A stretch of 64,000 bases of DNA from Aristaeella hokkaidonensis (GTDB lineage Bacteria > Bacillota > Clostridia > Christensenellales > Aristaeellaceae), in NCBI RefSeq assembly GCF_018128945.1, contig NZ_CP068393.1:1178001-1242000 (forward strand), in the 5' to 3' direction. The notes under the pieces were generated by a model, which saw nothing but the letters and a program-made list of their open reading frames with translations, had not been told where the DNA came from and did not search any database. Shown here piece after piece: positions 1 through 64,000 of this stretch (position 1 is its first letter; the number at the start of each line of letters is the position of its first letter). The translations under genes were made by a program, and so were the position numbers.

Positions 1-129
1 TTCCCGCACGTCCGCCACAGCAGCAAGCTCAATCTCCGGGCATTTCCCTGCCGCCAGATTCCGGCAGTGCTCCGAACCCATATTCCCGATTCCGATAACA
101 CCCAATCGGATCTTCTTCATAGCTTCCAT
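1..129 (-). CDS. Gfo/Idh/MocA family oxidoreductase, N-terminal fragment
   Basis: Only the first 43 codons are in the window; the gene runs off the left edge. The translation begins MEAMKKIRLGVIGIGNMGSE, the Rossmann-fold start (GxGxxG) of NAD(P)-dependent sugar/inositol dehydrogenases of the Gfo/Idh/MocA superfamily. I chose the ATG at 129 because GGGGA lies five bases upstream; a second in-frame ATG at 120 is possible. It is the third gene of a run of three such oxidoreductases on the same strand, separated from the second by a hairpin plus a TTTTAAG repeat block. The substrate cannot be told from the sequence. Confidence 0.85.
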   Translation of the reverse strand, partial: MEAMKKIRLGVIGIGNMGSEHCRNLAAGKCPEIELAAVADVRE

Positions 130-170
130 TTAATTCCCCGTTTTACAACCCTAATTCTGATTAAATACTG

Positions 171-192
171 GAAAAATCCTTTAGGATTTTTC
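171..192. terminator. Terminator-like hairpin GAAAAATCC-TTTA-GGATTTTTC
   Basis: A 9-bp stem with a 4-nt loop and a T-run in the right arm, 3' of the oxidoreductase ending at 236. The same hairpin type (GAAAAATC arms) recurs at 5307 and 18756, each time followed by TTCCGCCATTTTTAAG. Confidence 0.6.
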
Positions 193-235
193 TTCCGCCA
201 TTTTTAAGTTTTAAGTCTTAAGTTTTAAGTTTTCA
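193..235 (+). repeat. TTTTAAG heptamer repeat block
   Basis: TTCCGCCA followed by several copies of TTTTAAG/TCTTAAG and ending TTTTCA, flush against the stop codon at 236. Member of the window-wide repeat family. Confidence 0.85.
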
Positions 236-1312
236 TTACTTCAGGCGCACCGCTTTAGCCTGCGCCTGAAGGCTCAGCTCCGCCGCCTTGAACGCATGTT
301 CCTGCGTCATCGCGTTCTCCGTCCTGTTCAGGCAGTCCAGGATCAGCTGGCCGAAGAAAGGATATCCAGTCACGCCGACCGCGTTCACATACTTCTCTCC
401 CTTGTCGTTAACAACGAAAATGTGTCCGCCGCCGTTCTGTTCAGAGGCGAGATTAACGTACTTCCGGATTTCAATAAAGCCCTTTGTTCCCTGGATGAAC
501 ATCCGTCCGTCTCCCCAGGTGCGCAGGCCGTCCGGTGTGAACCAATCCAGCTTGAAGTATCCGGCTGCTCCGTTCTTGCCGGTCAGCTGGGCGTCGCCGA
601 AGTCTTCCAGTTCCGGATATTCCGGATGGTCGAAGTTCGCGATTCGGCTGGAAGTCACTACCGCGTCTTCTTCCTTGGCGTAATACAGGAACTGTTCAAA
701 CTGATGGCTGCCGATATCACACAGGATACCGCCGTATTTTTCCCGTTCAAAGAACCATGCAGGTCTTCCGGGTGCGCCAAGGCGGTGCGGTCCGAATCCG
801 GTCACGGAAACAACCTTGCCGATTTCTCCGCTCTCCGCGATATATCCGGCCAGGATGGAACCTTCATCATGCAGCCGTTCCGCATAATACACCATGTACT
901 TTTTCCCGGTTTCCGTCACAGCTTTCTTTGCGGAATCCAGCTGTTCCAGGGTAGTGAACGGCGCCTTATCGGTAAAGTAATCTTTCCCGGCATTCATCGC
1001 CCGAAGGCCGAGGGCACAGCGTTCGCTGGTGATGGCTGCACCGGCAATCATATGGGTCTCCGGGTCTCCCAGGGCTTCTTCCTCGCTCCGGGCTGCTTTC
1101 GCCTGCGGAAACGCCTTCAGGAAGGCTTCTACCTTTTTCTCATCCGGGTCATAAACATACTTCAGCGTACCGCCGGCCTCGGTAAGTCCGTTGCACATGC
1201 CGTAGATATGTCCGTGATCCAGCCGTACTGCGGAAAACACGAACTCTCCCGGCTTCACGACCGGCTGGGGTTTTCCCTTCGGTGCGTAGTTCATTCCGTC
1301 TGAAACATTCAT
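236..1312 (-). CDS. Gfo/Idh/MocA family oxidoreductase
   Basis: A 358-residue member of the Gfo/Idh/MocA superfamily, inferred from length, overall pattern and the C-terminal half (FGPHRLG, GGILCDIGSHQFEQ near residues 173-206, the region equivalent to the catalytic DxxxH of family members). The N-terminus (residues 1-60) departs from the usual GxGxxG start: it reads FVFSAVRLDHGHIYGMC, a variant seen in a sub-group of these enzymes. The ATG at 1312 directly abuts the TAA of the upstream gene, so the two are almost certainly translationally coupled. They probably act on the same sugar or its oxidised derivative. Substrate unknown. Confidence 0.85.
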   Translation of the reverse strand: MNVSDGMNYAPKGKPQPVVKPGEFVFSAVRLDHGHIYGMCNGLTEAGGTLKYVYDPDEKKVEAFLKAFPQAKAARSEEEALGDPETHMIAGAAITSERCALGLRAMNAGKDYFTDKAPFTTLEQLDSAKKAVTETGKKYMVYYAERLHDEGSILAGYIAESGEIGKVVSVTGFGPHRLGAPGRPAWFFEREKYGGILCDIGSHQFEQFLYYAKEEDAVVTSSRIANFDHPEYPELEDFGDAQLTGKNGAAGYFKLDWFTPDGLRTWGDGRMFIQGTKGFIEIRKYVNLASEQNGGGHIFVVNDKGEKYVNAVGVTGYPFFGQLILDCLNRTENAMTQEHAFKAAELSLQAQAKAVRLK

Positions 1313-2473
1313 TTATTTTTCCCCTTTCCGGAAATTACCGAAGGACAGTTCACCGTCCAGGTTTTCCACGGAAGCTGTTTTCTCGTAAAAATGAGGTACA
1401 TTAGCCCTGATCCCTTCCACGGTGTAGAAAGGATCATCTTTCGTCAGGGGCAGGGTGACTGCGGTCTTCATACTGCCTGCTTTATAGATCGCGCAGATGA
1501 GTTCAATCGTCCTGCGGCCGTCTTCGCCCGTGATAAAGGGTTCCCTGTCTTCTTCCAGGGCTCTCAGCACGTCGTCCAGCTGTCCGTCATGCATTTCATA
1601 GGTTACCGGCGGCAGAGCCGCGAGATACTCATCTGCTTTCTTTGCAAATTCCTCATCCGGATCAGGAAGCGGAAAACCGTTCGGCTGTGGCTGTGAGGCA
1701 TATACGCTGTAAGGCCAGGCAATCTTGGCTTTCTCGCACTGGAAAATCAACGCCTGTTCTTCTCCGTGTGAAACAACCGACGCGGTCAGTGTAGCCAGGG
1801 CTCCGGGATATTCCATCACGGAAACAGACAGATCCTCTACTTCAGCGTTGTCATGTCCGGTATTTGCCAGGATGCTGGTCACCCTGTCAGGCGTTCCCAT
1901 CATCCAGCCAAGCATATCGATGTGATGGACCGCATGGTTCAGGGTGCATCCGCCCCCCTCTGTTTTCCATGTTCCGCGCCACCACAAATCATAGTAGCTG
2001 TGCCCGCGGAACCACAGGGAGTCCACAGTCACATGGCGTACTTTTCCGGCCATGCCGCTGTCCAGCAGTGCCTTCAGGTTCCTTACCGGCAGGCGGAAAC
2101 GGTTCTGCGCGATAATGGAAAGCTTCTTCCCGCTTTCATCCCTTGCCCGCAGCATGGCGTCACATTCTTCCAGTGATGCAGCCATGGGCTTTTCGCATAC
2201 TACGTTCTTCCCGCTTCTCAGGGCGTTAATGGAAATTTCAGCATGCACAAAGGGTGGTGTGCATACGTCCACCAAGTCTATATCCTTATCCAGGATTTCA
2301 TGATGATCCAGGTAAACATCCGCGTCCAGGTTGTATTGTTCCTTGACACGCTGCGCCTTTCCGGGGATAATATCTACAAGGGCTGCGATCCTGCATCGCT
2401 CCGGAAATCTCAGGTAGGCTTTGATATGAGCATGGGAGATTCCGCCTGTACCGATGATCGCTACGTTAATCAT
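1313..2473 (-). CDS. Gfo/Idh/MocA family oxidoreductase
   Basis: 386 residues. The Rossmann start INVAIIGTGGISHAH, the CEKPMA motif near residue 94 (the Lys-Pro motif of the family) and HAVHHIDMLGWM near residue 182 are standard for Gfo/Idh/MocA dehydrogenases. The ORF can be opened at an upstream GTG/ATG, but the ATG at 2473 has AGGTGA five bases upstream and starts just before the dinucleotide-binding strand. First gene of the oxidoreductase set; divergent from an AraC regulator (start 2606), which suggests sugar-responsive control. Substrate not identifiable. Confidence 0.9.
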   Translation of the reverse strand: MINVAIIGTGGISHAHIKAYLRFPERCRIAALVDIIPGKAQRVKEQYNLDADVYLDHHEILDKDIDLVDVCTPPFVHAEISINALRSGKNVVCEKPMAASLEECDAMLRARDESGKKLSIIAQNRFRLPVRNLKALLDSGMAGKVRHVTVDSLWFRGHSYYDLWWRGTWKTEGGGCTLNHAVHHIDMLGWMMGTPDRVTSILANTGHDNAEVEDLSVSVMEYPGALATLTASVVSHGEEQALIFQCEKAKIAWPYSVYASQPQPNGFPLPDPDEEFAKKADEYLAALPPVTYEMHDGQLDDVLRALEEDREPFITGEDGRRTIELICAIYKAGSMKTAVTLPLTKDDPFYTVEGIRANVPHFYEKTASVENLDGELSFGNFRKGEK

Positions 2474-2605
2474 TATCATCACCTCATTTTGATGGTTTTA
2501 GTCCTTCTCTGTTGGTTTCAGTATAGGTAAATGCGGGTGCATTCTCCATACGAATCCGGTTTCTTTGTATGCAAATACTGCACATTCCATTCAGGAGGTG
2601 GTCTT

Positions 2606-3496
2606 GTGGAATCCTATGATGTCCAGACTCCCTTTGAACCGATGCAGCAGGGTGGTCAGGGTTATGAAGGCCGATACAGATTCAGTGAATCGATCGAAGT
2701 TACCCAATATCATTGTCACGATTATTATGAACTATATATTCATCTTCATGGCGGCCAGTATATGGGCGTTGATAACAAAATCTATACGCTGAAGCCCAAT
2801 CAGGTTTTCATTCTGCCGCCGTTCTGTATGCATGGGCTTTCCTGCACCAGTGAGCTCCGCAATTACGAACGTGCCTTCCTCAATTGCTCTCCGGAAGTTA
2901 TGAGCAATCTTGGCTGTGGTCAGCTGGATCTGAACCAGTTCTTCCACGCCTGCGCTTCAGGCGGCCATTATACCTATCAGCTTTCCGATGCTGATGCGGA
3001 GCGCTTCGTGCACTGCGTTCGTCAGATCGAGGCTTCTGACTCACGTGAAATGGATGCCGTGGAAAGGCTTCAGGCCTATTCCTATATGATCATTCTGGTC
3101 AATCTTCTTTGTCAGGTAATCCGCCGTACCGTACCTGTTCAGGATGAAACCGGGACAAACAGCGTCATTCAGGAAGTGCTGACCTATATCAACAACCACT
3201 ATACCCAGCAGCTACGGATCAGTGATCTGGCTCACCGTTTCGGTGTCAGTGAGTCCTATCTTTCCCATGAGTTTTCCCGTTTTACCAACCGCAGTATCTA
3301 TGATTACATTCTCTACCGCCGCGTCACGCTTGCGCGCCGCCAGATGCTCGGTGAGGATTCATTGAACGCGATTGCCTATCAGTGCGGCTTTAATGATTAT
3401 TCCAATTTTCTTCGTTCTTTTACCCGTATCGCCGGGATTTCCCCCAGCAAATACCGCAAACAACTCCTTCAGTACAGTCACCGCGAACTGAACTGA
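2606..3496 (+). CDS. AraC family transcriptional regulator
   Basis: 296 residues with an N-terminal cupin-like sensor (HCHDYYELYIHLHG near residues 36-49) and a C-terminal double HTH of the AraC/XylS type (about residues 195-296: ISDLAHRFGVSESYLSHEF, then IAYQCGFNDYSNFLRSF). Start chosen at GTG 2606, where a near-perfect AGGAGGTGG sits five bases upstream; the 25 codons before it lack a ribosome site. It lies divergently beside the oxidoreductase genes and close to the ABC transporter operon, so it probably controls one or both. It is a clear paralogue of the regulator at 7568 (shared HCHDFYE and LLQPNQ/LKPNQ motifs). Confidence 0.92.
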   Translation: MESYDVQTPFEPMQQGGQGYEGRYRFSESIEVTQYHCHDYYELYIHLHGGQYMGVDNKIYTLKPNQVFILPPFCMHGLSCTSELRNYERAFLNCSPEVMSNLGCGQLDLNQFFHACASGGHYTYQLSDADAERFVHCVRQIEASDSREMDAVERLQAYSYMIILVNLLCQVIRRTVPVQDETGTNSVIQEVLTYINNHYTQQLRISDLAHRFGVSESYLSHEFSRFTNRSIYDYILYRRVTLARRQMLGEDSLNAIAYQCGFNDYSNFLRSFTRIAGISPSKYRKQLLQYSHRELN

Positions 3497-3558
3497 CATA
3501 AATTGTTATTCATTTTTCTATATCTATAGTTTTTCCCGGATATAAAGTCTCTATATTA

Positions 3559-3600
3559 TTTTTCAGTTTTAAGTTTTAAGTTTTCATTATTCATTTTTTA
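3559..3600 (+). repeat. TTTTAAG heptamer repeat block
   Basis: TTTTTCAG then TTTTAAG twice and TTTTCATTATTCATT, between the AraC gene and the convergent solute-binding protein gene; same orientation as all other blocks. Confidence 0.8.
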
Positions 3601-3637
3601 TAAAAAGGGTGCCGGCATAACCGGCACCCCTTTTTAT
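3601..3637. terminator. Bidirectional Rho-independent terminator
   Basis: GGGTGCCGG/CCGGCACCC stem with loop CATAA, flanked by A-run and T-run, so it can serve both the AraC gene (+) and the binding-protein operon (-). Confidence 0.92.
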
Positions 3638-3644
3638 AAATCAA

Positions 3645-5237
3645 TCAAAGGTCTCCCGGGAATACGCCGCGGTAGTTGCCCGCATTGTAAGCCGCGCGGA
3701 ATTCGTCGATCATCTGCTGAGCACCGGAGTTCAGGATATCCTGGATGCCGGCATCATAGACAGCGTCGAATTCGGCAGGATCGCAGCTGACCACGTCAGC
3801 CAGGAACTTGCCCTGAGCGCTCTTAACGGTGGCGCCGTAGTCGGTGTCAGCCTGGATGCTGACGGTGAAGCTGATCTGGGTCCACGCATCGGTCAGAGCG
3901 TCAGCGTAGGAAGCCACGACGTCATCTTCATATCCCTTGAAGGGCAGGGCCAGAGCGGCAGCGTTCTTGGCGTCGTCGCCGTAGCACAGACCGTTGGAGA
4001 TGAAGCAGATGTCGCCGGCGTGCATCTTGTTCTCGTCCGGAACAGCGTCAGCGCTCTTCACGCCGAACGGGATGCCGTCGTCGGTCAGGCCTTCATAGTT
4101 GATGCCTTCGATACCGTTCTGCATAGCGAACATGTTCTCCGGAATGGCCATCCAGTCGAGGTACTTCATCGCGGCCACAGCGGTCTTCTCGTCGGTGGTC
4201 AGCGGGATGATGATGCTCAGGCCGGCAGGAGCGTACATGTCATGCAGGGTCTTTCCGCCCAGGCTCTCGTTCTTGAAGGGGTTGACGGTGACCCAGTGGC
4301 CGCCTTCAACGTTCTTCTCGAGTTCGATCTGGTAGTTCTTGTCAGTCCGCCAGGGCTGGTCGGGCTGCTGGGAGAAGAATCCGTTGTAACCCATGATCAG
4401 GGCGGTATCATTCGCCTGGTCATTGTCGGTCAGGGCGAAGGTTTCGGGGATGATGCCCTCATGATACAGGGTGTTCATCCAGCGGAAGCCTTCCTTGCTG
4501 CCGGGCAGCATTTCGGGGTTCTTGCAGTATGCGAACCAGTCTTCCTTGGTAACCTTGGTGAAATCGATGAAAGCATCGGTGAACCGGCGTACATTGTACA
4601 GCGGATCGGGAGCATAGATGCCGAAGGAGAAGGGAGAGGTATTCTCGCCAGCCAGCTTGGCTTCCTTGGCAGCACGCAGGTAAGCGGTGAACTCTTCGAT
4701 GTTGGTGGGCTTTTCCATGTTCAGGGCCTTCAGCCAGTCTTCACGGATGAAGTTACCAACGTTAGCGCGGCTGATACGACGGGCCGGGATGTACCACTGT
4801 TCGGGGGTGCCATCGCCGTCATGATCGCTCTGGCCGTAGGTCAGGAGCTCGTCGCCCAGGAACGCCTTCAGGTTTTCGCCGTAGGTGTTCAGCAGGTCAT
4901 CCAGCTGCCAGATACCTTCGTCGTCGATGCACTGCTGCACCAGGCCGCCGTTGTAGGTCAGGCACAGGTCAGGAGCGGTGCCGCCGGCCAGCGCGGTGGT
5001 CAGCAGGTCGCCTTCGGTCCAACGGGCGTAGGACACGAACTCGAGCTTGATCTTGTTGGGATCGCCGAAGTGTTCCTGAGCGTACTTCAGCTGCCAGCAG
5101 TCAGTCACGTTCAGACCGGCGATTTCGCGGTCATAGGTCTCAACCCGCAGCGTAATCCATTCGTCTTCCGCCAGGGAGGGTCCTGCGATGCCCAGCAGCA
5201 GAGCCAGGGTCAGCAGAATAGCCAGGGTCTTTTTCAT
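3645..5237 (-). CDS. Extracellular solute-binding protein of a CUT1-type ABC importer (LplA-like)
   Basis: 530 residues from ATG 5237, which has AAGGAGGA about eight bases upstream; the longer reading frame adds ten unlikely residues. The N-terminus MKKTLAILLTLALLLGIAG then PSLAED is a classical signal peptide with an AxA-type cleavage site and no lipobox Cys. The body (large size, DLCLTYNGG, WYIPARR, GYNGFFSQQP) fits the family-1 solute-binding proteins found with LplB/LplC permeases. Captures a carbohydrate outside the membrane and delivers it to the permeases encoded at 5389-7258. It is the last gene of the operon (permease B, permease C, binding protein), separated from the permeases by a hairpin/TTTTAAG element that may set its level independently. 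Confidence 0.92.
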   Translation of the reverse strand: MKKTLAILLTLALLLGIAGPSLAEDEWITLRVETYDREIAGLNVTDCWQLKYAQEHFGDPNKIKLEFVSYARWTEGDLLTTALAGGTAPDLCLTYNGGLVQQCIDDEGIWQLDDLLNTYGENLKAFLGDELLTYGQSDHDGDGTPEQWYIPARRISRANVGNFIREDWLKALNMEKPTNIEEFTAYLRAAKEAKLAGENTSPFSFGIYAPDPLYNVRRFTDAFIDFTKVTKEDWFAYCKNPEMLPGSKEGFRWMNTLYHEGIIPETFALTDNDQANDTALIMGYNGFFSQQPDQPWRTDKNYQIELEKNVEGGHWVTVNPFKNESLGGKTLHDMYAPAGLSIIIPLTTDEKTAVAAMKYLDWMAIPENMFAMQNGIEGINYEGLTDDGIPFGVKSADAVPDENKMHAGDICFISNGLCYGDDAKNAAALALPFKGYEDDVVASYADALTDAWTQISFTVSIQADTDYGATVKSAQGKFLADVVSCDPAEFDAVYDAGIQDILNSGAQQMIDEFRAAYNAGNYRGVFPGDL

Positions 5238-5306
5238 GTTTGGGTTCCTCCTTTTTTTATATTTCAAGGGCTTCTGCCCTGAAATTCAAACCCTTTTTCA
5301 TTTCCT

Positions 5307-5327
5307 GAAAAATCCTTTTGATTTTTC
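5307..5327. terminator. Terminator-like hairpin GAAAAATC/GATTTTTC
   Basis: 8-bp A/T-rich stem between the permease operon end and the binding-protein start, of the same type as the hairpins at 171 and 18756. Confidence 0.45.
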
Positions 5328-5373
5328 TTCCGCCATTTTTAAGTCTTAAGTTTTAAGTTTTCATTATTCATTA
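5328..5373 (+). repeat. TTTTAAG heptamer repeat block
   Basis: TTCCGCCATTTTTAAG, TCTTAAG, TTTTAAG, TTTTCATTATTCATT. Followed at 5380-5399 by a hairpin (GAAAGGCT/AGCCTTTC) that includes the stop codon of the permease gene. Confidence 0.85.
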
Positions 5374-5388
5374 AGCCTGAAAGGCTGT

Positions 5389-6309
5389 TTAGCCTTTCAC
5401 GGCTCCAATCGTCACGCCCGCCACAAAGTACCGCTGCACGAACGGATAGACCACCAGGATCGGCAGTGTGGCAAAGATGATGGATGCCGGCTCAATGGAT
5501 TCGGAAACGCTTGTAGCCACTGTAGAGGCTCCGCCTTCCAGGGCTGCCACGTCAACCGCCTGTGAACCCTTAATGATGTGGTACAGTTTCAGCTGCAGAG
5601 GCTGGTAAGCTTTTGTCTGTATGTAGTACAGGGCGTCCTGGAAGCTGTTCCACTTGCCTACCGCATAGAACAGCGTCAGTGTGGCCAGGGATGCCATGGA
5701 CAGCGGCAGGTAAACCTTCAGCAGTACCTGGAAGTCATTCGCGCCGTCAATGATGGCTGCTTCTTCCAGTTCGTTGGGCAGTGTCTGGAAAAAGCTCTTC
5801 AGGATGATCATGTTATAGGTGCTCAGCATACCTGGGAGAATCAGTGCCCAGGGGCTGTCCATCAGGCCCAGTTCTTTGATGTTCAGGTAATGCGGGATAA
5901 TACCGCCGGAGAAATACATCGTGAACAATGCCAGGAAGCTGAAGAAGTTACGCCCGCGCAGGCGTTTCTTTGTCAGCGGATAGGCCATCAGGATCGTCAT
6001 GATCATGGAGAACAGGGTATATACAACCGTAATAATGATCGTGAACACGAGGCTGCGCGTCATGCTCTTATCGGAGAAGATCGCCTGGTATGCTGTGGTT
6101 TCAAAATCCACAGGCCAGAAGCTCACGTCGCCGCGCAGGATAGCCGACTTGGAACTGAAGGATACTGCCGCCACGTTTACGAACGGAAGCAGGCACGTCA
6201 GGCTGAAGAGAATAATGACAATCGTCAGGATAATCTGTGCAGGTGTCCAGATCTTTGCTTTCTTGACTACGATCTCATGCTGATCAGGAGTAATGATTTT
6301 CTCTGCCAT
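5389..6309 (-). CDS. Carbohydrate ABC transporter permease (LplC/CUT1 type)
   Basis: 306 residues from ATG 6309, preceded by AAGGAGGTG. Six predicted membrane segments; the inner-membrane-permease EAA loop reads ELEEAAIIDGANDFQVLLKV (about residues 180-200), the contact site for the ATPase. The C-terminus PFVQRYFVAGVTIGAVKG is typical of LplC proteins. Forms the membrane channel together with the product of 6323-7258. No ATPase gene is linked; CUT1 systems of this type commonly borrow a shared MsmK-like ATPase encoded elsewhere. The last codons and stop lie in a small inverted repeat. Confidence 0.93.
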   Translation of the reverse strand: MAEKIITPDQHEIVVKKAKIWTPAQIILTIVIILFSLTCLLPFVNVAAVSFSSKSAILRGDVSFWPVDFETTAYQAIFSDKSMTRSLVFTIIITVVYTLFSMIMTILMAYPLTKKRLRGRNFFSFLALFTMYFSGGIIPHYLNIKELGLMDSPWALILPGMLSTYNMIILKSFFQTLPNELEEAAIIDGANDFQVLLKVYLPLSMASLATLTLFYAVGKWNSFQDALYYIQTKAYQPLQLKLYHIIKGSQAVDVAALEGGASTVATSVSESIEPASIIFATLPILVVYPFVQRYFVAGVTIGAVKG

Positions 6310-6322
6310 CTCATCCACCTCC

Positions 6323-7258
6323 TTACCAGATGCCTTCTTCGCCGAGGCGTCTGGCAATGATATTGGCCCCGGTGATCAGGATCAGTCCAACCACAGACTG
6401 GAACAGACCCACGGCTGTGGCTCTCGCAAACTGGGAGTTCGTAATACCGGCACGGTATACGAAGGTGGAAAGTACGTCACAGTAATTCTGAACCATCGGG
6501 TTGCCCAGCACGTACGGCCGGTCAAAACTGATGTTCATCATCTGGCCGACGTTCAGGATCAGCAGGATCACGATGGTGCTGCGGATACCCGGCAGGGTCA
6601 CATGCCAGATCTGCTGGAGCTTGTTCGCGCCGTCGATCTTGGCTGCTTCGAACAGCTCCATGTTGATTCCGGTAATGGCGGACAGGTAGAGGATTGTTCC
6701 CCATCCCATGCTCTGCCACACGCCGATCAGCGTGTAGGTTGCCTGCCAGTGCGGGCCGTCAGTCAGGAACGGAATGCTCTTGTCGATCCAGCCCAGTCTC
6801 AGCAGCGTCGCGTTGATAATACCGGTCTTCGGGCTGAAGATCTGCAGCACCATACCGCCGATAATGATCCAGCTCAGGAAGTGCGGCAGGTACAGCAGTG
6901 TCTGGGATACTTTCTTAACCTTGATGCTTTTCATCTCATTCAGCAGGATTGCCAGGATGATCGGCACCGGGAAACCGGCCACCAGGCCGAGGAAGTTCAG
7001 CCACAGGGTGTTTTTCAGGGCTACCGGGAAGTCAGGCATATTCATCACGAACTTGAAGTTCTCAAGTCCGATCCATTTGCTTCCCCACATGCCCTTGAAC
7101 ATGTTGAATTTCTGGAAACCGATGATAACACCAACCATCGGCTTGTAGCAGAAGATCAGGTAAAAAGCCACAGGCAGGATCAGCATGACGTATAGTCTCC
7201 AGTCCCTGTGAAGCCACCCTGCGTTGTTTCTGGGCTTCCTGATGGAACGCGTGGTCAT
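6323..7258 (-). CDS. Carbohydrate ABC transporter permease (LplB/CUT1 type)
   Basis: 311 residues from ATG 7258, with GGGGG six bases upstream; seven extra N-terminal residues in the longer frame lack a ribosome site. Six membrane segments with the EAA loop ELFEAAKIDGANKLQQIWHV (about residues 205-224). LplB-type hallmarks are the RDWRLYVMLILPVAFYLIFCYKPM start and a VYRAGITNSQFARATAVGLF end. First gene of the permease operon, 13 bp ahead of the LplC-like gene. Divergent from the AraC gene at 7568, the usual arrangement for an AraC-controlled sugar importer. Confidence 0.93.
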   Translation of the reverse strand: MTTRSIRKPRNNAGWLHRDWRLYVMLILPVAFYLIFCYKPMVGVIIGFQKFNMFKGMWGSKWIGLENFKFVMNMPDFPVALKNTLWLNFLGLVAGFPVPIILAILLNEMKSIKVKKVSQTLLYLPHFLSWIIIGGMVLQIFSPKTGIINATLLRLGWIDKSIPFLTDGPHWQATYTLIGVWQSMGWGTILYLSAITGINMELFEAAKIDGANKLQQIWHVTLPGIRSTIVILLILNVGQMMNISFDRPYVLGNPMVQNYCDVLSTFVYRAGITNSQFARATAVGLFQSVVGLILITGANIIARRLGEEGIW

Positions 7259-7501
7259 ATGCTTCCCCCTTGCATGCATTTCTTTTGCGTAATATGGTCA
7301 ATTATTGTCCGTTTCACCTGTATTATATGTGCACAATTTATATACTTTCCATGCAAATCATGTCATAAACTATGCACATCCTGCTTTATCTGTACTGTCT
7401 ATTGCATACAATCTGAGTTTTTACCAGTATCATATTGTATTTATATCTAAATACATATTTATGAATTCATACACGAGTTGTTCATGTTTTGCTATACAAT
7501 C

Positions 7502-7531
7502 TTGTGCTTTTTGTATACATGGTCTTATAAT
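7502..7531 (+). promoter_or_regulatory. Probable sigma-A promoter of the second AraC gene
   Basis: TTGTGC (7502-7507), 18-bp spacer, TATAAT (7526-7531), about 20 bp before the GGAGGG ribosome site. The rest of the 309-bp divergent region 7259-7567 is AT-rich and must also hold the permease operon promoter, which I cannot place with confidence. Confidence 0.55.
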
Positions 7532-7567
7532 AGGTGCAATTCAGATACTCCTCCGGAGGGAAATGTT

Positions 7568-8479
7568 ATGAGTAATTCCGATCAGGTATCCTTATCCAAC
7601 TTCGGATATTCTTCTATGGGACACGGTCGCAGTGATTATGAAGGCTATTATGGCATATCACTGAACAAGCCGCGTTACGGTTATCATTGCCACGACTTCT
7701 ATGAATTCTTTCTCCATATCAGTGGTGCCCGGGACTTTGGCGTGGATAATGAAATGTATCTTCTTCAGCCAAATCAGCTGGTCATTGTTCCTCCCTTCCA
7801 TATGCATGGCCTCATGTGGGATCAGGTTCTTCCGCGTTATGAGCGGGCTTTCCTTTACTGTTCAGCTGATTACCTGTCCACGATTGGCAGCGGACAGATT
7901 GACCTGCCCCAGCTTTTTTCGGAAAAGCTGAAAGGCCAGGGCTGTTTGATTTATAATCTTTCTGATGAAACAGCATCTGAATGTACTGAATACCTGAAAA
8001 CGCTCATGGCAAACTGCAAAAAGTTTTCTCCCCTGGATCATTTCAGGGATCTTTCTTATCTTCTTCCTTTCTTCCGGATCATTCTTGATACGATGGATGA
8101 TATTTCACCCCAGCAGCCAAACACCTCATTGAATCCTTTAATGCATCAGGTGCTGGTATATATCAATGAACATTTTATTGAGCCTCTGACCCTCGATTCT
8201 CTTTCAGAGCAGTTCGGCATCAGTGTCTCTACCCTTTCACATGAGTTCATGCATTATATTCACCACAGCGTCTATAACTACATCATTTACCGCCGCGTCA
8301 TGCTCGCCAGGGAAAAACTCTTCGAAGAGATTTCCTTAGGCGAGATTTCTGATTTATGCGGCTTTGGAGACTATTCCAATTTCCTTCGTTCCTTCAAAAA
8401 ACTCACCGGTGTTTCTCCCAGTGAGTATCGCGCCCAGCTCCAGGCCCACCAGTCCAAAGCAAAAGCGCTTGACCTATGA
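7568..8479 (+). CDS. AraC family transcriptional regulator
   Basis: 303 residues. N-terminal cupin-like sensor (YHCHDFYEFFLHISG near residues 37-51), C-terminal AraC HTH pair (LDSLSEQFGISVSTLSHEF and EISDLCGFGDYSNFLRSF). I chose ATG 7568, which has GGAGGG seven bases upstream; 30 upstream codons in the same frame are AT-rich leader. Divergent from the permease operon, so it is the best candidate for its regulator. Paralogous to the regulator at 2606. Confidence 0.93.
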   Translation: MSNSDQVSLSNFGYSSMGHGRSDYEGYYGISLNKPRYGYHCHDFYEFFLHISGARDFGVDNEMYLLQPNQLVIVPPFHMHGLMWDQVLPRYERAFLYCSADYLSTIGSGQIDLPQLFSEKLKGQGCLIYNLSDETASECTEYLKTLMANCKKFSPLDHFRDLSYLLPFFRIILDTMDDISPQQPNTSLNPLMHQVLVYINEHFIEPLTLDSLSEQFGISVSTLSHEFMHYIHHSVYNYIIYRRVMLAREKLFEEISLGEISDLCGFGDYSNFLRSFKKLTGVSPSEYRAQLQAHQSKAKALDL

Positions 8480-8480
8480 T

Positions 8481-8515
8481 AAAAAAGCCCTCTGCCTGAT
8501 GGCAAAGGGCTTTTT
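8481..8515 (+). terminator. Rho-independent terminator of the AraC gene
   Basis: AAAAAAGCCCT / AAGGGCTTTTT stem directly after the stop codon. Confidence 0.85.
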
Positions 8516-8521
8516 CAAACG

Positions 8522-8553
8522 AAAAAACCTCCATCTTACGATGGAGGTTTTCT
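8522..8553 (-). terminator. Terminator of tRNA-Trp
   Basis: AAAACCTCCATC / GATGGAGGTTTT with loop TTAC, immediately 3' of the tRNA on the minus strand and ending in a T-run on that strand. Confidence 0.85.
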
Positions 8554-8555
8554 CT

Positions 8556-8629
8556 TGGCAGGGGCAGAAGGATTCGAACCCTCAACAAAGGTTTTGGAGA
8601 CCCACGTGTTACCATTACACCATGCCCCT
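8556..8629 (-). tRNA. tRNA-Trp (anticodon CCA)
   Basis: Read on the minus strand: acceptor AGGGGCA pairs with TGCCCCT, then discriminator G and an encoded CCA. D-stem GTGT/ACAC; anticodon loop CTCCAAA giving CCA; T-stem GAGGG/CCTTC around TTCGAAT. The sequence resembles tRNA-Trp of other Firmicutes (AGGGGCAT start, GGTCTCCAAAACC core). The anticodon stem has a G-U and a T-T apposition at its outer end. It is a single tRNA with its own terminator. Confidence 0.93.
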
Positions 8630-8770
8630 ATTGCATTCGCAACAGTGGCATTATATGAAAAAACATACCACTTTGTCAAGGTAATTTTTTGTTTATCATG
8701 TGTCTCTTTCTTCTTGCCTTAAATCACGTCATTTTATATACTTTTCATATACATTTCTGAGGTGATCTGC

Positions 8771-9121
8771 ATGAAAGAGAATAAGCTTGTTTCAATGTCC
8801 ATAGACTTTTCTGTAGATATTATCCGGCTTCTTGATAACGTGAAGGGTCATTCTTCCCTTTGCAATCAGTTGGAGCGCTGTGCGACATCTATCGGAGCCA
8901 ATATCCATGAATCAAATTATGCCCAGAGCAAATCTGATTTCATTTCCAAGCTGGAAATAGCCTTGAAAGAATCCTATGAGGCAGATTACTGGCTTGAGCT
9001 ACTTTCTCGTGCCAACCTTGCCTCACCTGAGGCTGTCCGTTCCCTTAAAAACCAGTGTGGTGTGATCCGTCGTCTTCTGATCTCATCCATCACAACAACC
9101 AAACAAAACCGCGACTCATAA
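8771..9121 (+). CDS. Four-helix bundle protein (S23/IVS-type)
   Basis: 116 residues from ATG 8771, with GAGGTGA six bases upstream. The pattern SMSIDFSVDIIRLLDN, then QLERCATSIGANIHES (about residues 35-50), then SKLEIALKESYEADYWLELL is the signature of the small four-helix-bundle family first found inside 23S rRNA intervening sequences and now known as free-standing genes in many bacteria. Biochemical function is unknown. It sits alone next to tRNA-Trp and is followed by a structured 120-bp element (9130-9253) and then hairpin arrays. Confidence 0.88.
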   Translation: MKENKLVSMSIDFSVDIIRLLDNVKGHSSLCNQLERCATSIGANIHESNYAQSKSDFISKLEIALKESYEADYWLELLSRANLASPEAVRSLKNQCGVIRRLLISSITTTKQNRDS

Positions 9122-9129
9122 AGAAGAAT

Positions 9130-9253
9130 TGGGAACGATCTCTCCATTCTTCCTATCAGGTTTCAATAGGCCAGTAAAGCCTTCGCTTACGCCACTTCGT
9201 GGGCTTGACTGTCCATCTGAAACCTGAGCTTAGTCAGTCAAGAGATCGTTCCT
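9130..9253. repeat. Nested inverted-repeat element 3' of the four-helix bundle gene
   Basis: Outer arms GGAACGATCTCT (9132-9143) and AGAGATCGTTCC (9241-9252) are perfectly complementary; inner arms CAGGTTTCA and TGAAACCTG (about 9157 and 9219) pair as well. The whole could fold into one long stem. It begins about 10 bp after the stop codon, so it could be the end of the transcript or part of a mobile IVS-like unit. 9254-9345 shows nothing else recognisable. Confidence 0.6.
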
Positions 9254-9345
9254 ATTCTGTGTCCGCCAAACCGGACCGTGTTCTCTTTTGTGTTTTCACC
9301 CTTCTACCATGCTTTACCCTTTGCAAAAAACAAATAGATAGATAG

Positions 9346-9440
9346 GCCAAAACACTATAATCACATTTCGCGAAGCAAAATATATCATGTTGCGCAGCAA
9401 CATATCATTTTGATAAAGTGCGCGTAGCGCCTTTATCAAA
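9346..9440 (+). repeat. Hairpin array, ATATCAT-linker class (3 hairpins)
   Basis: Leader AAACACTATAATCAC, then stem-loops with arms ATTTcGC/GCaAAAT, GTTGC/GCAAC and TTTGATAAAG..CTTTATCAAA (with inner GCGC/GCGC), separated by ATATCAT. The last two hairpins recur at 9610-9661. Confidence 0.85.
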
Positions 9441-9502
9441 TAATCAAGTCTTTTAACCTTCTGTTTTACTTTTTCCTTTCTCTCACGTATCCAATATTAG
9501 GT

Positions 9503-9693
9503 TTAAACACTATAATCACATCCCGCATTTATGCGGGATATATCATATAAGGCGGCGACACGTTAGTGTCCCCGCCTTATCTATCATATTCGCATTAAGC
9601 GAATATATCATGTTGCGAAGCAACATATCATTTTGATAAAGTGCGCGCAGCGCCTTTATCAAACAATTTGTTTATTTGGTATCAAATAAACAA
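9503..9693 (+). repeat. Hairpin array, ATATCAT-linker class (6 hairpins), ending at the pmbA stop codon
   Basis: Same leader (AAACACTATAATCACAT), then stems CCCGCA/TGCGGG, ATAAGGCGG/CCGCCTTAT (with an inner ACAC/GTGT), ATTCGC/GCGAAT, GTTGC/GCAAC, TTTGATAAAG/CTTTATCAAA, and a terminal 11-bp stem TTGTTTATTTG/CAAATAAACAA (9668-9693) touching the stop codon at 9694. Confidence 0.88.
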
Positions 9694-10995
9694 TCACTTG
9701 CCTGAGATGGTGATTCCATCGAAGGCAATGAACGGCAGCGAGTTGTTCCCATCATTCGCGATATCTTTACTGATATCGCGAATGTTTACCAGCATGTCGG
9801 GTACATTCCCGCTGATCATCGTCTCGCTTATCGCTGCCGTTATTTTCCCATTCTCGATCAGGAAGCTATTTTTTGCCACTCCCGAGAACTCACCGCTTGC
9901 CGCCGGTTGTCCGCCCGAGAATCTCATGACCAGCAGTCCTTTGTCGATTCCGCTGATGATCTCTTCCAGCGTTTTTTCGCCGGCCGCAACGTGCATGTTT
10001 CTTCCGCCGTTTCCGGCACGTTTGTTTCCGGTCTTGTTTGCGGCGTATTGGCTCAGGCAGAAGCTGTTCAGCTTTCCGTCCTTAATCAGGTCAAAGTTCT
10101 CTGTCTCGTATCCTTCCGCGGTGTGCCGGTTCGGAACCACAACGTCGTCGTTGTAGGGTTCAGAGCTCATGTTGAACCGCGGATCTGCCACCTGTTCGCC
10201 CAGCTTGTCTTTCCATATGCTGGTGCCATCGATCATGCAGGCGTCGCCGACAAAGTTGCCCATAATCGTACCCAGTACGATCTCATATAGTGCCATGGGA
10301 GCCAGGATCACCGGTCCGTTGAATTTTCCTTCCAGGGAGATCGGATCCAGCTGCTTTTCAACCATGCTGATTTCCCAGTCGATCTTGCCGCATTCCAGCA
10401 CCGGCTTATCCAGCGTCTTCAGCGTGATATCGCTGCCATAGAAGGATGTGCTCTTCTCTCCTTCATGTGCGGAATACATCAGGCTGAAAGTGTATGCGCC
10501 GTAATTCGTCACATAGTTCACGCCGTTTGTGTTCATAAACACTTCTGTGCCGCTGTTATGTTCGGTGATCATCTGCTCCATCAGGATCGTCGGGTGCTTC
10601 TCCTTGATGCTCTCCAGCAGTTCCTTTGTCCGCATGAACAGCTTGTCGGTATCGCATTCCGGGGCGCCGTCCGTATATTCCTTTTCAACGGGCTCTTTGG
10701 CGTATTCCCATGCTTCGTCCGGCTGACCGCTTTCCGCAGCCGCTATCGCGTCAGAAACGGCATTCTTCACCGTTTCAATATCAAACTTGTTGATCGCTAC
10801 TGTGCCCTTCTTTTGATCCTTCAGCAGCGTAATGGTGACGTTGCGGTTAAACAGTGATCTCATCAGGGAGAATCTGCCGCCGTCCACATTGAATTCCTTT
10901 TTCTCGCCCTCGCTGACGCTGCACTGGGCATATTCTGCGCCCTTCGCTTTTGCTTCTGCCAGGATCTCTCTGGCCAGTTCTTTCATTCTATCCAT
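9694..10995 (-). CDS. pmbA: TldE/PmbA family protein
   Basis: 433 residues, co-encoded with TldD. In characterised systems TldD and TldE form a heterodimeric metalloprotease in which TldD carries the zinc site and TldE is the inactive partner; they cleave unfolded leader peptides such as those of microcins. Here the PmbA-type middle and C-terminal regions are clear (PVILAPMALYEIVLGT, MHVAAGEKTLEEIISGIDKGLLV, GEFSGVAKNSFLIENGKI), with no HExxxH. The ATG at 10995 is one base after the tldD stop and its GGAGG lies inside tldD, so translation is coupled. A peptide-maturation role, for example on the peptide at 63243, is possible but only inferred. Confidence 0.93.
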   Translation of the reverse strand: MDRMKELAREILAEAKAKGAEYAQCSVSEGEKKEFNVDGGRFSLMRSLFNRNVTITLLKDQKKGTVAINKFDIETVKNAVSDAIAAAESGQPDEAWEYAKEPVEKEYTDGAPECDTDKLFMRTKELLESIKEKHPTILMEQMITEHNSGTEVFMNTNGVNYVTNYGAYTFSLMYSAHEGEKSTSFYGSDITLKTLDKPVLECGKIDWEISMVEKQLDPISLEGKFNGPVILAPMALYEIVLGTIMGNFVGDACMIDGTSIWKDKLGEQVADPRFNMSSEPYNDDVVVPNRHTAEGYETENFDLIKDGKLNSFCLSQYAANKTGNKRAGNGGRNMHVAAGEKTLEEIISGIDKGLLVMRFSGGQPAASGEFSGVAKNSFLIENGKITAAISETMISGNVPDMLVNIRDISKDIANDGNNSLPFIAFDGITISGK

Positions 10996-10996
10996 C

Positions 10997-12382
10997 TTAT
11001 CGGCCTCCGATCTTAACCTTGCAGCGCAGCGCGGGGCCGCCCATGCCTACCGGCATCGGCTGTTTCTTTCCGCACATACCGGAACTCACCCACACAACCT
11101 TATCGCTGACCATGTCAACTGTCTTCAGCATCTCGAAAGCCACGCCGGAAATCGTGGTATCCAGCAGGGCCTTGCCGAGCTTGCCGTTCTTGATTTCGTA
11201 TCCCATTGTCACGCCGAACATGAATTCGCCGGTCGTGTCTGCCTGTCCGTTGTTGGACTGGATCAGGTAGTATCCGTCGTCCACGGATGCAATCATGTCC
11301 TCCAGCTTGTCTTTGCCGGGGTGGATGGAGGTATTGCGCATCCGGATCAGCGGTTCATCCTGGAACAGCCATGCACGGGCGTTGCCCTGGGGCGTCATGC
11401 CGAAGTGCTGTGCGCTTTCCCGGCTGTTCATGTATCCGGTCAGTATACCATTCACAATCAGCGGAGAATCGGTCGCTTCGGTGCCTTCATCGTCGATGTA
11501 CACCGGCAGCGGGCACTTCTCGCCGAAGGCGGTATGTGCAAAGTCTGTCAGGGTCACCAGGTCGCTGGCCACCCGCTTGTTCAGGCACGGGCCTGCTACG
11601 CTGCCGCCCAGCACCAGGTCCGCTTCCACGGTATGGCCCACAGCTTCATGGCTCAGCATGCCGCTCATCATACCGTCCAGGATTACGGTCTTTTCGCCAG
11701 CGTCCGCGTATACGCCTTCCCGCTTCTGCATCAGCTTTTCATATAGGTCGTCAATCTCCACATGCAGCTTGGTTGGATCGGCAAAGTTGTCGCCGAATAC
11801 GCCGCTTCCGCCGAACGCCTGGAACAGTTCCACCGGCGTGCCTGCGTCCGTCTGCGCCGTCAGTACGACGTACATATAGGATCTGGGAGCCAGGATGTGT
11901 CCGCTTGCCCCGTCAGAGGTCACAATCAGCTTCTCCATGGAGTCTTCCATGGCAACGATTGTGCGGCTGACCAGGTTCGGATACTTCTTGGTGATGTATG
12001 CGTCTGCCTCACGGGCAAAATCCACATAAAGCTTCTGCTCCGCGTCCTTGATATCTTCCTGTGTGGGCATCTGCTTCAGTGCCATTTTCGGCAGGGCAGG
12101 CTTTCCAATTCCTGCGTGCTTGTTCATGAAGGCAGCGTTCTCTGTCGCGGCCTTCAGTACCATTTCTGCCGCCTCGCCGGTATATTCGGCCATGGAGGAG
12201 AAACCGTATACGCCGCCCTCATATACCCGGGCGGAAACACCGGATACGTCGGAGCGTACGTTTCCCATCAGGGCGCCGTTCAGCAGAACGGCTCTGCGGG
12301 TTCTGTTGTTCTGTCCGCGCAGTTCGGTATGAGCGCCGTCAGCAAACAGGGCTTTTTTATCTGTCAGTATATCCTGCAGCAT
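10997..12382 (-). CDS. tldD: TldD family metalloprotease subunit
   Basis: 461 residues from ATG 12382 (AAAGGAAG upstream; the longer frame would overlap metA). The zinc motif HEAVGH (HExxxH) lies at about residues 244-249, followed by GSVAGPCLNKRVASD and, near the C-terminus, GVAFEMLKTVDMVSDK and SSGMCGKKQPMPVG, all typical of TldD. It is the catalytic half of the TldD/TldE peptidase. Follows metA by 13 bp and may share its promoter. Confidence 0.95.
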   Translation of the reverse strand: MLQDILTDKKALFADGAHTELRGQNNRTRRAVLLNGALMGNVRSDVSGVSARVYEGGVYGFSSMAEYTGEAAEMVLKAATENAAFMNKHAGIGKPALPKMALKQMPTQEDIKDAEQKLYVDFAREADAYITKKYPNLVSRTIVAMEDSMEKLIVTSDGASGHILAPRSYMYVVLTAQTDAGTPVELFQAFGGSGVFGDNFADPTKLHVEIDDLYEKLMQKREGVYADAGEKTVILDGMMSGMLSHEAVGHTVEADLVLGGSVAGPCLNKRVASDLVTLTDFAHTAFGEKCPLPVYIDDEGTEATDSPLIVNGILTGYMNSRESAQHFGMTPQGNARAWLFQDEPLIRMRNTSIHPGKDKLEDMIASVDDGYYLIQSNNGQADTTGEFMFGVTMGYEIKNGKLGKALLDTTISGVAFEMLKTVDMVSDKVVWVSSGMCGKKQPMPVGMGGPALRCKVKIGGR

Positions 12383-12395
12383 TTTGTTCTTCCTT

Positions 12396-13316
12396 TCATT
12401 CATTGATCTCGTTCAGATCATACGGTGTGGTCTGGTAGACCATGTAGTTCAGCCAGTTGGCATACAGCAGGTTTGCGTGGCTGCGCCAGGTGACCAGCGG
12501 TTCCTGGGTATCATCGTCATTCGGATAATAGTTCTTCGGAACCTCAATCGGCAGTCCCGCGTTCTTGTCCCGCAGGTACTCTTTTTCCAGTGTCCGCGGA
12601 TCATACTCGCTGTGTCCCATAATGAACACCTGCCGGCCGTTCTCCGTAATCATTGCGTAAACGCCTGCTTCGTCGGAGGAAGCCAGGATTTTGAGCTTTC
12701 CGCACTTTTCCAGGTCTTCGCGGCGTACTGTGGTGTGCCGGCTGTGAGGAGCCATAAACACGTCATCAAAGCCGCGCAGGAGAATGTAGTTCTTCCGCTC
12801 TGCTTTGTGCTGGAATACGCCGAACAGCTTCTTCTCCAGCGGAATTTTCGGAATGCCGAAGTGGTAGTACAGCGCTGCCTGCGCGCCCCAGCAGATATGG
12901 AAGGTGCTGTGTACATGCTTCTTGCTCCACTCCATAATCTCGCACAGTTCGTCCCAGTATTCCACTTCTTCAAAGGGCATCTGTTCCACCGGTGCGCCGG
13001 TGATAATCATACCGTCAAAGTTCTGGTTGCGGATATCGTCAAATTCCTTATAAAAGGCAGTCAGGTGCTCTGCCGACGTATTCTTTGACACATGGCTCTT
13101 CATCTTCACCAGCTCGGTTTCCACCTGCAGTGAGGTGTTTCCCAGCAGGCGCAGCAGCTGCGTTTCGGTATCGATCTTCGTGGGCATCAGATTCACGATG
13201 GCGATTCGCAGCGGACGGATATCCTGGGTCGTTGCCCGGTTTTCCGTCATCACGAAGATATTCTCATCCGTCAGCGTTTTGTACGCCGGCAGTTCATTGG
13301 AAATCTTAATCGGCAT
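12396..13316 (-). CDS. metA: Homoserine O-acyltransferase, predicted O-acetyltransferase
   Basis: 306 residues from ATG 13316 (GGAAG seven bases upstream), the normal MetA length. Acylates homoserine in methionine synthesis. Catalytic Cys142 (FHICWGAQA) and the His/Glu pair in GHSEYD are present. Residue 111 is Glu (TGAPVEQ): studies of the B. cereus enzyme showed that Glu at this position selects acetyl-CoA, while Gly (as in E. coli) selects succinyl-CoA, so acetyl-CoA is predicted. A TTGATT-17-TACAAT promoter lies at 13351-13379. I see no SAM riboswitch upstream. The 36 codons before the chosen start have no ribosome site. Confidence 0.95.
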
Positions 13317-13350
13317 AGTGCATCTTCCTTCCTGGCGTTTACTGTGCAAT

Positions 13351-13379
13351 ATTGTATTCTTTCCCGCTCTTTTAATCAA
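13351..13379 (-). promoter_or_regulatory. Sigma-A type promoter of metA
   Basis: On the minus strand TTGATT (13379-13374), 17-bp spacer, TACAAT (13356-13351), about 35 bp before the metA ATG. Confidence 0.65.
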
Positions 13380-13480
13380 GTTCCTTTCCCTGAAAACCAC
13401 ATGAACATCCTGTGAACTCGCCACTTTCCTATGTGTTTTTACTTATAAAACTATTTATGATTCATCATAAATGGTTTTCT

Positions 13481-13523
13481 CCGCCATTATTCATTTTTAA
13501 GTCTTCAGTTTTAAGTTTTAAGT
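13481..13523 (+). repeat. TTTTAAG heptamer repeat block
   Basis: CCGCCATTATTCATTTTTAAG, TCTTCAG and TTTTAAG units, upstream of a terminator and of a second block at 13558. Confidence 0.8.
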
Positions 13524-13556
13524 ACAAAAGACATCTGCTTTTGCAGACGTCTTTTG
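13524..13556. terminator. Rho-independent terminator
   Basis: AAAAGACATCTGC / GCAGACGTCTTTT, loop TTTT, between two TTTTAAG blocks. Confidence 0.75.
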
Positions 13557-13557
13557 A

Positions 13558-13601
13558 TATCTCATTTTTAAGTTTTAAGTCTTAAGTTTTCAGTATTCAT
13601 T
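13558..13601 (+). repeat. TTTTAAG heptamer repeat block
   Basis: TCATTTTTAAG, TTTTAAG, TCTTAAG, TTTTCAGTATTCATTC. Confidence 0.85.
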
Positions 13602-13634
13602 CAAAAAGGCGACTGTATCACAGTCGCCTTTTTG
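13602..13634. terminator. Rho-independent terminator of the groES-groEL operon
   Basis: AAAAAGGCGACTGT / ACAGTCGCCTTTTT, loop ATC, just downstream of groEL. Confidence 0.88.
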
Positions 13635-13635
13635 C

Positions 13636-13667
13636 AATTTCTTAAATAAACCAGTTTATTTAAGAAA

Positions 13668-13669
<2 letters not shown>
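13636..13669 (-). repeat. 16-bp hairpin overlapping the groEL stop codon
   Basis: Arms AATTTCTTAAATAAAC (13636-13651) and GTTTATTTAAGAAATT (13654-13669) pair perfectly with a 2-nt loop; the right arm includes two bases of the groEL stop codon. It stands between the gene and its terminator. Confidence 0.8.
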
Positions 13670-15308
<1,639 letters not shown>

Positions 15309-15320
15309 TTATTCATCTAA

Positions 15321-15422
15321 CATTCGCAAAGCGAATATTTCACATTGGCCTTTGGCCAATATTTCACATCCGGCGGAGCCGGATATTTCATATTGAATCG
15401 CATTGCGATTCAATATTTCATT
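15321..15422 (+). repeat. Hairpin array, ATTTCAC-linker class (4 hairpins), between groES and groEL
   Basis: Stems ATTCGC/GCGAAT, ATTGGCC/GGCCAAT, ATCCGGC/GCCGGAT and ATTGAATCGC/GCGATTCAAT joined by ATTTCAC or ATTTCAT. Lies inside an operon, so it is transcribed with the chaperonin mRNA (as the antisense of the orientation given here). Confidence 0.9.
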
Positions 15423-15442
15423 TTTAAATCAACTTTTTCCTA

Positions 15443-15763
<321 letters not shown>

Positions 15764-15790
15764 TTAGCACTCGAACATACGGAGTGCTAA
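15764..15790. promoter_or_regulatory. CIRCE operator (HrcA site)
   Basis: Perfect TTAGCACTC (15764-15772), 9-bp spacer, GAGTGCTAA (15782-15790), between the groES promoter and gene. Established binding site of the HrcA heat-shock repressor; hrcA itself is not in the window. Confidence 0.97.
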
Positions 15791-15802
15791 CAACCAGAGA
15801 GT

Positions 15803-15831
15803 AATATAATGCTTTTACCCTTTTAGCGCAA
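15803..15831 (-). promoter_or_regulatory. Sigma-A promoter of groES-groEL
   Basis: Minus strand TTGCGC (15831-15826), 17-bp spacer, TATATT (15808-15803); the CIRCE lies just downstream where HrcA would block initiation. Confidence 0.75.
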
Positions 15832-15834
15832 GTG

Positions 15835-15850
15835 ATTACGGGCCCGTAAT
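15835..15850. promoter_or_regulatory. Perfect 16-bp palindrome upstream of the groES -35 box
   Basis: ATTACGGG/CCCGTAAT with no spacer, three bases beyond the groES -35 and in the gap before mutY. Could be an operator for either gene; the protein is unknown. Confidence 0.4.
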
Positions 15851-15978
15851 TATGTATTTTTCTTGTTTTTACTCTTTTTTACTTGTGTTTACTCCGGTTT
15901 TCGTCGTATTTCTTCATTTCTTCTGCTGGAATCCTTGTGTTACAATCCTTCTGACCATTTTACACAGGAGTTTGTTGT

Positions 15979-17013
15979 ATGGAAAAGCTGACTGCTGCCC
16001 TTCTGGACTGGTATGACCGCTGTGCCCGGGATCTGCCCTGGCGCGGCTTTCATGATGCCTATCGTACCTGGGTCAGCGAAGCTATGCTGCAGCAGACCCG
16101 TGTGGAAACCGTTCTTTCCTATTATGATCGTTTTCTTGCCCGTTTCCCTTCCCTTGCCGCCCTGGCTGATGCGCCGGAGGAAGATGTCCTGAAGGCCTGG
16201 GAAGGGCTGGGTTATTATTCCCGTGCCCGTAATCTCTGGAAGGGTGCCCGCCAGGTCATGGAGGAATATGACGGCGTTCTGCCCCGTGATCCGGAGAAGA
16301 TGAAAAAGATCCAGGGTATCGGCCCCTATACAGCCGGAGCGATCGCTTCCATTGCTTATGACGTCCCGATCCCCGCTGTGGACGGTAATGTCATCCGTGT
16401 CATGTCCCGGATTTACGGAATCCGTACAGACGCACTGGAACCGGAAACCCGCCGCCGGATCGAGTCCCTTGCAGCGGCTCTCGTTCCGCAGGAGCGTCCC
16501 GGAGATCATAACCAGGCTGTTATGGATCTGGGTGCAACTGTCTGTGTACCAGGCACACCGGACTGTGCCCGCTGCCCGCTTTCTTCCTTCTGTGATGCTT
16601 TCAAGGCCGGAGACGCGGCTGATCTTCCTGTCCTGCCCAAAGCAAAGCCCCAGAAGGTAATTCCCTATTCTCTGCTGATCATCCATTCGGGTGATCGGGT
16701 GCTCATGCGCCAGCGTACGGAGCGTCTTCTTCAGGGTCTTTGGTGTTTCCCGATGCTGGAGGGTGATTCTTCTGCGGAAGAACTTCTGCCTGTTGCTTGC
16801 AAGAAGCTTCACCTGTCCTTCAGTCCCCTCCGGGATGCTGGTACCGCCCGCCATGTCTTCACCCACCAGATCTGGCTTATGCACATATATGAAACAGACG
16901 CGGAAGCGTCTGCTTCCGCGCCTGCGGGTTATGAGTTTGTTCCGGTTTCCCGGCTGAAGGATCTTACCCTTCCGGCAGCCATGAATGCCGCCGCGGCTAT
17001 CCTTACGCGTTGA
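15979..17013 (+). CDS. mutY: A/G-specific adenine DNA glycosylase
   Basis: 344 residues. Removes adenine opposite 8-oxoguanine. N-terminal HhH-GPD domain: SEAMLQQTRV (catalytic Glu region, residues 33-42), helix-hairpin-helix KIQGIGPYTAGAIASIA (about 113-129) and VDGNV with the catalytic Asp (about 137). The iron-sulphur cluster ligands C-x6-C-x2-C-x5-C are seen in CVPGTPDCARCPLSSFC (about 193-209). The C-terminal third is the NUDIX-like 8-oxoG recognition domain (VLMRQRTERLLQGLWCFPM). An AGGAG lies before the ATG. Convergent with the M18 peptidase gene; the two CDS overlap by 11 bp. Confidence 0.97.
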   Translation: MEKLTAALLDWYDRCARDLPWRGFHDAYRTWVSEAMLQQTRVETVLSYYDRFLARFPSLAALADAPEEDVLKAWEGLGYYSRARNLWKGARQVMEEYDGVLPRDPEKMKKIQGIGPYTAGAIASIAYDVPIPAVDGNVIRVMSRIYGIRTDALEPETRRRIESLAAALVPQERPGDHNQAVMDLGATVCVPGTPDCARCPLSSFCDAFKAGDAADLPVLPKAKPQKVIPYSLLIIHSGDRVLMRQRTERLLQGLWCFPMLEGDSSAEELLPVACKKLHLSFSPLRDAGTARHVFTHQIWLMHIYETDAEASASAPAGYEFVPVSRLKDLTLPAAMNAAAAILTR

Positions 17014-18385
17014 TCATAAAGGCCTTGTAAGCCTTCACGGATTCATACAGGTCAGCCTTGCTGATCACTTCCATCGGAGAATGCATGTTCAGCACGGCCA
17101 CGCCGCTGTCGATGACTTCCATGCCATACAGGGCACAGATGTAGGCGATCGTTCCGCCGCCGCCCTGGTCAACTTTGCCCAGTTCAGCTGTCTGCCAGCA
17201 TACCTTGTTGTCATCCATGATCTTGCGCAGCTTGGCGATGAACTCTGCGTTCGCGTCGTTGGAGCCGCCCTTGCCGCCGGATCCGGTATATTTGTTGAAG
17301 CATACGCCTCTGCCAAGCATGGCGGAGTTTTTCTTTTCAAAAGCAGATGCATACAGGGGATCAAAGCCCGCGCTCACGTCGCAGCTCAGCATCCGGCTGT
17401 TTTGCAGGGCACGGCGCACATTCAGTTCGCTGTATCCGCCCATCAGCTCCAGCAGCTCTGCTACGGAGTTCTCCAGGTAGTTGGCCCGCATGCCTGTCGC
17501 GCCGACGCTGCCGATTTCTTCCTTGTCCACCAGCATGCCGCAGCAGGTATATTCCGGCACAGCCGGCAGATCCAGCACAGCCTTCAGTTCTGCGAATGCG
17601 CAGACACGGTCGTCGTGGCCGTAGCCCATGATCATGCTCCGGTCCAGACCGAAGTCTCTTGCCTTGCCTGCGGGAACAGCTTCGATTTCAGCGGAGTAGA
17701 AATCCTCTTCCTCGATCCCGTACATTTCTTTCAGGATCTGGAGAATCTGAGCCTTCACAGGCTCTTTTTCTTCGTCCTTCAGCGGCTTTCCGCCCAGCAT
17801 GATGTCCAGGCTTTCGCCGGTGATGGCTTCCCTCAGTTTCTTCTCCATCTGGTCGTGGCTCAGGTGAATCAGCAGGTCGGTGATGCCAACCACCGGATCG
17901 TCATCCTTCTCACCGATGCAGATCTGTACGGTAGTTCCGTCCTTCTTTGCTACCACGCCATGCAGTGCCAGTTCCCGTGTGGTCCACTGGTACTTTTTGA
18001 TTCCGCCGTAGTAGTGGGTGTCTGCCAGCACGAAGTCGTTGTCTTCGTACAGGGGATTCTGCTTCAGGTCCAGCCGCGGGCTGTCGATATGTGCGCCCAC
18101 AATGTTCATGCCTTCCACCAGCGGCTTCTTACCGATGTGGAATGTCAGTACGGCTTTCCCCATCCGGTTCACGTATACCTTGTCTCCGGCCTTCAGCTTT
18201 TTCTTGCCGCCGATCAGGCTTTCCATGTTCACGTATCCGGCCTTTTCCAGTGCGTCGATGGCCAGCACGGCACATTCCCGCTCTGTCTTTCCGGCGTCAA
18301 TAAAAGCCTTGTATTCCTTTGCGATCGTCTCAAGCTTCTTGAGATCGGTCTTCGTGTAGTTTTTCCATGCGTTGGGTCTTTCCAT
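17003..18385 (-). CDS. M18 family aminopeptidase
   Basis: 460 residues from ATG 18385 (AAGGAGCG upstream). Removes N-terminal residues from peptides in the cytoplasm; M18 enzymes often prefer acidic or neutral residues. Dinuclear metal-site motifs in order: GAHIDSPRLDLK (His), YGHDDRVCAFAEL (Asp), DKEEIGSVGATG (catalytic Glu and metal Glu), VSAGFDPLYAS (Asp) and NMHSPMEVIS (His). Length is typical for bacterial M18 enzymes. Stands alone; its 3' end overlaps mutY. Confidence 0.95.
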   Translation of the reverse strand: MERPNAWKNYTKTDLKKLETIAKEYKAFIDAGKTERECAVLAIDALEKAGYVNMESLIGGKKKLKAGDKVYVNRMGKAVLTFHIGKKPLVEGMNIVGAHIDSPRLDLKQNPLYEDNDFVLADTHYYGGIKKYQWTTRELALHGVVAKKDGTTVQICIGEKDDDPVVGITDLLIHLSHDQMEKKLREAITGESLDIMLGGKPLKDEEKEPVKAQILQILKEMYGIEEEDFYSAEIEAVPAGKARDFGLDRSMIMGYGHDDRVCAFAELKAVLDLPAVPEYTCCGMLVDKEEIGSVGATGMRANYLENSVAELLELMGGYSELNVRRALQNSRMLSCDVSAGFDPLYASAFEKKNSAMLGRGVCFNKYTGSGGKGGSNDANAEFIAKLRKIMDDNKVCWQTAELGKVDQGGGGTIAYICALYGMEVIDSGVAVLNMHSPMEVISKADLYESVKAYKAFMINA

Positions 18386-18540
18386 AATTTCACGCTCCTT
18401 ACGGTTTATCTTACCACCGGCATAGCCAAAAAACAAATTGTATACAATAACCTGTCAATTCTAATCAACTCAACTATTTACTCAATTTTTCTTCCATCAT
18501 TAGTTATTCCTTGCCTATCACACCTGCATATATATGGCTA

Positions 18541-18684
18541 AACACTATAATCACTTTTGACGTAGTCAAAAATATCATATTCGACGCAGTCGAATCTATC
18601 ATATCGACATGAAGTCGATATATCATGTTGCGCAGCAACATATCATTCGCCGAAGGCGACAATCCGCCTCATGGCGGATCAATT
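18541..18684 (+). repeat. Hairpin array, ATATCAT-linker class (6 hairpins)
   Basis: Leader AAACACTATAATCAC; stems TTTTGAC/GTCAAAA, ATTCGAC/GTCGAAT, ATCGAC/GTCGAT, GTTGC/GCAAC, TCGCC/GGCGA, ATCCGCC/GGCGGAT. The second stem is identical in the array at 52299, and the third differs there by a compensatory pair. Confidence 0.9.
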
Positions 18685-18755
18685 CTCCTCTTTTTTCACC
18701 TATCTTTCACATTACATTCTCTTATCCTTGAAAAACCTTCTATATTATATTCTAG

Positions 18756-18779
18756 GAAAAATCCCATCTGGGATTTTTC
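18756..18779. terminator. Terminator-like hairpin GAAAAATCCC/GGGATTTTTC
   Basis: 10-bp stem, loop ATCT, followed by TTCCGCCATTTTTAAG; same composite unit as at 171 and 5307, but here upstream of a plus-strand gene. Confidence 0.5.
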
Positions 18780-18807
18780 TTCCGCCATTTTTAAGTTTTA
18801 AGTTATT
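18780..18807 (+). repeat. TTTTAAG heptamer repeat block
   Basis: TTCCGCCATTTTTAAG, TTTTAAG, TTATTGAGG; continues into the CCAGTGG-type repeat. Confidence 0.8.
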
Positions 18808-19015
18808 GAGGAGGCATCCGTGCTTCAGCACGGGCGAAGCTCTGACGACTGCCAGTGGCAGAAATCTCGTCAGAGCTGAGGTCATCTGAAACGAGTGACC
18901 TTCCCAGTGGGAAGTCACGACGATTGAAGATGCGGTATATGCCTCCCATGTTACAGCCGTCCATCGTTGCGAGCGAAGTGATGCAAGGATGGGTCACGGC
19001 GATCACAAAGTTTTA
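18808..19015 (+). repeat. Long interspersed repeat with CCAGTGG-apex hairpins
   Basis: Diverged member of the family at 23280, 32770 and 51917: contains TGCCAGTGGCA and CTTCCCAGTGGGAAG hairpins and a CACGACGATTGAAGATGCGG segment. No coding potential of its own. Confidence 0.75.
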
Positions 19016-19048
19016 AGTTAAAATTCATATTCCGGAGGAATATCATCT

Positions 19049-20800
19049 ATGTCCCGTACAATCGGTATCGATCTTGGTACCACCAACTCTTGCGTTTCCT
19101 TCATGGAAAACGGCCGTGCGGTCGTGATCCCGAATGCTGAGGGTGGTCGTACAACGCCTTCTGTTGTTGCCTTTACAAAATCCGGCGAGCGTCTTGTCGG
19201 AATGACCGCGAAGCGCCAGGCCGTTACAAATGCTTCCCGTACATTCTCCTCTGTTAAGCGGGATATGGGTTCAGACAAGCGTTTCCAGGTGGATGGCAAA
19301 AGCTATACGCCCCAGGAAATTTCTGCCATGATCCTGCAGAAGCTCAAGGCGGATGCGGAAAGCTATATCGGTGAACCTGTTACCGATGCGGTAATCACTG
19401 TTCCTGCATATTTCTCCGATGCCCAGCGCCAGGCTACCAAGGATGCCGGTCTCATCGCCGGCCTCAACGTCCTGCGTATTATCAATGAGCCCACTTCCGC
19501 CGCTCTGGCTTACGGTTTTGATAAGGGTATGCCCTGCCGCGTCATGGTTTATGACCTGGGCGGCGGCACCTTTGACGTCAGTATCCTGGAAATCAACAGC
19601 GATACCATTGAAGTGCTTGCCACTGCCGGTAATAACCACCTGGGCGGCGATGACTTTGACCAGTGTATCGTCGGCTGGCTCCTGGAAGAGTTCCGTAAGG
19701 AGCATCATGTGGATATTTCCAAGGACCCCATGGCCATGCAGCGCCTGGCGGAAGCCGCGGAAAAAGCGAAGATTGAGCTTTCCGCTTCCACTTCTACCGT
19801 GATCAATCTGCCCTTTCTGGCGCAGAATGCTTCCGGTCCCATGCATCTGGAATGCACCCTGACCCGTGCCCGCTTTGATGACCTGACTGCCCACCTGGTT
19901 GCCGCCACCCGCGGCCCCGTACAGCAGGCTATGTCGGATGCCGGTATCAAGGCTTCTGACCTCAGCCGTGTGCTGCTCGTCGGCGGTTCCACCCGTATTC
20001 CTGCCGTGCAGGAAGAGGTTCGCTGCCTCACCGGTAAGGAGCCTGCCCGGGATATCAACCCGGATGAGTGTGTGGCCATGGGTGCCTGCCTCCAGGGCGG
20101 TGTGCTGACCGGCACGGTCAACTCCATCGTCTTGATCGATGTCACGCCCCTTTCCCTGGGTATTGAAACCCTGGGCGACGTCTTTGCAAAGATCATTGAC
20201 CGCAATTCTCCTCTGCCCTGTCAGCATTCCCAGGTTTTCACCACGGCCGCCAATTTCCAGACCAGTGTGGAAATCAATGTGCTCCAGGGGGAGCGTGAAA
20301 TTGCTTCTGCCAATAAGTCCCTGGGTAAATTCCGCCTCACCGGTATCCGCCGTGCCCTTCGCGGAATACCGCAGATTGAGGTCACCTTCTCTATCGACAC
20401 CAACGGTATTGTCCATGTCACTGCCCGTGACCTGGGCACCAACCGCAGCCAGGATATCACCATCTCCGGTTCCGGCAACATGAGCCGGGAGGAAATCGAC
20501 CGCGCCATCCGGGATGCCCAGCGCTACGCCGCTGAGGATAAACAGCGTAAGCAGTCCCAGCAGACCAGGGATGCCGCTGAGAACTTGCTGAATCAGGCCC
20601 GCCGCGCCCGCAAGAAGCTGAAGGACGAGGATAAGACCCGCCTGGATGTTTCCATCTCCGCTCTGGAGGAAGCGCTCCGCGGTTCTGATGAATACCGGAT
20701 CAAGACTGCATCCGAGGATCTGGACACCATTCTCCGGTCCGTCGGCACCTATGCTTCTTCTCCTGAAGGAGAGAATGACGATGGTGCCTATGATGCCTGA
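19049..20800 (+). CDS. Hsp70/DnaK-type chaperone (second-copy type)
   Basis: 583 residues. ATPase domain from residue 1: [13 protein letters not shown] (phosphate 1), [14 protein letters not shown] near 167-180 (phosphate 2), [17 protein letters not shown] near 308-324 (adenosine loop); the substrate-binding domain follows ([22 protein letters not shown]). The C-terminal lid is short, ending in an acidic tail without the usual conserved end. Shorter than a housekeeping DnaK (about 610-640) and without grpE or hrcA beside it; instead it is followed by DUF5685 and J-domain genes, so I take it for a specialised paralogue. AGGAGG ribosome site 8-10 bp upstream. No CIRCE seen. Confidence 0.93.
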
Positions 20801-20811
20801 GGAGGCGCGTC

Positions 20812-21666
20812 ATGTTCGGATATGTAGCCCCTGTTTTATCAGTCCTCACGGATGAGCAGAAGCAGCGTTACCGCTCTGTTTACTGCGGTGTCTGTCATGC
20901 GCTGAAGAGCCGTCATGGCCAGTCCGGCCGGCTTTCTCTCAGCAATGACATGACCTTCCTCGCTCTGCTTCTCTCCTCGCTCTATGAGCCGGATACTACC
21001 CAGGCCTCTGCCCGCTGCGGCATTCATCCTGTGAAGAAGCATCCCTTCTGTTCTTCTTCCATGATCGACTATGCCGCGGATATGAATGCCCTCCTCTTCT
21101 ACTGGAAGTGTGAGGACCAGCGCATGGACGATCATTCCCTCGTCGGGAAAACCGGTGAAACCCTCTTCCGCAAGGCTGCGAAGAAAGTTCGCACCCAGTG
21201 GCCGGCACAGTCCGTTGCCGTGGAACAGGCTCTTTCTGAGCTCTGGAAGGAAGAAAAGAAGACAATCCCGGATCCGGACCGCCTCTGCAATCTTTCCGGT
21301 GAAATGCTCGGTGCGGTCTTCGTACCAAAGCCGGACGACATGTGGGCGCCGATACTACGTTCAGTTGGCAACAGTCTCGGCCGCTTCATCTACTGGATGG
21401 ACGCCTGGGAGGATTACGACGCGGATCACAGGAAACGCCGTTTCAATCCCCTGGACGTTTACCATGACCGGCCGGATTATGAAGACTTCTGCAAGGAAAC
21501 CCTGGAGCTGCTGATCGCTGAAGCAGCCAACAGCTTCGAGATTCTCCCCCTGGAGCAGGATCTCGATCTCCTGCGGAATGTCATGTACAGCGGTGTGTGG
21601 CAGCGTTATACGCTGATCACCGAAAAGAAACAGAAACAAAGAAAGGAGGATGCCCATGCCGAATGA
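20812..21666 (+). CDS. DUF5685 family protein
   Basis: 284 residues, soluble. The start [20 protein letters not shown] then [13 protein letters not shown] matches the DUF5685 family, whose members commonly stand between Hsp70 and J-domain genes in Clostridia. Visible features are a CxxC pair (YCGVC, residues 25-29), further Cys/His positions ([13 protein letters not shown]) and the segment [24 protein letters not shown], rich in Asp/His, which could bind metal. No function is established. The ATG follows the hsp70 stop by 11 bp with GAGGAGG overlapping that stop; its 3' end overlaps the J-domain gene by 11 bp. Co-translation suggests a chaperone-linked role. Confidence 0.85.
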
Positions 21667-22477
21667 TCCATTTGCGGTACTGGGTCTGAATTCCTCCGCA
21701 ACCGAGGACGAGATCAAATCCGCCTACCGGAAGCTGGCCAAGAAATATCACCCGGACCTGAACCCCGGCGATAAAGCCGCGGAAGAGAAGATGCGGGAGG
21801 TCAATGAGGCCTATACCCGAGCCCTGCAGATCAAGAAGACCGGCAAGGATCCTTATCAGAATCCCTATAGTTCTTCCGGTTCTTCCGGTGCGTCAGGCTA
21901 TTACAATCCCTTCGGCGGCAGTTACGGCGGCTATGGCAGCTCCCAGGGCAGTTATGGCCAGGGCAGTTACGGTGGTAACGGCGGCCAGGGCGGTGATCCC
22001 TTCGGGGATTTCGGCTTCGGCTTTGATCCCTTCTCCGCTTTCTTCGGCGGCCAGCAGGGCGGCTATCAGCAGCAAACCCGTTACCGTACGCGGAACTATT
22101 CCAATCCAGAGCTGAAGACTGCCGAGAATCATGTTCTCGCCAACCGTTATCACGACGCAATCACCCAGCTCAACCGGGTTCCTACCCATGACGCCGACTG
22201 GCATGCACTCTATGCTCGTGCGGATATGGGGCTTGGCAACCGGATTTCCGCTCTCGATCATGCCCGTGCCGCAGTCCGTATGGCACCCAATGATCCGGAC
22301 TTCCAGGCTCTGCTGAACACCATTGAGTCAGGCCGCCAGGCTTATCGCCAGGCCCGCAGCAGCGGTTACGATTTCCGTTCCGCCATCTGTTCCAATCCCT
22401 GCCTCACCTGCATCGTCGCCAACATGTTCTGCAATTGCTGTTTGGGTGGGTGCGGAAGGTATGGAATGTTCTGTTAA
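21656..22477 (+). CDS. J-domain protein with helical repeat and Cys-rich tail
   Basis: 273 residues from the second ATG (21656), placed six bases after AAAGGAGG; the ATG at 21650 is too close to that site. N-terminal J domain (residues 1-65) with the HPD signature in [19 protein letters not shown], which stimulates Hsp70 ATP hydrolysis. A Gly/Ser/Tyr-rich linker (about 70-145) is followed by TPR-like helices ([40 protein letters not shown]) and a tail with many Cys ([20 protein letters not shown]) that may bind zinc or insert in a membrane. Lacks the DnaJ zinc-finger domain, so it is a class C J-protein and the likely partner of the Hsp70 at 19049. Confidence 0.92.
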
Positions 22478-22556
22478 AAACATTCCATAACAACTCTACA
22501 CTTTTCACTCTTCAGTCATCACTGTTAACTCTTAACTTTTCACTGTAAGTTACTAT

Positions 22557-22603
22557 CATTTTTAAGTTTTAAGTTTTAAGTTTTCAGTATTCATTTTCTC
22601 TTT
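22557..22603 (+). repeat. TTTTAAG heptamer repeat block with ACTATCAT leader
   Basis: TTACTATCAT joined directly to TTTTTAAG, TTTTAAG, TTTTAAG, TTTTCAGTATTCATT. Looks like a hairpin-array leader with no hairpin left, linking the two repeat families. Confidence 0.75.
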
Positions 22604-22623
22604 CGTAGAAAGGAGTCCTTCAA

Positions 22624-23037
22624 ATGTCTTTTCTCCAGCGCCTCAAAGAACGTCTAGCCATTTTCATGCAGGGTCGCCATGGCCCCGACAATCTCGGTAT
22701 GTTCACCCTTCTTTCCGGTCTTGTGACTTCCATTCTGGGCAGCTTCACCGGCATCGGTCTGTTCTCCCTTGTCGGTTTCGCCCTCTACGTCACAACCGTC
22801 TTCCGTATGCTTTCTCGTAACAACACCAAGCGTATTGAAGAAAACCGGAAGTACATCGACCTGACCTCCAACTGGAAGCTGAAGTCCAGCCAGTTCATCA
22901 AACGTATGAAGAACAGCAAAGACTATAAGTACTTCAAGTGCCCCAACTGTAAAGTCCTTCTCCGCATGAAGCGCGGATCCGGCGAACGCGACATCACCTG
23001 TGTCCGCTGTGGCCACCAGTTCAAGCAGAAGTCTTGA
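22624..23037 (+). CDS. Small membrane protein with C-terminal zinc ribbon
   Basis: 137 residues after AAAGGAGT. Residues 24-60 hold two hydrophobic segments (LGMFTLLSGLVTSILGSF, GIGLFSLVGFALYVTTVF); a basic linker follows; the C-terminus has CPNC ... CVRCGHQF (about residues 105-131), a zinc-ribbon pattern. No family assignment beyond this. It is the last gene of the plus-strand chaperone group, 146 bp after the J-domain gene, and may be a membrane accessory of that group; this is inference from position only. Confidence 0.75.
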   Translation: MSFLQRLKERLAIFMQGRHGPDNLGMFTLLSGLVTSILGSFTGIGLFSLVGFALYVTTVFRMLSRNNTKRIEENRKYIDLTSNWKLKSSQFIKRMKNSKDYKYFKCPNCKVLLRMKRGSGERDITCVRCGHQFKQKS

Positions 23038-23051
23038 TAATTATGCATGTT

Positions 23052-23082
23052 AAAACAGATACACCTTATCGTGTATCTGTTT
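23052..23082 (+). terminator. Rho-independent terminator of the zinc-ribbon gene
   Basis: ACAGATACAC / GTGTATCTGTTT, loop CTTATC, 15 bp after the stop codon. Confidence 0.85.
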
Positions 23083-23132
23083 CGGGGATCAATTCAATTG
23101 ATTCCTAGTTGTAATGTGTCCACTGCGCAAAA

Positions 23133-23226
23133 ACGGCAAGAGTGTGACTGCAGGGACTGATAGTCTGTCACTGTTTTCGAAGAAAATGTGACTGAGTGTC
23201 TGTCCCTTTGTCACTGCTCTTGCCGC
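23133..23226. repeat. ~92-bp nested hairpin element, copy 1
   Basis: CGGCAAGAG ... CTCTTGCCG outer arms, then GTGAC/GTCAC, AGGGAC/GTCCCT, GTCAC/GTGAC and an inner TTTTC/GAAAA stem. A second copy at 54430 differs by a compensatory pair (GGGGAC/GTCCCC). Resembles a small non-autonomous mobile hairpin. Confidence 0.85.
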
Positions 23227-23275
23227 CTATTTTCTTCTATTTCGGCCAGTTAAACGAATTCCATAATGTGCAAAC

Positions 23276-23556
23276 ATAGGCTGTCATTCCGAGCGAGTGG
23301 AGGGCGAACCTCTGAGGGCAGCCAGTGGCTGAAATTCCGTCAGAGGTGAGGTCAACCGAAAGGGAGTGAACTCTCCAGTGGGGAGCGAAGGAAGCGGTGA
23401 CCCAGTGGGTCATTTGCCGAAAGCAAAAGCGCCCTGAACGAGTCAATCGAAGCAAGCAGCAGGTTGAAGCGCTAGCGATACCTGCTGCGCCGACTGAGAT
23501 TGCGGAACAGTCACGACCTTTGAGGTTGCGGATATCCCTTACTAAGGGCGAAGCCC
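23276..23556 (+). repeat. Long interspersed repeat with CCAGTGG-apex hairpins
   Basis: Starts TGTCATTCCGAGCGAGTGG and ends ATATCCCTTACTAAG, then an AGGGC/GCCCT hairpin. About 195 bp from CAACCGAAAGGGAG onwards is identical to 33098-33293. Includes AGCCAGTGGCT, CTCCAGTGGgGAG and GACCCAGTGGGTC hairpins. Resembles the 'CHSER' interspersed repeats seen in many bacterial genomes. Open frames across it are repeat artefacts. Confidence 0.9.
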
Positions 23557-23567
23557 TAACAACAATC

Positions 23568-23646
23568 AGAAAATTCGCACCTTTAGGGTGCGATTTTCTC
23601 CACCATTATTCATTTTTCAGTCTTAAGTCTTCAGTTTTAAGTAAGA
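23568..23646 (+). repeat. Hairpin plus TTTTAAG heptamer block
   Basis: AGAAAATTCGCACC / GGGTGCGATTTTCT stem (one bulge), then CCACCATTATTCATTTTTCAG, TCTTAAG, TCTTCAG, TTTTAAG. Confidence 0.8.
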
Positions 23647-23656
23647 AAAGCAGCTC

Positions 23657-23914
23657 TCAGCTTGCTTTTCCCCTAAGCATTTCCGCAGCGTATCCAGTAA
23701 CAAAATAGCTCCTCTTCGCCTTCTCGCTCTTTGCCAGCAGCCCTTCATTAACCATCCTCTTCAGGTACCCGGCCGTGGTGGAAGTAGACTGCAGTCCCGC
23801 CGCGATTCCGATTTCCCGTACGGAGGGCTGTCTGCCCTGCTCAGTCGCGAAGTTCAGCATATATTCCATAATCTGTATTCTCTTCTCATGATTTCTCGGC
23901 GGATGCTTCTGCAT
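23657..23914 (-). CDS. Small winged-HTH protein resembling the LexA DNA-binding domain
   Basis: 85 residues from ATG 23914, six bases after GGAAG. The sequence RIQIMEYMLNFATEQGRQPS then VREIGIAAGLQSTSTTAGYL corresponds to the N-terminal winged helix of LexA (REI-x2-A-x-GL-x-S motif), but the auto-cleavage domain is absent. Begins two bases after the stop of the S24-type repressor gene, so both are in one operon. It may bind LexA-like operators without being cleavable; this is inference. The end of the gene folds into a hairpin (AAAAGCA/TGCTTTT, about 23645-23670) with the stop near the loop. Confidence 0.8.
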   Translation of the reverse strand: MQKHPPRNHEKRIQIMEYMLNFATEQGRQPSVREIGIAAGLQSTSTTAGYLKRMVNEGLLAKSEKAKRSYFVTGYAAEMLRGKAS

Positions 23915-23916
23915 TG

Positions 23917-24744
23917 TCATCTTCCTTTCTGCTCGTATTCTTCCCAGGCCCGGACGCTCTCGTCGTCTGCCCAGGCGTCTGCTTTTACTTTTCCGATTAC
24001 CCGGCCCACGCAGTGTACCGGCTCATTTTCACTGAAGGTAAGCGGCGCGTATGCCGGATTGTGGCTGTGCAGCCCGTCCTTCTGGTATTCCTTGATATAA
24101 CCCGTATCTCCGCAGATGAAGACGCCGATCTCGCCTTCCCGTACGCTTCCGGTATGCTTCACCAGCACCATATCTCCATTCGCGAAGGTGGGCTCCATAC
24201 TGTTACCGTTGACCCGAATGATTTCATCCGCAATCTCCGTCATGCTGTCAGCAAACAGGAACACTTCTTCGCCCCTGGTAGCTTCAAGCGTTTCACCGGG
24301 ACCGGCGGATGCAGCCAGTTCGTTCCGGAACAGCCGGATGATCTTACGCGGAACCCTGGTATCTTCCTGCATGTCAGCCAGTACGTCCATCTGCCGCAGG
24401 ATCACCTGCCGGTTATATTGATTCAGGGAGGAATACTTCCGCAGCAGCGTTGCCCGCTCATCCGGCCGGATACCGCTCAGGTCATAGATATTCTCTCCGC
24501 TCTTATCCGGATAGCCGAAGAACTCTTCCAGGGAGATATCCAGCGCCTCACAGATCACGGGAACGCTTCCCACGTCCGGACGGCTTCTCCCGGCTTCCCA
24601 GGCACCTACGGCATTCTTACCGACCTTCACCAGGGCGCCCAGCTCTTCCTGGTTCATTTTCTTGGCCTTCCGCTGACGGCGGATCAGCTCTCCGTATGCG
24701 ATCCCGGCGTTATTGGTCATTCCGTTCGAATCGCTCCTGGCCAT
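23917..24744 (-). CDS. XRE-type repressor with S24 (LexA-like) peptidase domain
   Basis: 275 residues from ATG 24744 (AAGGGGAG upstream); 41 more codons are open but lie over the promoter. N-terminal XRE HTH at about residues 18-70 (MNQEELGALVKVGKNAVGAWEAGRS). C-terminal S24 domain with catalytic Ser in NGNSMEPTFANGDMVLVK (about 178) and Lys in GYIKEYQKDGL (about 217), as in phage CI-type and HdiR-like repressors that self-cleave on DNA damage. The promoter spacer holds the palindrome AGCACAA-N5-TTGTGCT, a probable autoregulatory operator. Host stress regulator or domesticated prophage repressor; no phage genes are nearby. Confidence 0.92.
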   Translation of the reverse strand: MARSDSNGMTNNAGIAYGELIRRQRKAKKMNQEELGALVKVGKNAVGAWEAGRSRPDVGSVPVICEALDISLEEFFGYPDKSGENIYDLSGIRPDERATLLRKYSSLNQYNRQVILRQMDVLADMQEDTRVPRKIIRLFRNELAASAGPGETLEATRGEEVFLFADSMTEIADEIIRVNGNSMEPTFANGDMVLVKHTGSVREGEIGVFICGDTGYIKEYQKDGLHSHNPAYAPLTFSENEPVHCVGRVIGKVKADAWADDESVRAWEEYEQKGR

Positions 24745-24775
24745 ACTTTTCTCCCCTTTTCTCTTTGCTGTTGAC

Positions 24776-24805
24776 ATTATAGCACAATATTTTTGTGCTT
24801 GTAAA
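24776..24805 (-). promoter_or_regulatory. Promoter of the S24 repressor operon
   Basis: Minus strand TTTACA (24805-24800), 18-bp spacer, TATAAT (24781-24776). The spacer is filled exactly by the palindrome described separately. Confidence 0.8.
24781..24799. promoter_or_regulatory. Probable autoregulatory operator AGCACAA-N5-TTGTGCT
   Basis: Perfect 7-bp inverted repeat between the -35 and -10 boxes of the repressor gene, plus a half-site TTTTGTGC at about 24814-24821 just upstream of the -35. Confidence 0.75.
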
Positions 24806-24884
24806 GAATTAATTTTGTGCTCGCTTCTATAAATAACAATATTATTGTTCAATATATACAGATACAACTCTCAGTATGTCATCC

Positions 24885-25382
24885 TGAGCAAGCCGAAGGC
24901 GCATCGAAGGATCTCCCCGGCCGCAGCCGTAAAAGCAACTTACACATTCGTCGGTAGACGAATATTTCACATCGATCGAAGATCGATATTTCATTTTCAA
25001 CTCTGTCTTTGTTTTAATTCTGAATTCTTAATTCTGAGCAAGCCGAAGACGCGTCGAAGGATCTCCCCGGCCGCAGCCGTAAAAGCAACTTACACATTCG
25101 TCGGTAGACGAATATTTCACGTTTGACGAAGTCAAACATTTCATATTGGCCAACGGCCAATATTTCACATTGATCAAAGATCGATATTTCATTTTCAACT
25201 CTGTCTTTGTTTTAATTCTGAATTCTTAATTCTGAGCAAGCCGAAGGCGCGTCAAAGGATCTCCCCGGCCGCAGCCGTAAAAGCAACTTACATATTCGTC
25301 GGTAGACGAATATTTCACATCGATCGAAGATCGATATTTCATTTTCAACTCTGTCTTTGTTTTAATTCTGAATTCTTAATTC
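24885..25382 (+). repeat. Three tandem composite repeats with hairpin arrays
   Basis: Units start TGAGCAAGCCGAAG at 24885, 25035 and 25233. Each has a GATCTCCCCGGCCGCAGCCG segment, AAAAGCAACTTACA, hairpins joined by ATTTCAC, and the tail TTTTCAACTCTGTCTTTG plus GAATTCTTAATTCTG. Units 1 and 3 are 150 bp; unit 2 is 198 bp because of two extra 24-nt hairpin modules (arms GTTTGAC/GTCAAAC and ATTGGCC/GGCCAAT). 24806-24884 shows no gene. Confidence 0.95.
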
Positions 25383-25399
25383 TGAATTCTGAATTTCAC

Positions 25400-25428
25400 T
25401 TGTTTCCCTTAACTAATTCCCTTATACT
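25400..25428 (+). promoter_or_regulatory. Sigma-A type promoter of argF
   Basis: TTGTTT (25400-25405), 17-bp spacer, TATACT (25423-25428), 30 bp before the argF start. Confidence 0.6.
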
Positions 25429-25457
25429 AGTTCTATCTTTTTCTTGAGGTGATATTT

Positions 25458-26456
25458 GTGAATCCTTTCAAAGGTAAAAGCTTCCTGAAGCTTCTTGATT
25501 TTACCCCCGCTGAGATCTCTTCCCTGCTCGATCTGGCTGCCGACCTGAAGGCAAAAAAGAAAGCAGGCATTCCGCATGCCTGCTGTGCCGGGAAAAACGT
25601 TGCCCTGATCTTCGAAAAGACCAGTACCCGTACCCGTTGCTCTTTTGAGGTTGCCGCCTATGATCTGGGAATGAACTGCACCTATCTGGATCCTTCCGGA
25701 AGCCAGATCGGTAAAAAAGAAAGTATTGCCGATACCGCCCGTGTTCTGGGCCGCATGTATGACGGCATTGAATACCGTGGTTACGGTCAGAATATCGTGG
25801 AAGACCTGGCGAAGTATTCCGGCGTTCCGGTCTGGAATGGCCTCACCAATGAGTTCCATCCTACCCAGATCCTGGCCGACTTCCTGACAGTCAAGGAGCA
25901 CTTCGGAGATCTGAAGGGCATCAAGCTCGTCTATATGGGTGATGCCCGTTACAACATGGGCAATTCCCTCATGGTGGGCTGTGCCAAGATGGGCATGCAT
26001 TTCGTCGCCTGCGCGCCGGAAAAGTACTGGCCCAATTCCGCTCTCATTGATACCTGCAGGAAGATCGCCGCTGAAACCGGCGCTGTCCTGGAGTTTGAGG
26101 ACGACGTCGATAAGGCCGTTGCCGGTGCCCACGTCATCTATACTGACGTCTGGGTCTCCATGGGTGAGCCGGACAGCGTCTGGGAAGAGCGCATCCGCGA
26201 TCTGCTTCCCTACCGCGTCACGTCCGCTGTCATGGGCAAAGCCGGTTCACAGTGTGTGTTCATGCACTGCTTACCGTCCTTCCACGATCTTAAAACCTCT
26301 ATCGGCCGTTCCATCTTCGAGAAGTTTGGCATTGACTGCATGGAAGTCACCGACGAAGTCTTTGAGTCTCCTGCCTCCATCGTATTCGATGAAGCTGAGA
26401 ACCGTATGCACACCATCAAAGCAGTCATGTCCTCCTCTCTCGCAGAAGATCTTTAA
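25458..26456 (+). CDS. argF: Ornithine carbamoyltransferase
   Basis: 332 residues. Makes citrulline from ornithine and carbamoyl phosphate (arginine synthesis, or the reverse in the arginine deiminase pathway). Start taken as GTG 25458, five bases after AGGTGA; an upstream GTG overlaps that ribosome site. Carbamoyl-phosphate motif [14 protein letters not shown] (about residues 53-66), HPTQ near 134, ornithine loop DVWVSMGEP (about 234) and HCLPSFHD (about 271). The DxWxSMG motif marks OTC rather than aspartate transcarbamoylase. Stand-alone; no other arg genes nearby, so biosynthetic versus catabolic use is undecided. Confidence 0.96.
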
Positions 26457-26465
26457 TCTGTTTCT

Positions 26466-26511
26466 TCCAAAAACCACCGGCTTCATTCTGAACCCGGTGG
26501 TTTTCTTTTTA
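26466..26511 (+). terminator. Rho-independent terminator of argF
   Basis: AAACCACCGG / CCCGGTGGTTTTCTTTTT, about 10 bp after the stop codon. Confidence 0.88.
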
Positions 26512-26523
26512 ATCAGCTGATCT

Positions 26524-26680
26524 ATATATCACATTGGCCGCCAGGCCAATATTTCACATCTGCCGTAGGCAGATATTTCACAAAGCCGCTTTGCGGCTTT
26601 ATTTCATATATGAAAGCAAATTCGTTGCTTTCATATATTTCACCCAATGAAGTAGAAGAATTATTCTTCTACTTCATTGG
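26524..26680 (+). repeat. Hairpin array, ATTTCAC-linker class (5 hairpins), last one enclosing a stop codon
   Basis: Stems ATTGGCC/GGCCAAT, ATCTGCC/GGCAGAT, AAAGCCGC/GCGGCTTT, ATATGAAAGCAA/TTGCTTTCATAT, then a perfect 17-bp stem (26644-26660 with 26664-26680) whose 3-nt loop is the stop codon of the PspC gene. Confidence 0.92.
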
Positions 26681-26855
26681 CCTCGGGCATAATCAGCGCA
26701 GCAGCGATGTAAGCCAGCAGGCCGGTTCCGGCAGCCATGGAGATCACGACGAACGCCAGGCGGATCAGGGTAGGATCAGCATTCAGGTATTCAGCGATAC
26801 CGCCGCACACGCCGCAGATTTTTCTATTCTTGTTGCTCTTGCACAGTTTCTTCAT
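26661..26855 (-). CDS. PspC domain protein
   Basis: 64 residues from ATG 26855, nine bases after TTGGAGG. The motif KICGVCGGIAEYLNADPTLIRLAF followed by one hydrophobic segment (VVISMAAGTGLLAYIAAALIM) is the PspC domain, found in phage-shock and envelope-stress proteins of Gram-positive and Gram-negative bacteria. Likely a small inner-membrane stress protein. Encoded alone. The last 17 nt of the CDS (residues ANEVEE) are mirrored exactly beyond the stop codon as a palindrome. Confidence 0.93.
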   Translation of the reverse strand: MKKLCKSNKNRKICGVCGGIAEYLNADPTLIRLAFVVISMAAGTGLLAYIAAALIMPEANEVEE

Positions 26856-26995
26856 TGTTTTCATCCTCCAATAATTTATCTCTTTCGCATTTCGTAAACT
26901 CATCGTTTACATGTATCATTATATCCACGCTTCCTTTGAAAATAAGGGACAGAACATTAGAAGTAGATTAATACTTCCCTCCTATGTTCTAATAA

Positions 26996-27024
26996 AATAG
27001 CACTGCTTCTTCAGAAGCAGTGCT
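26996..27024. terminator. Terminator hairpin AGCACTGCTTCT/AGAAGCAGTGCT
   Basis: 12-bp perfect stem, 2-nt loop, then TTTCCGCCATTTTTAAG. Shares the CTTCT..AGAAG apex with other terminators in this repeat context. Confidence 0.75.
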
Positions 27025-27070
27025 TTCCGCCATTTTTAAGTTTTAAGTCTTAAGTTTTCAGTTTTAAGTA
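27025..27070 (+). repeat. TTTTAAG heptamer repeat block
   Basis: CCGCCATTTTTAAG, TTTTAAG, TCTTAAG, TTTTCAG, TTTTAAG. Confidence 0.85.
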
Positions 27071-27073
27071 AAC

Positions 27074-27105
27074 GAAAAAAGGAATGGTTTCCCATTCCTT
27101 TTATT
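27074..27105 (-). terminator. Terminator of the decarboxylase operon
   Basis: AAAAGGAATGG / CCATTCCTTTT, 7 bp beyond the oadB stop. Confidence 0.85.
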
Positions 27106-27111
27106 CGTTGA

Positions 27112-28338
27112 TTATCCAAACATGCTGATGAGGAATCCCGCCGCAATAGCGGATCCGATAACACCTGCCACGTTCGGGCCCATTGCGTGCATCAGCAGGA
27201 AGTTGGAAGGATTGGCCTTCTGACCTTCACGCTGGGAAACACGAGCCGCCATAGGCACAGCGGAAACGCCGGCAGAACCGATCAGCGGGTTGATCTTGCC
27301 TCCGCTCAGCTTGTACATCAGCTTGCCTACCACCAGGCCGCCGATGGTACTGAAGGAGAAGGCGATCAGGCCCAGCACAACGATCTTGATGGTGTCCAGC
27401 GTCAGGAAGCGGGAACCAACCATGGTGGCACCCACGCTGATGCCCAGGAACAGGGTAACGATGTTCATCAGGGCGTTCTGGGCCACATCGCTCAGACGCT
27501 CAGTGACGCCGGTTTCCTTCAGCAGGTTACCGAACATCAGGCAGCCGATCAGCGGAGCGGTGGAGGGCAGCAGCAGAACGATGAAGATCGTCACGATGAT
27601 CGGGAACAGGATCTTCTCGGTCTTGCTCACTTCACGCAGCTGGGTCATCTTCACGGAGCGCTCTTTCTCAGTGGTCAGGGCGCGCATGATAGGCGGCTGA
27701 ATCATCGGGATCAGGGCCATGTAGCTATAAGCAGCCACGGCGATCGGTCCCAGCAGTTCAGGAGCCAGCTTGGTGGTGGTCAGGATGGCGGTGGGGCCAT
27801 CAGCGCCGCCGATGATACCGATGGAAGCGGACTGCTGCGCATCGAATCCCAGCAGGTTCGCGCCGAAGAAGGCGAAGAACACGCCGAACTGAGCGGCAGC
27901 ACCCAGCAGCAGGCTCTTCGGGTTGGAGATCAGCGGACCGAAGTCGGTCATGGCGCCGATACCAATGAAGATCATGCAGGGGTAAATACCAGCCTTAACG
28001 CCGATATACAGGATATCGATCAGACCACCGTTGGCCATGATATGGCCGTAGCTGTGATAGTAAGGACTGGTGTGATCCAGGAAAGCGTCCCACAGACTCT
28101 GATGATACAGGGCGTCCGGCAGGGATCCGTCAGCGGTCATGAACACGGAGCTCACGTTCGCCAGCAGGCAGCCGACAGCGATACCGACCATCAGCAGGGG
28201 CTCATACTGCTTTTTGATACCCAGGTACAGCAGCACGCACGCGATGGCGATCATCACAAGGTTGCGCCATCCGTCCGGGTTGCTGAAGAAACCGGCAAAG
28301 CCGGATTCAGTAACCAGTTTTCCGAGGGATTCTAACAT
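27112..28338 (-). CDS. oadB: Sodium-translocating decarboxylase, beta subunit
   Basis: 408 residues, about nine to eleven membrane segments. Decarboxylates carboxybiotin and pumps Na+ out. Hallmark motifs: GGADGPTAILTTTKLAPELL with the essential Asp (about residue 178), NPLIGSAGVSAVPMAARVSQ (about 353) and NFLLMHAMGPNVAGVIGSAIAAG (about 379). Last gene of the operon oadA, oadG, biotin carrier, oadB. The same beta subunit serves oxaloacetate, methylmalonyl-CoA or glutaconyl-CoA decarboxylases; the alpha subunit at 29102 indicates oxaloacetate. Confidence 0.96.
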   Translation of the reverse strand: MLESLGKLVTESGFAGFFSNPDGWRNLVMIAIACVLLYLGIKKQYEPLLMVGIAVGCLLANVSSVFMTADGSLPDALYHQSLWDAFLDHTSPYYHSYGHIMANGGLIDILYIGVKAGIYPCMIFIGIGAMTDFGPLISNPKSLLLGAAAQFGVFFAFFGANLLGFDAQQSASIGIIGGADGPTAILTTTKLAPELLGPIAVAAYSYMALIPMIQPPIMRALTTEKERSVKMTQLREVSKTEKILFPIIVTIFIVLLLPSTAPLIGCLMFGNLLKETGVTERLSDVAQNALMNIVTLFLGISVGATMVGSRFLTLDTIKIVVLGLIAFSFSTIGGLVVGKLMYKLSGGKINPLIGSAGVSAVPMAARVSQREGQKANPSNFLLMHAMGPNVAGVIGSAIAAGFLISMFG

Positions 28339-28354
28339 CTTTCAGTTTCCTCCC

Positions 28355-28750
28355 TTATCCCAGAACGATGATCGGCGTACCGGTATCGACCTTCGCTCCG
28401 ACATCAACCAGCACCTGCACAACAGTCGCGTCATGGGGCGCCATGATCTCGTTCTCCATCTTCATGGCTTCCAGCACAGCCAGGACTTCACCGCTCTTCA
28501 CGGCCTGGCCGGCCTTCACGTTCATCTTCACGATAGTGCCGGGCATGGGAGAGTTAACCTGCTCACCGGCGACAGCGGCAACGGCGGGAGCTGCGGGAGC
28601 AGCAGCCGGAGCGGCAGCGGGGGCAGCAACAGGAGCGGGAGCGGCGGCGGGAGCCGGCGCATACGCTTCATATTCGTCCAGGATCATGGCCTCGCCCTGA
28701 TCCACTTCTACTTCATAGGTCTTGCCCTTCAGGGTTACTTTATACTTCAT
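28355..28750 (-). CDS. Biotin carboxyl-carrier subunit of the decarboxylase
   Basis: 131 residues from ATG 28750 (AAGGAGG upstream; 13 extra codons in the open frame overlap oadG). N-terminal about 35 residues, then a flexible Ala/Pro linker (residues 30-60) and a biotinyl domain with the attachment motif EAMKMEN (Lys about 98). Carries CO2 from the carboxyltransferase to the membrane subunit. Its ATG is one base after the oadG stop. Confidence 0.94.
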   Translation of the reverse strand: MKYKVTLKGKTYEVEVDQGEAMILDEYEAYAPAPAAAPAPVAAPAAAPAAAPAAPAVAAVAGEQVNSPMPGTIVKMNVKAGQAVKSGEVLAVLEAMKMENEIMAPHDATVVQVLVDVGAKVDTGTPIIVLG

Positions 28751-28751
28751 C

Positions 28752-29087
28752 TTACTTAACCTCCTTGATGGATCTGAACCGGAGCTCATTCAGGGGTTTG
28801 TCCAGCTTGTTCGCCACGATAGCCATGATCATCGCCGCGTCACGCGGATCGGTGTCATACAGCTTCACATCGCCGGCGCTGCCGGGAGCCAGCTTCTTGG
28901 GAGCGGCAGGAGCCGTAGCCGCGGGAGCGGCTTTTTCTTCGGCAGGGGCAGCCTTCTTGGCGGTAAAGATCTTGCCGACGACAACGATAACGGTCATCAG
29001 CAGGGTCAGTCCGATGAAGACCACGGCATAACCGAGGATGGCATCAAGAAGATTGCTGCCAATGCCAAGTGTCAAACGACTTGTCAT
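28752..29087 (-). CDS. Sodium-pump decarboxylase gamma subunit (OadG family)
   Basis: 111 residues: one N-terminal membrane segment (GYAVVFIGLTLLMTVIVVVG, about 19-38), an Ala/Pro/Lys-rich linker, and a short soluble end (PRDAAMIMAIVANKLDKPLNELRFRSI). This layout is the OadG family, which anchors and assembles the alpha/beta complex. 14 bp downstream of oadA, one base before the biotin carrier gene. Confidence 0.9.
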   Translation of the reverse strand: MTSRLTLGIGSNLLDAILGYAVVFIGLTLLMTVIVVVGKIFTAKKAAPAEEKAAPAATAPAAPKKLAPGSAGDVKLYDTDPRDAAMIMAIVANKLDKPLNELRFRSIKEVK

Positions 29088-29101
29088 TTTTTACTTCCTC
29101 C

Positions 29102-30502
29102 TTACGCCTCTTCGATGGTGTACTGGACTTTCTTTTCGCGGTTTTCCTTCCGGAACTTGAGGTAATCCTCAGCCTGCTTCGGGAAGCAGATCCAGCTCAT
29201 GAGGTCTTCTTCGCTCTCGGCCAGGTCGCCCAGGGCCTTCTTGGCATTCTCGAAGTCCTCACCGGTGCGCTTGCTGTCCTCGATCCGGCAGTCGATGGGC
29301 TGTCCGCCCTCGCCCAGGATCTTGGCCTGCAGTTCTTCGTTCACGGGAGCCGGCGCGATGCCGTATTCACCCTTGAAGTAGTTCTTCACTTCATTGGAGA
29401 TGTTCTTGTAGCGCTCGCCCACCAGCACGTTGGTCACGGCCTGGTTGCCGACCATCTGGCTCAGGGGGGTTACCAGCGGAGGATACCCCAGGTCCTTGCG
29501 GACGGCCGGGATCTCCAGCAGCGCTTCGTCGAACTTATCCATGGCGTTCATATCCTTGAGGTTAGCGATCATGTTGCTCAGCATGCCGCCGGGTACCTTG
29601 TACACCAGCGCCTGGCTGTCGGTCGCCATGCTCTTGGGATTGATGGTGCCGTTGTCAACATACTTCTGCTTCACGGGCTTGAAGAAGTCGTTGACCTTGT
29701 TGATGACCTTCTCATCCAGTCCGGTTTCGATGCCGTACTGCTGCGCGGCGTAGAACATGGTCTCAGTCGCGGCCTGGCTCGTACCGTTGGAGAAGCAGCT
29801 CGTAGCGGTGTCGATAACGTCAACGCCGCTCTCGATGGCTTTGGTCAGGGTCATATAAGCCATACCGGTGGTGCAGTGGGTGTGCAGGATAACCGGCACA
29901 TCGCCGACGGCATCCTTGATGCCCTTGATCAGGTGTTCAGCTTCGTAGGGGCTCATGGTACCGGCCATGTCCTTCAGGCACAGGGTATCGAAGCCCATCT
30001 TGACCAGGTCCTTGCACATTTCAACGTACTTTTCGACGGTGTGCACGGGGCTCTGGGTGTAGCTGATGCAGCCGGAGGCTACGGTCCGGGGCGTGGCGTA
30101 CTTCTTCACAGCGTCCAGGGCGGTGCCCAGGTTGCGGAAGTCGTTCAGGGCGTCGAAGATACGGATCACGTCGATACCGTTCTTGATGCTCAGCTCAACG
30201 AACTTCTCCACCACGTCATCATGGTAGTGTTTGTAGCCCAGCAGGTTCTGGCCGCGCAGCAGCATCTGCAGGCGGGTGTTGGGCATGTTCTTGCGGATGT
30301 TGCGCAGCCGCTCAAAGGGATCTTCGTTCAGATACCGCAGGCAGCTGTCGAACGTGGCGCCGCCCCAGCACTCAACAGAGTAGTATCCGGCCTTGTCCAT
30401 GACGGGCAGGATTTCCTCAAAGTCGGCATAGGGCAGCCGGGTGGCCATCAGGGACTGGTTTGCGTCCCGCAGGACGGTTTCGGTGAATTGTACTTTCTTC
30501 AT
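29102..30502 (-). CDS. oadA: Oxaloacetate decarboxylase alpha subunit, carboxyltransferase (or pyruvate carboxylase subunit B)
   Basis: 466 residues. TIM-barrel carboxyltransferase: ETVLRDANQSLMATR at the start, the biotin-site region CLKDMAGTMSP with Lys near residue 176, and the metal ligands HTHCTTGMAY (about 207-216). Moves CO2 from oxaloacetate to the biotin carrier. The polypeptide stops before the biotinyl domain, which is encoded separately at 28355. pckA follows the same direction upstream, so the two meet at the oxaloacetate/PEP node. A 14-bp hairpin (30552-30583) lies in its leader. Confidence 0.95.
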   Translation of the reverse strand: MKKVQFTETVLRDANQSLMATRLPYADFEEILPVMDKAGYYSVECWGGATFDSCLRYLNEDPFERLRNIRKNMPNTRLQMLLRGQNLLGYKHYHDDVVEKFVELSIKNGIDVIRIFDALNDFRNLGTALDAVKKYATPRTVASGCISYTQSPVHTVEKYVEMCKDLVKMGFDTLCLKDMAGTMSPYEAEHLIKGIKDAVGDVPVILHTHCTTGMAYMTLTKAIESGVDVIDTATSCFSNGTSQAATETMFYAAQQYGIETGLDEKVINKVNDFFKPVKQKYVDNGTINPKSMATDSQALVYKVPGGMLSNMIANLKDMNAMDKFDEALLEIPAVRKDLGYPPLVTPLSQMVGNQAVTNVLVGERYKNISNEVKNYFKGEYGIAPAPVNEELQAKILGEGGQPIDCRIEDSKRTGEDFENAKKALGDLAESEEDLMSWICFPKQAEDYLKFRKENREKKVQYTIEEA

Positions 30503-30551
30503 GAACCATACGCTCCGATCCGATTAAGATTAGTAAGACCTTTATGCAGTA

Positions 30552-30583
30552 TTTCGGAACGGCGGTTCCCCGCCGTTCCGAAA
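30552..30583. repeat. 14-bp GC-rich hairpin in the oadA leader
   Basis: TTTCGGAACGGCGG / CCGCCGTTCCGAAA with loop TTCC. On the minus strand it lies 50-80 nt before the oadA start and has no T-run after it, so it is not a standard terminator. Confidence 0.6.
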
Positions 30584-30649
30584 AAACCTACAATCACGTA
30601 TCAGTCATAAGCAGATGTACTGTTACCCGTTTGGCTGTAGGCCTGAAGA

Positions 30650-30784
30650 GTAACTGTCACATTCGGCGTCAGCCGAATATTTCACATCAGTCGAAGACTG
30701 ATATTTCACATTGAACGGCTAAGCCGTTCAATATTTCACATCCGATGAAATCGGATATTTCATTGCGTCATCCGAAGGATATCG
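30650..30784 (+). repeat. Hairpin array, ATTTCAC-linker class (4-5 hairpins), ending at the pckA stop
   Basis: Leader GTAACTGTCAC, stems ATTCGGC/GCCGAAT, ATCAGTC/GACTGAT, ATTGAACGGCT/AGCCGTTCAAT, ATCCGAT/ATCGGAT, and a last small stem ATCC-GAA-GGAT just beyond the pckA stop codon. Confidence 0.9.
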
Positions 30785-30785
30785 C

Positions 30786-32399
30786 TTACAGCTGCGGGCC
30801 GGCAGCAACCAGAGCCTTACCGGCTTCGTTGCTCTCGTACTTGGCGAAGTTCTTGATGAACCGGCCAGCCAGATCCTGGGCCTTCTTCTCCCACTCGGAA
30901 GCATCCGCATAGGTGTCGCGTGGATCCAGAATGCCGGTGTCAACACCGTTCAGTTTGGTGGGCACTTCGAAGTTGAAGTAAGGAATCTTCTTGGTGGGCG
31001 CGTTCAGGATATCGCCATTCAGGATCGCGTCGATGATGCCGCGGGTATCCTTGATGGAGATACGCTTGCCGGTGCCGTTCCATCCGGTGTTGACCAGGTA
31101 GGCCTTGGCGCCGCTCTTTTCCATCTTCTTAACCAGTTCCTCAGCATACTTGGTGGGATGCAGTTCGAGGAAGGCCTGGCCGAAACAGGCGGAGAAGGTG
31201 GGGGTGGGCTCGGTGATACCGCGTTCGGTACCGGCCAGCTTGGCGGTGAAGCCGCTCAGGAAGTAGTACTTGGTCTGTTCGGGGGTCAGGATGCTCACGG
31301 GCGGCAGCACGCCGAAGGCGTCAGCGCTCAGGAAGATAACGTTCTTGGCATCGGGGCCGGCGGACACGGGGTTCACGTTCTTAACGATCTTCTCGATGTG
31401 CTCGATCGGATAGCTCACGCGGGTGTTCTCGGTCACGCTCTTGTCAGCGAAGTCGATCTTGCCGTTGTCGTCAACAGTGACGTTCTCCAGCAGGGCGTCG
31501 CGACGGATGGCGTTGTAGATGTCGGGCTCGCTGTCCTTGTCCAGGTTGATAACCTTGGCGTAGCAGCCGCCTTCGAAGTTGAACACGCCGTTGTCGTCCC
31601 AGCCGTGTTCGTCATCGCCGATCAGCAGACGCTTGGGGTCGGTGGACAGGGTGGTTTTGCCGGTGCCGCTCAGGCCGAAGAAGATGGCAGTGTTCTTGCC
31701 TTCCATGTCGGTGTTGGCGGAGCAGTGCATGGAAGCAATGCCCTTCAGCGGCAGGTAGTAGTTCATCATGGAGAACATACCCTTCTTCATTTCGCCGCCG
31801 TACCAGGTGTTCAGGATAACCTGCTCACGGCTGGTGATGTTGAAGGCAACAGCGGTTTCACTGTTCAGGCCCATGGCCTTGTAGTCATCCACCTTGGCCT
31901 TGGAGGCGCAGTACACGACGAAGTCCGGCTCGAAGCTGGCCAGTTCTTCTTCGGTGGGCTGGATGAACATGTTCTTCACGAAGTGAGCCTGCCAGGCCAC
32001 TTCCATCACGAAGCGGATAGCCATGCGGGTGTCCTTGTTGGCGCCGCAGAAGGCGTCCATCACGAACAGGCGCTTGCCGCTCAGTTCTTTCTGAGCCAGC
32101 TTCTTCAGGATTGCCCAGTTTTCCTCGCTCAGAGGATGGTTATCGTTCTTATAGCCATCGGTGGTCCACCAAACAGTATCCTTGCTGTTTTCGTCCATCA
32201 CGATGTACTTGTCCTTGGGGCTCCGTCCGGTATAGATACCGGTCATGACGTTCATCGCGCCCAGCTCGGTCTTCTGGCCCTTGTCATAGCCAGTCAGTTC
32301 CGGCTTGTTTTCTTCTTCGAACAGGAAGTCGTAAGAAGGGTTATGAATGATCTCCGTTGCACCGGTGATCCCGTATTTGGTAAGATCCACAGCTGCCAT
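30786..32399 (-). CDS. pckA: Phosphoenolpyruvate carboxykinase (ATP)
   Basis: 537 residues from ATG 32399 (AAGGAGGTG upstream). Interconverts oxaloacetate + ATP and PEP + CO2 + ADP. P-loop [11 protein letters not shown] (about residues 242-252), kinase-2 motif [10 protein letters not shown] (about 262-271), [12 protein letters not shown] (about 54) and NTGWNGTG near 434, all typical of the ATP-type enzyme. Next to the Na+-pumping decarboxylase: in rumen-type anaerobes this enzyme often runs towards oxaloacetate, but direction cannot be read from sequence. Confidence 0.97.
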
Positions 32400-32765
32400 A
32401 AGGCACCTCCTTAATGCATTTGCGGGTAGATGGAATATTTTTATCCCAATGTAACCCAATTTCACATATTCTACTCTTCTCCCCTATTTCCTGCCTTGTA
32501 ACAAAATTTTTATAAATTTTCCAAAAAAGCAATATTTTCAACGTTTTGGCCCTTGTTTATTCCGGTAAATTTTCATATATTTTTGAACAAACAGTACATA
32601 CACAAAACAACACCCGATAAATTTGTCCTCAATTTTGCCGAATATTGCTCTTTTATTTCCCCTTCTTTTTTCAGTTATTCCTTTTTGGTCGTCCTTCAGA
32701 CCGAAAAGAAACGAATTACACATGACAATACTCAAGTCATCTATTCCTCAACGATATCTACATAG
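32400..32765. other. AT-rich intergenic region upstream of pckA
   Basis: 366 bp with long A/T runs and no convincing ORF. It should contain the pckA promoter, but I could not pick -35/-10 boxes with confidence. Confidence 0.5.
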
Positions 32766-32769
32766 CCCC

Positions 32770-33324
32770 AACTGTCATTTCGACTAAGGACGTGAAACGT
32801 CCGCATGGGGAGCGAGCTGAATGTTAGTCCAGTGGACTGTCGGCAAAGCCGAAATGAAGCGAACGAGTCATCCGAAACGGAGAACAGAGCCCGCTCCAAG
32901 GGCGATGGGCGACCATTGAGGATGCGGAGGAAATCTCCCCGCCACAGCGATTGTGTCATTCCTACCGGAACGAAGTGTAGTCGAGGGCGAACCTCTGAGG
33001 GCAGCCAGTGGCTGAAATCTCGTCGAGGTGGGGTTCGTAGCGCCTGGAGAAAGAGCCAGTGGCTCTTTCTCAGCGGAGAACGGGCGGCAGCCCTGGGCAA
33101 CCAACCGAAAGGGAGTGAACTCTCCAGTGGGGAGCGAAGGAAGCGGTGACCCAGTGGGTCATTTGCCGAAAGCAAAAGCGCCCTGAACGAGTCAATCGAA
33201 GCAAGCAGCAGGTTGAAGCGCTAGCGATACCTGCTGCGCCGACTGAGATTGCGGAACAGTCACGACCTTTGAGGTTGCGGATATCCCTTACTAAGAATTC
33301 CGCAGGAATTCCCATTTATTCAAC
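32770..33324 (+). repeat. Long interspersed repeat with many CCAGTGG-apex hairpins
   Basis: The longest member. Hairpins include AGTCCAGTGGACT (about 32828), AGCCAGTGGCT (about 33002), GAAAGAGCCAGTGGCTCTTTC in two 10-nt arms (about 33051-33071), CTCCAGTGGgGAG and GACCCAGTGGGTC. 33098-33293 duplicates 23351-23546. Ends with a GGAATTC hairpin leading into a terminator. Confidence 0.9.
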
Positions 33325-33354
33325 AAAAACGCTTCTGTTTTCAGAAGCGTTTTT
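33325..33354. terminator. Terminator ACGCTTCTG/CAGAAGCGT
   Basis: AAAAACGCTTCTG, loop TTTT, CAGAAGCGTTTTT; same apex as terminators at 37936, 41428 and 56307. Confidence 0.8.
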
Positions 33355-33398
33355 CTCCACCATTTTTAAGTTTTAAGTCTTAAGTTTTAAGTTTTCAT
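33355..33398 (+). repeat. TTTTAAG heptamer repeat block
   Basis: CTCCACCATTTTTAAG, TTTTAAG, TCTTAAG, TTTTAAG, TTTTCATTT. Confidence 0.88.
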
Positions 33399-33430
33399 TT
33401 AAAAAGGCGACACCTGTGTGTCGCCTTTTC
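33399..33430 (-). terminator. Terminator of the uridine kinase gene
   Basis: AAAAAGGCGACAC / GTGTCGCCTTTT, six bases beyond the stop codon. Confidence 0.85.
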
Positions 33431-33436
33431 ATTCAC

Positions 33437-34063
33437 TCACATGCTGGACTTTTTACTCAATTCATCTTGTACATACCCAGCTAAAATGTCCACTATCCTC
33501 GCGTTCTTTCCTCCGTGTGCCACAATCACGTCCGCGTCATGCACATAATTCCTGATATGCTTATCAAACATCGGCTTTACGCTGTTCAGGTACTGCTCTC
33601 CGATACCCTGGATGTCTCTTCCTCTTTCAATGATATCCCGCTCAATTCTCCGCAGCAGGCAGATATCCGCTTCAACCTGCATGTAAAGCTTCAGGAACAT
33701 CATCTCTGTCAGTCGCTTATCGTAGAAGCAGTGGATACCTTCCAGGATCAGTACGTCCTTGGGCAGGATAATTTCGTCCGGCTTATCATCCCGGCGATGC
33801 TCAGAGAAGTTGTATCCCTTCCGGGTGATCCCGCCGCCGTTCAGCAGTTGCTGAATATCCTCCAGCAGCAGATCATGGTCAAAGATCCCGGGCTCGTCAT
33901 AGTTCAGCTTCACCCGCTGCTCAAACGTCAGGTAGGAGTGATCCCGGTAATACGCATCCTGCTGCAGCACCTGGCACCTGTCTTCACCAAGCTTTTCCCT
34001 CAGCGCATCCGCCAGTGTACTCTTTCCGCTTCCGCTCGCTCCGCAAATACCTATGAACAACAT
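33437..34063 (-). CDS. udk: Uridine kinase family protein
   Basis: 208 residues from ATG 34063, the normal uridine/cytidine kinase length; the 21 codons upstream come from a hairpin-rich leader. P-loop GICGASGSGKSTLA at residues 5-18, DAYYRDHSYLTFEQR (about 36), LNYDEPGIFDHDLLLEDI, LILEGIHCFYDKR (Walker B-like) and RRIERDIIERGRDI (lid). Phosphorylates uridine or cytidine in pyrimidine salvage; phosphoribulokinase-like relatives share the fold, so the nucleoside substrate is probable, not certain. Confidence 0.88.
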   Translation of the reverse strand: MLFIGICGASGSGKSTLADALREKLGEDRCQVLQQDAYYRDHSYLTFEQRVKLNYDEPGIFDHDLLLEDIQQLLNGGGITRKGYNFSEHRRDDKPDEIILPKDVLILEGIHCFYDKRLTEMMFLKLYMQVEADICLLRRIERDIIERGRDIQGIGEQYLNSVKPMFDKHIRNYVHDADVIVAHGGKNARIVDILAGYVQDELSKKSSM

Positions 34064-34089
34064 AAAAATCCAGCCCCCTACAAAATCAT

Positions 34090-34247
34090 CCACGTTCGCT
34101 TTAGCGAACGTCCCGTTGCGAAGCAACAGTAACTTTCACATTCGGCGGATGCCGAATATTTCACGTTGCCGAAGGCAACATTTCACAAATCAGCATAGCT
34201 GATTTATTTCATATTTCAAAGCAACAACGTTGTTTTGAAATATTTCA
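34090..34247 (+). repeat. Hairpin array, ATTTCAC-linker class, ending at the GH127 stop
   Basis: Two leading stems (ACGTTCGC/GCGAACGT, GTTGC/GCAAC), then AGTAACTTTCAC and stems ATTCGGC/GCCGAAT, GTTGCC/GGCAAC, AAATCAGC/GCTGATTT and a 15-bp stem ATATTTCAAAGCAAC/GTTGTTTTGAAATAT (34211-34243) six bases from the stop codon. Confidence 0.9.
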
Positions 34248-34248
34248 T

Positions 34249-36054
34249 TTACCTTTCCGACGTAAAGTACACTGTGTACGCCTCGTTGGTCACCTCATAC
34301 AGCGGTACCAGCCTGAAGTTCTCCTTCTGTTTTCTGGTCAGATATACATTCTGCGTCCACACGAATGCTCCATATGTATGACTCTGCTCCGGTAATAATA
34401 TTTCTTCCGGCTTGCCTTTAATTCCTTTATCTGTATCTGTAAGTCCAGCAAGCACTACCGGGCCGTCAACGAAACACACCAGTTCTTCTGCTCCATCCAG
34501 CTTCTCAAACCGGACTTCACTCGGGAAGAATACATCCACGACCTCTTCTTCTCCCCAATTACGTGCCAGCACGATATACCCTTCTTCAATTTTCGCCTTG
34601 ATCTCTTTCCCGTTCACACTGACCACCGGTTCTCCGGCAATCCATGCCGGCACCCGCAGCCGCAGAGCCCATTCACCTTTGCCTTCGCTCTTCACCGTGA
34701 ACCGGATGCTCCACCGGGACACCCGTCCGCCGCTGTGCTCATCAAACAATACTTGGTTATCATAATTCTTCATATGTACAGCCTGGCGCACCTGAACCTT
34801 CCCGTACTCCAGATCCATCTCTGCTTCACTCGGGAAGTACTGGCTCACGGTCACGTCCTTGCCGTCAGTGTACCATACCAGTTCCGGATAAATTGTCTGC
34901 GCCTGCACCATCGTGCCGAAGCAGCACCAGAAGTCCCTGGTCTTGCTTCCCCATCTCTTCTTGCTGCCCGGAAGCATCGGCAGGAAGTAGGTCGGCATAC
35001 CGGTATCTTTGTTCTGCTGTGCCAGGAAACCGTTATAGATTGCCCGCTCAATATAGTCGGCGTATTCCTTTTTCAGTGTCCTGCGATACAGGTATTCCGC
35101 AGCCCGCACCATGTTATACACCGTGCAGAATTCCTGATTCTCATTTCCCATATACCGTCCATGGCTGTGGGGCGGAATCCAGAATTCACCGGCGTTGCTT
35201 CCGGTCGTGGCAAACATACCACGTTCTGTTACTGCTGTCTTCCAGAAGGCTTCCAGCCGCTTGATCCACTTTTCATCTCCGGTGATCTCGGCCATCCGTG
35301 CCGCGCCGTGTGCCAGCGGAATGGAGGCGTTGGCGTGATCATCACTCAATGTGTCTCCACCTTTGTCCAGACGCTCAAACAGTGCATTGCCTTCATAGGC
35401 CTTGATCAGGTAGAGATACTTTTCTTTCTGCGTCAGCGCATACAGATCCGCCCATACTTCCAGCATGCCGGCCTGTTCTCCGCGGAAAACAACTTCCGGA
35501 TCCTCTTCCTCATTTTCCTTCACCCAGCGCACATACCAGTCCGCAAGCTTGTCCAGGATCTGGATCGCAGTCTCGCTGCCCAGCCGCTCATATACGTCTT
35601 TCAGGCCCATGATGGTCTTGTGCATCGTATACTGCGGAGACCAGATATAATTACCGGGTTTCATAAAGGCAAAGTACTTCTCCGGAATGCTGCCGACCCA
35701 TTCGCCGCCGTTCAGCTTCTGGCACTTCGCCAGTTCATCCACGATGAAGTCAATCCGGGTTTTCAGTTCCGGCTTGTTTCCCCCATCGCACAGCGTCGCG
35801 GCCGCACTCAGCCAGTGCCCGAGGAAGTGTCCCCGCAGCTGGCAGCTCGGTGCTTCCCATCCCCAGTGCATCTTGGCATTGGCCGGATCAGGGATAATCT
35901 GTCCTCCCGGCGGAATGATTCCCGCTTCAATATAGAAATTCTGGAGCAGGCATCCCGGATCCAGCTCCATCAGGTAGTCCTCATTCAGCTTCATCCTGCG
36001 CTGAAATAATCCAGGCAGCATCTTTACATTTCCGCCCTTAACAGCCTGTATCAT
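34249..36054 (-). CDS. GH127-type glycoside hydrolase (DUF1680, beta-L-arabinofuranosidase family)
   Basis: 601 residues, no signal peptide, so cytoplasmic. The family enzyme HypBA1 uses a zinc-bound Cys nucleophile and Glu; here the corresponding stretches are visible: GNENQEFCTVYNMVRAAEYL (Glu and Cys, about residues 302-322) and KTRDFWCCFGTMVQ (paired Cys, about 375-388). N-terminal (alpha/alpha)6 barrel region includes GGQIIPD, WEAPSCQLRGHFLGHWL and YTMHKTIMGL. The C-terminal third is beta-rich (WALRLRVPAWI). Degrades arabinose-containing plant oligosaccharides taken up by a transporter; the importer at 3645-7258 is a possible but unproven partner. Confidence 0.92.
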   Translation of the reverse strand: MIQAVKGGNVKMLPGLFQRRMKLNEDYLMELDPGCLLQNFYIEAGIIPPGGQIIPDPANAKMHWGWEAPSCQLRGHFLGHWLSAAATLCDGGNKPELKTRIDFIVDELAKCQKLNGGEWVGSIPEKYFAFMKPGNYIWSPQYTMHKTIMGLKDVYERLGSETAIQILDKLADWYVRWVKENEEEDPEVVFRGEQAGMLEVWADLYALTQKEKYLYLIKAYEGNALFERLDKGGDTLSDDHANASIPLAHGAARMAEITGDEKWIKRLEAFWKTAVTERGMFATTGSNAGEFWIPPHSHGRYMGNENQEFCTVYNMVRAAEYLYRRTLKKEYADYIERAIYNGFLAQQNKDTGMPTYFLPMLPGSKKRWGSKTRDFWCCFGTMVQAQTIYPELVWYTDGKDVTVSQYFPSEAEMDLEYGKVQVRQAVHMKNYDNQVLFDEHSGGRVSRWSIRFTVKSEGKGEWALRLRVPAWIAGEPVVSVNGKEIKAKIEEGYIVLARNWGEEEVVDVFFPSEVRFEKLDGAEELVCFVDGPVVLAGLTDTDKGIKGKPEEILLPEQSHTYGAFVWTQNVYLTRKQKENFRLVPLYEVTNEAYTVYFTSER

Positions 36055-36192
36055 AATGCTTTTTCTCTCCTAAATTTTTCTGCTTGTAATATACCACAAC
36101 CAACCAAAATGTGAAACGTATCTTTTACCATTTCCAACAGGACATTTTCAGCAACCTGCTTCTTTTACGAATAGCACACAAAAAGGCAATAA

Positions 36193-36304
36193 AGTAATTA
36201 TCACATTCGACGTCAGTCGAATATTTCACATCGTGCGCAGCACGATATTTCACAAAGCTGCCTTGGCAGCTTTATTTCATATTTGTCGAAGACAAATATT
36301 TCAT
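36193..36304 (+). repeat. Hairpin array, ATTTCAC-linker class (4 hairpins)
   Basis: Leader AGTAATTATCAC; stems ATTCGAC/GTCGAAT, ATCGTGC/GCACGAT, AAAGCTGCC/GGCAGCTTT, ATTTGTC/GACAAAT. Near-duplicate of the array at 38008 with compensatory changes in two stems. Confidence 0.92.
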
Positions 36305-36360
36305 TTTCAATATCATTTTTATTCTTCAATCTTCATTTCTTGTTGTTTTCCTTCCTCTTC

Positions 36361-36388
36361 TTGATTTTCTTCCTCTTATATGTATAAT
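36361..36388 (+). promoter_or_regulatory. Promoter of the MATE gene
   Basis: TTGATT (36361-36366), 16-bp spacer, TATAAT (36383-36388), followed by AAGGAAGGAA about 40 bp on. Confidence 0.6.
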
Positions 36389-36441
36389 ACATCCGTTGTG
36401 TGTATGAAAGTGTGTGTAACTAAGGAAGGAAATCAACAGAA

Positions 36442-37836
36442 ATGCAGCAAGATCGCTCCAAATTGCTTGGCACCATGCCGATGACCAAGCTCGTCCCCAA
36501 AGTATCAATTCCGATCATGTTCTCCATGCTGATCCAGGCGCTGTACAACATCGTCGACAGCATCTTCGTTTCCCGTTTTGACCCTAATGGCCTGACTGCT
36601 GTTTCCCTGGCCATGCCCTTCCAGATGCTGATGATTGCCCTGTCCACCGGTATGGGTACAGGTATCAACAGCCTGCTTTCCCGTCGTCTGGGTGAGCGTA
36701 ATCCGGAGGGTGCCCGTCGCGGTGCCTGGAACGGTCTGCTCATCGAGGTGCTGGGCAGTGTGCTCTTCATCCTCTTCGGCCTCTTCCTGGCCGGCCAGAC
36801 CATGGGTCTTGTCGTTTCCGAAAACCTGGCTAATAAGGAAAGCATCTTCTCCATGGGTACCTCTTACCTGACCATCGTAACCGCGGCCAGCACCGGCCTG
36901 TTCGTGGCTATCTTCTTTGAGCGTATGCTCCAGGCCACCGGTAACTCTGTGCTCTCCATGGTCACTCAGCTCTGCGGCGCCGTGACCAATATCATCCTGG
37001 ACCCCATCATGATCTTCGGTCTCCTCGGCTGCCCCCGCATGGGCGTTTCCGGTGCGGCAGTCGCCACGGTTATCGGTCAGTTCGTTTCCGCCATCATCGG
37101 CTTTACTCTGAATCAGAAGAAGAATCCGGAACTGCGCCTCATGCGCAAGGATGCCATCATCAACCGTCACGATCTGTCCGGCATTGTTTCCGTCGGTCTG
37201 CCCAGCACGGTTATGGCTTCCATCGGTTCCGTCATGAATATCGGCATGAACGCCATTCTCTCCGGCTTTGCCCAGAGCAACGCCGCCCTGAACGTCATGT
37301 CCGTCTACTTCAAGCTCCAGTCCTTCATCTTCATGCCGGTCTTCGGCCTGTCCAATGGTATCATCGCCATCATCGCTTACAACTACGGCGCTAAGATCAA
37401 GGAACGGGTTTACAGCTGCATCAAGGTTGCCCTGGTCTGGGCCTGCGTCATCATGCTCGTCGGCACCTTTGTCTTCATGGTTTTCCCCGGCCAGCTCATG
37501 TCCATCTTTGAGTCTGAAGCCGAGGCGGAGATCACTGCCCAGATGACCGATATCGGCATGGTTGCCATGCGGATTATCTCCTCCAGCTTCCTGCTGGCGG
37601 CTGTGGGCATCATCCTCTCCACTGTTTTCCAGGCAGTTGGCCGCGGCACCTACAGCATGATCATCTCGATCTGCCGTCAGCTGCTTATCCTCCTGCCCGT
37701 CGCCTGGCTCATTGCCCGCCTCACCGGCGACGTCAAGGCCGTCTGGTGGTGTTTCCCCACAGCCGAACTTTTTGCTCTTGTGTTGTGCATCTTCTTCTAT
37801 AACAGATGCAACAAGCAAATGCTTTCCAAACTGTAA
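36442..37836 (+). CDS. MATE family efflux transporter
   Basis: 464 residues with about twelve membrane segments in two related halves. Family motifs: SIPIMFSMLIQALYNIVDSIFV at the start, TGINSLLSRRLGERNPEGA, and in the second half VSVGLPSTVMASIGSVMNIG. Drug/metabolite antiporter using Na+ or H+; substrate unknown. ATG 36442 follows AAGGAAGGAAAT. It ends in a composite element (long repeat, terminator, TTTTAAG block, hairpin array) shared with the convergent gene at 38151. Confidence 0.95.
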   Translation: MQQDRSKLLGTMPMTKLVPKVSIPIMFSMLIQALYNIVDSIFVSRFDPNGLTAVSLAMPFQMLMIALSTGMGTGINSLLSRRLGERNPEGARRGAWNGLLIEVLGSVLFILFGLFLAGQTMGLVVSENLANKESIFSMGTSYLTIVTAASTGLFVAIFFERMLQATGNSVLSMVTQLCGAVTNIILDPIMIFGLLGCPRMGVSGAAVATVIGQFVSAIIGFTLNQKKNPELRLMRKDAIINRHDLSGIVSVGLPSTVMASIGSVMNIGMNAILSGFAQSNAALNVMSVYFKLQSFIFMPVFGLSNGIIAIIAYNYGAKIKERVYSCIKVALVWACVIMLVGTFVFMVFPGQLMSIFESEAEAEITAQMTDIGMVAMRIISSSFLLAAVGIILSTVFQAVGRGTYSMIISICRQLLILLPVAWLIARLTGDVKAVWWCFPTAELFALVLCIFFYNRCNKQMLSKL

Positions 37837-37855
37837 TAACAAAACTGCTTCCGAA

Positions 37856-37935
37856 AGGCTGCCATTTCGAACGAAGCTGAAAGCGAAGTTGAGAAATCCC
37901 TTACTAAGAATTCCGATGGAGTTCTCATTAACTCA
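37856..37935 (+). repeat. Short member of the long interspersed repeat
   Basis: GCTGCCATTTCGAACGAAG ... AAATCCCTTACTAAG, then GAATTCC-GATG-GAGTTCTC-like hairpin. Same start and end modules as the 23276 copy but no CCAGTGG hairpins. Confidence 0.75.
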
Positions 37936-37970
37936 TAAAAAGAGCTTCTGTTTTCAGAAGCCCTTTTTTT
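37936..37970. terminator. Terminator GCTTCTG/CAGAAGC
   Basis: AAAAAGAGCTTCTG, TTTT, CAGAAGCCCTTTTTTT; serves the MATE gene. Confidence 0.85.
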
Positions 37971-38000
37971 CACCATTTTTAAGTTTTCAGAATTCATTAA
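37971..38000 (+). repeat. TTTTAAG heptamer repeat block (short)
   Basis: CACCATTTTTAAG, TTTTCAGAATTCATT. Confidence 0.75.
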
Positions 38001-38007
38001 GAGGTAG

Positions 38008-38122
38008 AGTATCTTTCACATTCGTCGTAAGACGAATATTTCACATCGTGCGAAGCACGATATTTCACAAAGCTGCCTTGGCAGCTTTAATTCATATTTG
38101 CCGAAGGCAAATATTTCATTTT
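38008..38122 (+). repeat. Hairpin array, ATTTCAC-linker class (4 hairpins)
   Basis: Leader AGTATCTTTCAC; stems ATTCGTC/GACGAAT, ATCGTGC/GCACGAT, AAAGCTGCC/GGCAGCTTT, ATTTGCC/GGCAAAT. Compare with 36193. Followed by low-complexity CTTCCTACTTCCTACCTC. Confidence 0.92.
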
Positions 38123-38150
38123 CAATTATACTTCCTACTTCCTACCTCAT

Positions 38151-39500
38151 TTACTCCCTGCGGTATGTTTTCCTCCCCACATCAATTTCTCCATATTCAA
38201 CATTTATCGTTGCGCGATCACTGTTGTCCGCTTCTTTCCACCTTTTCAGCAGTCTTCCGATAACCCTCTCAATATCCTGCTCCTTGATACCCGGCAGCAG
38301 CAGGAACACCTGGTTGTCCGTGCATTCCATCATCACGTCGCTGCCCCGCAGTGCACCGCGAATCCTCTGCCGGAATTCCTCCCTCAGTTTCCTTCTTTCC
38401 GTATCGCTTGCATCAGACGCGATCTGCAGTGTCAGCAGTACCCGGAACGCGCTGTTCCTGTAGCGGTTCATATATCGCACCATGTACTGGTAAATACTGC
38501 CGAAGATATCTTTCCCTGTCCACAGGGCGCCCGGAATCGCTGCTCTTTCCTGTAGCATTCTGGTCACACCTTCCAGATCCAGCACTTGCTTTGCTTTACC
38601 CTGGTTCTCCTGCAGCGCATTATACAGTTCCGCCTGGCGTTTTCCATTCTGTTTGGCGTCATACAGCGCCTGGTCTGCCAGCTTGAACAGATCACTGTAT
38701 TCCCTGCCGTATGTCGGCACCTTCACCGCGCCCACGGAAATACCAAGCTGAAAGCTGATCTTGTCTCCCATGATCGCCTTCGCGCCGATTTCATATCCTT
38801 CATTGATGCGCTGCGTGTACCGCTTCAGGTCTTCGGCATTCTTCATGTTCTTCAGGAATACTGCAAATTCGTCTCCTCCGATGCGTCCGCATTCGTCATC
38901 CCGCCGGAGGCTTACCTTCAGCACCCGGGCAAACATCATCAGCACCTGGTCACCGATATCGTGACCATAGATGTCATTCACATTCTTGAAGTTATCCAAA
39001 TCCAAAATGCAAAGCAGGCCATCCTCTTCATCGCACAGCCGTTCCATCCGTGATTCTGTAGCGCTCTTGTTCAGCAGGTCTGTCATCTGGTCTATTTCAG
39101 CCGTCCGGGCAAACCGCTTCATCCGTCTGCTGATATCCAGTGCTTTACAGACCCGGCTGATGACCACGTCGCCTTCCAGGGGCTTCCGGATGATATCCAT
39201 TGCGCCCTCTTCCAGCCCGCGGACTTCCTGTTCTTCTTCGCCGGTCATCAGCACAACGGGAATTTCGTTCTCCGGATCCATCTGTTCCCGCAGCTGCCGC
39301 AGCGTTTCAAAACCGTCCGTCTCCGGCATATTCACATCTAGCAGGATCAGGTCCGGCATTCCGCCTTTGCGGATATAGTCCAGTGCAGCCGCACCGGATC
39401 TCATCGCTGATGTCCGGATTCCGGCCCTGCGCAGCATTTCGCATGCCAATCTCTGGTCATTTCTGTCGTCATCAACAACGATGACCCAGTCCGCCGCCAT
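38151..39500 (-). CDS. Response regulator with GGDEF (diguanylate cyclase) domain
   Basis: 449 residues from ATG 39500 (AAGGAGAA upstream). Receiver domain residues 4-120: VVDDDRNDQ acidic pocket, phospho-acceptor Asp in LILLDVNMPETDG (about 50) and Lys in IIRKPLEG. GGDEF domain about 145-305 with active-site RIGGDEFAVF, preceded five residues upstream by RRDD, an intact inhibitory RxxD site. Residues about 320-445 form a second, GGDEF-like degenerate domain (SAFRVLLTLQIASD, GALRGSDVMMECTDNQVFLLLPG). Predicted to make cyclic di-GMP when phosphorylated. No cognate histidine kinase adjacent. Confidence 0.93.
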   Translation of the reverse strand: MAADWVIVVDDDRNDQRLACEMLRRAGIRTSAMRSGAAALDYIRKGGMPDLILLDVNMPETDGFETLRQLREQMDPENEIPVVLMTGEEEQEVRGLEEGAMDIIRKPLEGDVVISRVCKALDISRRMKRFARTAEIDQMTDLLNKSATESRMERLCDEEDGLLCILDLDNFKNVNDIYGHDIGDQVLMMFARVLKVSLRRDDECGRIGGDEFAVFLKNMKNAEDLKRYTQRINEGYEIGAKAIMGDKISFQLGISVGAVKVPTYGREYSDLFKLADQALYDAKQNGKRQAELYNALQENQGKAKQVLDLEGVTRMLQERAAIPGALWTGKDIFGSIYQYMVRYMNRYRNSAFRVLLTLQIASDASDTERRKLREEFRQRIRGALRGSDVMMECTDNQVFLLLPGIKEQDIERVIGRLLKRWKEADNSDRATINVEYGEIDVGRKTYRRE

Positions 39501-39607
39501 CTCGTTTCTCCTTTTCCCTTCGTCGTCTTTCCCCAATAACGTCTTATATCACCAATACTCTTCTATATTCTGTCTCTTCTACCCTTCCATTTATTGGTAT
39601 GAGTAAC

Positions 39608-39692
39608 TAAATATTTTTAAGTTTTAAGTTTTTCCCGTTTCTGCCGTAACACTATATCATTTTTAAGTTTTAAGTTTTAAGTTTTCAGTATT
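39608..39692 (+). repeat. Two TTTTAAG blocks around an AACACTATATCAT leader
   Basis: First block ATTTTTAAGTTTTAAG; then TAACACTATATCAT fused to TTTTTAAG, TTTTAAG, TTTTAAG, TTTTCAGTATT. The leader is that of the ATATCAT-class arrays, without hairpins. Confidence 0.8.
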
Positions 39693-39763
39693 AATTTACT
39701 TGTATCTTATCACAGGTACAACTCTGATGTGAAGTACCACTTACAACTTCCTGCCCCTACACC

Positions 39764-39822
39764 CACAATGTTGCTGTAAGCAACATTGTGAAAATAATAA
39801 TTGACTTTCGTCAATTGTTATT
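39764..39822. repeat. Two strong hairpins in the ugd leader
   Basis: CACAATGTTGCT/AGCAACATTGTG (12 bp, loop GTA) and AATAATAATTGAC/GTCAATTGTTATT (13 bp, loop TTTC), about 30 bp before the ribosome site of the gene at 39864. Confidence 0.75.
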
Positions 39823-39863
39823 TTATTCTCCTGTTGTTGATTAACACATTTGGGGGTGCACGG

Positions 39864-41330
39864 ATGAAATCCTTCTCACTCGAAAAGCTTGCTGAAACCG
39901 TTCTGGCCCAACGCAAAGCCCTGCATATTACCCAGCAGGATCTCGCAGCACAGACCGGTATCAATCGTTCCCTGCTTTCCCGTCTTGAGAAGCAGGACTA
40001 TATTCCTGCTCCGGATCAGATGGTCCGTCTGGCCAATGCTCTGTCCTTCGATCCTTCCGTCGCCTTCATTGACGTTATGGATCCCGTTACTGCGCCTGCA
40101 ACCAGGCTGAACGTAACGGTCTATGGTGCCGGTTATGTTGGTCTGTCGATGGCGGTCCTCCTTTCCCGTTTCCATCATGTTACCCTCGTGGACGTTATCC
40201 CGGAGAAGGTGGAAATGGTTAACAAACGGATCAGCCCGATCCAGGATGAATACATTGAGAAATTCATGAAGGAAGAAAACCTGGATCTGACCGCCACCCT
40301 GGATGGTGCTGCCGCATGTAAAGGCGCTGACTTTGTGGTCATCGCTGCTCCTACCAACTATGACCCCAAGAAGAACTTCTTCGACACTTCTGCTGTGGAA
40401 TCCGTCATTGAAACTGTGCTGAAGAACGCTCCCGATGCCATGATGGTGATCAAGAGTACCATCCCCGTCGGCTACGTAGCTTCCGTCCGGAAGAAGTTCG
40501 GAGTTTCCAATATTCTCTTCTCTCCGGAATTCCTTCGGGAATCCAAGGCCCTTTACGATAACCTCTATCCCAGCCGTATTATCGTCGGCTGCGATGACGC
40601 CACCCGGGAAAAGGCTCAGCTCTTTGCGAACACGCTCCTCAGCGCTTCCTTTAAGCCTGAAACCGAGGTTCTCCTGATGGGTCTTACCGAAGCGGAAGCC
40701 GTTAAGCTCTTTGCCAACACTTACCTGGCACTCCGTGTTTCCTACTTCAATGAGCTGGATACCTACGCCGAGACCAAGGGCCTGAACACCCGGGATATCA
40801 TCCGCGGCGTCTGCCTGGATCCGCGTATCGGTACCCACTACAATAACCCGTCTTTCGGCTACGGCGGCTATTGCCTGCCTAAGGATACCAAGCAGCTCCT
40901 GGCCAACTTCAACGACGTTCCCCAGAACATGATGTCCGCCATCGTGGAGAGCAATCGCACCCGCAAGGACTATATTGCGGACCGCGTCCTGGAGATTGCA
41001 GGCGCTTATGAGGCCAATGATTCCTGGTCCGCCGCCAAGGAGCATAAAGTGGTTGTCGGTGTCTTCCGTCTCACCATGAAGGCTAATTCCGACAACTTCC
41101 GCCAGTCCTCCATCCAGGGTATTATGAAACGCATTAAAGCGAAAGGTGCTACCGTAATTATATACGAGCCCACCCTCGAGGATGGCACCACCTTCTTCGG
41201 CAGTAAGGTCGTCAATGACCTCAGACACTTCAAGCGTAAGTCTCAGGCAATAATTGCCAACCGCTATGATCATTGCCTGGACGATGTCAAGGATAAGGTG
41301 TATACCAGAGACTTGTTTGGCCGCGATTGA
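39864..41330 (+). CDS. Nucleotide-sugar (UDP-glucose-type) dehydrogenase with N-terminal XRE helix-turn-helix
   Basis: 488 residues from ATG 39864 (GGGGGTG five bases upstream). Residues 8-62 form an XRE/Cro HTH ([40 protein letters not shown]). From residue 78 a complete dehydrogenase follows: [19 protein letters not shown] (NAD fold), [48 protein letters not shown], and the catalytic Cys in [15 protein letters not shown]. Oxidises a UDP-hexose to the uronic acid for envelope polysaccharide. The fusion suggests an enzyme that may also bind DNA or regulate its own gene; function of the HTH is unproven. No capsule genes nearby. Confidence 0.93.
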
Positions 41331-41344
41331 TACTACCTTTCGTC

Positions 41345-41427
41345 TTATAGGCTGTCATTCCGAGCGTAATGAAATGGAGTCGAGGAATCCCTTACTAAGA
41401 ATTCCGAAGGAATTCCCATTTACTCAT
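41345..41427 (+). repeat. Short member of the long interspersed repeat
   Basis: GGCTGTCATTCCGAGCG ... GGAATCCCTTACTAAG, then GAATTCCGAAGGAATTC hairpin. Leads directly into the terminator. Confidence 0.8.
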
Positions 41428-41461
41428 GAAAAGAGCTTCTGATATTCAGAAGCTCTTTTTT
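41428..41461. terminator. Terminator AGAGCTTCTG/CAGAAGCTCT
   Basis: AAAAGAGCTTCTG, ATATT, CAGAAGCTCTTTTTT, between convergent genes. Confidence 0.88.
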
Positions 41462-41497
41462 CCACCATTTTTAAGTTTTAAGTTTTCAGTATTAATT
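41462..41497 (+). repeat. TTTTAAG heptamer repeat block
   Basis: CCACCATTTTTAAG, TTTTAAG, TTTTCAGTATTAATT. Confidence 0.85.
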
Positions 41498-41509
41498 TGA
41501 TTTATATTG

Positions 41510-43594
41510 TCAAAATTTCTTCCAGATTGTCAGGATGTTCTCGTCGTTTTCTCTTCTGTATTCCACTTGGTCCATCGTCTTTTTGACAATATAAATCCCT
41601 AGCCCGCCGATTTGCCGTTCCTCTGCACTTTGACTTACATCTGGATCTTCCTTGGCTAATGGATCGAAAGGAATCCCCTTGTCCCGGAATGTGATCACCG
41701 CTTCTTTCGGGTTCTGCCCGATATCAATGGTAATGTCCGCCTTGCCGGTTTCGGGAGCGTAGGCATACAGGGCGATGTTCACGAAGATCTCTTCCACTGC
41801 TACGCCGATCTGTGTCTGGGCCTTGATCGGGCACTCCGCCTTTGCCAGCTGCTCTTCAGCGAACGCCAGTACCTGGTCCAGGTTCTCAGTCTTCGCGTCA
41901 ATGGTCAGGTTGGCGGTTTCGTATCTCTGTTCCGGTCCGTCATACTTCAGGCCCATCATCGTGATATCGTCAAACTGCGGTGCGTTGCCCACAAATTCAT
42001 CGATATCATCCCGCACGTTCTGCAGCAGTTCCTTCGGATTCGCGTTCGGGTTCTTGTTCAGCGCGTCCAGCATCCGCTGTGTGCCGAACAGTTCGTCGTT
42101 GATGTTCGTCGCTTCCGTGACGCCGTCAGTGTACACAAACAGGGAATCTCCGGGATTCAGCTGGAAGTCGTGCTCCTTGAACCGGATGCCTTCCATCGTA
42201 GCCACTGCCGGAGCATGCCGGTACAGGACCATCTCATAGTTGCCGTCCTTCCGGCGGATCACGGGATGCTCATGGCCGGCGTTCGCAGCCACGCCCTTAC
42301 CGGTGCTCAGCTCGATAATGGCCAGCCACACGGTCACAAACAGTTCAGCGTCGTTGCCGTCGCACAACTGGTTGTTCACGTTATACAGGATCTCAGCCGG
42401 CTTCTCGCCCAGCTGCGCCCTGTTCTTGATCAGCGTCTTGGCGATTGTCATAAACAGCGATGCAGGCACACCCTTGCCGCTCACGTCTGCCATAACCATG
42501 CACAGGTGATCGTCGTCCAGCAGATAGAAGTCGTAGAAGTCGCCGCCGACTTCCTTCGCCGGATCCATGATGGCGTAAATGTCAAAGTCATTTCTCTCCG
42601 GGAAGGGCGGGAAAATCCGGGGCAGCATATCCGCCTGGATCTGCGCTGCAATGTTCAGTTCCGCGCCGATGCGTTCCTTCTCCGCCGTGACCTTTGTCAG
42701 GTTGTTCAGATATTCTACAATCCGGCCCTGCATCACACGGATTTCCTGATACAGGTCTCCGATCTCGTCCTTGGAGTTGATCGGCAGGTTAATAATCTTC
42801 TCTTTCAGGTAGTCTGTCGCGTCATCAGAGTTTGCAAACCCGGTTGTCGCCTTCGCCAGCATGCTCAGGGGCTTGGTGGCGATCCGGCGCATCATCATCA
42901 CGGTAATGACAGAGCTGACGATCATCAGGGCCGCGGCAAAGATCATCATGGTGGTCAGGAAGCGCTGACGCTCTTCCATAACGTCGTTCATATTGATGTC
43001 CACGCCAACGATAGCCACGTTCTCGCCTTTGGAGTTCACCACAGGTTCATAGGCAGAACACAGCCAGCCGTATTCGCTGTGGCTCACCACGGAGTCAATA
43101 TGCATGTTGGTCTGGAACTCTTCATATCCTTCCGGGGTTTCTTCCAGGCTTCCGGTATACAGCACTGCTTCGTCCGGGTCCACGATATTGATACTCTTGT
43201 TGCCTTCCAGGCTCTGCAGATAGACGTATTCAGCTTTCAGGTTCTCCTTATATTTTGCCAGCATCGCCCGCAGGTCTGTATAGTTGTCATACAATCCCCG
43301 TTCCGACAGCCAGTCAATGATCATCTGGTCGCCGTCCGCGTCCTCAGCCGCATCACGGACAGCCGCGAACTCTTCCGTTTTGATCGCGTTCAGCAGATCT
43401 TCTGTCATGTCGCCGTCCACAAACGCCGCCACAGTGGCAGCCGCCTGGGAGGTAGTCTGTTTATAGTATTTGTCCACGCGTTCGCTGTTTACCCTGTAGG
43501 CAAAAACCGCCAGGCCCAGTGAGAGCACCAAAACGATGATCAGGATCAGCCCGTTCAGCTTCACTGTCAGCGAAGTCCAGCCTTTTTTCTTCAT
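41510..43594 (-). CDS. Membrane PP2C (RsbU/SpoIIE-type) phosphatase with C-terminal RsbW-like kinase domain
   Basis: 694 residues. Order: membrane helix 12-33, extracytoplasmic Cache-like sensor about 35-225, membrane helix about 232-252, HAMP about 253-310, PP2C about 335-545 (MDPAKEVGGDFYDF, MADVSGKGVPASLFM, AANAGHEHPVIRR, DSLFVYTDGVTEA, APQFDDITMM, all metal-binding positions kept), HATPase_c about 565-694 with N-box GVAVEEIFVNIALYAY, G1 FRDKGIPFDP and G2 GGLGIYIVKK intact. Such proteins switch STAS antagonists: the phosphatase removes, and the kinase domain adds, a phosphate on the STAS Ser. Having both on one chain is unusual. Last gene of the operon 46554-41510; the STAS partner is encoded at 46255. 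Confidence 0.94.
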   Translation of the reverse strand: MKKKGWTSLTVKLNGLILIIVLVLSLGLAVFAYRVNSERVDKYYKQTTSQAAATVAAFVDGDMTEDLLNAIKTEEFAAVRDAAEDADGDQMIIDWLSERGLYDNYTDLRAMLAKYKENLKAEYVYLQSLEGNKSINIVDPDEAVLYTGSLEETPEGYEEFQTNMHIDSVVSHSEYGWLCSAYEPVVNSKGENVAIVGVDINMNDVMEERQRFLTTMMIFAAALMIVSSVITVMMMRRIATKPLSMLAKATTGFANSDDATDYLKEKIINLPINSKDEIGDLYQEIRVMQGRIVEYLNNLTKVTAEKERIGAELNIAAQIQADMLPRIFPPFPERNDFDIYAIMDPAKEVGGDFYDFYLLDDDHLCMVMADVSGKGVPASLFMTIAKTLIKNRAQLGEKPAEILYNVNNQLCDGNDAELFVTVWLAIIELSTGKGVAANAGHEHPVIRRKDGNYEMVLYRHAPAVATMEGIRFKEHDFQLNPGDSLFVYTDGVTEATNINDELFGTQRMLDALNKNPNANPKELLQNVRDDIDEFVGNAPQFDDITMMGLKYDGPEQRYETANLTIDAKTENLDQVLAFAEEQLAKAECPIKAQTQIGVAVEEIFVNIALYAYAPETGKADITIDIGQNPKEAVITFRDKGIPFDPLAKEDPDVSQSAEERQIGGLGIYIVKKTMDQVEYRRENDENILTIWKKF

Positions 43595-43631
43595 GCGCGA
43601 ACATCCTCTTTTCTTCAGGTTAGGGGTTGTA

Positions 43632-45398
43632 TCAGATGACCACTGTCATCATGTTGAATCCTTCATAGTTCCGGTAATGCAGGCTCTTGACCTTCTGCCT
43701 TACCATCATCACGCCGACGCTGTCCATCAGCTCGTCCGTTTCATCCTTCTGCACCTTGCCCATCCGCAGGTCCAGCGGGTTGAAATACGGTGCGCTGTTC
43801 CGGATGTGGATCACGTGATCCCCGTTCTCTTCCCGTGCCAGCGTCAGCTGGATATATTCGTCCGGCTTTCCGCTGAAAGCCTTCTCCATCGTCACCACGC
43901 TCAGCTCTTCAACAGCCAGCTGGATCAGGATTGCCTGCTTCATGGGGATCTCCTGCTCCTCGCAGAAGGCCACCACTTCATCCAGCACCCGGCTCAGCTC
44001 GTGGTTCTGGTTATCCATCGTTGTGGAGTATACAGGCACAGTCGCATCCTGCTTCCTCAGCAGCCGTCCCCGTACCGCCGTTGCCATCACAAGCATCGTG
44101 ATGCCTTCAGAGATCACAAACAACCACCAGAAGTCCTTCGGCAGCCAGAAGCCCAGCGCTACCGTAATCGGCAGCAGGAACAGCGCTTTGCGCATCACGG
44201 TGATCTCGCCTGCCAGCTGTTCCCGTCCGCAGCTCTGGAAGAACCCGGTCAGGATTACCAGCAGTCCGCCCAGCGGCGTGCTCAGCAGGAACAGCCGGAT
44301 CGCGGGCACGGATACCTTCAGGCTTTCCGCGTCTCCCAGGCCGAAGAAGCTGCTCACCGCTCCCGCAGGAATCGCCGCGACCAGCAGTACCGGAACGCCT
44401 ACCATCAGCGCAGTGGCCATGGCCATCCGCACCAGGTATTTCAGGTCGTCCCGTCCGTGTTCCGCCGCGAAGGTGCTCGCCAGCGGCTGCATCGTTTCAG
44501 CAAACGCCTGGTAGATTCCGTTGAAGATGTAGCTGATGTTCATCACTACGTCGAACACGGCCACATACAGGTCGCCTTTGATCAGTCCCAGGTCTCCTGC
44601 CCGCAGCAGCACTCTGTTACCCAGCAGCAGGAACAGGAACTGGAACACATACTGCATGGAGGCGCTGAAGCCGATCCGCAGGGAGTCGGCAACCGGCTTG
44701 CCGATGGCAAGCTTCGCCTTCACGATCCGCGGAATGTTCATCAGGCCCCTGCCGTTGATCAGGTGCGTCAGCAGGATGATCACGCTCACACTCTGGGCGA
44801 TCACTGTCGCGTAAATGGAGCCCTTTACACCCCATCCCAGCCCCAGCACGAACCAGATGTTCAGCCCCAGGTCTGTCAGGCAGCCCACGGAGAAACCCAG
44901 GGTTGCCCGCGGCGCGTCATTGTCGCACCGGACAAAGTCATACAGCAGGAAATTCAGGAAGAACACCGGCACCGCCGTTACCAGCGGCCGGGCATACTGT
45001 TCGCACAGGGCGTACAGTTCCGGGCTGCCGTCGTTCGCGCCCAGCACCTGCATCAGCGGCCGCATCAGTAAGTTGCCTGCTATCGCTAATACAACGCCCA
45101 AACCGAACAGAAGCGTCCCGATGCTCTTAAAATGGCTCAGGGCGTCATCTTCCTTGCCCTCTGCCGCCATGCGGCTGAAGGCAACGCATCCGCCGGTGGA
45201 AAAACCGTATCCCAGCAGGTTCAGAATCATGTAAAGCGGCGTCACGATACCGATGGCCGCCAGGCCGCTCTCTCCCATCCTGTTACCGATGACCAGCGCG
45301 TCCGCTACGTCCGCGATTGCCAGCGCCACGGAAGAAATCAGGCTTGGCCAGAGAATCCGCAGGAACATCTTGCGGCATATGTAGTGTTTCTGATTCAT
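43632..45398 (-). CDS. MATE-family transporter fused to a HATPase-like domain
   Basis: 588 residues. Residues 1-455 are a MATE transporter with about twelve membrane segments (LWPSLISSVALAIADVADAL at the start). Residues about 465-588 are a cytoplasmic domain with the layout of anti-sigma-type HATPases: ELSRVLDEVVAFCEEQEIPM, QLAVEELSVVTMEKAF at the N-box and GVMMVRQKVKSLHYRNYEGF at the G2 position. The N-box Asn, the Asp-x-Gly of G1 (here NSAPYFNP) and the glycines of G2 are changed, so catalysis is doubtful; it may bind the STAS protein instead. ATG 45398 overlaps the preceding stop by four bases. The substrate is unknown. Confidence 0.88.
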   Translation of the reverse strand: MNQKHYICRKMFLRILWPSLISSVALAIADVADALVIGNRMGESGLAAIGIVTPLYMILNLLGYGFSTGGCVAFSRMAAEGKEDDALSHFKSIGTLLFGLGVVLAIAGNLLMRPLMQVLGANDGSPELYALCEQYARPLVTAVPVFFLNFLLYDFVRCDNDAPRATLGFSVGCLTDLGLNIWFVLGLGWGVKGSIYATVIAQSVSVIILLTHLINGRGLMNIPRIVKAKLAIGKPVADSLRIGFSASMQYVFQFLFLLLGNRVLLRAGDLGLIKGDLYVAVFDVVMNISYIFNGIYQAFAETMQPLASTFAAEHGRDDLKYLVRMAMATALMVGVPVLLVAAIPAGAVSSFFGLGDAESLKVSVPAIRLFLLSTPLGGLLVILTGFFQSCGREQLAGEITVMRKALFLLPITVALGFWLPKDFWWLFVISEGITMLVMATAVRGRLLRKQDATVPVYSTTMDNQNHELSRVLDEVVAFCEEQEIPMKQAILIQLAVEELSVVTMEKAFSGKPDEYIQLTLAREENGDHVIHIRNSAPYFNPLDLRMGKVQKDETDELMDSVGVMMVRQKVKSLHYRNYEGFNMMTVVI

Positions 45399-46237
45399 TT
45401 TCTGACCGCCTCGTAAACTTCCAGCTGTTTAATGGGGCTGTAAAGCAGCTTTGATCTCCGCAGCCCTTCCAGTCCCAGGTCCTCTTCCAGGTTGATGTAT
45501 GGATATTTGTCAACCAGCGCGCAGGCCAGCTCATGCACACATACCGGTGTCATCAGAAGCGGCAGCGTCAGGTCGTGCTTTACCATGGTCATCGTGAACA
45601 TCTCAGGGGTGTTCTCGTATCCCATGATGAAGGCGTGATCCCCGTTTTCCGCGGTGATCATCACGCCGTTCAGCGTCACCTCGCCGAAGGAAGAGATTTC
45701 CTCCTGCAGTACCTGCAGGTCGCCTGCTCCCTCCGGGTCAGCCTCTTCCCATTTCTGTGCAATGTCGATGATCAGCGGCAGGTCCGCCTTCGTCATCAGC
45801 CTCGCCTCATAGGGATGCCGCTTCTTGTACTGCCGGCATTTGTCCTTGAAGCTGTGGCTCATGTGGAAGCCTTCCTTCAGGGCCAGCGCCGGTGTCGCGC
45901 AGATATATTCGCTCAGGTCGTCCCGTTTCCGGATTTCCCATCCGCCGCCAAGCGCCTCTGCCTGTTCCTGTGTCAGGTACAGGACGCTTTCGCCGGCCTT
46001 CACGTTTTCTTCAATAAATCTTTTACATTTATTCCCGTCTCCGCAGGGGCAGAAATACGAATTGTCGTGGCGGCTCCGGATCACAAAGTAATCCTCGTCC
46101 CCCGCGATCTCAAGTCCATATTCCTTTCTCCATGTGAACAGCGATGTAAAAGTCAGGGCAGTAAACGGATTCAGCTGGGGATCCCGGCATTTCTCAACCC
46201 GGTCACGGTCCTCTATCTCCAGTGGCCGATAGTCCAT
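45395..46237 (-). CDS. DUF2156 family protein (GNAT-like, phosphatidylglycerol lysyltransferase C-terminal type)
   Basis: 280 residues, no membrane segments. Start YRPLEIEDRDRVEKCRDPQL then NPFTALTFTSLFTWRKEYGL and the end YPYINLEEDLGLEGLRRSK match the DUF2156 family, which shares the GNAT-like fold of the aminoacyl-transfer domain in MprF-type enzymes. No MprF membrane part is present. May transfer an amino acid or acyl group from a tRNA; substrate unknown. 17 bp after the STAS gene, and overlapping the MATE fusion gene by 4 bp (ATGA). Confidence 0.85.
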   Translation of the reverse strand: MDYRPLEIEDRDRVEKCRDPQLNPFTALTFTSLFTWRKEYGLEIAGDEDYFVIRSRHDNSYFCPCGDGNKCKRFIEENVKAGESVLYLTQEQAEALGGGWEIRKRDDLSEYICATPALALKEGFHMSHSFKDKCRQYKKRHPYEARLMTKADLPLIIDIAQKWEEADPEGAGDLQVLQEEISSFGEVTLNGVMITAENGDHAFIMGYENTPEMFTMTMVKHDLTLPLLMTPVCVHELACALVDKYPYINLEEDLGLEGLRRSKLLYSPIKQLEVYEAVRK

Positions 46238-46254
46238 GCTGTCGTCAACTTCCC

Positions 46255-46554
46255 TTAGTTTTCAATGTTCAGGATATCCACAAACCCGGTCACGTCGAAA
46301 ATGTCCATGATCTCGGGGCAAACGTTCTTGATGGTCATCTTTCCCTGCTTGTTCATGATCTTCTGAGCGCTCAGCAGCACCCGCAGTCCGGCAGAGGAAA
46401 TGTACGCCAGGTTTTCCAGGTCAAAGGTCACTTCGGTCGCGCTGTCGATATCGGGATGCATTTCTCCCTCCAGCTGCGGAGAAGTCGTGGTGTCCAGTCT
46501 TCCTTCAAGGGCAATTGTCAGGTTGGTTCCGTCCAGAGTCTTGGTAATTGTCAT
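46255..46554 (-). CDS. STAS-domain anti-sigma factor antagonist (RsbV/SpoIIAA-like)
   Basis: 99 residues. Complete STAS domain: MTITKTLDGTNLTIALEGRL, DLENLAYISSAGLRVLLSAQ with the phosphorylatable Ser in SSAGLR (about residue 55), NVCPEIMDIFDVTGF. In partner switching it is bound and phosphorylated by an RsbW-like kinase and dephosphorylated by a PP2C phosphatase; both activities are in the product of 41510 in the same operon. No sigma factor gene is in this operon, so the output may be the transporter. AAGGAGAA upstream; promoter at 46675-46703. Confidence 0.95.
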   Translation of the reverse strand: MTITKTLDGTNLTIALEGRLDTTTSPQLEGEMHPDIDSATEVTFDLENLAYISSAGLRVLLSAQKIMNKQGKMTIKNVCPEIMDIFDVTGFVDILNIEN

Positions 46555-46674
46555 GCTTTCCGTTCTCCTTTTTCCGCTCGCCGCGTTCCGGCGCTTTGCG
46601 GACAGTCTGTGTAACGAATCGGCGGCTCCTGGGGGGAGGACAAAATCCGTATTGTTACACGCTCAATCTTGTCT
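46555..46674 (-). other. Structured 5' leader of the STAS operon
   Basis: About 115 nt between promoter and gene. Contains an inverted repeat GTGTAAC (about 46610) / GTTACAC (about 46654) enclosing a GC-rich stretch. No known riboswitch recognised. Confidence 0.4.
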
Positions 46675-46703
46675 ATTATAATGTATCTATTGATGATTTT
46701 CAA
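46675..46703 (-). promoter_or_regulatory. Sigma-A promoter of the STAS/MATE/PP2C operon
   Basis: Minus strand TTGAAA (46703-46698), 17-bp spacer, TATAAT (46680-46675). Confidence 0.75.
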
Positions 46704-47057
46704 GACTTTTCGGCCTTTTCCGTCACTTTATCTCCATCGATTTTTCATATTTGTTCACTCCTATTATCTCTTTTAGCAATCGTTTACAATTTCTTTGCCT
46801 TATAGAAGTTTATTTTTTTATGTGTTATAATTGATTGATCCGTATCCTACCTATATTTATGGAGTGTGTATGTTTCCCCCATCCCACTGGTTTTCTGTAT
46901 GGTTATACGTTTAATTTCCATGCCTTGTCACCTATGCGTATAAACATATGGAATTAACATTCCACCAAAGTTCAGATTACTGATCATTCATCCACGTTCC
47001 CGGTTCAATCAGAACACGTATCGTTTGACTATCCCCATAACCTTGTCAAATGCACAT
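46704..47057. other. AT-rich intergenic stretch, nothing recognised
   Basis: About 350 bp between divergent operons. It may hold the promoter of the FecR-type gene; I see no clear boxes, ORF or RNA structure. Confidence 0.5.
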
Positions 47058-47210
47058 AGGATGTCATTTCGACCAAGGCCTTTAGGCCGCGTGGAGAAAT
47101 CTCCTCAGCAGCGTAATTAACTCGAACGCAACCGGAACACCATAATGTAGTATATAGGGTGTCATTCCGACCGAAGCGTTAGCGAAGTGGAGGAATCCCT
47201 TACTACGTCC
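47058..47210 (+). repeat. Two short members of the long interspersed repeat
   Basis: GATGTCATTTCGACCAAGG ... and GGTGTCATTCCGACCGAAG ... GGAATCCCTTACTACG, without CCAGTGG hairpins. Confidence 0.75.
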
Positions 47211-47263
47211 GAAGGACGCATAATTCTTAAGTCTTAAGTTTTCAGTCTTCAGTTTTAAGTAAT
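47211..47263 (+). repeat. TTTTAAG heptamer repeat block
   Basis: GTCCGAAGGAC hairpin, then ATTCTTAAG, TCTTAAG, TTTTCAG, TCTTCAG, TTTTAAG, just before the ribosome site of the next gene. Confidence 0.85.
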
Positions 47264-47282
47264 CTCCGAAGGAGGCGCTTCT

Positions 47283-50200
47283 ATGAGCCGCAAATTGATT
47301 ACGTTCATACTACTTCTCCTTTTGTCATTATCATTATTTGTTGTTGGCGTTTCCGAAGGAGTCTCCACCGACGCCTCGTATGATGCTTCTACGATGAAGC
47401 TGTTGCGCTACGAAGGCACCGTCGACATCTTCGACATCACCGGCCTTCCGCGCTTCCTTCTTGAGGGCGTCCGGTTCCTGAGCGGCGAATCAATGCGCAC
47501 CGGCCCGGACGGTACCGCATCCGTCGGTCTGGACGATACCAAAATCGTCTCCCTGGACCATGACACCCACGTCCAGTTCATCCAGGAAGACAACCACATG
47601 CAGCTGAACCTCCTGGAAGGCGAAATCTTCCTGGACGTTTCCGCCAAGCTGGATGAAAACGCCTCCTTCGATATCCAGACCACCACGATGACCGTTGGTA
47701 TCCGCGGCACCATCATCTCCGCTTCTTCCAAGACCACCCCGGAAGGCAAAGAGCAAACCACCATCGCGGTCTATGAAGGCGGCGGCCAGGTCAACTTCAG
47801 GGACTCCAACGGTACCAACCGTGCCGTTACCCTCCAGCCCGGCCAGCAGATCTCTGTCGAAACAGATGCTCCCGCCCCTACAGGCTCCGTTTCCGATGCC
47901 GGACCCGTTGAAGACGTCGGCGTCAACCCCATCATTACCGATATCAACGGCGATAACATCAGTACCTTCGCCGCCACTGCCATCACCTCCAACGAAGAGA
48001 CCTATAACCGCGTTATCAACGGCAGTCCCAACGGCCAGCTGATCCTCCTGCCCGGCTCCGGCGAAGCAGAGGAAGGCGAAGAGCCCTATCCGGCTGACGG
48101 CGACTGGTACTATTCCGGCCAGATCACCCTGGTTGCCCAGTCCGCCAGTAAGCTCTATGACGGCACACCGCTTGTCCGTCCCGCGGATGCTCTGGTGTAC
48201 GGCCTGCCCGGAAACTTCAATATAACTGTTTCCTGCTCCGGCTCCCAGACCAATGCCGGTTCCAGTGACAACGTTGTCACTTCCTATACCATCACCAACG
48301 GGACCGGCGAAGTCGTCAATAGCCACTTCCCGTCCGTTAACAAGATTGCCGGCCGCCTGGTTGTGGACAAAGCGCCCCTGACCGTCTGGACCGGCTCCGC
48401 TGAGAAGGAATATGACGGCGAACCTCTCACCTGTGAGGACGCTGGTATCCGTACCGTCTCCGGCTACAACGCTGAATCTCCTTCCTGGCAGAACACCTCC
48501 ATCATCACGGAGACCGCTCTGGGCAGTGAGCAGATGGTTGCTGTTTCCGGCCGCATCTTCGTCCATGGTTCCAACCCCCTCACCAAGGAAACCAAGAGCA
48601 TTGAGCTGAAGGTTGGTCAACGCCTCTCCGTCGCCCTGCAGAAGGGCAAGTCCGGAGAATCCCTGGAGTTCGTCATTGAGGATCTGAAGGAAGAAGACCT
48701 TCCGGAAGAAGTCCTTCGCCTCTATGCGGAAAACCCGGATCTGCTGGCCGCCGCCTGCGAGGAAACCAACTGGGATCCGGAACTCATTGCTGACCTGATC
48801 GCCGCCCTGCCCCCGCTGGAGGAAGGCACGGTTTCCGTCAACGGTCTGGATGTAGCCTCTTCCGCCCAGGAGAACGTCATGGCGGACTCCGCCAACATCC
48901 GCATCTCTGTTGATACCCAGATCACCAATTACTCCACCCGCGTGCTGACCAGCCAGGAAGCTGAGTTCAAGCCCATCAGGGTAGATGCCTCCATCAAGGT
49001 CACCGCCACCGGTGAGCAGCTGGAGATCGGTGAATCCGAAAACACCTATGACATCGACTGGGGTACTGCCGACGAGAACAACTACGTTCTCCGGGACGAC
49101 CTGGGCACCCTCACCGTCAAGCCCATTTCCGGCGTGACCTTCACTGCGCCTTCCGCGGAAAAGGTTTACGATGGCGAACCCCTGGAAGCTGACGCTGATG
49201 ACATCAAGGCGGAAGGCCTGCCCAAGGGCTACACCTTCACCGCCGTTGTCTCCGGTTCCCAGACCGAAGTCGGTGAATCCGAAGCCAAGATCACCTCTTA
49301 TAAAATCTTTGATAAAAACAAGAAGAACGTGACGGACGTCTTTGAAGACGTCAACGTGAAGAAGGGCAAGCTCACCGTTCAGCCCCTGTCCGTCAGCATC
49401 TCCCTGGGCAGCGGCTCTGCCTCCTATTCCGGTGCAACCTATACCCCGACTCCCGTCCTGACTTACCAGAACGGCACTCATAAGGGAGAAACCGTTACCC
49501 CGACCACGACTACAACTGCCACTCTCCCGCGCCTGCTGGCCAGCACAAAGCCGGTTAAGCGCGCCGCTGGGGATCAGGTTTACCGCTTCACTCTCTTCAC
49601 CGGAGACACCGTGGATCTGACCCTCTCCGGTATGGCGACAGGAGCCGGCACCTTTACGATCACCGCTTTTGTCTCCTCTTCTTCCGCCAATATCTCCTGC
49701 CCGGTGTCTTCCATCTCCGGCACCACCGTCAACATTGAGCCCGCTGCCATTACCATCCGCACAGGCTCTGCTTCCAAGTTCTATGACGGCGAACCGCTGA
49801 CCTGTGAGGACGTGACCATTGAAGGCCTCATCGACGGTGATACCATCATCGTCACTGCCACGGGCACGATCACGGAAGTTGGCAAGACGGACAACACCTA
49901 TACCATTGACTGGGGCGATGTGGATAAGAACAACTACGTCGTCACTTCTGTCCTGGGTATCCTGACAGTCACAGCTCCGGCTGAGACACCCACGCCTGTT
50001 CCCACGGATACGCCGGAGCCCACAGAAACCCCGACGCCTACGCCTACACCGACTCCTACTCCGACCCCGACACCCACGCCTACTCCGACGCCTACTCCTA
50101 CTCCGACCCCCACGCCTACGCCTACACCCACGCCTACTCCAACACCCACGCCTACGCCCACACCCACTCCTACGCCGACTCCCGCGCCTACGGATACTCC

Positions 50201-51884
50201 GGAACCTGTGACGATCTACCTCTACGCACCTTCCTATGACAAGGTCTATGACAGTGATCCCCTTGTTCCTTCTGCGGAGGATGTGAATTCAGAGATGTTG
50301 CCGGAGGGCTACTCCTTTACCGTCACCCTCTCCGGTTCCCAGACCGACGCAGGTGAATCTGATTGCACCATTGCCAGCTATGTCATCAAGGATGGAAACG
50401 GTAATGACGTCACTGCATACTGCAATGTCATATGCGAACCCGGCACCCTGACCGTCAATCCGTATCCCATCTCCTTCTCCACGTCCGGCGGAACTTATTC
50501 CTACGGCGACTCGATTCCTTTCTCCGTTTCCTGCACAGGCAACGGCAATTCGCTCTCCGGAACCACCACAGAGTCCGGTTACGATTACTTCGCCAACTAT
50601 AACCTCGTCGGAGAAGATAAGATAGAGTTTGCCATTGGACCGATCCCGCAGCGCGGTGATGATGCGGATACCTATTACCTGGATATCGCTTACTCCCTCC
50701 AGGGAGACAGCAGCAACTACTCTGTCAACGTAAACGACGGATCCATTACCATCAAACCGCTGGATGTCACTTTCTCTTCCAGCAGCAATTCGAAGACCTA
50801 TGATGGTTATGCACTCATGCCGGAAGAAACCTCCTGGATCTATCCGACCCATGACGAAACTTCCATTGGTTACCGTGAACTCGGCTGCAGTGAATCCGAT
50901 GCCGGCACCTATACCAATGACATTGAAATCGACTATATGGGCCATAAGGAATCAAATTACAACATCACTAAAAACCTCGGCACATTTACCATCAACAAGC
51001 GCAACATCACAATCACAAGTGCTTCTGTTGATAAGGATTATGACGGCACACCTCTGACCTGTAATGAGTTTGATATCACCGAAGGCAGCTTTGTTGGTGA
51101 TGATTGGTTCACAACTTCCTTTACCGGCACCCAGACTGAAGTCGGCAGCAGTGAGAACTCATTCTCTATCAGTGCCACCCCGGGTACAAACCTGGACAAC
51201 TACAACATCACCCTTAACTTCGGTACGCTAACCGTCAACGAAAAAAGCGTCCCGCTTGGAAAGCCCGCTCTCTACATTGTCGTTCCGGATCGGAACAAAA
51301 CCTACGACGGCCAGCCCTTCAGCGAACAAACTGTTGAAGCATCTGAAGGTTCCGGTATATATATCACCTATCCTGCTTCATCGGATGCGAATGTCGGAAC
51401 AACGTCAGGTATCACCTATACTGTCTCCGGCAATACAGATAGCTATGAGCTCGAGTTTGACAAAACCACTGTCTCATATACGATCAATCCGTATTCCCTG
51501 GTATTTGACCTCCACGGCGGTGAGCTTGGAGACAACGGCAGATGGATGCGTACGCCCCCGTCTATGAACGGCGAAAGCGGCACAACCCCTGAAGGTGAAA
51601 ACACCTTTATCCTTCTTGGTGACTCCTCCAAGTATGTCACCCTTACCGTTCATAGCGAAATTGAAAACAATAAGAGTAATCTCCAGCCCGGACAAACTTA
51701 TTCCATCGAACACTCAATCTCTTTCACCGGTGATAATTCTTCCAACTACAACGTATCTTACAACAACCCCACCTACACCATCGTAGCCTCTCCTAGTAAT
51801 CCTGAAACCACTGATCCTGGTTATACCGATCCTTCCACTACCGAAGGTGATGATTTCCCAAGCGGCTATCCTGGTGGTGTATGA
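47283..51884 (+). CDS. Large secreted FecR-domain protein with MBG-type repeats
   Basis: 1533 residues; AAGGAGG seven bases before the ATG. Signal peptide [20 protein letters not shown] (5-24). FecR domain about 40-205 ([44 protein letters not shown]). Then about eight MBG/YDG-type Ig-like units, each with a K-x-YDG-x-PL core ([50 protein letters not shown] and others) and a GTLTV end. A Thr-Pro dipeptide run with about twenty repeats (residues about 915-965) separates two groups of units. No LPxTG sortase motif or membrane anchor at the C-terminus, which ends in a Thr/Ser/Pro-rich tail. Likely cell-surface or released adhesin. Followed by a CHASE2 phosphatase gene, a partner often found with FecR-domain proteins. 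Confidence 0.9.
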
Positions 51885-51916
51885 TCCCGCTCCCATCCGT
51901 TACCCCTTGACGCAGA

Positions 51917-52245
51917 GTGTAGCGTGTAATTCCGAGCATCGAGGGCGAACCTCTGAGGGCAGCCAGTGGCTGAAATTCCGTCGTGGTGGGGTTCGTAGCG
52001 CCCGGAAATCGAGCCAGTGTGCTCGATTTTAGCGGAGAACGGGCGGCAGCCCTGGGCAACCAACCGAAACGAGTGAGCTGTCCAGTGGACAGTCACGACG
52101 ATTGAGGTTGCGGATATCCCTTACTAAGGCCGCAGGCCTTTTCCTACTCCAAGTCTTCCGTTTCCAACAGGAACACTATTGCGTTCAGTGTGTCATCCTG
52201 AGCAAGCGAGTGTAACGAGCGCGTCGAATGGATCTCCTCAGTATT
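51917..52245 (+). repeat. Long interspersed repeat with CCAGTGG-apex hairpins plus short second unit
   Basis: GGGCGAACCTCTGAGGGCAG then AGCCAGTGGCT, AAATCGAGCCAGTG-TGCTCGATTT and TGTCCAGTGGACA hairpins, CACGACGATTGAGGTTGCGG, ATCCCTTACTAAG. From 52191 a shorter unit TGTCATCCTGAGCAAGCGAG resembles the 24885 tandem units. Confidence 0.88.
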
Positions 52246-52298
52246 CCACCTATTTCGAACCTCAAAGGAACGCCAAAGCCTACACTGATTAGTCAGTA

Positions 52299-52442
52299 AC
52301 TATCACGTTTGGCGAAGCCAAACATATCATATTCGACGCAGTCGAATCTATCATATCGGCATTAAAGCCGATATATCACGTTTGCGAAGCAAACATATCA
52401 TTGTTGGAACGCTTTATGCGTTACAACACGCCGCCCTTAGGC
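52299..52442 (+). repeat. Hairpin array, ATATCAT-linker class (4-6 hairpins)
   Basis: Leader CAGTAACTATCAC; stems GTTTGGC/GCCAAAC, ATTCGAC/GTCGAAT, ATCGGC/GCCGAT, GTTTGC/GCAAAC joined by ATATCAT, then looser AACGC/GCGTT and GCCGCC/GGCGGC stems ahead of the CHASE2 gene. Confidence 0.9.
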
Positions 52443-52478
52443 GGCATATATGCACTAAACACGCATGGAGGGTACACA

Positions 52479-54404
52479 ATGAAACACTCTTTCCTCAGAA
52501 AGTATATCTTCCCTCTCCTTGCCGCGTGTTTAGCGTTATTAATTGTCAACTCCGGCATTCTCAAGACCCCTGACCGTTGGGTTCAGGATTCCCTTTTCCA
52601 GCAGCCCGCCGTCCCTTCCGGCGACATTATCATTATCGGTATAGACGAGGCCTCCCTGGCGGCTCTTGGCCCATATGGCCCTTCCTATCGCGGCTATATG
52701 GCATATGCACTCCGGACCCTTGCCTCCGACCCGGAAAACCTGCCCGCCGTTGTTGCTGTCGATATCCTTTATGAAGGGGAAACCGACCCTTCTGTCGATA
52801 ACCAGTTTGCCCAGGCTGCCGCTTCCCTCCCTCATGTCGTCACTGCCTGTATGGCCAATTTCGGCGATAAAATCACGTGGGTAGACGGTCATGCCGTTGG
52901 CCTTGAATCCTCTGTCCTGAGCCTTGTAAACCCATATGATGCGCTGAAAAATGTAACTACTCAGGGCCATATCAACGCCATGGCTGACAAAGACGGTATT
53001 CTTCGTCATGCCCTGCTATACGTCAAAGATCCATATACCGGTGAGAAAATCCTCTCCATGGCCTCCCAGACAGCCCGGATCTTTTTGGAATCTAAGGATT
53101 CCTCCTTCACCCTGCCCTATATCAATTCCGCCGGTCATTACTACGTTCCCTTCACCGGCAAACCAGGCGCTTTCAATGATAACCTTTCCCTTCTGAAACT
53201 TATACAGGGAGAAATCCCTTCCGCGGTCTGGAAGGATAAAATCGTCCTCATCGGTCCTTACGCGGCTGCGCTGAACGACTATTACTTCACCGCTGCCGAC
53301 AAGAGCAAACCCATGTACGGTATCGAGTATCAGGCTAACGTCATTCAGTCTTTGTTTGATCGTAACCTGAAATCCGAGGCCTCTGAAGCCTTCCAGTTTG
53401 TACTTGTGGCCATCCTCTGTGTCTGTGCCGCTTTCCTCTTCTTCCGCCTGCCCATTCGTTTCGGCGGGATCATCTGTATCTTCCTGCTGATCATCTCCTT
53501 CTTCGGAGCCTATCTCTTCTGGCGTGCAGGCCTTGTTGTGCATGTTCTCTGGCTGCCCGTAGCCATTCTTCTGGTTTATCTGGCTGCTCTGATTGCCCAT
53601 TATATTCATGCTTCCCGTGAGCGCCGTGCCCTGGCCCTTGAAAAGGAGCGTGTCTCCACGGAGCTGGCCCTGGCCACCCGCATCCAGTCCAACTTCCTGC
53701 CGAAAATCTTCCCGCCTTTCCCGGATCGTCATGAATTCGACCTCTATGCTTCCATGACTCCTGCCCGGGAGGTCGGCGGCGACCTGTATGACTTCTTCCT
53801 CATTGATGATGATCATCTGTGCCTGGTCATCGGCGACGTATCCGGCAAGGGCGTTCCCGCATCCCTCTTTATGATGTTGGCATCCGCCCTGATCCATCAT
53901 GTTGCCATGCGGGAACTTTCCCCGGCCAAGATCCTTTCAGAGGTCAACGCCGAGATCTGCAACCGCAACCCAGAGGAAATGTTCGTTACCGTCTGGCTGG
54001 GCATTCTGGAAATCTCTACGGGCATTTTAACCGCCGCCAGCGCCGGCCATGAATATCCGACCCTTTGTAATCCAAATGGCGCTTTTGAGCTTGTGAAGGA
54101 CAAACACGGCTTCGTCCTGGGCGGCATGCCCGGCATCCGTTATCGTGATTACACCCTGTCCCTGGAGCCCGGCTCCAAGCTCTTCGTCTATACCGACGGT
54201 GTCCCCGAAGCCACCGACGCCAACCAGCAGATGTTCGGCACTGATCGCATGATTCAGGCCTTGAATACTGCCACCGATAAGGATCCCGGCACCATCCTCA
54301 AAACCGTAAAGAATTCCGTCTCCGCCTTCGTCGGCAACGCCGAACAATTCGACGACCTGACCATGCTCTGCCTCGAATTCAAAGGCAAGCCCACAGAAAT
54401 CTAA
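52479..54404 (+). CDS. CHASE2-domain membrane PP2C (RsbU-type) phosphatase
   Basis: 641 residues from ATG 52479, six bases after GGAGGG; 26 upstream codons come from repeat DNA. One N-terminal helix, extracytoplasmic CHASE2 sensor (about 25-295: WVQDSLFQQP, IIIIGIDEASLAALGPYG, VVAVDILYEG, DKIVLIGPYAAALNDYY), three membrane helices (about 307-380), a short coiled stretch, and a PP2C domain (about 405-635: MTPAREVGGDLYDFFLIDDD, IGDVSGKGVPASLFM, ASAGHEYPTL, KLFVYTDGVPEATD, AEQFDDLTMLC). Dephosphorylates a STAS-type antagonist in response to an outside signal. CHASE2 enzymes are commonly encoded beside FecR-domain proteins, as here. Confidence 0.95.
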   Translation: MKHSFLRKYIFPLLAACLALLIVNSGILKTPDRWVQDSLFQQPAVPSGDIIIIGIDEASLAALGPYGPSYRGYMAYALRTLASDPENLPAVVAVDILYEGETDPSVDNQFAQAAASLPHVVTACMANFGDKITWVDGHAVGLESSVLSLVNPYDALKNVTTQGHINAMADKDGILRHALLYVKDPYTGEKILSMASQTARIFLESKDSSFTLPYINSAGHYYVPFTGKPGAFNDNLSLLKLIQGEIPSAVWKDKIVLIGPYAAALNDYYFTAADKSKPMYGIEYQANVIQSLFDRNLKSEASEAFQFVLVAILCVCAAFLFFRLPIRFGGIICIFLLIISFFGAYLFWRAGLVVHVLWLPVAILLVYLAALIAHYIHASRERRALALEKERVSTELALATRIQSNFLPKIFPPFPDRHEFDLYASMTPAREVGGDLYDFFLIDDDHLCLVIGDVSGKGVPASLFMMLASALIHHVAMRELSPAKILSEVNAEICNRNPEEMFVTVWLGILEISTGILTAASAGHEYPTLCNPNGAFELVKDKHGFVLGGMPGIRYRDYTLSLEPGSKLFVYTDGVPEATDANQQMFGTDRMIQALNTATDKDPGTILKTVKNSVSAFVGNAEQFDDLTMLCLEFKGKPTEI

Positions 54405-54429
54405 TAACCATCACCTTCAACACGTAAGC

Positions 54430-54524
54430 GCGGCAAGAGTGTGACTGCTGGGGACTGATAGTCTGTCACCGTTTTCGATGAAAATGTGACTGAGTGTCTG
54501 TCCCCCTGTCACTGCTCTTGCCGC
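54430..54524. repeat. ~92-bp nested hairpin element, copy 2
   Basis: GCGGCAAGAG / CTCTTGCCGC outer arms, same nested order as the copy at 23133; GGGGAC/GTCCCC here against AGGGAC/GTCCCT there. Confidence 0.85.
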
Positions 54525-54540
54525 TATTCCCGGCCGCAGC

Positions 54541-54585
54541 CGTAACCATTTTTAAGTCTTAAGTTTTCAGTTTTAAGTTTTAAGT
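54541..54585 (+). repeat. TTTTAAG heptamer repeat block
   Basis: CATTTTTAAG, TCTTAAG, TTTTCAG, TTTTAAG, TTTTAAG. Confidence 0.85.
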
Positions 54586-54618
54586 AAAAAGAGGCGATAC
54601 ATCGTATCGTCTCTTTTT
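54586..54618 (-). terminator. Terminator of the sigma factor operon
   Basis: AAAAAGAGGCGATAC / GTATCGTCTCTTTTT, loop ATC, 12 bp beyond the stop codon. Confidence 0.88.
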
Positions 54619-54630
54619 CCGAAATTGCCA

Positions 54631-55113
54631 TCATGCTCTCAGCATTAGCTTCAACTGTGCCAGCGCCTTCTGATGCCTCAACTTCACTGCCCCATAGCTT
54701 AATCCCATGATCATGGCGACTTCAGTCATCGGCTTTCCGTCATAGTACATCAGCACGATGATATCCTGCAGTTCTTCCGGCAGCTTATTCAGTGCCGTTG
54801 CAAGCTCGCTCAGCGTTTCCTGGCTCAGCAGATGTTCGTCCACCTCTTCATCACTGGCCAGGTTCTCATCCGGTTCTTCCGTCGGCCGCGTCTTACGGAA
54901 ATAGTCTATTACCGTATTCCGCGTAATCGTGAAGATCCAGGTGCTGATACTTGCCTTGCTCTCATCAAAGGCGTCCCTCTTCCGGAATGCCTTCTCAAAG
55001 ACGTCTGCGCAAAGGTCTTCAGCGTCTGCCCGGCGCTGCACCCGGGCTGCAATATACCCCATTACCTTTCCGCAGTACAGATCATATATATTCTCCCACT
55101 CAGGAGTTGTCAT
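54631..55113 (-). CDS. ECF-type RNA polymerase sigma factor (sigma-70 family)
   Basis: 160 residues. Region 2 about 5-75 (YCGKVMGYIAARVQRRADAE, DLCADVFEKAFRKRDAFD, ISTWIFTITRNTVIDYFRK), region 4 about 105-158 (LATALNKLPEELQDIIVLMY, YDGKPMTEVAMIMGLSYGAV, KLRHQKALAQLK). Its start lies inside the small gene at 55100 (14-bp overlap), so the two are co-translated. No classic zinc anti-sigma factor follows. Regulon unknown; the nearby PP2C and FecR genes make envelope or surface stress plausible. Confidence 0.94.
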   Translation of the reverse strand: MTTPEWENIYDLYCGKVMGYIAARVQRRADAEDLCADVFEKAFRKRDAFDESKASISTWIFTITRNTVIDYFRKTRPTEEPDENLASDEEVDEHLLSQETLSELATALNKLPEELQDIIVLMYYDGKPMTEVAMIMGLSYGAVKLRHQKALAQLKLMLRA

Positions 55114-55315
55114 CTTTTTCTTTGTTGAACAGACTCTGCTTCTTCATGGCTGTGTCTGGCACGCCCGCCGCTGCCACCATATCAGCCTCGTCATCGTCCA
55201 GCATCCGTGCATGGCTGCTTTTGTAGCGTGCGTGCACTCTGTCGATCACGTTCTGAAGATCTGCATTCTGTTCAAACTTTTGGAAGTCAAACAATGCTCT
55301 CAGTTTCTTCTCCAA
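55100..55315 (-). CDS. Small conserved-looking protein co-encoded with the ECF sigma factor
   Basis: 71 residues, starting at TTG 55315 with AAAGGAGG nine bases upstream. Sequence MEKKLRALFDFQKFEQNADLQN, a basic helical middle and an acidic DDDEADMVAAAG segment. I recall similar small proteins beside sigma factors in Clostridia, but no function is established. The position ahead of, and overlapping, the sigma gene suggests a regulator or anti-sigma-like role; this is inference. The DDEADMVAAAG stretch superficially resembles leader peptides ending in Gly-Gly or Ala-Gly. Confidence 0.7.
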   Translation of the reverse strand: MEKKLRALFDFQKFEQNADLQNVIDRVHARYKSSHARMLDDDEADMVAAAGVPDTAMKKQSLFNKEKDDNS

Positions 55316-55666
55316 ATAGCTGCTCCTCCTTTCTGTTACTTACATCATCCGTAAGTTTCTATGAACGCCACAATGTAACCATTGCTTCGTTCATGTATTT
55401 ATACGAATGGCTTTGAAAGATGGCAGCTTTTTTCCGGGAATAAGTATTGTATACCAGATACTTTTTCCCTGCGGGTCTGGAAAAATCCATTCGGATCCTT
55501 CCCAGCGGAACATCTTTCAAAATGTATTTTATCTTATTTTTCTTCGCGTTACAATATATACAACTTATGTATTTATCCGTTTGAAAAATCTACACACTTA
55601 TATCACGCTATTTGCTTATACTATAAAGTATACTATCATAGTTTAATAGCTTAGAATCACAAATAT
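55316..55666. other. AT-rich intergenic region
   Basis: About 350 bp upstream of the sigma operon. Only the AAAGGAGG ribosome site (about 55325) is clear; the promoter is not obvious. No repeats of the window's families here. Confidence 0.5.
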
Positions 55667-56164
55667 TTATATATCTTTTAGTTGTAGCAATTCTTTTATT
55701 TTCTGTCTCGCTTGTCCATTACGAGTAATTACTTCTCCTTTTTTAATTATTTCCGAATCGAAGACTTGATTGGATAGACGTATTAGTTCTTGATGAACCT
55801 GTTTAAGTGTATCACTATCAGGTATTCCTCTATATATCTTGGGCCATTCTTCTAGAAATGCTCCTAATCTGGCTCCACAATCCCTTAATGCTTTACTCGC
55901 TTCATCTGTCGACTTACTACGAGGTGGAAGATTCATATATATGTTTGCATACATCATAAGAGCATAAGAAATATCTGCTTTTAATTTCAAGTAATCTCGA
56001 CGTTGTCTAAGATATTTTTCATCTATGATGGTTTTAATTATATAGAGAATGAAACCAGAAACAACGGCAAACAAAGCTGTCACCGCTGCTTGGGTAATAT
56101 TAATGCTTGATGGGGTTTTATTTATTATTGGAATAGGAGTAATCCTTGGGGTAAAATAGTACAA
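55667..56164 (-). CDS. Hypothetical single-pass membrane protein
   Basis: 165 residues, AT-rich codon use unlike its neighbours. One hydrophobic segment at about 27-45 (AVTALFAVVSGFILYIIKTI), then a charged, helical cytoplasmic-type region (DEKYLRQRRDYLKLKADISY; RLGAFLEEWPKIYRGIPDSD) with no recognised motif. The frame opens with TTG 56164, preceded by a weak GGTGA; no ATG occurs before residue 70, so the start is uncertain. Low GC and lack of family suggest recent acquisition. Stand-alone. Confidence 0.6.
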   Translation of the reverse strand: MYYFTPRITPIPIINKTPSSINITQAAVTALFAVVSGFILYIIKTIIDEKYLRQRRDYLKLKADISYALMMYANIYMNLPPRSKSTDEASKALRDCGARLGAFLEEWPKIYRGIPDSDTLKQVHQELIRLSNQVFDSEIIKKGEVITRNGQARQKIKELLQLKDI

Positions 56165-56306
56165 GTGTTTTCACCGCTTTCTTTTTCTAAATAAGCTAGA
56201 CTGTCATGTATATTTCTGCTGTTCCGTATTTTATCTCATTTCCTTCCCTGTGACAATACGATAGTAAGAGTTACTCTTGCTATCGTAAGAATCAATTCTT
56301 CTTCAG

Positions 56307-56337
56307 AAAAAAAGCTTCTGTTTTCAGAAGCTTTTTA
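56307..56337. terminator. Terminator AAGCTTCTG/CAGAAGCTT
   Basis: AAAAAAAGCTTCTG, TTTT, CAGAAGCTTTTT; serves the PP2C gene on the minus strand. Confidence 0.8.
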
Positions 56338-56381
56338 TCCGCCATTTTTAAGTTTTAAGTTTTAAGTTTTCAGTTTTCATT
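56338..56381 (+). repeat. TTTTAAG heptamer repeat block overlapping a CDS end
   Basis: CCGCCATTTTTAAG, TTTTAAG, TTTTAAG, TTTTCAG, TTTTCATT. The last 12 bp supply the final codons and stop (residues NEN) of the PP2C gene. Confidence 0.85.
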
Positions 56382-58553
56382 AGGTTCAGTTCCTAAGAAC
56401 TGAACACAGAGCATCGTCACATCATCAAACTGTGCCGCATTCCCCACAAACCCCTTCAGATCCAGGTGTATGTGATGAATCAGCTCTGTCGGATCTTCTC
56501 CCTGGTGCTCATTCAGCGTCTCCAGCAGCCTTTCTGTTCCGTAGAACTCCCCTGCTTCATTCGTCGCTTCCGGAATACCGTCTGTATAGACAAACAGTTT
56601 CATTCCTCTGTTCAGCTGCAGGGTATAGTCCTTATACTTCACATTCTCCAGGCCGCCGATGACAAACCCATGCTTATCCTTGACCAATTCATACCGTCCG
56701 TCTTCGCCCTGCAGGATCGGATACTCGTGCCCGGCATTGGCTGCGGTCAGCAGTCCTGTCTTCAGGTTCAGGATGCCCAGCCATACCGTCACGAACATCT
56801 GTTCCTTGTTCTTCTGGCAAATCTGGTTATTCACTTTCTGCAGCACTTCTGCCGGGCTTCCGCCGTTCATGGTGTGGTTCTGCACAAGAATCTTGGCAGC
56901 CATCATAAACAGGGCTGCCGGCACTCCCTTGCCGCTTACATCTGCCATGACCAGGCCCAGGTGTTCGTTATCAATCAGGAAGAAGTCATAGAAGTCTCCG
57001 CCGACCTCTTTCGCCGGCTGCATACTGGCGTAGATGTTCATGTCCGTCCGTTCCGGGAATGGCGGGAAGATATTGGGCAGCATTTCCGCCTGGATCCGTC
57101 TGGCCAGATTCAACTCCGTGCCGATCCGCTCATTCTCCGCGGTCACCCGGCGCACTTCACCCACGTATTCAACTGTCTTATGGCTCAGATCCGCGAAGGA
57201 TTCTGCCAGCACTTCAATCTCGTCTCCGGTGCGGAAGGTTTCCTCCATCTTGAATTCCGGATTCTCTTCTCCCAGTTCCGTAATCCGCTTTGTAATCTTG
57301 TTCAGCGGTCTTACAATCCGCTTGCCAACAATCACCGTGTTCAACAGCAGCAGTGCCGCCAGTCCGGCAATACAGATGAACGCGATGGTTTTGCTGTTAT
57401 TTGCCTTCTGACGGTAGGTAGAAGTGGCCTCTGACTGGATCTCTGTATATTTCTCCTGCAGCATGTCCACGGGCGTTTCTGCCCGTTCTTCGCTGAATGC
57501 GGTGATCAGCGTCCAGCTCACCGTTTCCAGCGGTACGCCCATCATGTAATAGTTCCCGCTGCCCAGCTTCACGATCCGGATATCGGTCTGGTCTTCCAGT
57601 GCGTCTGTTACCAGCTGCCCCAGTTCGGTATTCTCGCCTGTCCGCAAATCCGCCGCTTCCGCGCTGATGCGTGCCTGGAATTCCGGCTCTGTGGAGGTGG
57701 TAAACAACACATGACCATCATGGTTTACCGCTGCTCGGAATCCGCCTTCCACGTCGGAAGCGCCCAGGCTCTCCATAATATCATTCAGATAAACGTCCGC
57801 TCCAGCTACTGCTGCCAGTTTTCCGTCCGGGTAGTAAATCGGCATGGCACAGACGATATTCATCTGTCCTGTGGTAGCATCCACTTCCACATCGGAGAAA
57901 CACAGCTTCCCTTCCGCTTCTGCCTGCTGATACCAGTGCCGTGTCCGTACGTCATAATTCTTCATGCTGCCGTCTTCCAGGAACCACTGTCCGGAATTCC
58001 TGCTTACGGAGAAGAATGTACCGTCAGGCATCCCCAAGTAGATGTTAGCGATATCCGTTACCGAGCACAGGGAGATCATCGTCTCGGACATACTGGCCAC
58101 CAGGCCCAGATTCTTTTGAATCTCCGGATCATTCGGATCCACGTCATCGGCCATCAGTACCTGCGTTGCCAGCTTGCCTTCGTTCTCAGGCTTGGGCGGA
58201 GCATACGTATGGGGCGTATAGTTTTCAGGATGGGCAAACACTTCTGTGGCATAGTCTGCCAGGAACATAACGCGGGTCTTCGCGCTTCGGAACATATCAT
58301 CCGTGATCTGGGCTTCCAGCACAGAGGAACGTTCCATGTTCTCCCGTACCACCTGGTCCATGATCCCCACGGTGGTATCCGTGATGGTATCCTGCTGCTT
58401 CTGGCTTGTTTCCGCCGCCAGCTGCGAAAGCATCCCGCTCTGGTACATCGTCAGCCCGCCATATGCCAGCAGACTCAGCAAGATAGTCACCAAAACAAGG
58501 GTAAGCACCTTTCTCTCGATGCCGCCTTTGATCTTATGCCTGTCCTTTATCAC
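56370..58553 (-). CDS. dCache-HAMP-PP2C (RsbU-type) membrane phosphatase
   Basis: 727 residues, starting at GTG 58553 after GGGGCGG. Helix about 15-36, large extracytoplasmic double-Cache sensor about 40-385 (YLGMPDGTFFSVSRNSGQWF, TRHWYQQAEAEGKLCFSDVE, PIYYPDGKLAAVAGADVYL), helix about 388-408, HAMP about 409-465, coiled linker, PP2C about 490-720 (MQPAKEVGGDFYDFFLIDNE, MADVSGKGVPAALFMM, ANAGHEYPIL, KLFVYTDGIPEATN, AAQFDDVTMLC). No kinase domain, unlike the one at 41510. The linker-to-PP2C segment ENERIGTELNLARRIQAEML is almost shared with the other two phosphatases, showing recent paralogy. Small-molecule sensing at the membrane; signal unknown. Confidence 0.95.
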   Translation of the reverse strand: MIKDRHKIKGGIERKVLTLVLVTILLSLLAYGGLTMYQSGMLSQLAAETSQKQQDTITDTTVGIMDQVVRENMERSSVLEAQITDDMFRSAKTRVMFLADYATEVFAHPENYTPHTYAPPKPENEGKLATQVLMADDVDPNDPEIQKNLGLVASMSETMISLCSVTDIANIYLGMPDGTFFSVSRNSGQWFLEDGSMKNYDVRTRHWYQQAEAEGKLCFSDVEVDATTGQMNIVCAMPIYYPDGKLAAVAGADVYLNDIMESLGASDVEGGFRAAVNHDGHVLFTTSTEPEFQARISAEAADLRTGENTELGQLVTDALEDQTDIRIVKLGSGNYYMMGVPLETVSWTLITAFSEERAETPVDMLQEKYTEIQSEATSTYRQKANNSKTIAFICIAGLAALLLLNTVIVGKRIVRPLNKITKRITELGEENPEFKMEETFRTGDEIEVLAESFADLSHKTVEYVGEVRRVTAENERIGTELNLARRIQAEMLPNIFPPFPERTDMNIYASMQPAKEVGGDFYDFFLIDNEHLGLVMADVSGKGVPAALFMMAAKILVQNHTMNGGSPAEVLQKVNNQICQKNKEQMFVTVWLGILNLKTGLLTAANAGHEYPILQGEDGRYELVKDKHGFVIGGLENVKYKDYTLQLNRGMKLFVYTDGIPEATNEAGEFYGTERLLETLNEHQGEDPTELIHHIHLDLKGFVGNAAQFDDVTMLCVQFLGTEPNEN

Positions 58554-58693
58554 GTAAGTTCCGCCCCTTCCGATATACTGCGAAGGTTTTTGATTATTAT
58601 ACTATATCCTTCCATCCCTTTCCAGCCATTTATCCGCTTTTCACAGTACAAATCTCACATAATTCATCTAGTGTTTTTAGTGTGTAGTGTTCG

Positions 58694-58776
58694 AGTGTGC
58701 GCACGTGGCGGACACCGGGGACGGTTCTGCCACTGTCCACTTACGTGGATAGTCAGAACTGTCCCCTGGTGTCGCA
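58694..58776. repeat. REP-like palindromic element
   Basis: GGACACCGGGGACGGTTCTG near 58709 pairs with CAGAACTGTCCCCTGGTGTC near 58753, with an inner GTCCAC/GTGGAT hairpin. GGGGACGGTTCTG-type palindromes are widespread REP-like sequences in bacteria, often linked to REP-associated tyrosine transposases (none here). Confidence 0.7.
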
Positions 58777-58777
58777 C

Positions 58778-58810
58778 AAAAAAAGAAGGCTGCTTTCGCA
58801 GCCTTCTTTA
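58778..58810 (-). terminator. Terminator of the superoxide reductase gene
   Basis: AAAGAAGGCTGC / GCAGCCTTCTTT, loop TTTC, about 35 bp beyond the stop codon. Confidence 0.85.
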
Positions 58811-58843
58811 CATCCTCAATGTTATCATCTCACAAAATCCGCT

Positions 58844-59176
58844 TTATGCTTTTGCCACCCACAGCCCATGCAGATTGCAGTATTCATATGCCGCCACGAC
58901 CGGCTCTGTCACAGCAAAGTGCGCTTCAGGCTTTTCACCAGGCTTCAGGACATGCTTCTGATACCCTGTTGCAGTCTCCAGGATAATCCACTCGATGTAA
59001 TGGACATCCAGCATGGGATGTGCAACTGATCCGATTTTCACAGTGACATGATCACCGGTCTGTTCAATCACCGGCACATGCTTCTCATAGGCTCCATCCG
59101 TCGTATTTGCAACAATAGCCTCACCAACCGGCACATCAGATATAACAATCTTTCCATCAACCTTATAAAAATTCAT
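58844..59176 (-). CDS. Superoxide reductase (desulfoferrodoxin family, centre I lost)
   Basis: 110 residues; AAAGGGG upstream of the ATG. Reduces superoxide to peroxide at a His4-Cys iron. Motifs: DGAYEKHVPVIE (catalytic Glu-Lys and first His, about residues 27-38), GSVAHPMLDVHYIEWI (two His, about 48-63), CNLHGLW near the end (Cys and His). The N-terminus MNFYKVDGKIVISD aligns with the desulforedoxin domain of the long enzymes but all its iron-binding Cys are replaced, so only centre II remains. Confirms an anaerobic life style. Stand-alone. Confidence 0.93.
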   Translation of the reverse strand: MNFYKVDGKIVISDVPVGEAIVANTTDGAYEKHVPVIEQTGDHVTVKIGSVAHPMLDVHYIEWIILETATGYQKHVLKPGEKPEAHFAVTEPVVAAYEYCNLHGLWVAKA

Positions 59177-59209
59177 ATTCGTTTCCCCTTTCTTTTACAT
59201 TCTTATACT

Positions 59210-59368
59210 TCAGTGTTTACTTGCCATCATCATTGTCAGAAACAACTCCTGCCAATTATGCGATTGATCTACCGCCTGTTTAAGTAGCTCTTTTTCCACG
59301 TCGTTTAAATTGCGATTACCGTATTCTACTAAGAACTTACATATAGCTTTTATTTGTTCTTCATTCAT
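59210..59368 (-). CDS. Small hypothetical protein
   Basis: 52 residues from ATG 59368 with AAGGAGAG upstream, so probably real. Sequence MNEEQIKAICKFLVEYGNRN, LNDVEKELLKQAVDQSHNWQ, then a Met-rich hydrophobic end (ELFLTMMMASKH). Helical, no motif recognised. Lies 33 bp upstream of the superoxide reductase gene on the same strand, in an AT-rich setting. Confidence 0.6.
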   Translation of the reverse strand: MNEEQIKAICKFLVEYGNRNLNDVEKELLKQAVDQSHNWQELFLTMMMASKH

Positions 59369-59540
59369 CACTACACTCTCCTTTTGTGTTCTTTTTATAT
59401 TATTCTTATTATTCATAAAACATATAGCATCTTAAAAACATATAATCATAGTTACTATATCTATACTATACATTTATCAATATCATCTGTCCATATAATC
59501 AAGACAAACTTTTCAATCCAGTTTGGATTCCATACTCTAT

Positions 59541-59580
59541 CATTCTTAAGTATAAAGTTTCCATTTTTCAGTATTCATTG
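59541..59580 (+). repeat. Degenerate TTTTAAG-type block
   Basis: ATTCTTAAGTATAAAGTTTCC then ATTTTTCAGTATTCATT, followed by a GCCGCC/GGCGGC hairpin next to the stop codon at 59604. Confidence 0.6.
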
Positions 59581-59603
59581 GCCGCCTTTGGCGGCACCTT
59601 TGG

Positions 59604-60107
59604 TCATATGTTCGGCCAGTATTCGACTGCTATTTCCTCAATGATATCCGTCATCGTTGCCACCCATTCAGACCAATCCCTCGACTCTTTCGTGATCATG
59701 ACCACATGATCCCTCAATTCCATATTGATCTTTTCATAATCCCACTTTTTCAGCAACACACGAATATAACCATCCAGTATTCGTCTGGCTATTATATTAT
59801 TCCAACCCATATGTCTTTTCCGTCCTAAATTCTGGATATAATCGATGGCCTGATATACAGGCATTGTATTCCTGTTATGTAATATGCCACCGATCTTGTT
59901 CAGGAACTCATTAACCGACTCCTGCGTCGGCATCTTATTTGCGTCATACCGGAAATACCGTCTGACACCGATCTCAATACATTCCTTAATGAATTCCATA
60001 GAATACTTGTAGTAATAAAATCCAAACTGTTTTCTGTTCTTCAGGCTCAAAGAAAACGGAAAAGTCACCTTGCTCTCAACAAAGTTGATGAAATCATAGT
60101 AAGTCAT
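59604..60107 (-). CDS. Hypothetical protein, AT-rich accessory region
   Basis: 167 residues with AGGAGGG before the ATG. Mixed helical protein, rich in aromatic and charged residues (KNRKQFGFYYYKYSMEFIKE, DYIQNLGRKRHMGWNNIIAR, SRDWSEWVATMTDIIEEIAV). No signal peptide, membrane segment or known motif. GC is lower than in the core genes. Upstream neighbour on the same strand is the ATPase-DUF4435 gene 230 bp away, so an accessory or defence context is possible but unproven. Confidence 0.7.
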   Translation of the reverse strand: MTYYDFINFVESKVTFPFSLSLKNRKQFGFYYYKYSMEFIKECIEIGVRRYFRYDANKMPTQESVNEFLNKIGGILHNRNTMPVYQAIDYIQNLGRKRHMGWNNIIARRILDGYIRVLLKKWDYEKINMELRDHVVMITKESRDWSEWVATMTDIIEEIAVEYWPNI

Positions 60108-60340
60108 ACTGTTTCCCTCCTGTTTTGTCGTTTTAGATTGTATTGAGACATGAAAAAAAGGAAGCTCTTTCGAACTTCCAGTCTTTCTTACCTTAATGAT
60201 ATCACGTGAACATACTATTTTTCTAGTGTCAGGGAACTATCATTTTACTCTCCAGTAGTTTATTCATGTATTTCTTTTCGAACTTAAAAGTCCAAATATA
60301 TTACTATCTACTCGTCAAATTGTAGCCTTAGAAATGATTT

Positions 60341-61966
60341 TTATTCGAAAATTTCCTTTTCGAGTTCTTTATAAATATCCATATCAGGTGATATAAGCGT
60401 AGCTAAAGTATCACGCAAAAAGGATTCTGAATTATTCCCACAACGCGTTAGGTTTAATTCTCGCTTTATTGCATTATATATCTCACCACCTGCAGATTTA
60501 ATATCATCTTCTGGATTTCCTCTATTTACAGAGTTTTTTATTGCTGTTTTTTTTGCTTCTATACATGCATTAAACTTATCTTGTTTACCCATTTTATCAC
60601 ATAGTTTTCTTATAACTGAATCGTCATATAAATACGCTTCCAAATGTCTTTTGCGTAGTACTCTTATCCCTTTTTGTTTTAAATCTTCAATTTCTTGTTC
60701 ACTCCGATCATCTCGATCTACTAACTTTATTATTTTTGAATTCTTCAAAATTGTTGATAATATCTCACCATGCTTATCCTCTATGTTTTCTATATCATTG
60801 CATGAACCACCCGATATAAAGAAAGCTTCAGGATGAGTATTTTCAAACAATGTGGAATAAACCGATTTATCAAAATTCTTTCTTTTATTCCCGCATGTAC
60901 TACCTTCACAAAAAACTATAGTTTGCGGCAAAATTAGTTTGGAAAAATCTCCAAATGCAAGTTCATAGAATTTTTCCATTACAGCTTTACCAATCTTGAC
61001 CGGCTGTATTATTTGATCATCATCAAAATCACGCCCTCCAAAGTCTAAAAACACAACTGAGCCTGGTTCTTCTTTTTCAATTTGTTCAGCTTCCTGAAGC
61101 ATTCCTATAGAATGTGTTGATATCCAAAGTTGTGATTTCTCGGGAATCAACTTTGTCAATTCTCGCAGCACTTTACTCTGGAGTTTTGTGTGCATATGGG
61201 CTTCTGGTTCATCAATACAGTAAATCGCATCTTCATAGTACTTAGATTGAACTACTAAATCTAATATAAGGTCAAATGTCGCCTTCTCTCCAGCTGAAAG
61301 ATTCTGATAATCGAAATCTTGTATAACTCCTTTTGTGAAGAAAAAGCTCCCATTTGTTAGCGGTTGCCCAAGAGAACTCAAATTCAAATCTTCAAATACA
61401 TTTTTTAGAGCTATTTGTATTTTCCCCACCAATTCATCGCGAAGCATTGCAACCGTTTTACCGTTATTCGATGAATCATATATTCCTGAGATTGTATCTG
61501 CAATTAATCTCTGATAATTTTCCGAAACTGTTTGATCATTTTGAATTAATGTGTTTAAACGAATAGATGTAATTGGGTTTTTTTGCATTTTCATAGCACG
61601 AATCTCAAAATCAGGCTCATTCCTATATGCACTTCTAAAATAGAAATGACCTTTTATATCATCATTATTTATCGTTTTTGAAAAAGTTTTATCATAGAAG
61701 GTAATATCCACTTTATTCGCTGTATTATGATGCCATTCATTAACATCATACGGCTTTGTACTACTAGTTTTATCAAGATAATAGTAATCACCCACATTAT
61801 AAAACCCATAGTACTTATAAAAGTGATTCAAAGCCTCTATAAATGAGGTTTTCCCACTACCATTAGGACCAACTAACATTACTAATTTCGTGGTTTCTGG
61901 TATATTTTCTACAATAACATGTGTAAATCTCTTGAAATTTATAAGTTCTACGCGTTTAACTTTCAC
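60341..61966 (-). CDS. ABC-type ATPase with C-terminal DUF4435/TOPRIM-like domain (OLD/PARIS-like)
   Basis: 541 residues starting at GTG 61966, seven bases after AGGGAGG. N-terminal SMC/ABC-like ATPase: KRVELINFKRF, Walker A VGPNGSGKTSFIEALN (about 32-47), signature LSAGEKATFDLILD (about 222-235), Walker B AIYCIDEPEAHMH (about 244-256), switch His in WISTHSIGML. C-terminal region about 330-541: VFCEGSTCGNKR, KLVDRDDRSEQEIEDL and RHLEAYLYDDSVIRKL fit DUF4435, a TOPRIM-like domain. Such ATPase-TOPRIM pairs occur in OLD nucleases and, as AriA/AriB, in the PARIS anti-phage system, where fused forms exist. Strongly AT-rich compared with flanks, consistent with transfer. No antitoxin-like tRNA or partner seen. 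Confidence 0.82.
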   Translation of the reverse strand: MKVKRVELINFKRFTHVIVENIPETTKLVMLVGPNGSGKTSFIEALNHFYKYYGFYNVGDYYYLDKTSSTKPYDVNEWHHNTANKVDITFYDKTFSKTINNDDIKGHFYFRSAYRNEPDFEIRAMKMQKNPITSIRLNTLIQNDQTVSENYQRLIADTISGIYDSSNNGKTVAMLRDELVGKIQIALKNVFEDLNLSSLGQPLTNGSFFFTKGVIQDFDYQNLSAGEKATFDLILDLVVQSKYYEDAIYCIDEPEAHMHTKLQSKVLRELTKLIPEKSQLWISTHSIGMLQEAEQIEKEEPGSVVFLDFGGRDFDDDQIIQPVKIGKAVMEKFYELAFGDFSKLILPQTIVFCEGSTCGNKRKNFDKSVYSTLFENTHPEAFFISGGSCNDIENIEDKHGEILSTILKNSKIIKLVDRDDRSEQEIEDLKQKGIRVLRKRHLEAYLYDDSVIRKLCDKMGKQDKFNACIEAKKTAIKNSVNRGNPEDDIKSAGGEIYNAIKRELNLTRCGNNSESFLRDTLATLISPDMDIYKELEKEIFE

Positions 61967-62096
61967 CTGTAATCCTCCCTATACTGCTGATTATAGTTGC
62001 GTTACTTCATAAGAATATAGATATATTTATCCTTTATAATACTTTATACCTTCTTAGTTTTATTTTCTTTTTTCAACTTCTTCTGATATTCATCCC

Positions 62097-62128
62097 AAAA
62101 CAAGCCGGATCTTTTGATCCAGCTTGCC
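62097..62128. terminator. Terminator-like hairpin CAAGC-GGATC/GATCC-GCTTG
   Basis: Stem with one mismatch, loop TTTT, 3' of the radical SAM gene (minus strand) and followed by low-complexity ATTATGAATTGTGA and CTCCTACTTCCTACCTC runs up to 62211. Confidence 0.55.
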
Positions 62129-62211
62129 CTTCCCTCCATAATTATGAATTGTGAATTATGAATTGTGAATTGGTATACCTCCTACTTCCTACCTCATACC
62201 TCCTACCTGTT

Positions 62212-63129
62212 TCACGCGCTACACGTCGTGAATCTTTTCTTCGCTTGTTCACACGTTTCCCTTACCTTCTCCAGATATCCTTCCTTCCACACATTCTCCA
62301 TATCGTCTGTAATACGCTTCCACGATACAATCTGGCCGTCCGGGCCTATATACCAGCCTAAATATCCTTTTTTGCCTTCATTCTTATAATCTATAACCCT
62401 GTATTCTCCTGTACCCTTATACAGATCCACTACGCCTTCAAAGCGCACAACTACACGCATTCCATCGGCATAATACTCTGGAATATACCGAAGTACGGCT
62501 TCCACGTATTCCTTTGTGCTCATCTCATTCCCGGCGGCATAGTGCTTCCACATGTCATTATTTCTGACTTCATGACAAATGATCTTCCTGACGCCCAAGT
62601 CTGCAAGTACATCCACCGTTTCCCGCAGAACATCCGTATTCCCGCGGTGAATGTTCATCTCAACGCTGGTCGGGAATCCCCTGAGACAGCAGCGGATCAG
62701 TGCGTTCCTTGCCGCCTGTTCCGCTCCTTTGATGCCCCGCATCCAGTCATGCTTTTCCACGCCGTCAAAGCCCACGCAGAATTCCGGTTTCATACCGCGC
62801 TGTTCAAACTGATCCAGTACGCTGTCCATCAGCAGCCAGCCGTTGGTATAGATCTTGTCGATCTTCATGCCTTTTTCCAGCGCATAGTCCACCAGGCTCC
62901 AGAAGTCCTCCCGTACAAACGGTTCCCCTCCGGAAATCTTCAGGCTCCGCACGCCGCATTTTGCCATCCGGTCAATTGCCTGGATCGCTTCCAAATGTGT
63001 CATTTCATCCAGGGCGGAATCCGGCGTATTGACGCAGCAGAACCTGCACCGGAAGTTGCACCTTCCGGTGATCGTCCACAAAACCTGTTCAGTATATCGC
63101 TTGGCAAACGGATCACAGTACTTTTCCAT
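62212..63129 (-). CDS. Radical SAM enzyme of a RiPP-type cluster
   Basis: 305 residues; AAGGAGAA four bases before the ATG. The CxxxCxxC iron-sulphur motif is GRCNFRCRFCCVN (Cys about 24, 28, 31), followed by SLKISGGEPFVREDFW (GGEP, SAM binding, about 62-77), KIDKIYTNGWLL and FCVGFDGVEKHDWMRGIKG. The C-terminus has a SPASM/twitch-like WYIGPDGQIVSWKRITDD pattern, but only two Cys near the very end (ETCEQAKKRFTTCSA), so an auxiliary cluster is doubtful. Downstream of a PqqD-like gene and a Trp-rich small peptide gene on the same strand; the likely job is to modify that peptide. Confidence 0.9.
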   Translation of the reverse strand: MEKYCDPFAKRYTEQVLWTITGRCNFRCRFCCVNTPDSALDEMTHLEAIQAIDRMAKCGVRSLKISGGEPFVREDFWSLVDYALEKGMKIDKIYTNGWLLMDSVLDQFEQRGMKPEFCVGFDGVEKHDWMRGIKGAEQAARNALIRCCLRGFPTSVEMNIHRGNTDVLRETVDVLADLGVRKIICHEVRNNDMWKHYAAGNEMSTKEYVEAVLRYIPEYYADGMRVVVRFEGVVDLYKGTGEYRVIDYKNEGKKGYLGWYIGPDGQIVSWKRITDDMENVWKEGYLEKVRETCEQAKKRFTTCSA

Positions 63130-63187
63130 GCTGTTCTCCTTCGTCTTGTCGCGCTGTTCAAAGAAAACTTCTGACTATGCGAGTGAA

Positions 63188-63213
63188 GGGTATCAAAAGA
63201 TGCTTTGATACCC
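63188..63213 (-). promoter_or_regulatory. 10-bp hairpin between the precursor and radical SAM genes
   Basis: GGGTATCAAA / TTTGATACCC with loop AGATGC; no T-run follows on the minus strand. Could protect or attenuate the precursor mRNA so that peptide is made in excess over enzyme. Confidence 0.6.
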
Positions 63214-63242
63214 ATACAAAACAAAATGTATTTAGACGATTA

Positions 63243-63437
63243 TCAGAACCACCAGCCACCAAACCAGCCGCCGAACCATCCCCATCCCCATCCATGGGAT
63301 GCTTTTTTCGTATTCTTGGTATTTGTATTGTTATAAGGATTATAACAATTGAATGACTTCTGGTCATAACCGGAGCATGTCAGGATGTCTTCATTCCCCA
63401 GGTTGATAATGGTTACCTTCGCTTTCTCGTACTTCAT
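63243..63437 (-). CDS. Putative RiPP precursor peptide with Trp/Gly/Phe core
   Basis: 64 residues; AAAGGGG before the ATG. Leader-like N-terminus MKYEKAKVTIINLGNEDILT, similar in style to small Firmicutes peptides starting MKYEKP; a middle with two Cys and Asn/Tyr/Lys repeats (CSGYDQKSFNCYNPYNN); and a C-terminus GWGWGWFGGWFGGWWF (residues 49-64). Aromatic residues W50, W52, W54, F55, W58, F59, W62, W63, F64 alternate with Gly, as expected for a substrate of ring-forming radical SAM enzymes. Lies between a PqqD-like gene (17 bp) and a radical SAM gene (113 bp). Product unknown; cleavage site not obvious (KKASHG is a candidate). Confidence 0.75.
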   Translation of the reverse strand: MKYEKAKVTIINLGNEDILTCSGYDQKSFNCYNPYNNTNTKNTKKASHGWGWGWFGGWFGGWWF

Positions 63438-63454
63438 TTTTGTTCCCCTTTCGA

Positions 63455-63727
63455 TTATTGAATGGTTTCTATTGCGGGAGAGATACTCTCCAGAAATTCG
63501 CCAATGTCCTGCCTGGCGGTAGGCTCATCCAGGTCCACGTAGCGTTCCATGGAAACTGCAATCAGCTTTTCAAAGGTCGTTCCCTTTTCAATCATTCCCC
63601 AGTAGAACGCCCCTGTTTCATTGGTCTGGATAATCTTCCTGAAATGATCCGCGTTCTCCCCGGTGGCTATGATCATGTATTCGTCCAGCATCTTCTGCAT
63701 GACGAACCCATCCCTGGCCCTGATCAT
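63455..63727 (-). CDS. PqqD-like RiPP recognition element protein
   Basis: 90 residues from ATG 63727, seven bases after AAAGGAGG. Pattern DGFVMQKMLDEYMIIATGEN, then a winged-helix-like part (NETGAFYWGMIEKGTTFEKL, DEPTARQDIGEFLESI) corresponds to the PqqD/RRE fold: N-terminal beta hairpin, strands and three helices. Such proteins bind the leader of a RiPP precursor and present it to a radical SAM enzyme. Directly upstream of the putative precursor gene, which supports this reading. Confidence 0.8.
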   Translation of the reverse strand: MIRARDGFVMQKMLDEYMIIATGENADHFRKIIQTNETGAFYWGMIEKGTTFEKLIAVSMERYVDLDEPTARQDIGEFLESISPAIETIQ

Positions 63728-63755
63728 CCGCATTCCTCCTTTTTCCTTTCTTCTG

Positions 63756-64000
63756 TCAAACAACGTATTGTACTTTCTTTTCCTTTTGAATCTGTTCCCA
63801 GAGCTTGTCCGGCTCTTCCTTGTACATATTGCAGGTGTACAGGTAAAACGGCACTTCCCGGATAAAGCGTTCCATCAGGTTCATGAAGACGCCCATGAGC
63901 TTGGGATTGCTGGGCACCAGCACCTGTTTGAAGAGCCGCTGCGAGATCTCCTTCGCGTCCATGCGCCGGAGGGATACTTCCTCGCCCCGCTCCAGGAAAC
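63756..64000 (-). CDS. Unrecognised CDS, C-terminal fragment running off the window
   Basis: About 81 codons are visible and the frame stays open to the right edge, so the gene most likely starts outside. The visible end reads MDAKEISQRLFKQVLVPSNP, KLMGVFMNLMERFIREVPFY, LYTCNMYKEEPDKLWEQIQK, EKKVQYVV. An ATG at 63962 could be a start but has only a poor ribosome site. Its stop is 28 bp before the PqqD-like start, so it belongs to the same operon. I do not recognise the family; given the context it may be another RiPP maturation or transport gene. Confidence 0.6.
   Translation of the reverse strand, partial: FLERGEEVSLRRMDAKEISQRLFKQVLVPSNPKLMGVFMNLMERFIREVPFYLYTCNMYKEEPDKLWEQIQKEKKVQYVV

Follow-up and report, generated by a model that had tools for sequence, protein, structure and literature searches.

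A probable radical SAM RiPP operon of Aristaeella hokkaidonensis with a compact enzyme lacking the SPASM cysteines and a tryptophan-rich precursor

The window, by which we mean the whole stretch of 64,000 nucleotides that was analysed, covers bases 1178001-1242000 of the one-contig, 3.39 Mb genome of Aristaeella hokkaidonensis. At its right end, on the minus strand, four genes are transcribed in the order HprK-like gene, PqqD gene, precursor gene and radical SAM gene. All the parts named by an earlier sequence-only reading were found there: a gene cut by the window edge, a PqqD protein, a short peptide, a hairpin and a radical SAM protein with the motif CNFRCRFC. The C-terminal part of the cut gene occupies 245 bases of the window (63756..64000, minus strand); its start lies 463 bases past the edge, the remainder being in locus L003 up to position 4464. 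Extended rightwards, as that reading had proposed, it encodes a 235-aa protein, which we label HprK-like on the basis of two NCBIfam matches below their cut-offs (ScmC, 20.8 bits against 125; HprK-related, 15.9 against 200); no Pfam model matched it at E 0.01. A stand-alone PqqD-type leader-recognition protein of 90 aa follows (63455..63727, minus strand; Pfam PqqD, E 3.4e-10, scored on a slightly longer ORF). The 64-aa precursor peptide (63243..63437, minus strand) has its own ribosome site, AAAGGGG ahead of the ATG, and consists of the leader MKYEKAKVTIINLGNEDILTCSG and a variable core ending in GWGWGWFGGWFGGWWF. The last gene (62212..63129, minus strand) encodes a 305-aa radical SAM enzyme (Pfam Radical_SAM, E 5.7e-18), which keeps the CxxxCxxC motif and a C-terminal WKEGYLEKV end, while its N-terminal RRE is missing and its SPASM cysteine region is deleted.

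A terminator-like site separates the HprK-like gene from a metallophosphatase gene upstream of it, and for this reason we count four genes in the operon, with the HprK-like gene first. This boundary is a suggestion, the scan having given 4 such sites against 4.5 in shuffled sequence. The 113-nt gap between the precursor stop and the enzyme start, which folds at -31.4 kcal/mol (z -3.8, 0 of 200 shuffles equally low), contains a strong hairpin (63188..63213, minus strand) with no T-run downstream; this hairpin probably sets the ratio of precursor to enzyme expression. In the related genome G023, the gap after the precursor (L037 15217-15324) also holds a hairpin (z -3.9) of unrelated sequence, so that the position is kept but not the letters.

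The locus shows the general features of radical SAM RiPP systems, namely a CxxxCxxC domain, a stand-alone RRE (PqqD), a short precursor beside its maturase, and a conserved leader with a variable core, and we regard its assignment to this class as very likely. As the sequence-only reading had supposed, the operon lies outside the curated families: no NCBIfam or Pfam model is specific to this radical SAM RiPP family. The SynChlorMet cassette, for whose ScmC, ScmE and ScmF we assume the customary gene roles, likewise groups HprK-like, PqqD-like, peptide and radical SAM genes. However, its profiles were missed, that of ScmE (66.5 bits against 400) as well as that of ScmC, and ScmE and ScmF are named radical SAM/SPASM proteins. 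A literature search returned no paper on HPr kinase/PqqD/radical SAM RiPPs, Aristaeella RiPPs, SynChlorMet or tryptophan-rich radical SAM RiPPs; most subscription papers fell outside its scope, so novelty is unproven.

G023, a genome of the same genus, has the identical gene order, an enzyme that is 92% identical, and a nearly unchanged leader in front of a different W/G/F core, which ends in SFWGGFWGWFHW where the window precursor ends in GWGWGWFGGWFGGWWF. Comparison of these two genomes by the Nei-Gojobori method gave dN/dS values of 0.126 for the enzyme, 0.068 for PqqD, 0.141 for the HprK-like protein and 0.082 for the leader (23 codons, few sites); the core value of 0.27 comes with a dS of 1.9 and a doubtful alignment. 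On these substitution ratios, the enzyme is under purifying selection. Between window positions 62212-64000 and G023 L037 13994-16242, dS climbs along the operon, from 0.07 in the HprK-like gene through 0.14 in PqqD and 0.36 in the enzyme to near saturation in the core, which suggests exchange or rapid change centred on the core and the enzyme.

The sequence-only reading had staked its case on the peptide being retained at orthologous loci and behaving as a coding sequence at synonymous sites. For G023 both expectations hold, and the W/G/F tail expected beside a PqqD-like gene is there, with its core rewritten. In G001, by contrast, a clade enzyme 69% identical to that of the window occurs, although no precursor match was obtained in that genome even at E 1. 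Searches at E 0.001 recovered the precursor only in its own genome and G023, both among 61 genus and order genomes and among 45 genus genomes queried with a single sequence and with a profile; a scan of genome contigs with a single protein query gave no match. The G001 enzyme (L039 11932-13275) is a 447-aa protein of the same kind that has kept the N-terminal domain and lost the SPASM cysteines. It adjoins phosphatase and HprK-like genes, with neither PqqD nor a precursor seen alongside, and is possibly an intermediate or an orphan.

A search over 5.8 billion proteins returned 136 matches to the enzyme at E 1e-20, of which 120 were listed. Among the matches listed, ten (P0001-P0010; 272-388 aa, 64-91% identical to the window enzyme) have the same short C-terminus, and the remainder, mostly 460-480 aa long, possess a SPASM region as well as an additional domain at the N-terminus. 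Our alignment of 121 rows comprised 11 compact rows (the window enzyme and P0001-P0010) and 109 full-length rows, some of them shorter than full length; P0033 was dropped because it ends before the region. The radical SAM cysteines are present in all 11 compact rows and in 108 of the 109 others among the matches listed. In contrast, six SPASM cysteine columns, occupied in 106, 107, 107, 107, 107 and 109 of the 109 listed full-length rows, contain no cysteine in any compact row. Two further columns (93/109 and 103/109) hold one Cys each in the compact rows, a column close to the C-terminus is kept in 4 of 11 (108/109 in the other listed matches), and another, occupied in 63/109 listed matches, is empty in all 11. 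Consistently, PF13186 (SPASM) gave no match to the window enzyme at E 1, and Pfam SPASM was found in P0011. As the C-terminal WKEGYLEKV stretch is common to both groups, the loss of SPASM is an internal deletion and not a cut-off gene; P0007 and P0008 have lost even more sequence.

The fused N-terminal domain is missing from 10 of the 11 compact rows. Since it persists in P0009 and in the 447-aa protein of G001, both without the SPASM cysteines, the data fit a loss of SPASM before the RRE, the fork in the tree being poorly supported. We read this domain of the full-length relatives as RRE-like from the fold predicted for P0011, in which the SkfB and SuiB alignments start at residue 9 and residue 3, respectively; in a profile comparison, the first ~85 residues of 104 such relatives did not match nine PqqD proteins (hhalign probability 0.2-0.3%). 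In a tree of the radical SAM core (229 columns, 60 of the 121 rows, quick method without bootstrap), the 11 compact rows form one side of a branch with an SH-aLRT of 100, and the loss of the SPASM cysteines is a single change. Assuming a midpoint root, the compact clade would branch within the full-length SPASM family. Its range looks narrow, because at E 1e-40 only G001 and G124 (a 479-aa frame, 42% identical), besides the own genome, matched among 150 further genomes of the order.

The compact enzymes carry conserved cysteines of their own: C5, C58, C118, C147, C185 and C293 are each present in 10 or 11 of the 11 rows. C118 is found in all 11, where 95 of the 109 relatives listed have Ser, and C185, also in all 11, is Cys in 16 of the 109 listed. 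Both map to predicted barrel strands, and C118 sits two residues ahead of the Ser of the ISIDG motif of SkfB. The window enzyme is predicted with a confident radical SAM fold (pLDDT 88, pTM 0.88), and residues 227-301, which follow the barrel, are predicted to form only short strands and one helix, with no C-terminal RRE. Near folds include SuiB, SkfB and a sactipeptide thioether maturase (5wgg). A viperin identity was rejected, since the PADLOC pVip match (55.7 bits, residues 16-110 only) covers the general radical SAM core.

The parent family of RRE-radical SAM-SPASM maturases (P0011-P0120; loci L056-L134) is 39-57% identical to the window enzyme. Most of its members are 460-480 aa long and have an RRE-like fold at the N-terminus and as many as nine conserved cysteines in the SPASM region, and the titles of its loci name Clostridia, Faecalibacterium, Synergistaceae, Atopobiaceae and others. 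A tblastn survey of 80 loci with 12 seeds found HprK in 14, PqqD in 12, an S24/S26-type peptidase in 13, an ABC exporter in 35 and a nucleotidyltransferase in 4; HprK and PqqD occur together in 12 of the 80, every one among the 23 best. The precursors found here have the leader shape of the window precursor. Our leader pattern, run over genus loci L036-L054 and the 80 loci, gave 17 ORFs. Four were discarded, namely the compact-type precursor of G023 and three ORFs unlike precursors (in L045, in L052 and one of those in L066), and two precursors were added by eye (L059, L066). The resulting 15 come from three genus loci and from 10 of the 80 loci. All 15 lie upstream of the enzyme gene, on its strand and within ~0.6 kb (measured from the match start for L064, L067 and L073).

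These SPASM-neighbouring precursors have on average 2.9 core Cys and 3.3 W/F/Y, against 1.0 core Cys and 9.8 W/F/Y in 30 precursors of the TCS type, a list that includes the Cys-rich outlier P0143 and four damaged tails and leaves out P0149. Cys-rich cores thus seem to accompany SPASM enzymes and W/G/F cores compact ones, a trend and not a census, because only a minority of the loci yielded a precursor. For enzyme P0004 and precursor P0138 the longest contig has the same stated length, 2712, which hints that they share one. Two precursors beside 465-aa enzymes (L040 11219-11428 and L041 3056-3256) each have three Cys and share a C-terminal NS(M/L)F end that finishes in GW; they perhaps link the Cys-rich and W/F cores.

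Two protein searches found 29 database relatives of the window precursor, 27 of them with an LTCS leader. Together with the window and G023 peptides the set amounts to 31 sequences, 29 with LTCS at the leader end; it includes near-copies (P0121 of the window precursor, P0129 of that of G023). P0143 and P0149 lack LTCS and have Cys-rich cores, and four of the 29 LTCS sequences (P0132, P0134, P0137 and P0140) appear truncated or frameshifted. The 25 undamaged LTCS precursors all have at least six W+F (mean 9.1) and two to seven K/R after LTCS, and 22 of them finish with W or F. All 29 LTCS precursors have C21 where the leader ends, a residue missing at that place in the Cys-rich relatives; a second Cys follows 6-12 residues later in 23, and 6 have no core Cys. 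By alignment, the leader is conserved and the W/G/F-rich core is hypervariable. The sequence-only reading had the leader matching no RiPP family that it could name, which stands insofar as four precursors of this leader shape matched no NCBIfam or Pfam model, and is softened insofar as leaders shaped MKYEKAxAEVxxFDNSDVITxSG also precede full-length members of the enzyme family. LTCS was rejected as a lipobox, as Thr precedes the Cys and no hydrophobic stretch is visible by eye.

Residue spacing was compared between the last 18 residues of 24 distinct cores and 1000 shuffles, with relatedness unweighted, two pairs sharing identical last 18 residues, and P0132, P0134, P0137, P0140, P0143 and P0149 left out. 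W/F pairs at spacing 2 are weakly raised (51 against 44.4 ± 4.4; 76 of 1000 equally high), those at spacing 1 number 43 against 47.3, and those at spacings 3 (52 against 41.6; 8 of 1000) and 4 (54 against 38.8; 0 of 1000) are raised, as is Gly followed by W/F (55 against 40.7; 0 of 1000). On these counts, strict gramicidin-like alternation is not favoured.

As a protease, the sequence-only reading had put forward a TldD/TldE pair, which we take, by motifs, to be the ORFs at 9694-10995 and 10997-12403. These lie ~50 kb away with no link seen, and the S24/S26-type peptidase counted above, itself a weak assignment (the L058 homologue has only sub-cut-off signal-peptidase and S24 matches), draws attention elsewhere. 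A second RiPP cassette, ~11-16 kb away and beginning ~11 kb upstream (L003 15248-18329 with L036 319-2391; G000:C1:1253247-1258390), contains a 432-aa radical SAM protein with sub-cut-off matches to radical SAM/SPASM peptide maturases, a 78-aa peptide with a ...DMVNGG leader, a PqqD and, named by eye, an HprK-like protein, an S24/S26-type peptidase and an ABC exporter. Peptidase and exporter homologues lie 12 and 14 kb upstream of the enzyme in the window's genome, 12 and 14.5 kb in G023, and 1.5 and 8 kb in G001; the ABC matches in G023 and G001 each count one stop codon, which may be the gene's end. Being on the same strand and upstream of the enzyme in three genomes, they are better maturation candidates than TldD/TldE. 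G001 also has three Cys-containing precursor-like peptides (L039 1485-1859, 4655-4930) by another radical SAM gene, adjoining HprK-like, PqqD and peptidase-like genes.

What chemistry might a maturase without the SPASM cysteines perform? Given the loss of these cysteines, the fewer core Cys and the new enzyme Cys, we favour, tentatively and with a probability of roughly 0.4, a redox-neutral reaction at Cα, namely epimerisation involving a thiol of the enzyme. PqqD would bind the leader and pass the core to the compact enzyme, whose 5'-deoxyadenosyl radical would abstract Cα hydrogens. With presumably no auxiliary cluster for electron uptake or for a substrate thiolate, the enzyme would quench the radical with a thiol of its own (Cys118, perhaps Cys185), giving D-configured Trp/Phe at unchanged mass. 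Next, the S24/S26-type peptidase and ABC exporter encoded in the neighbouring cassette would probably remove the leader near TCSG and export the cationic aromatic product, which would act as a membrane-active antagonist or signal. One review (PMC8326336) states that proteusin epimerases have the radical SAM cluster only, that epimerases rely on a critical enzyme Cys, and that sactisynthases and epimerases share the Cα radical start, a precursor thiol leading to a thioether and an enzyme thiol to epimerisation. It also places a C-terminal RRE in proteusin epimerases, which is missing from the window enzyme; no profile match to proteusin epimerases (PoyD) was seen in that enzyme, nor to the epipeptide epimerase EpeE, which has a second [4Fe-4S] cluster. 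The invariance of C21 in the 29 LTCS precursors, with the second Cys in 23, speaks against epimerisation.

The multiple aromatic crosslinks first guessed for the tail, which the enzyme could form between Trp/Phe and nearby carbons via an external electron acceptor or an unrecognised cluster, are weakened by our results, and we now hold them to be doubtful. Every undamaged LTCS core has its six or more W+F, the enzyme has extra conserved cysteines, SuiB is among the near folds, and the streptide-type (SuiB, WgkB), darobactin (DarE) and other crosslinkers share with this system a Trp core and the radical SAM fold. Yet streptide-, darobactin- and triceptide-type crosslinkers have SPASM/twitch auxiliary clusters, for which the compact clade has 0/11 in six SPASM columns, the WgkB profile (NCBIfam NF050035) scored 55 bits against a cut-off of 650, and a Gly next to Trp has no Cβ to serve as a partner. 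In PMC5491770 and PMC9055067, radical SAM crosslinks at Trp are described and the crosslinkers treated there carry auxiliary clusters; the former adds that the Lys-Trp cyclase, when mutated at single SPASM Cys residues, retains some product formation. Having lost the iron-sulfur domain of its close relatives, the compact enzyme may carry out a chemistry other than crosslinking.

A thioether from Cys21 or a core Cys to a nearby backbone carbon, leaving the W/G/F tail unmodified and with membrane activity only, would explain the invariant C21 and its frequent partner, and agrees with the Cys-rich precursors of the SPASM-bearing relatives and with the thioether maturases among the near folds. It is rather improbable: six of the 29 precursors have no core Cys, and the cluster proposed to hold the substrate thiolate is gone by cysteine count. 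According to PMC8326336, that thiolate is proposed to bind the SPASM/twitch cluster, and SkfB and CteB (5wgg) have twitch/SPASM clusters, a fused RRE and Cys-bearing substrates. A little less plausible again is a compact protein that has ceased to be the maturase of this peptide, being in decay or a SAM-binding helper, with another enzyme, or none, modifying the peptide; two domains lost and a clade enzyme without precursor in G001 would accord with this, whereas a dN/dS of 0.13, CxxxCxxC in 11/11, the confident fold and new residues invariant throughout the clade argue for a working enzyme. That the peptide ORF is merely an accidental reading frame within a repeat of GW codons, as its repeated GGATGG codons and the seemingly frameshifted P0140 might suggest, is refuted to our satisfaction by the G023 gene order and the database relatives, with the leader conserved in 29 LTCS sequences and a ribosome site of its own. 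The GW repeat of P0140, apparently read in a shifted frame (LGLGLG), points to an easily changing repeat or a sequencing error.

Returning to epimerisation, a fuller scenario can be drawn, which we offer as a long shot. A SPASM thioether-type maturase would have been cut to a bare barrel and re-armed with its own cysteines as an epimerase, the substrate Cys being swapped for Trp-Gly/Trp-Phe stretches. It would yield a peptide of ribosomal origin that inserts into membranes, with Gly and D-Trp/D-Phe alternating with L-Trp, in a short gramicidin- or polytheonamide-like helix, the structures of those two peptides serving as the comparison model. If this is true, the family would show the stepwise turn of one radical chemistry into another.

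The function of the SPASM/twitch clusters is called controversial in PMC8326336. Sister groups ~55% identical, with and without the SPASM region and with different-looking substrates, offer a natural comparison of the role of the cluster. An epimerase role for the compact enzyme would mean that such an enzyme arose within a SPASM family, and would make its short, hypervariable peptides, rich in Trp, candidate membrane-active agents.
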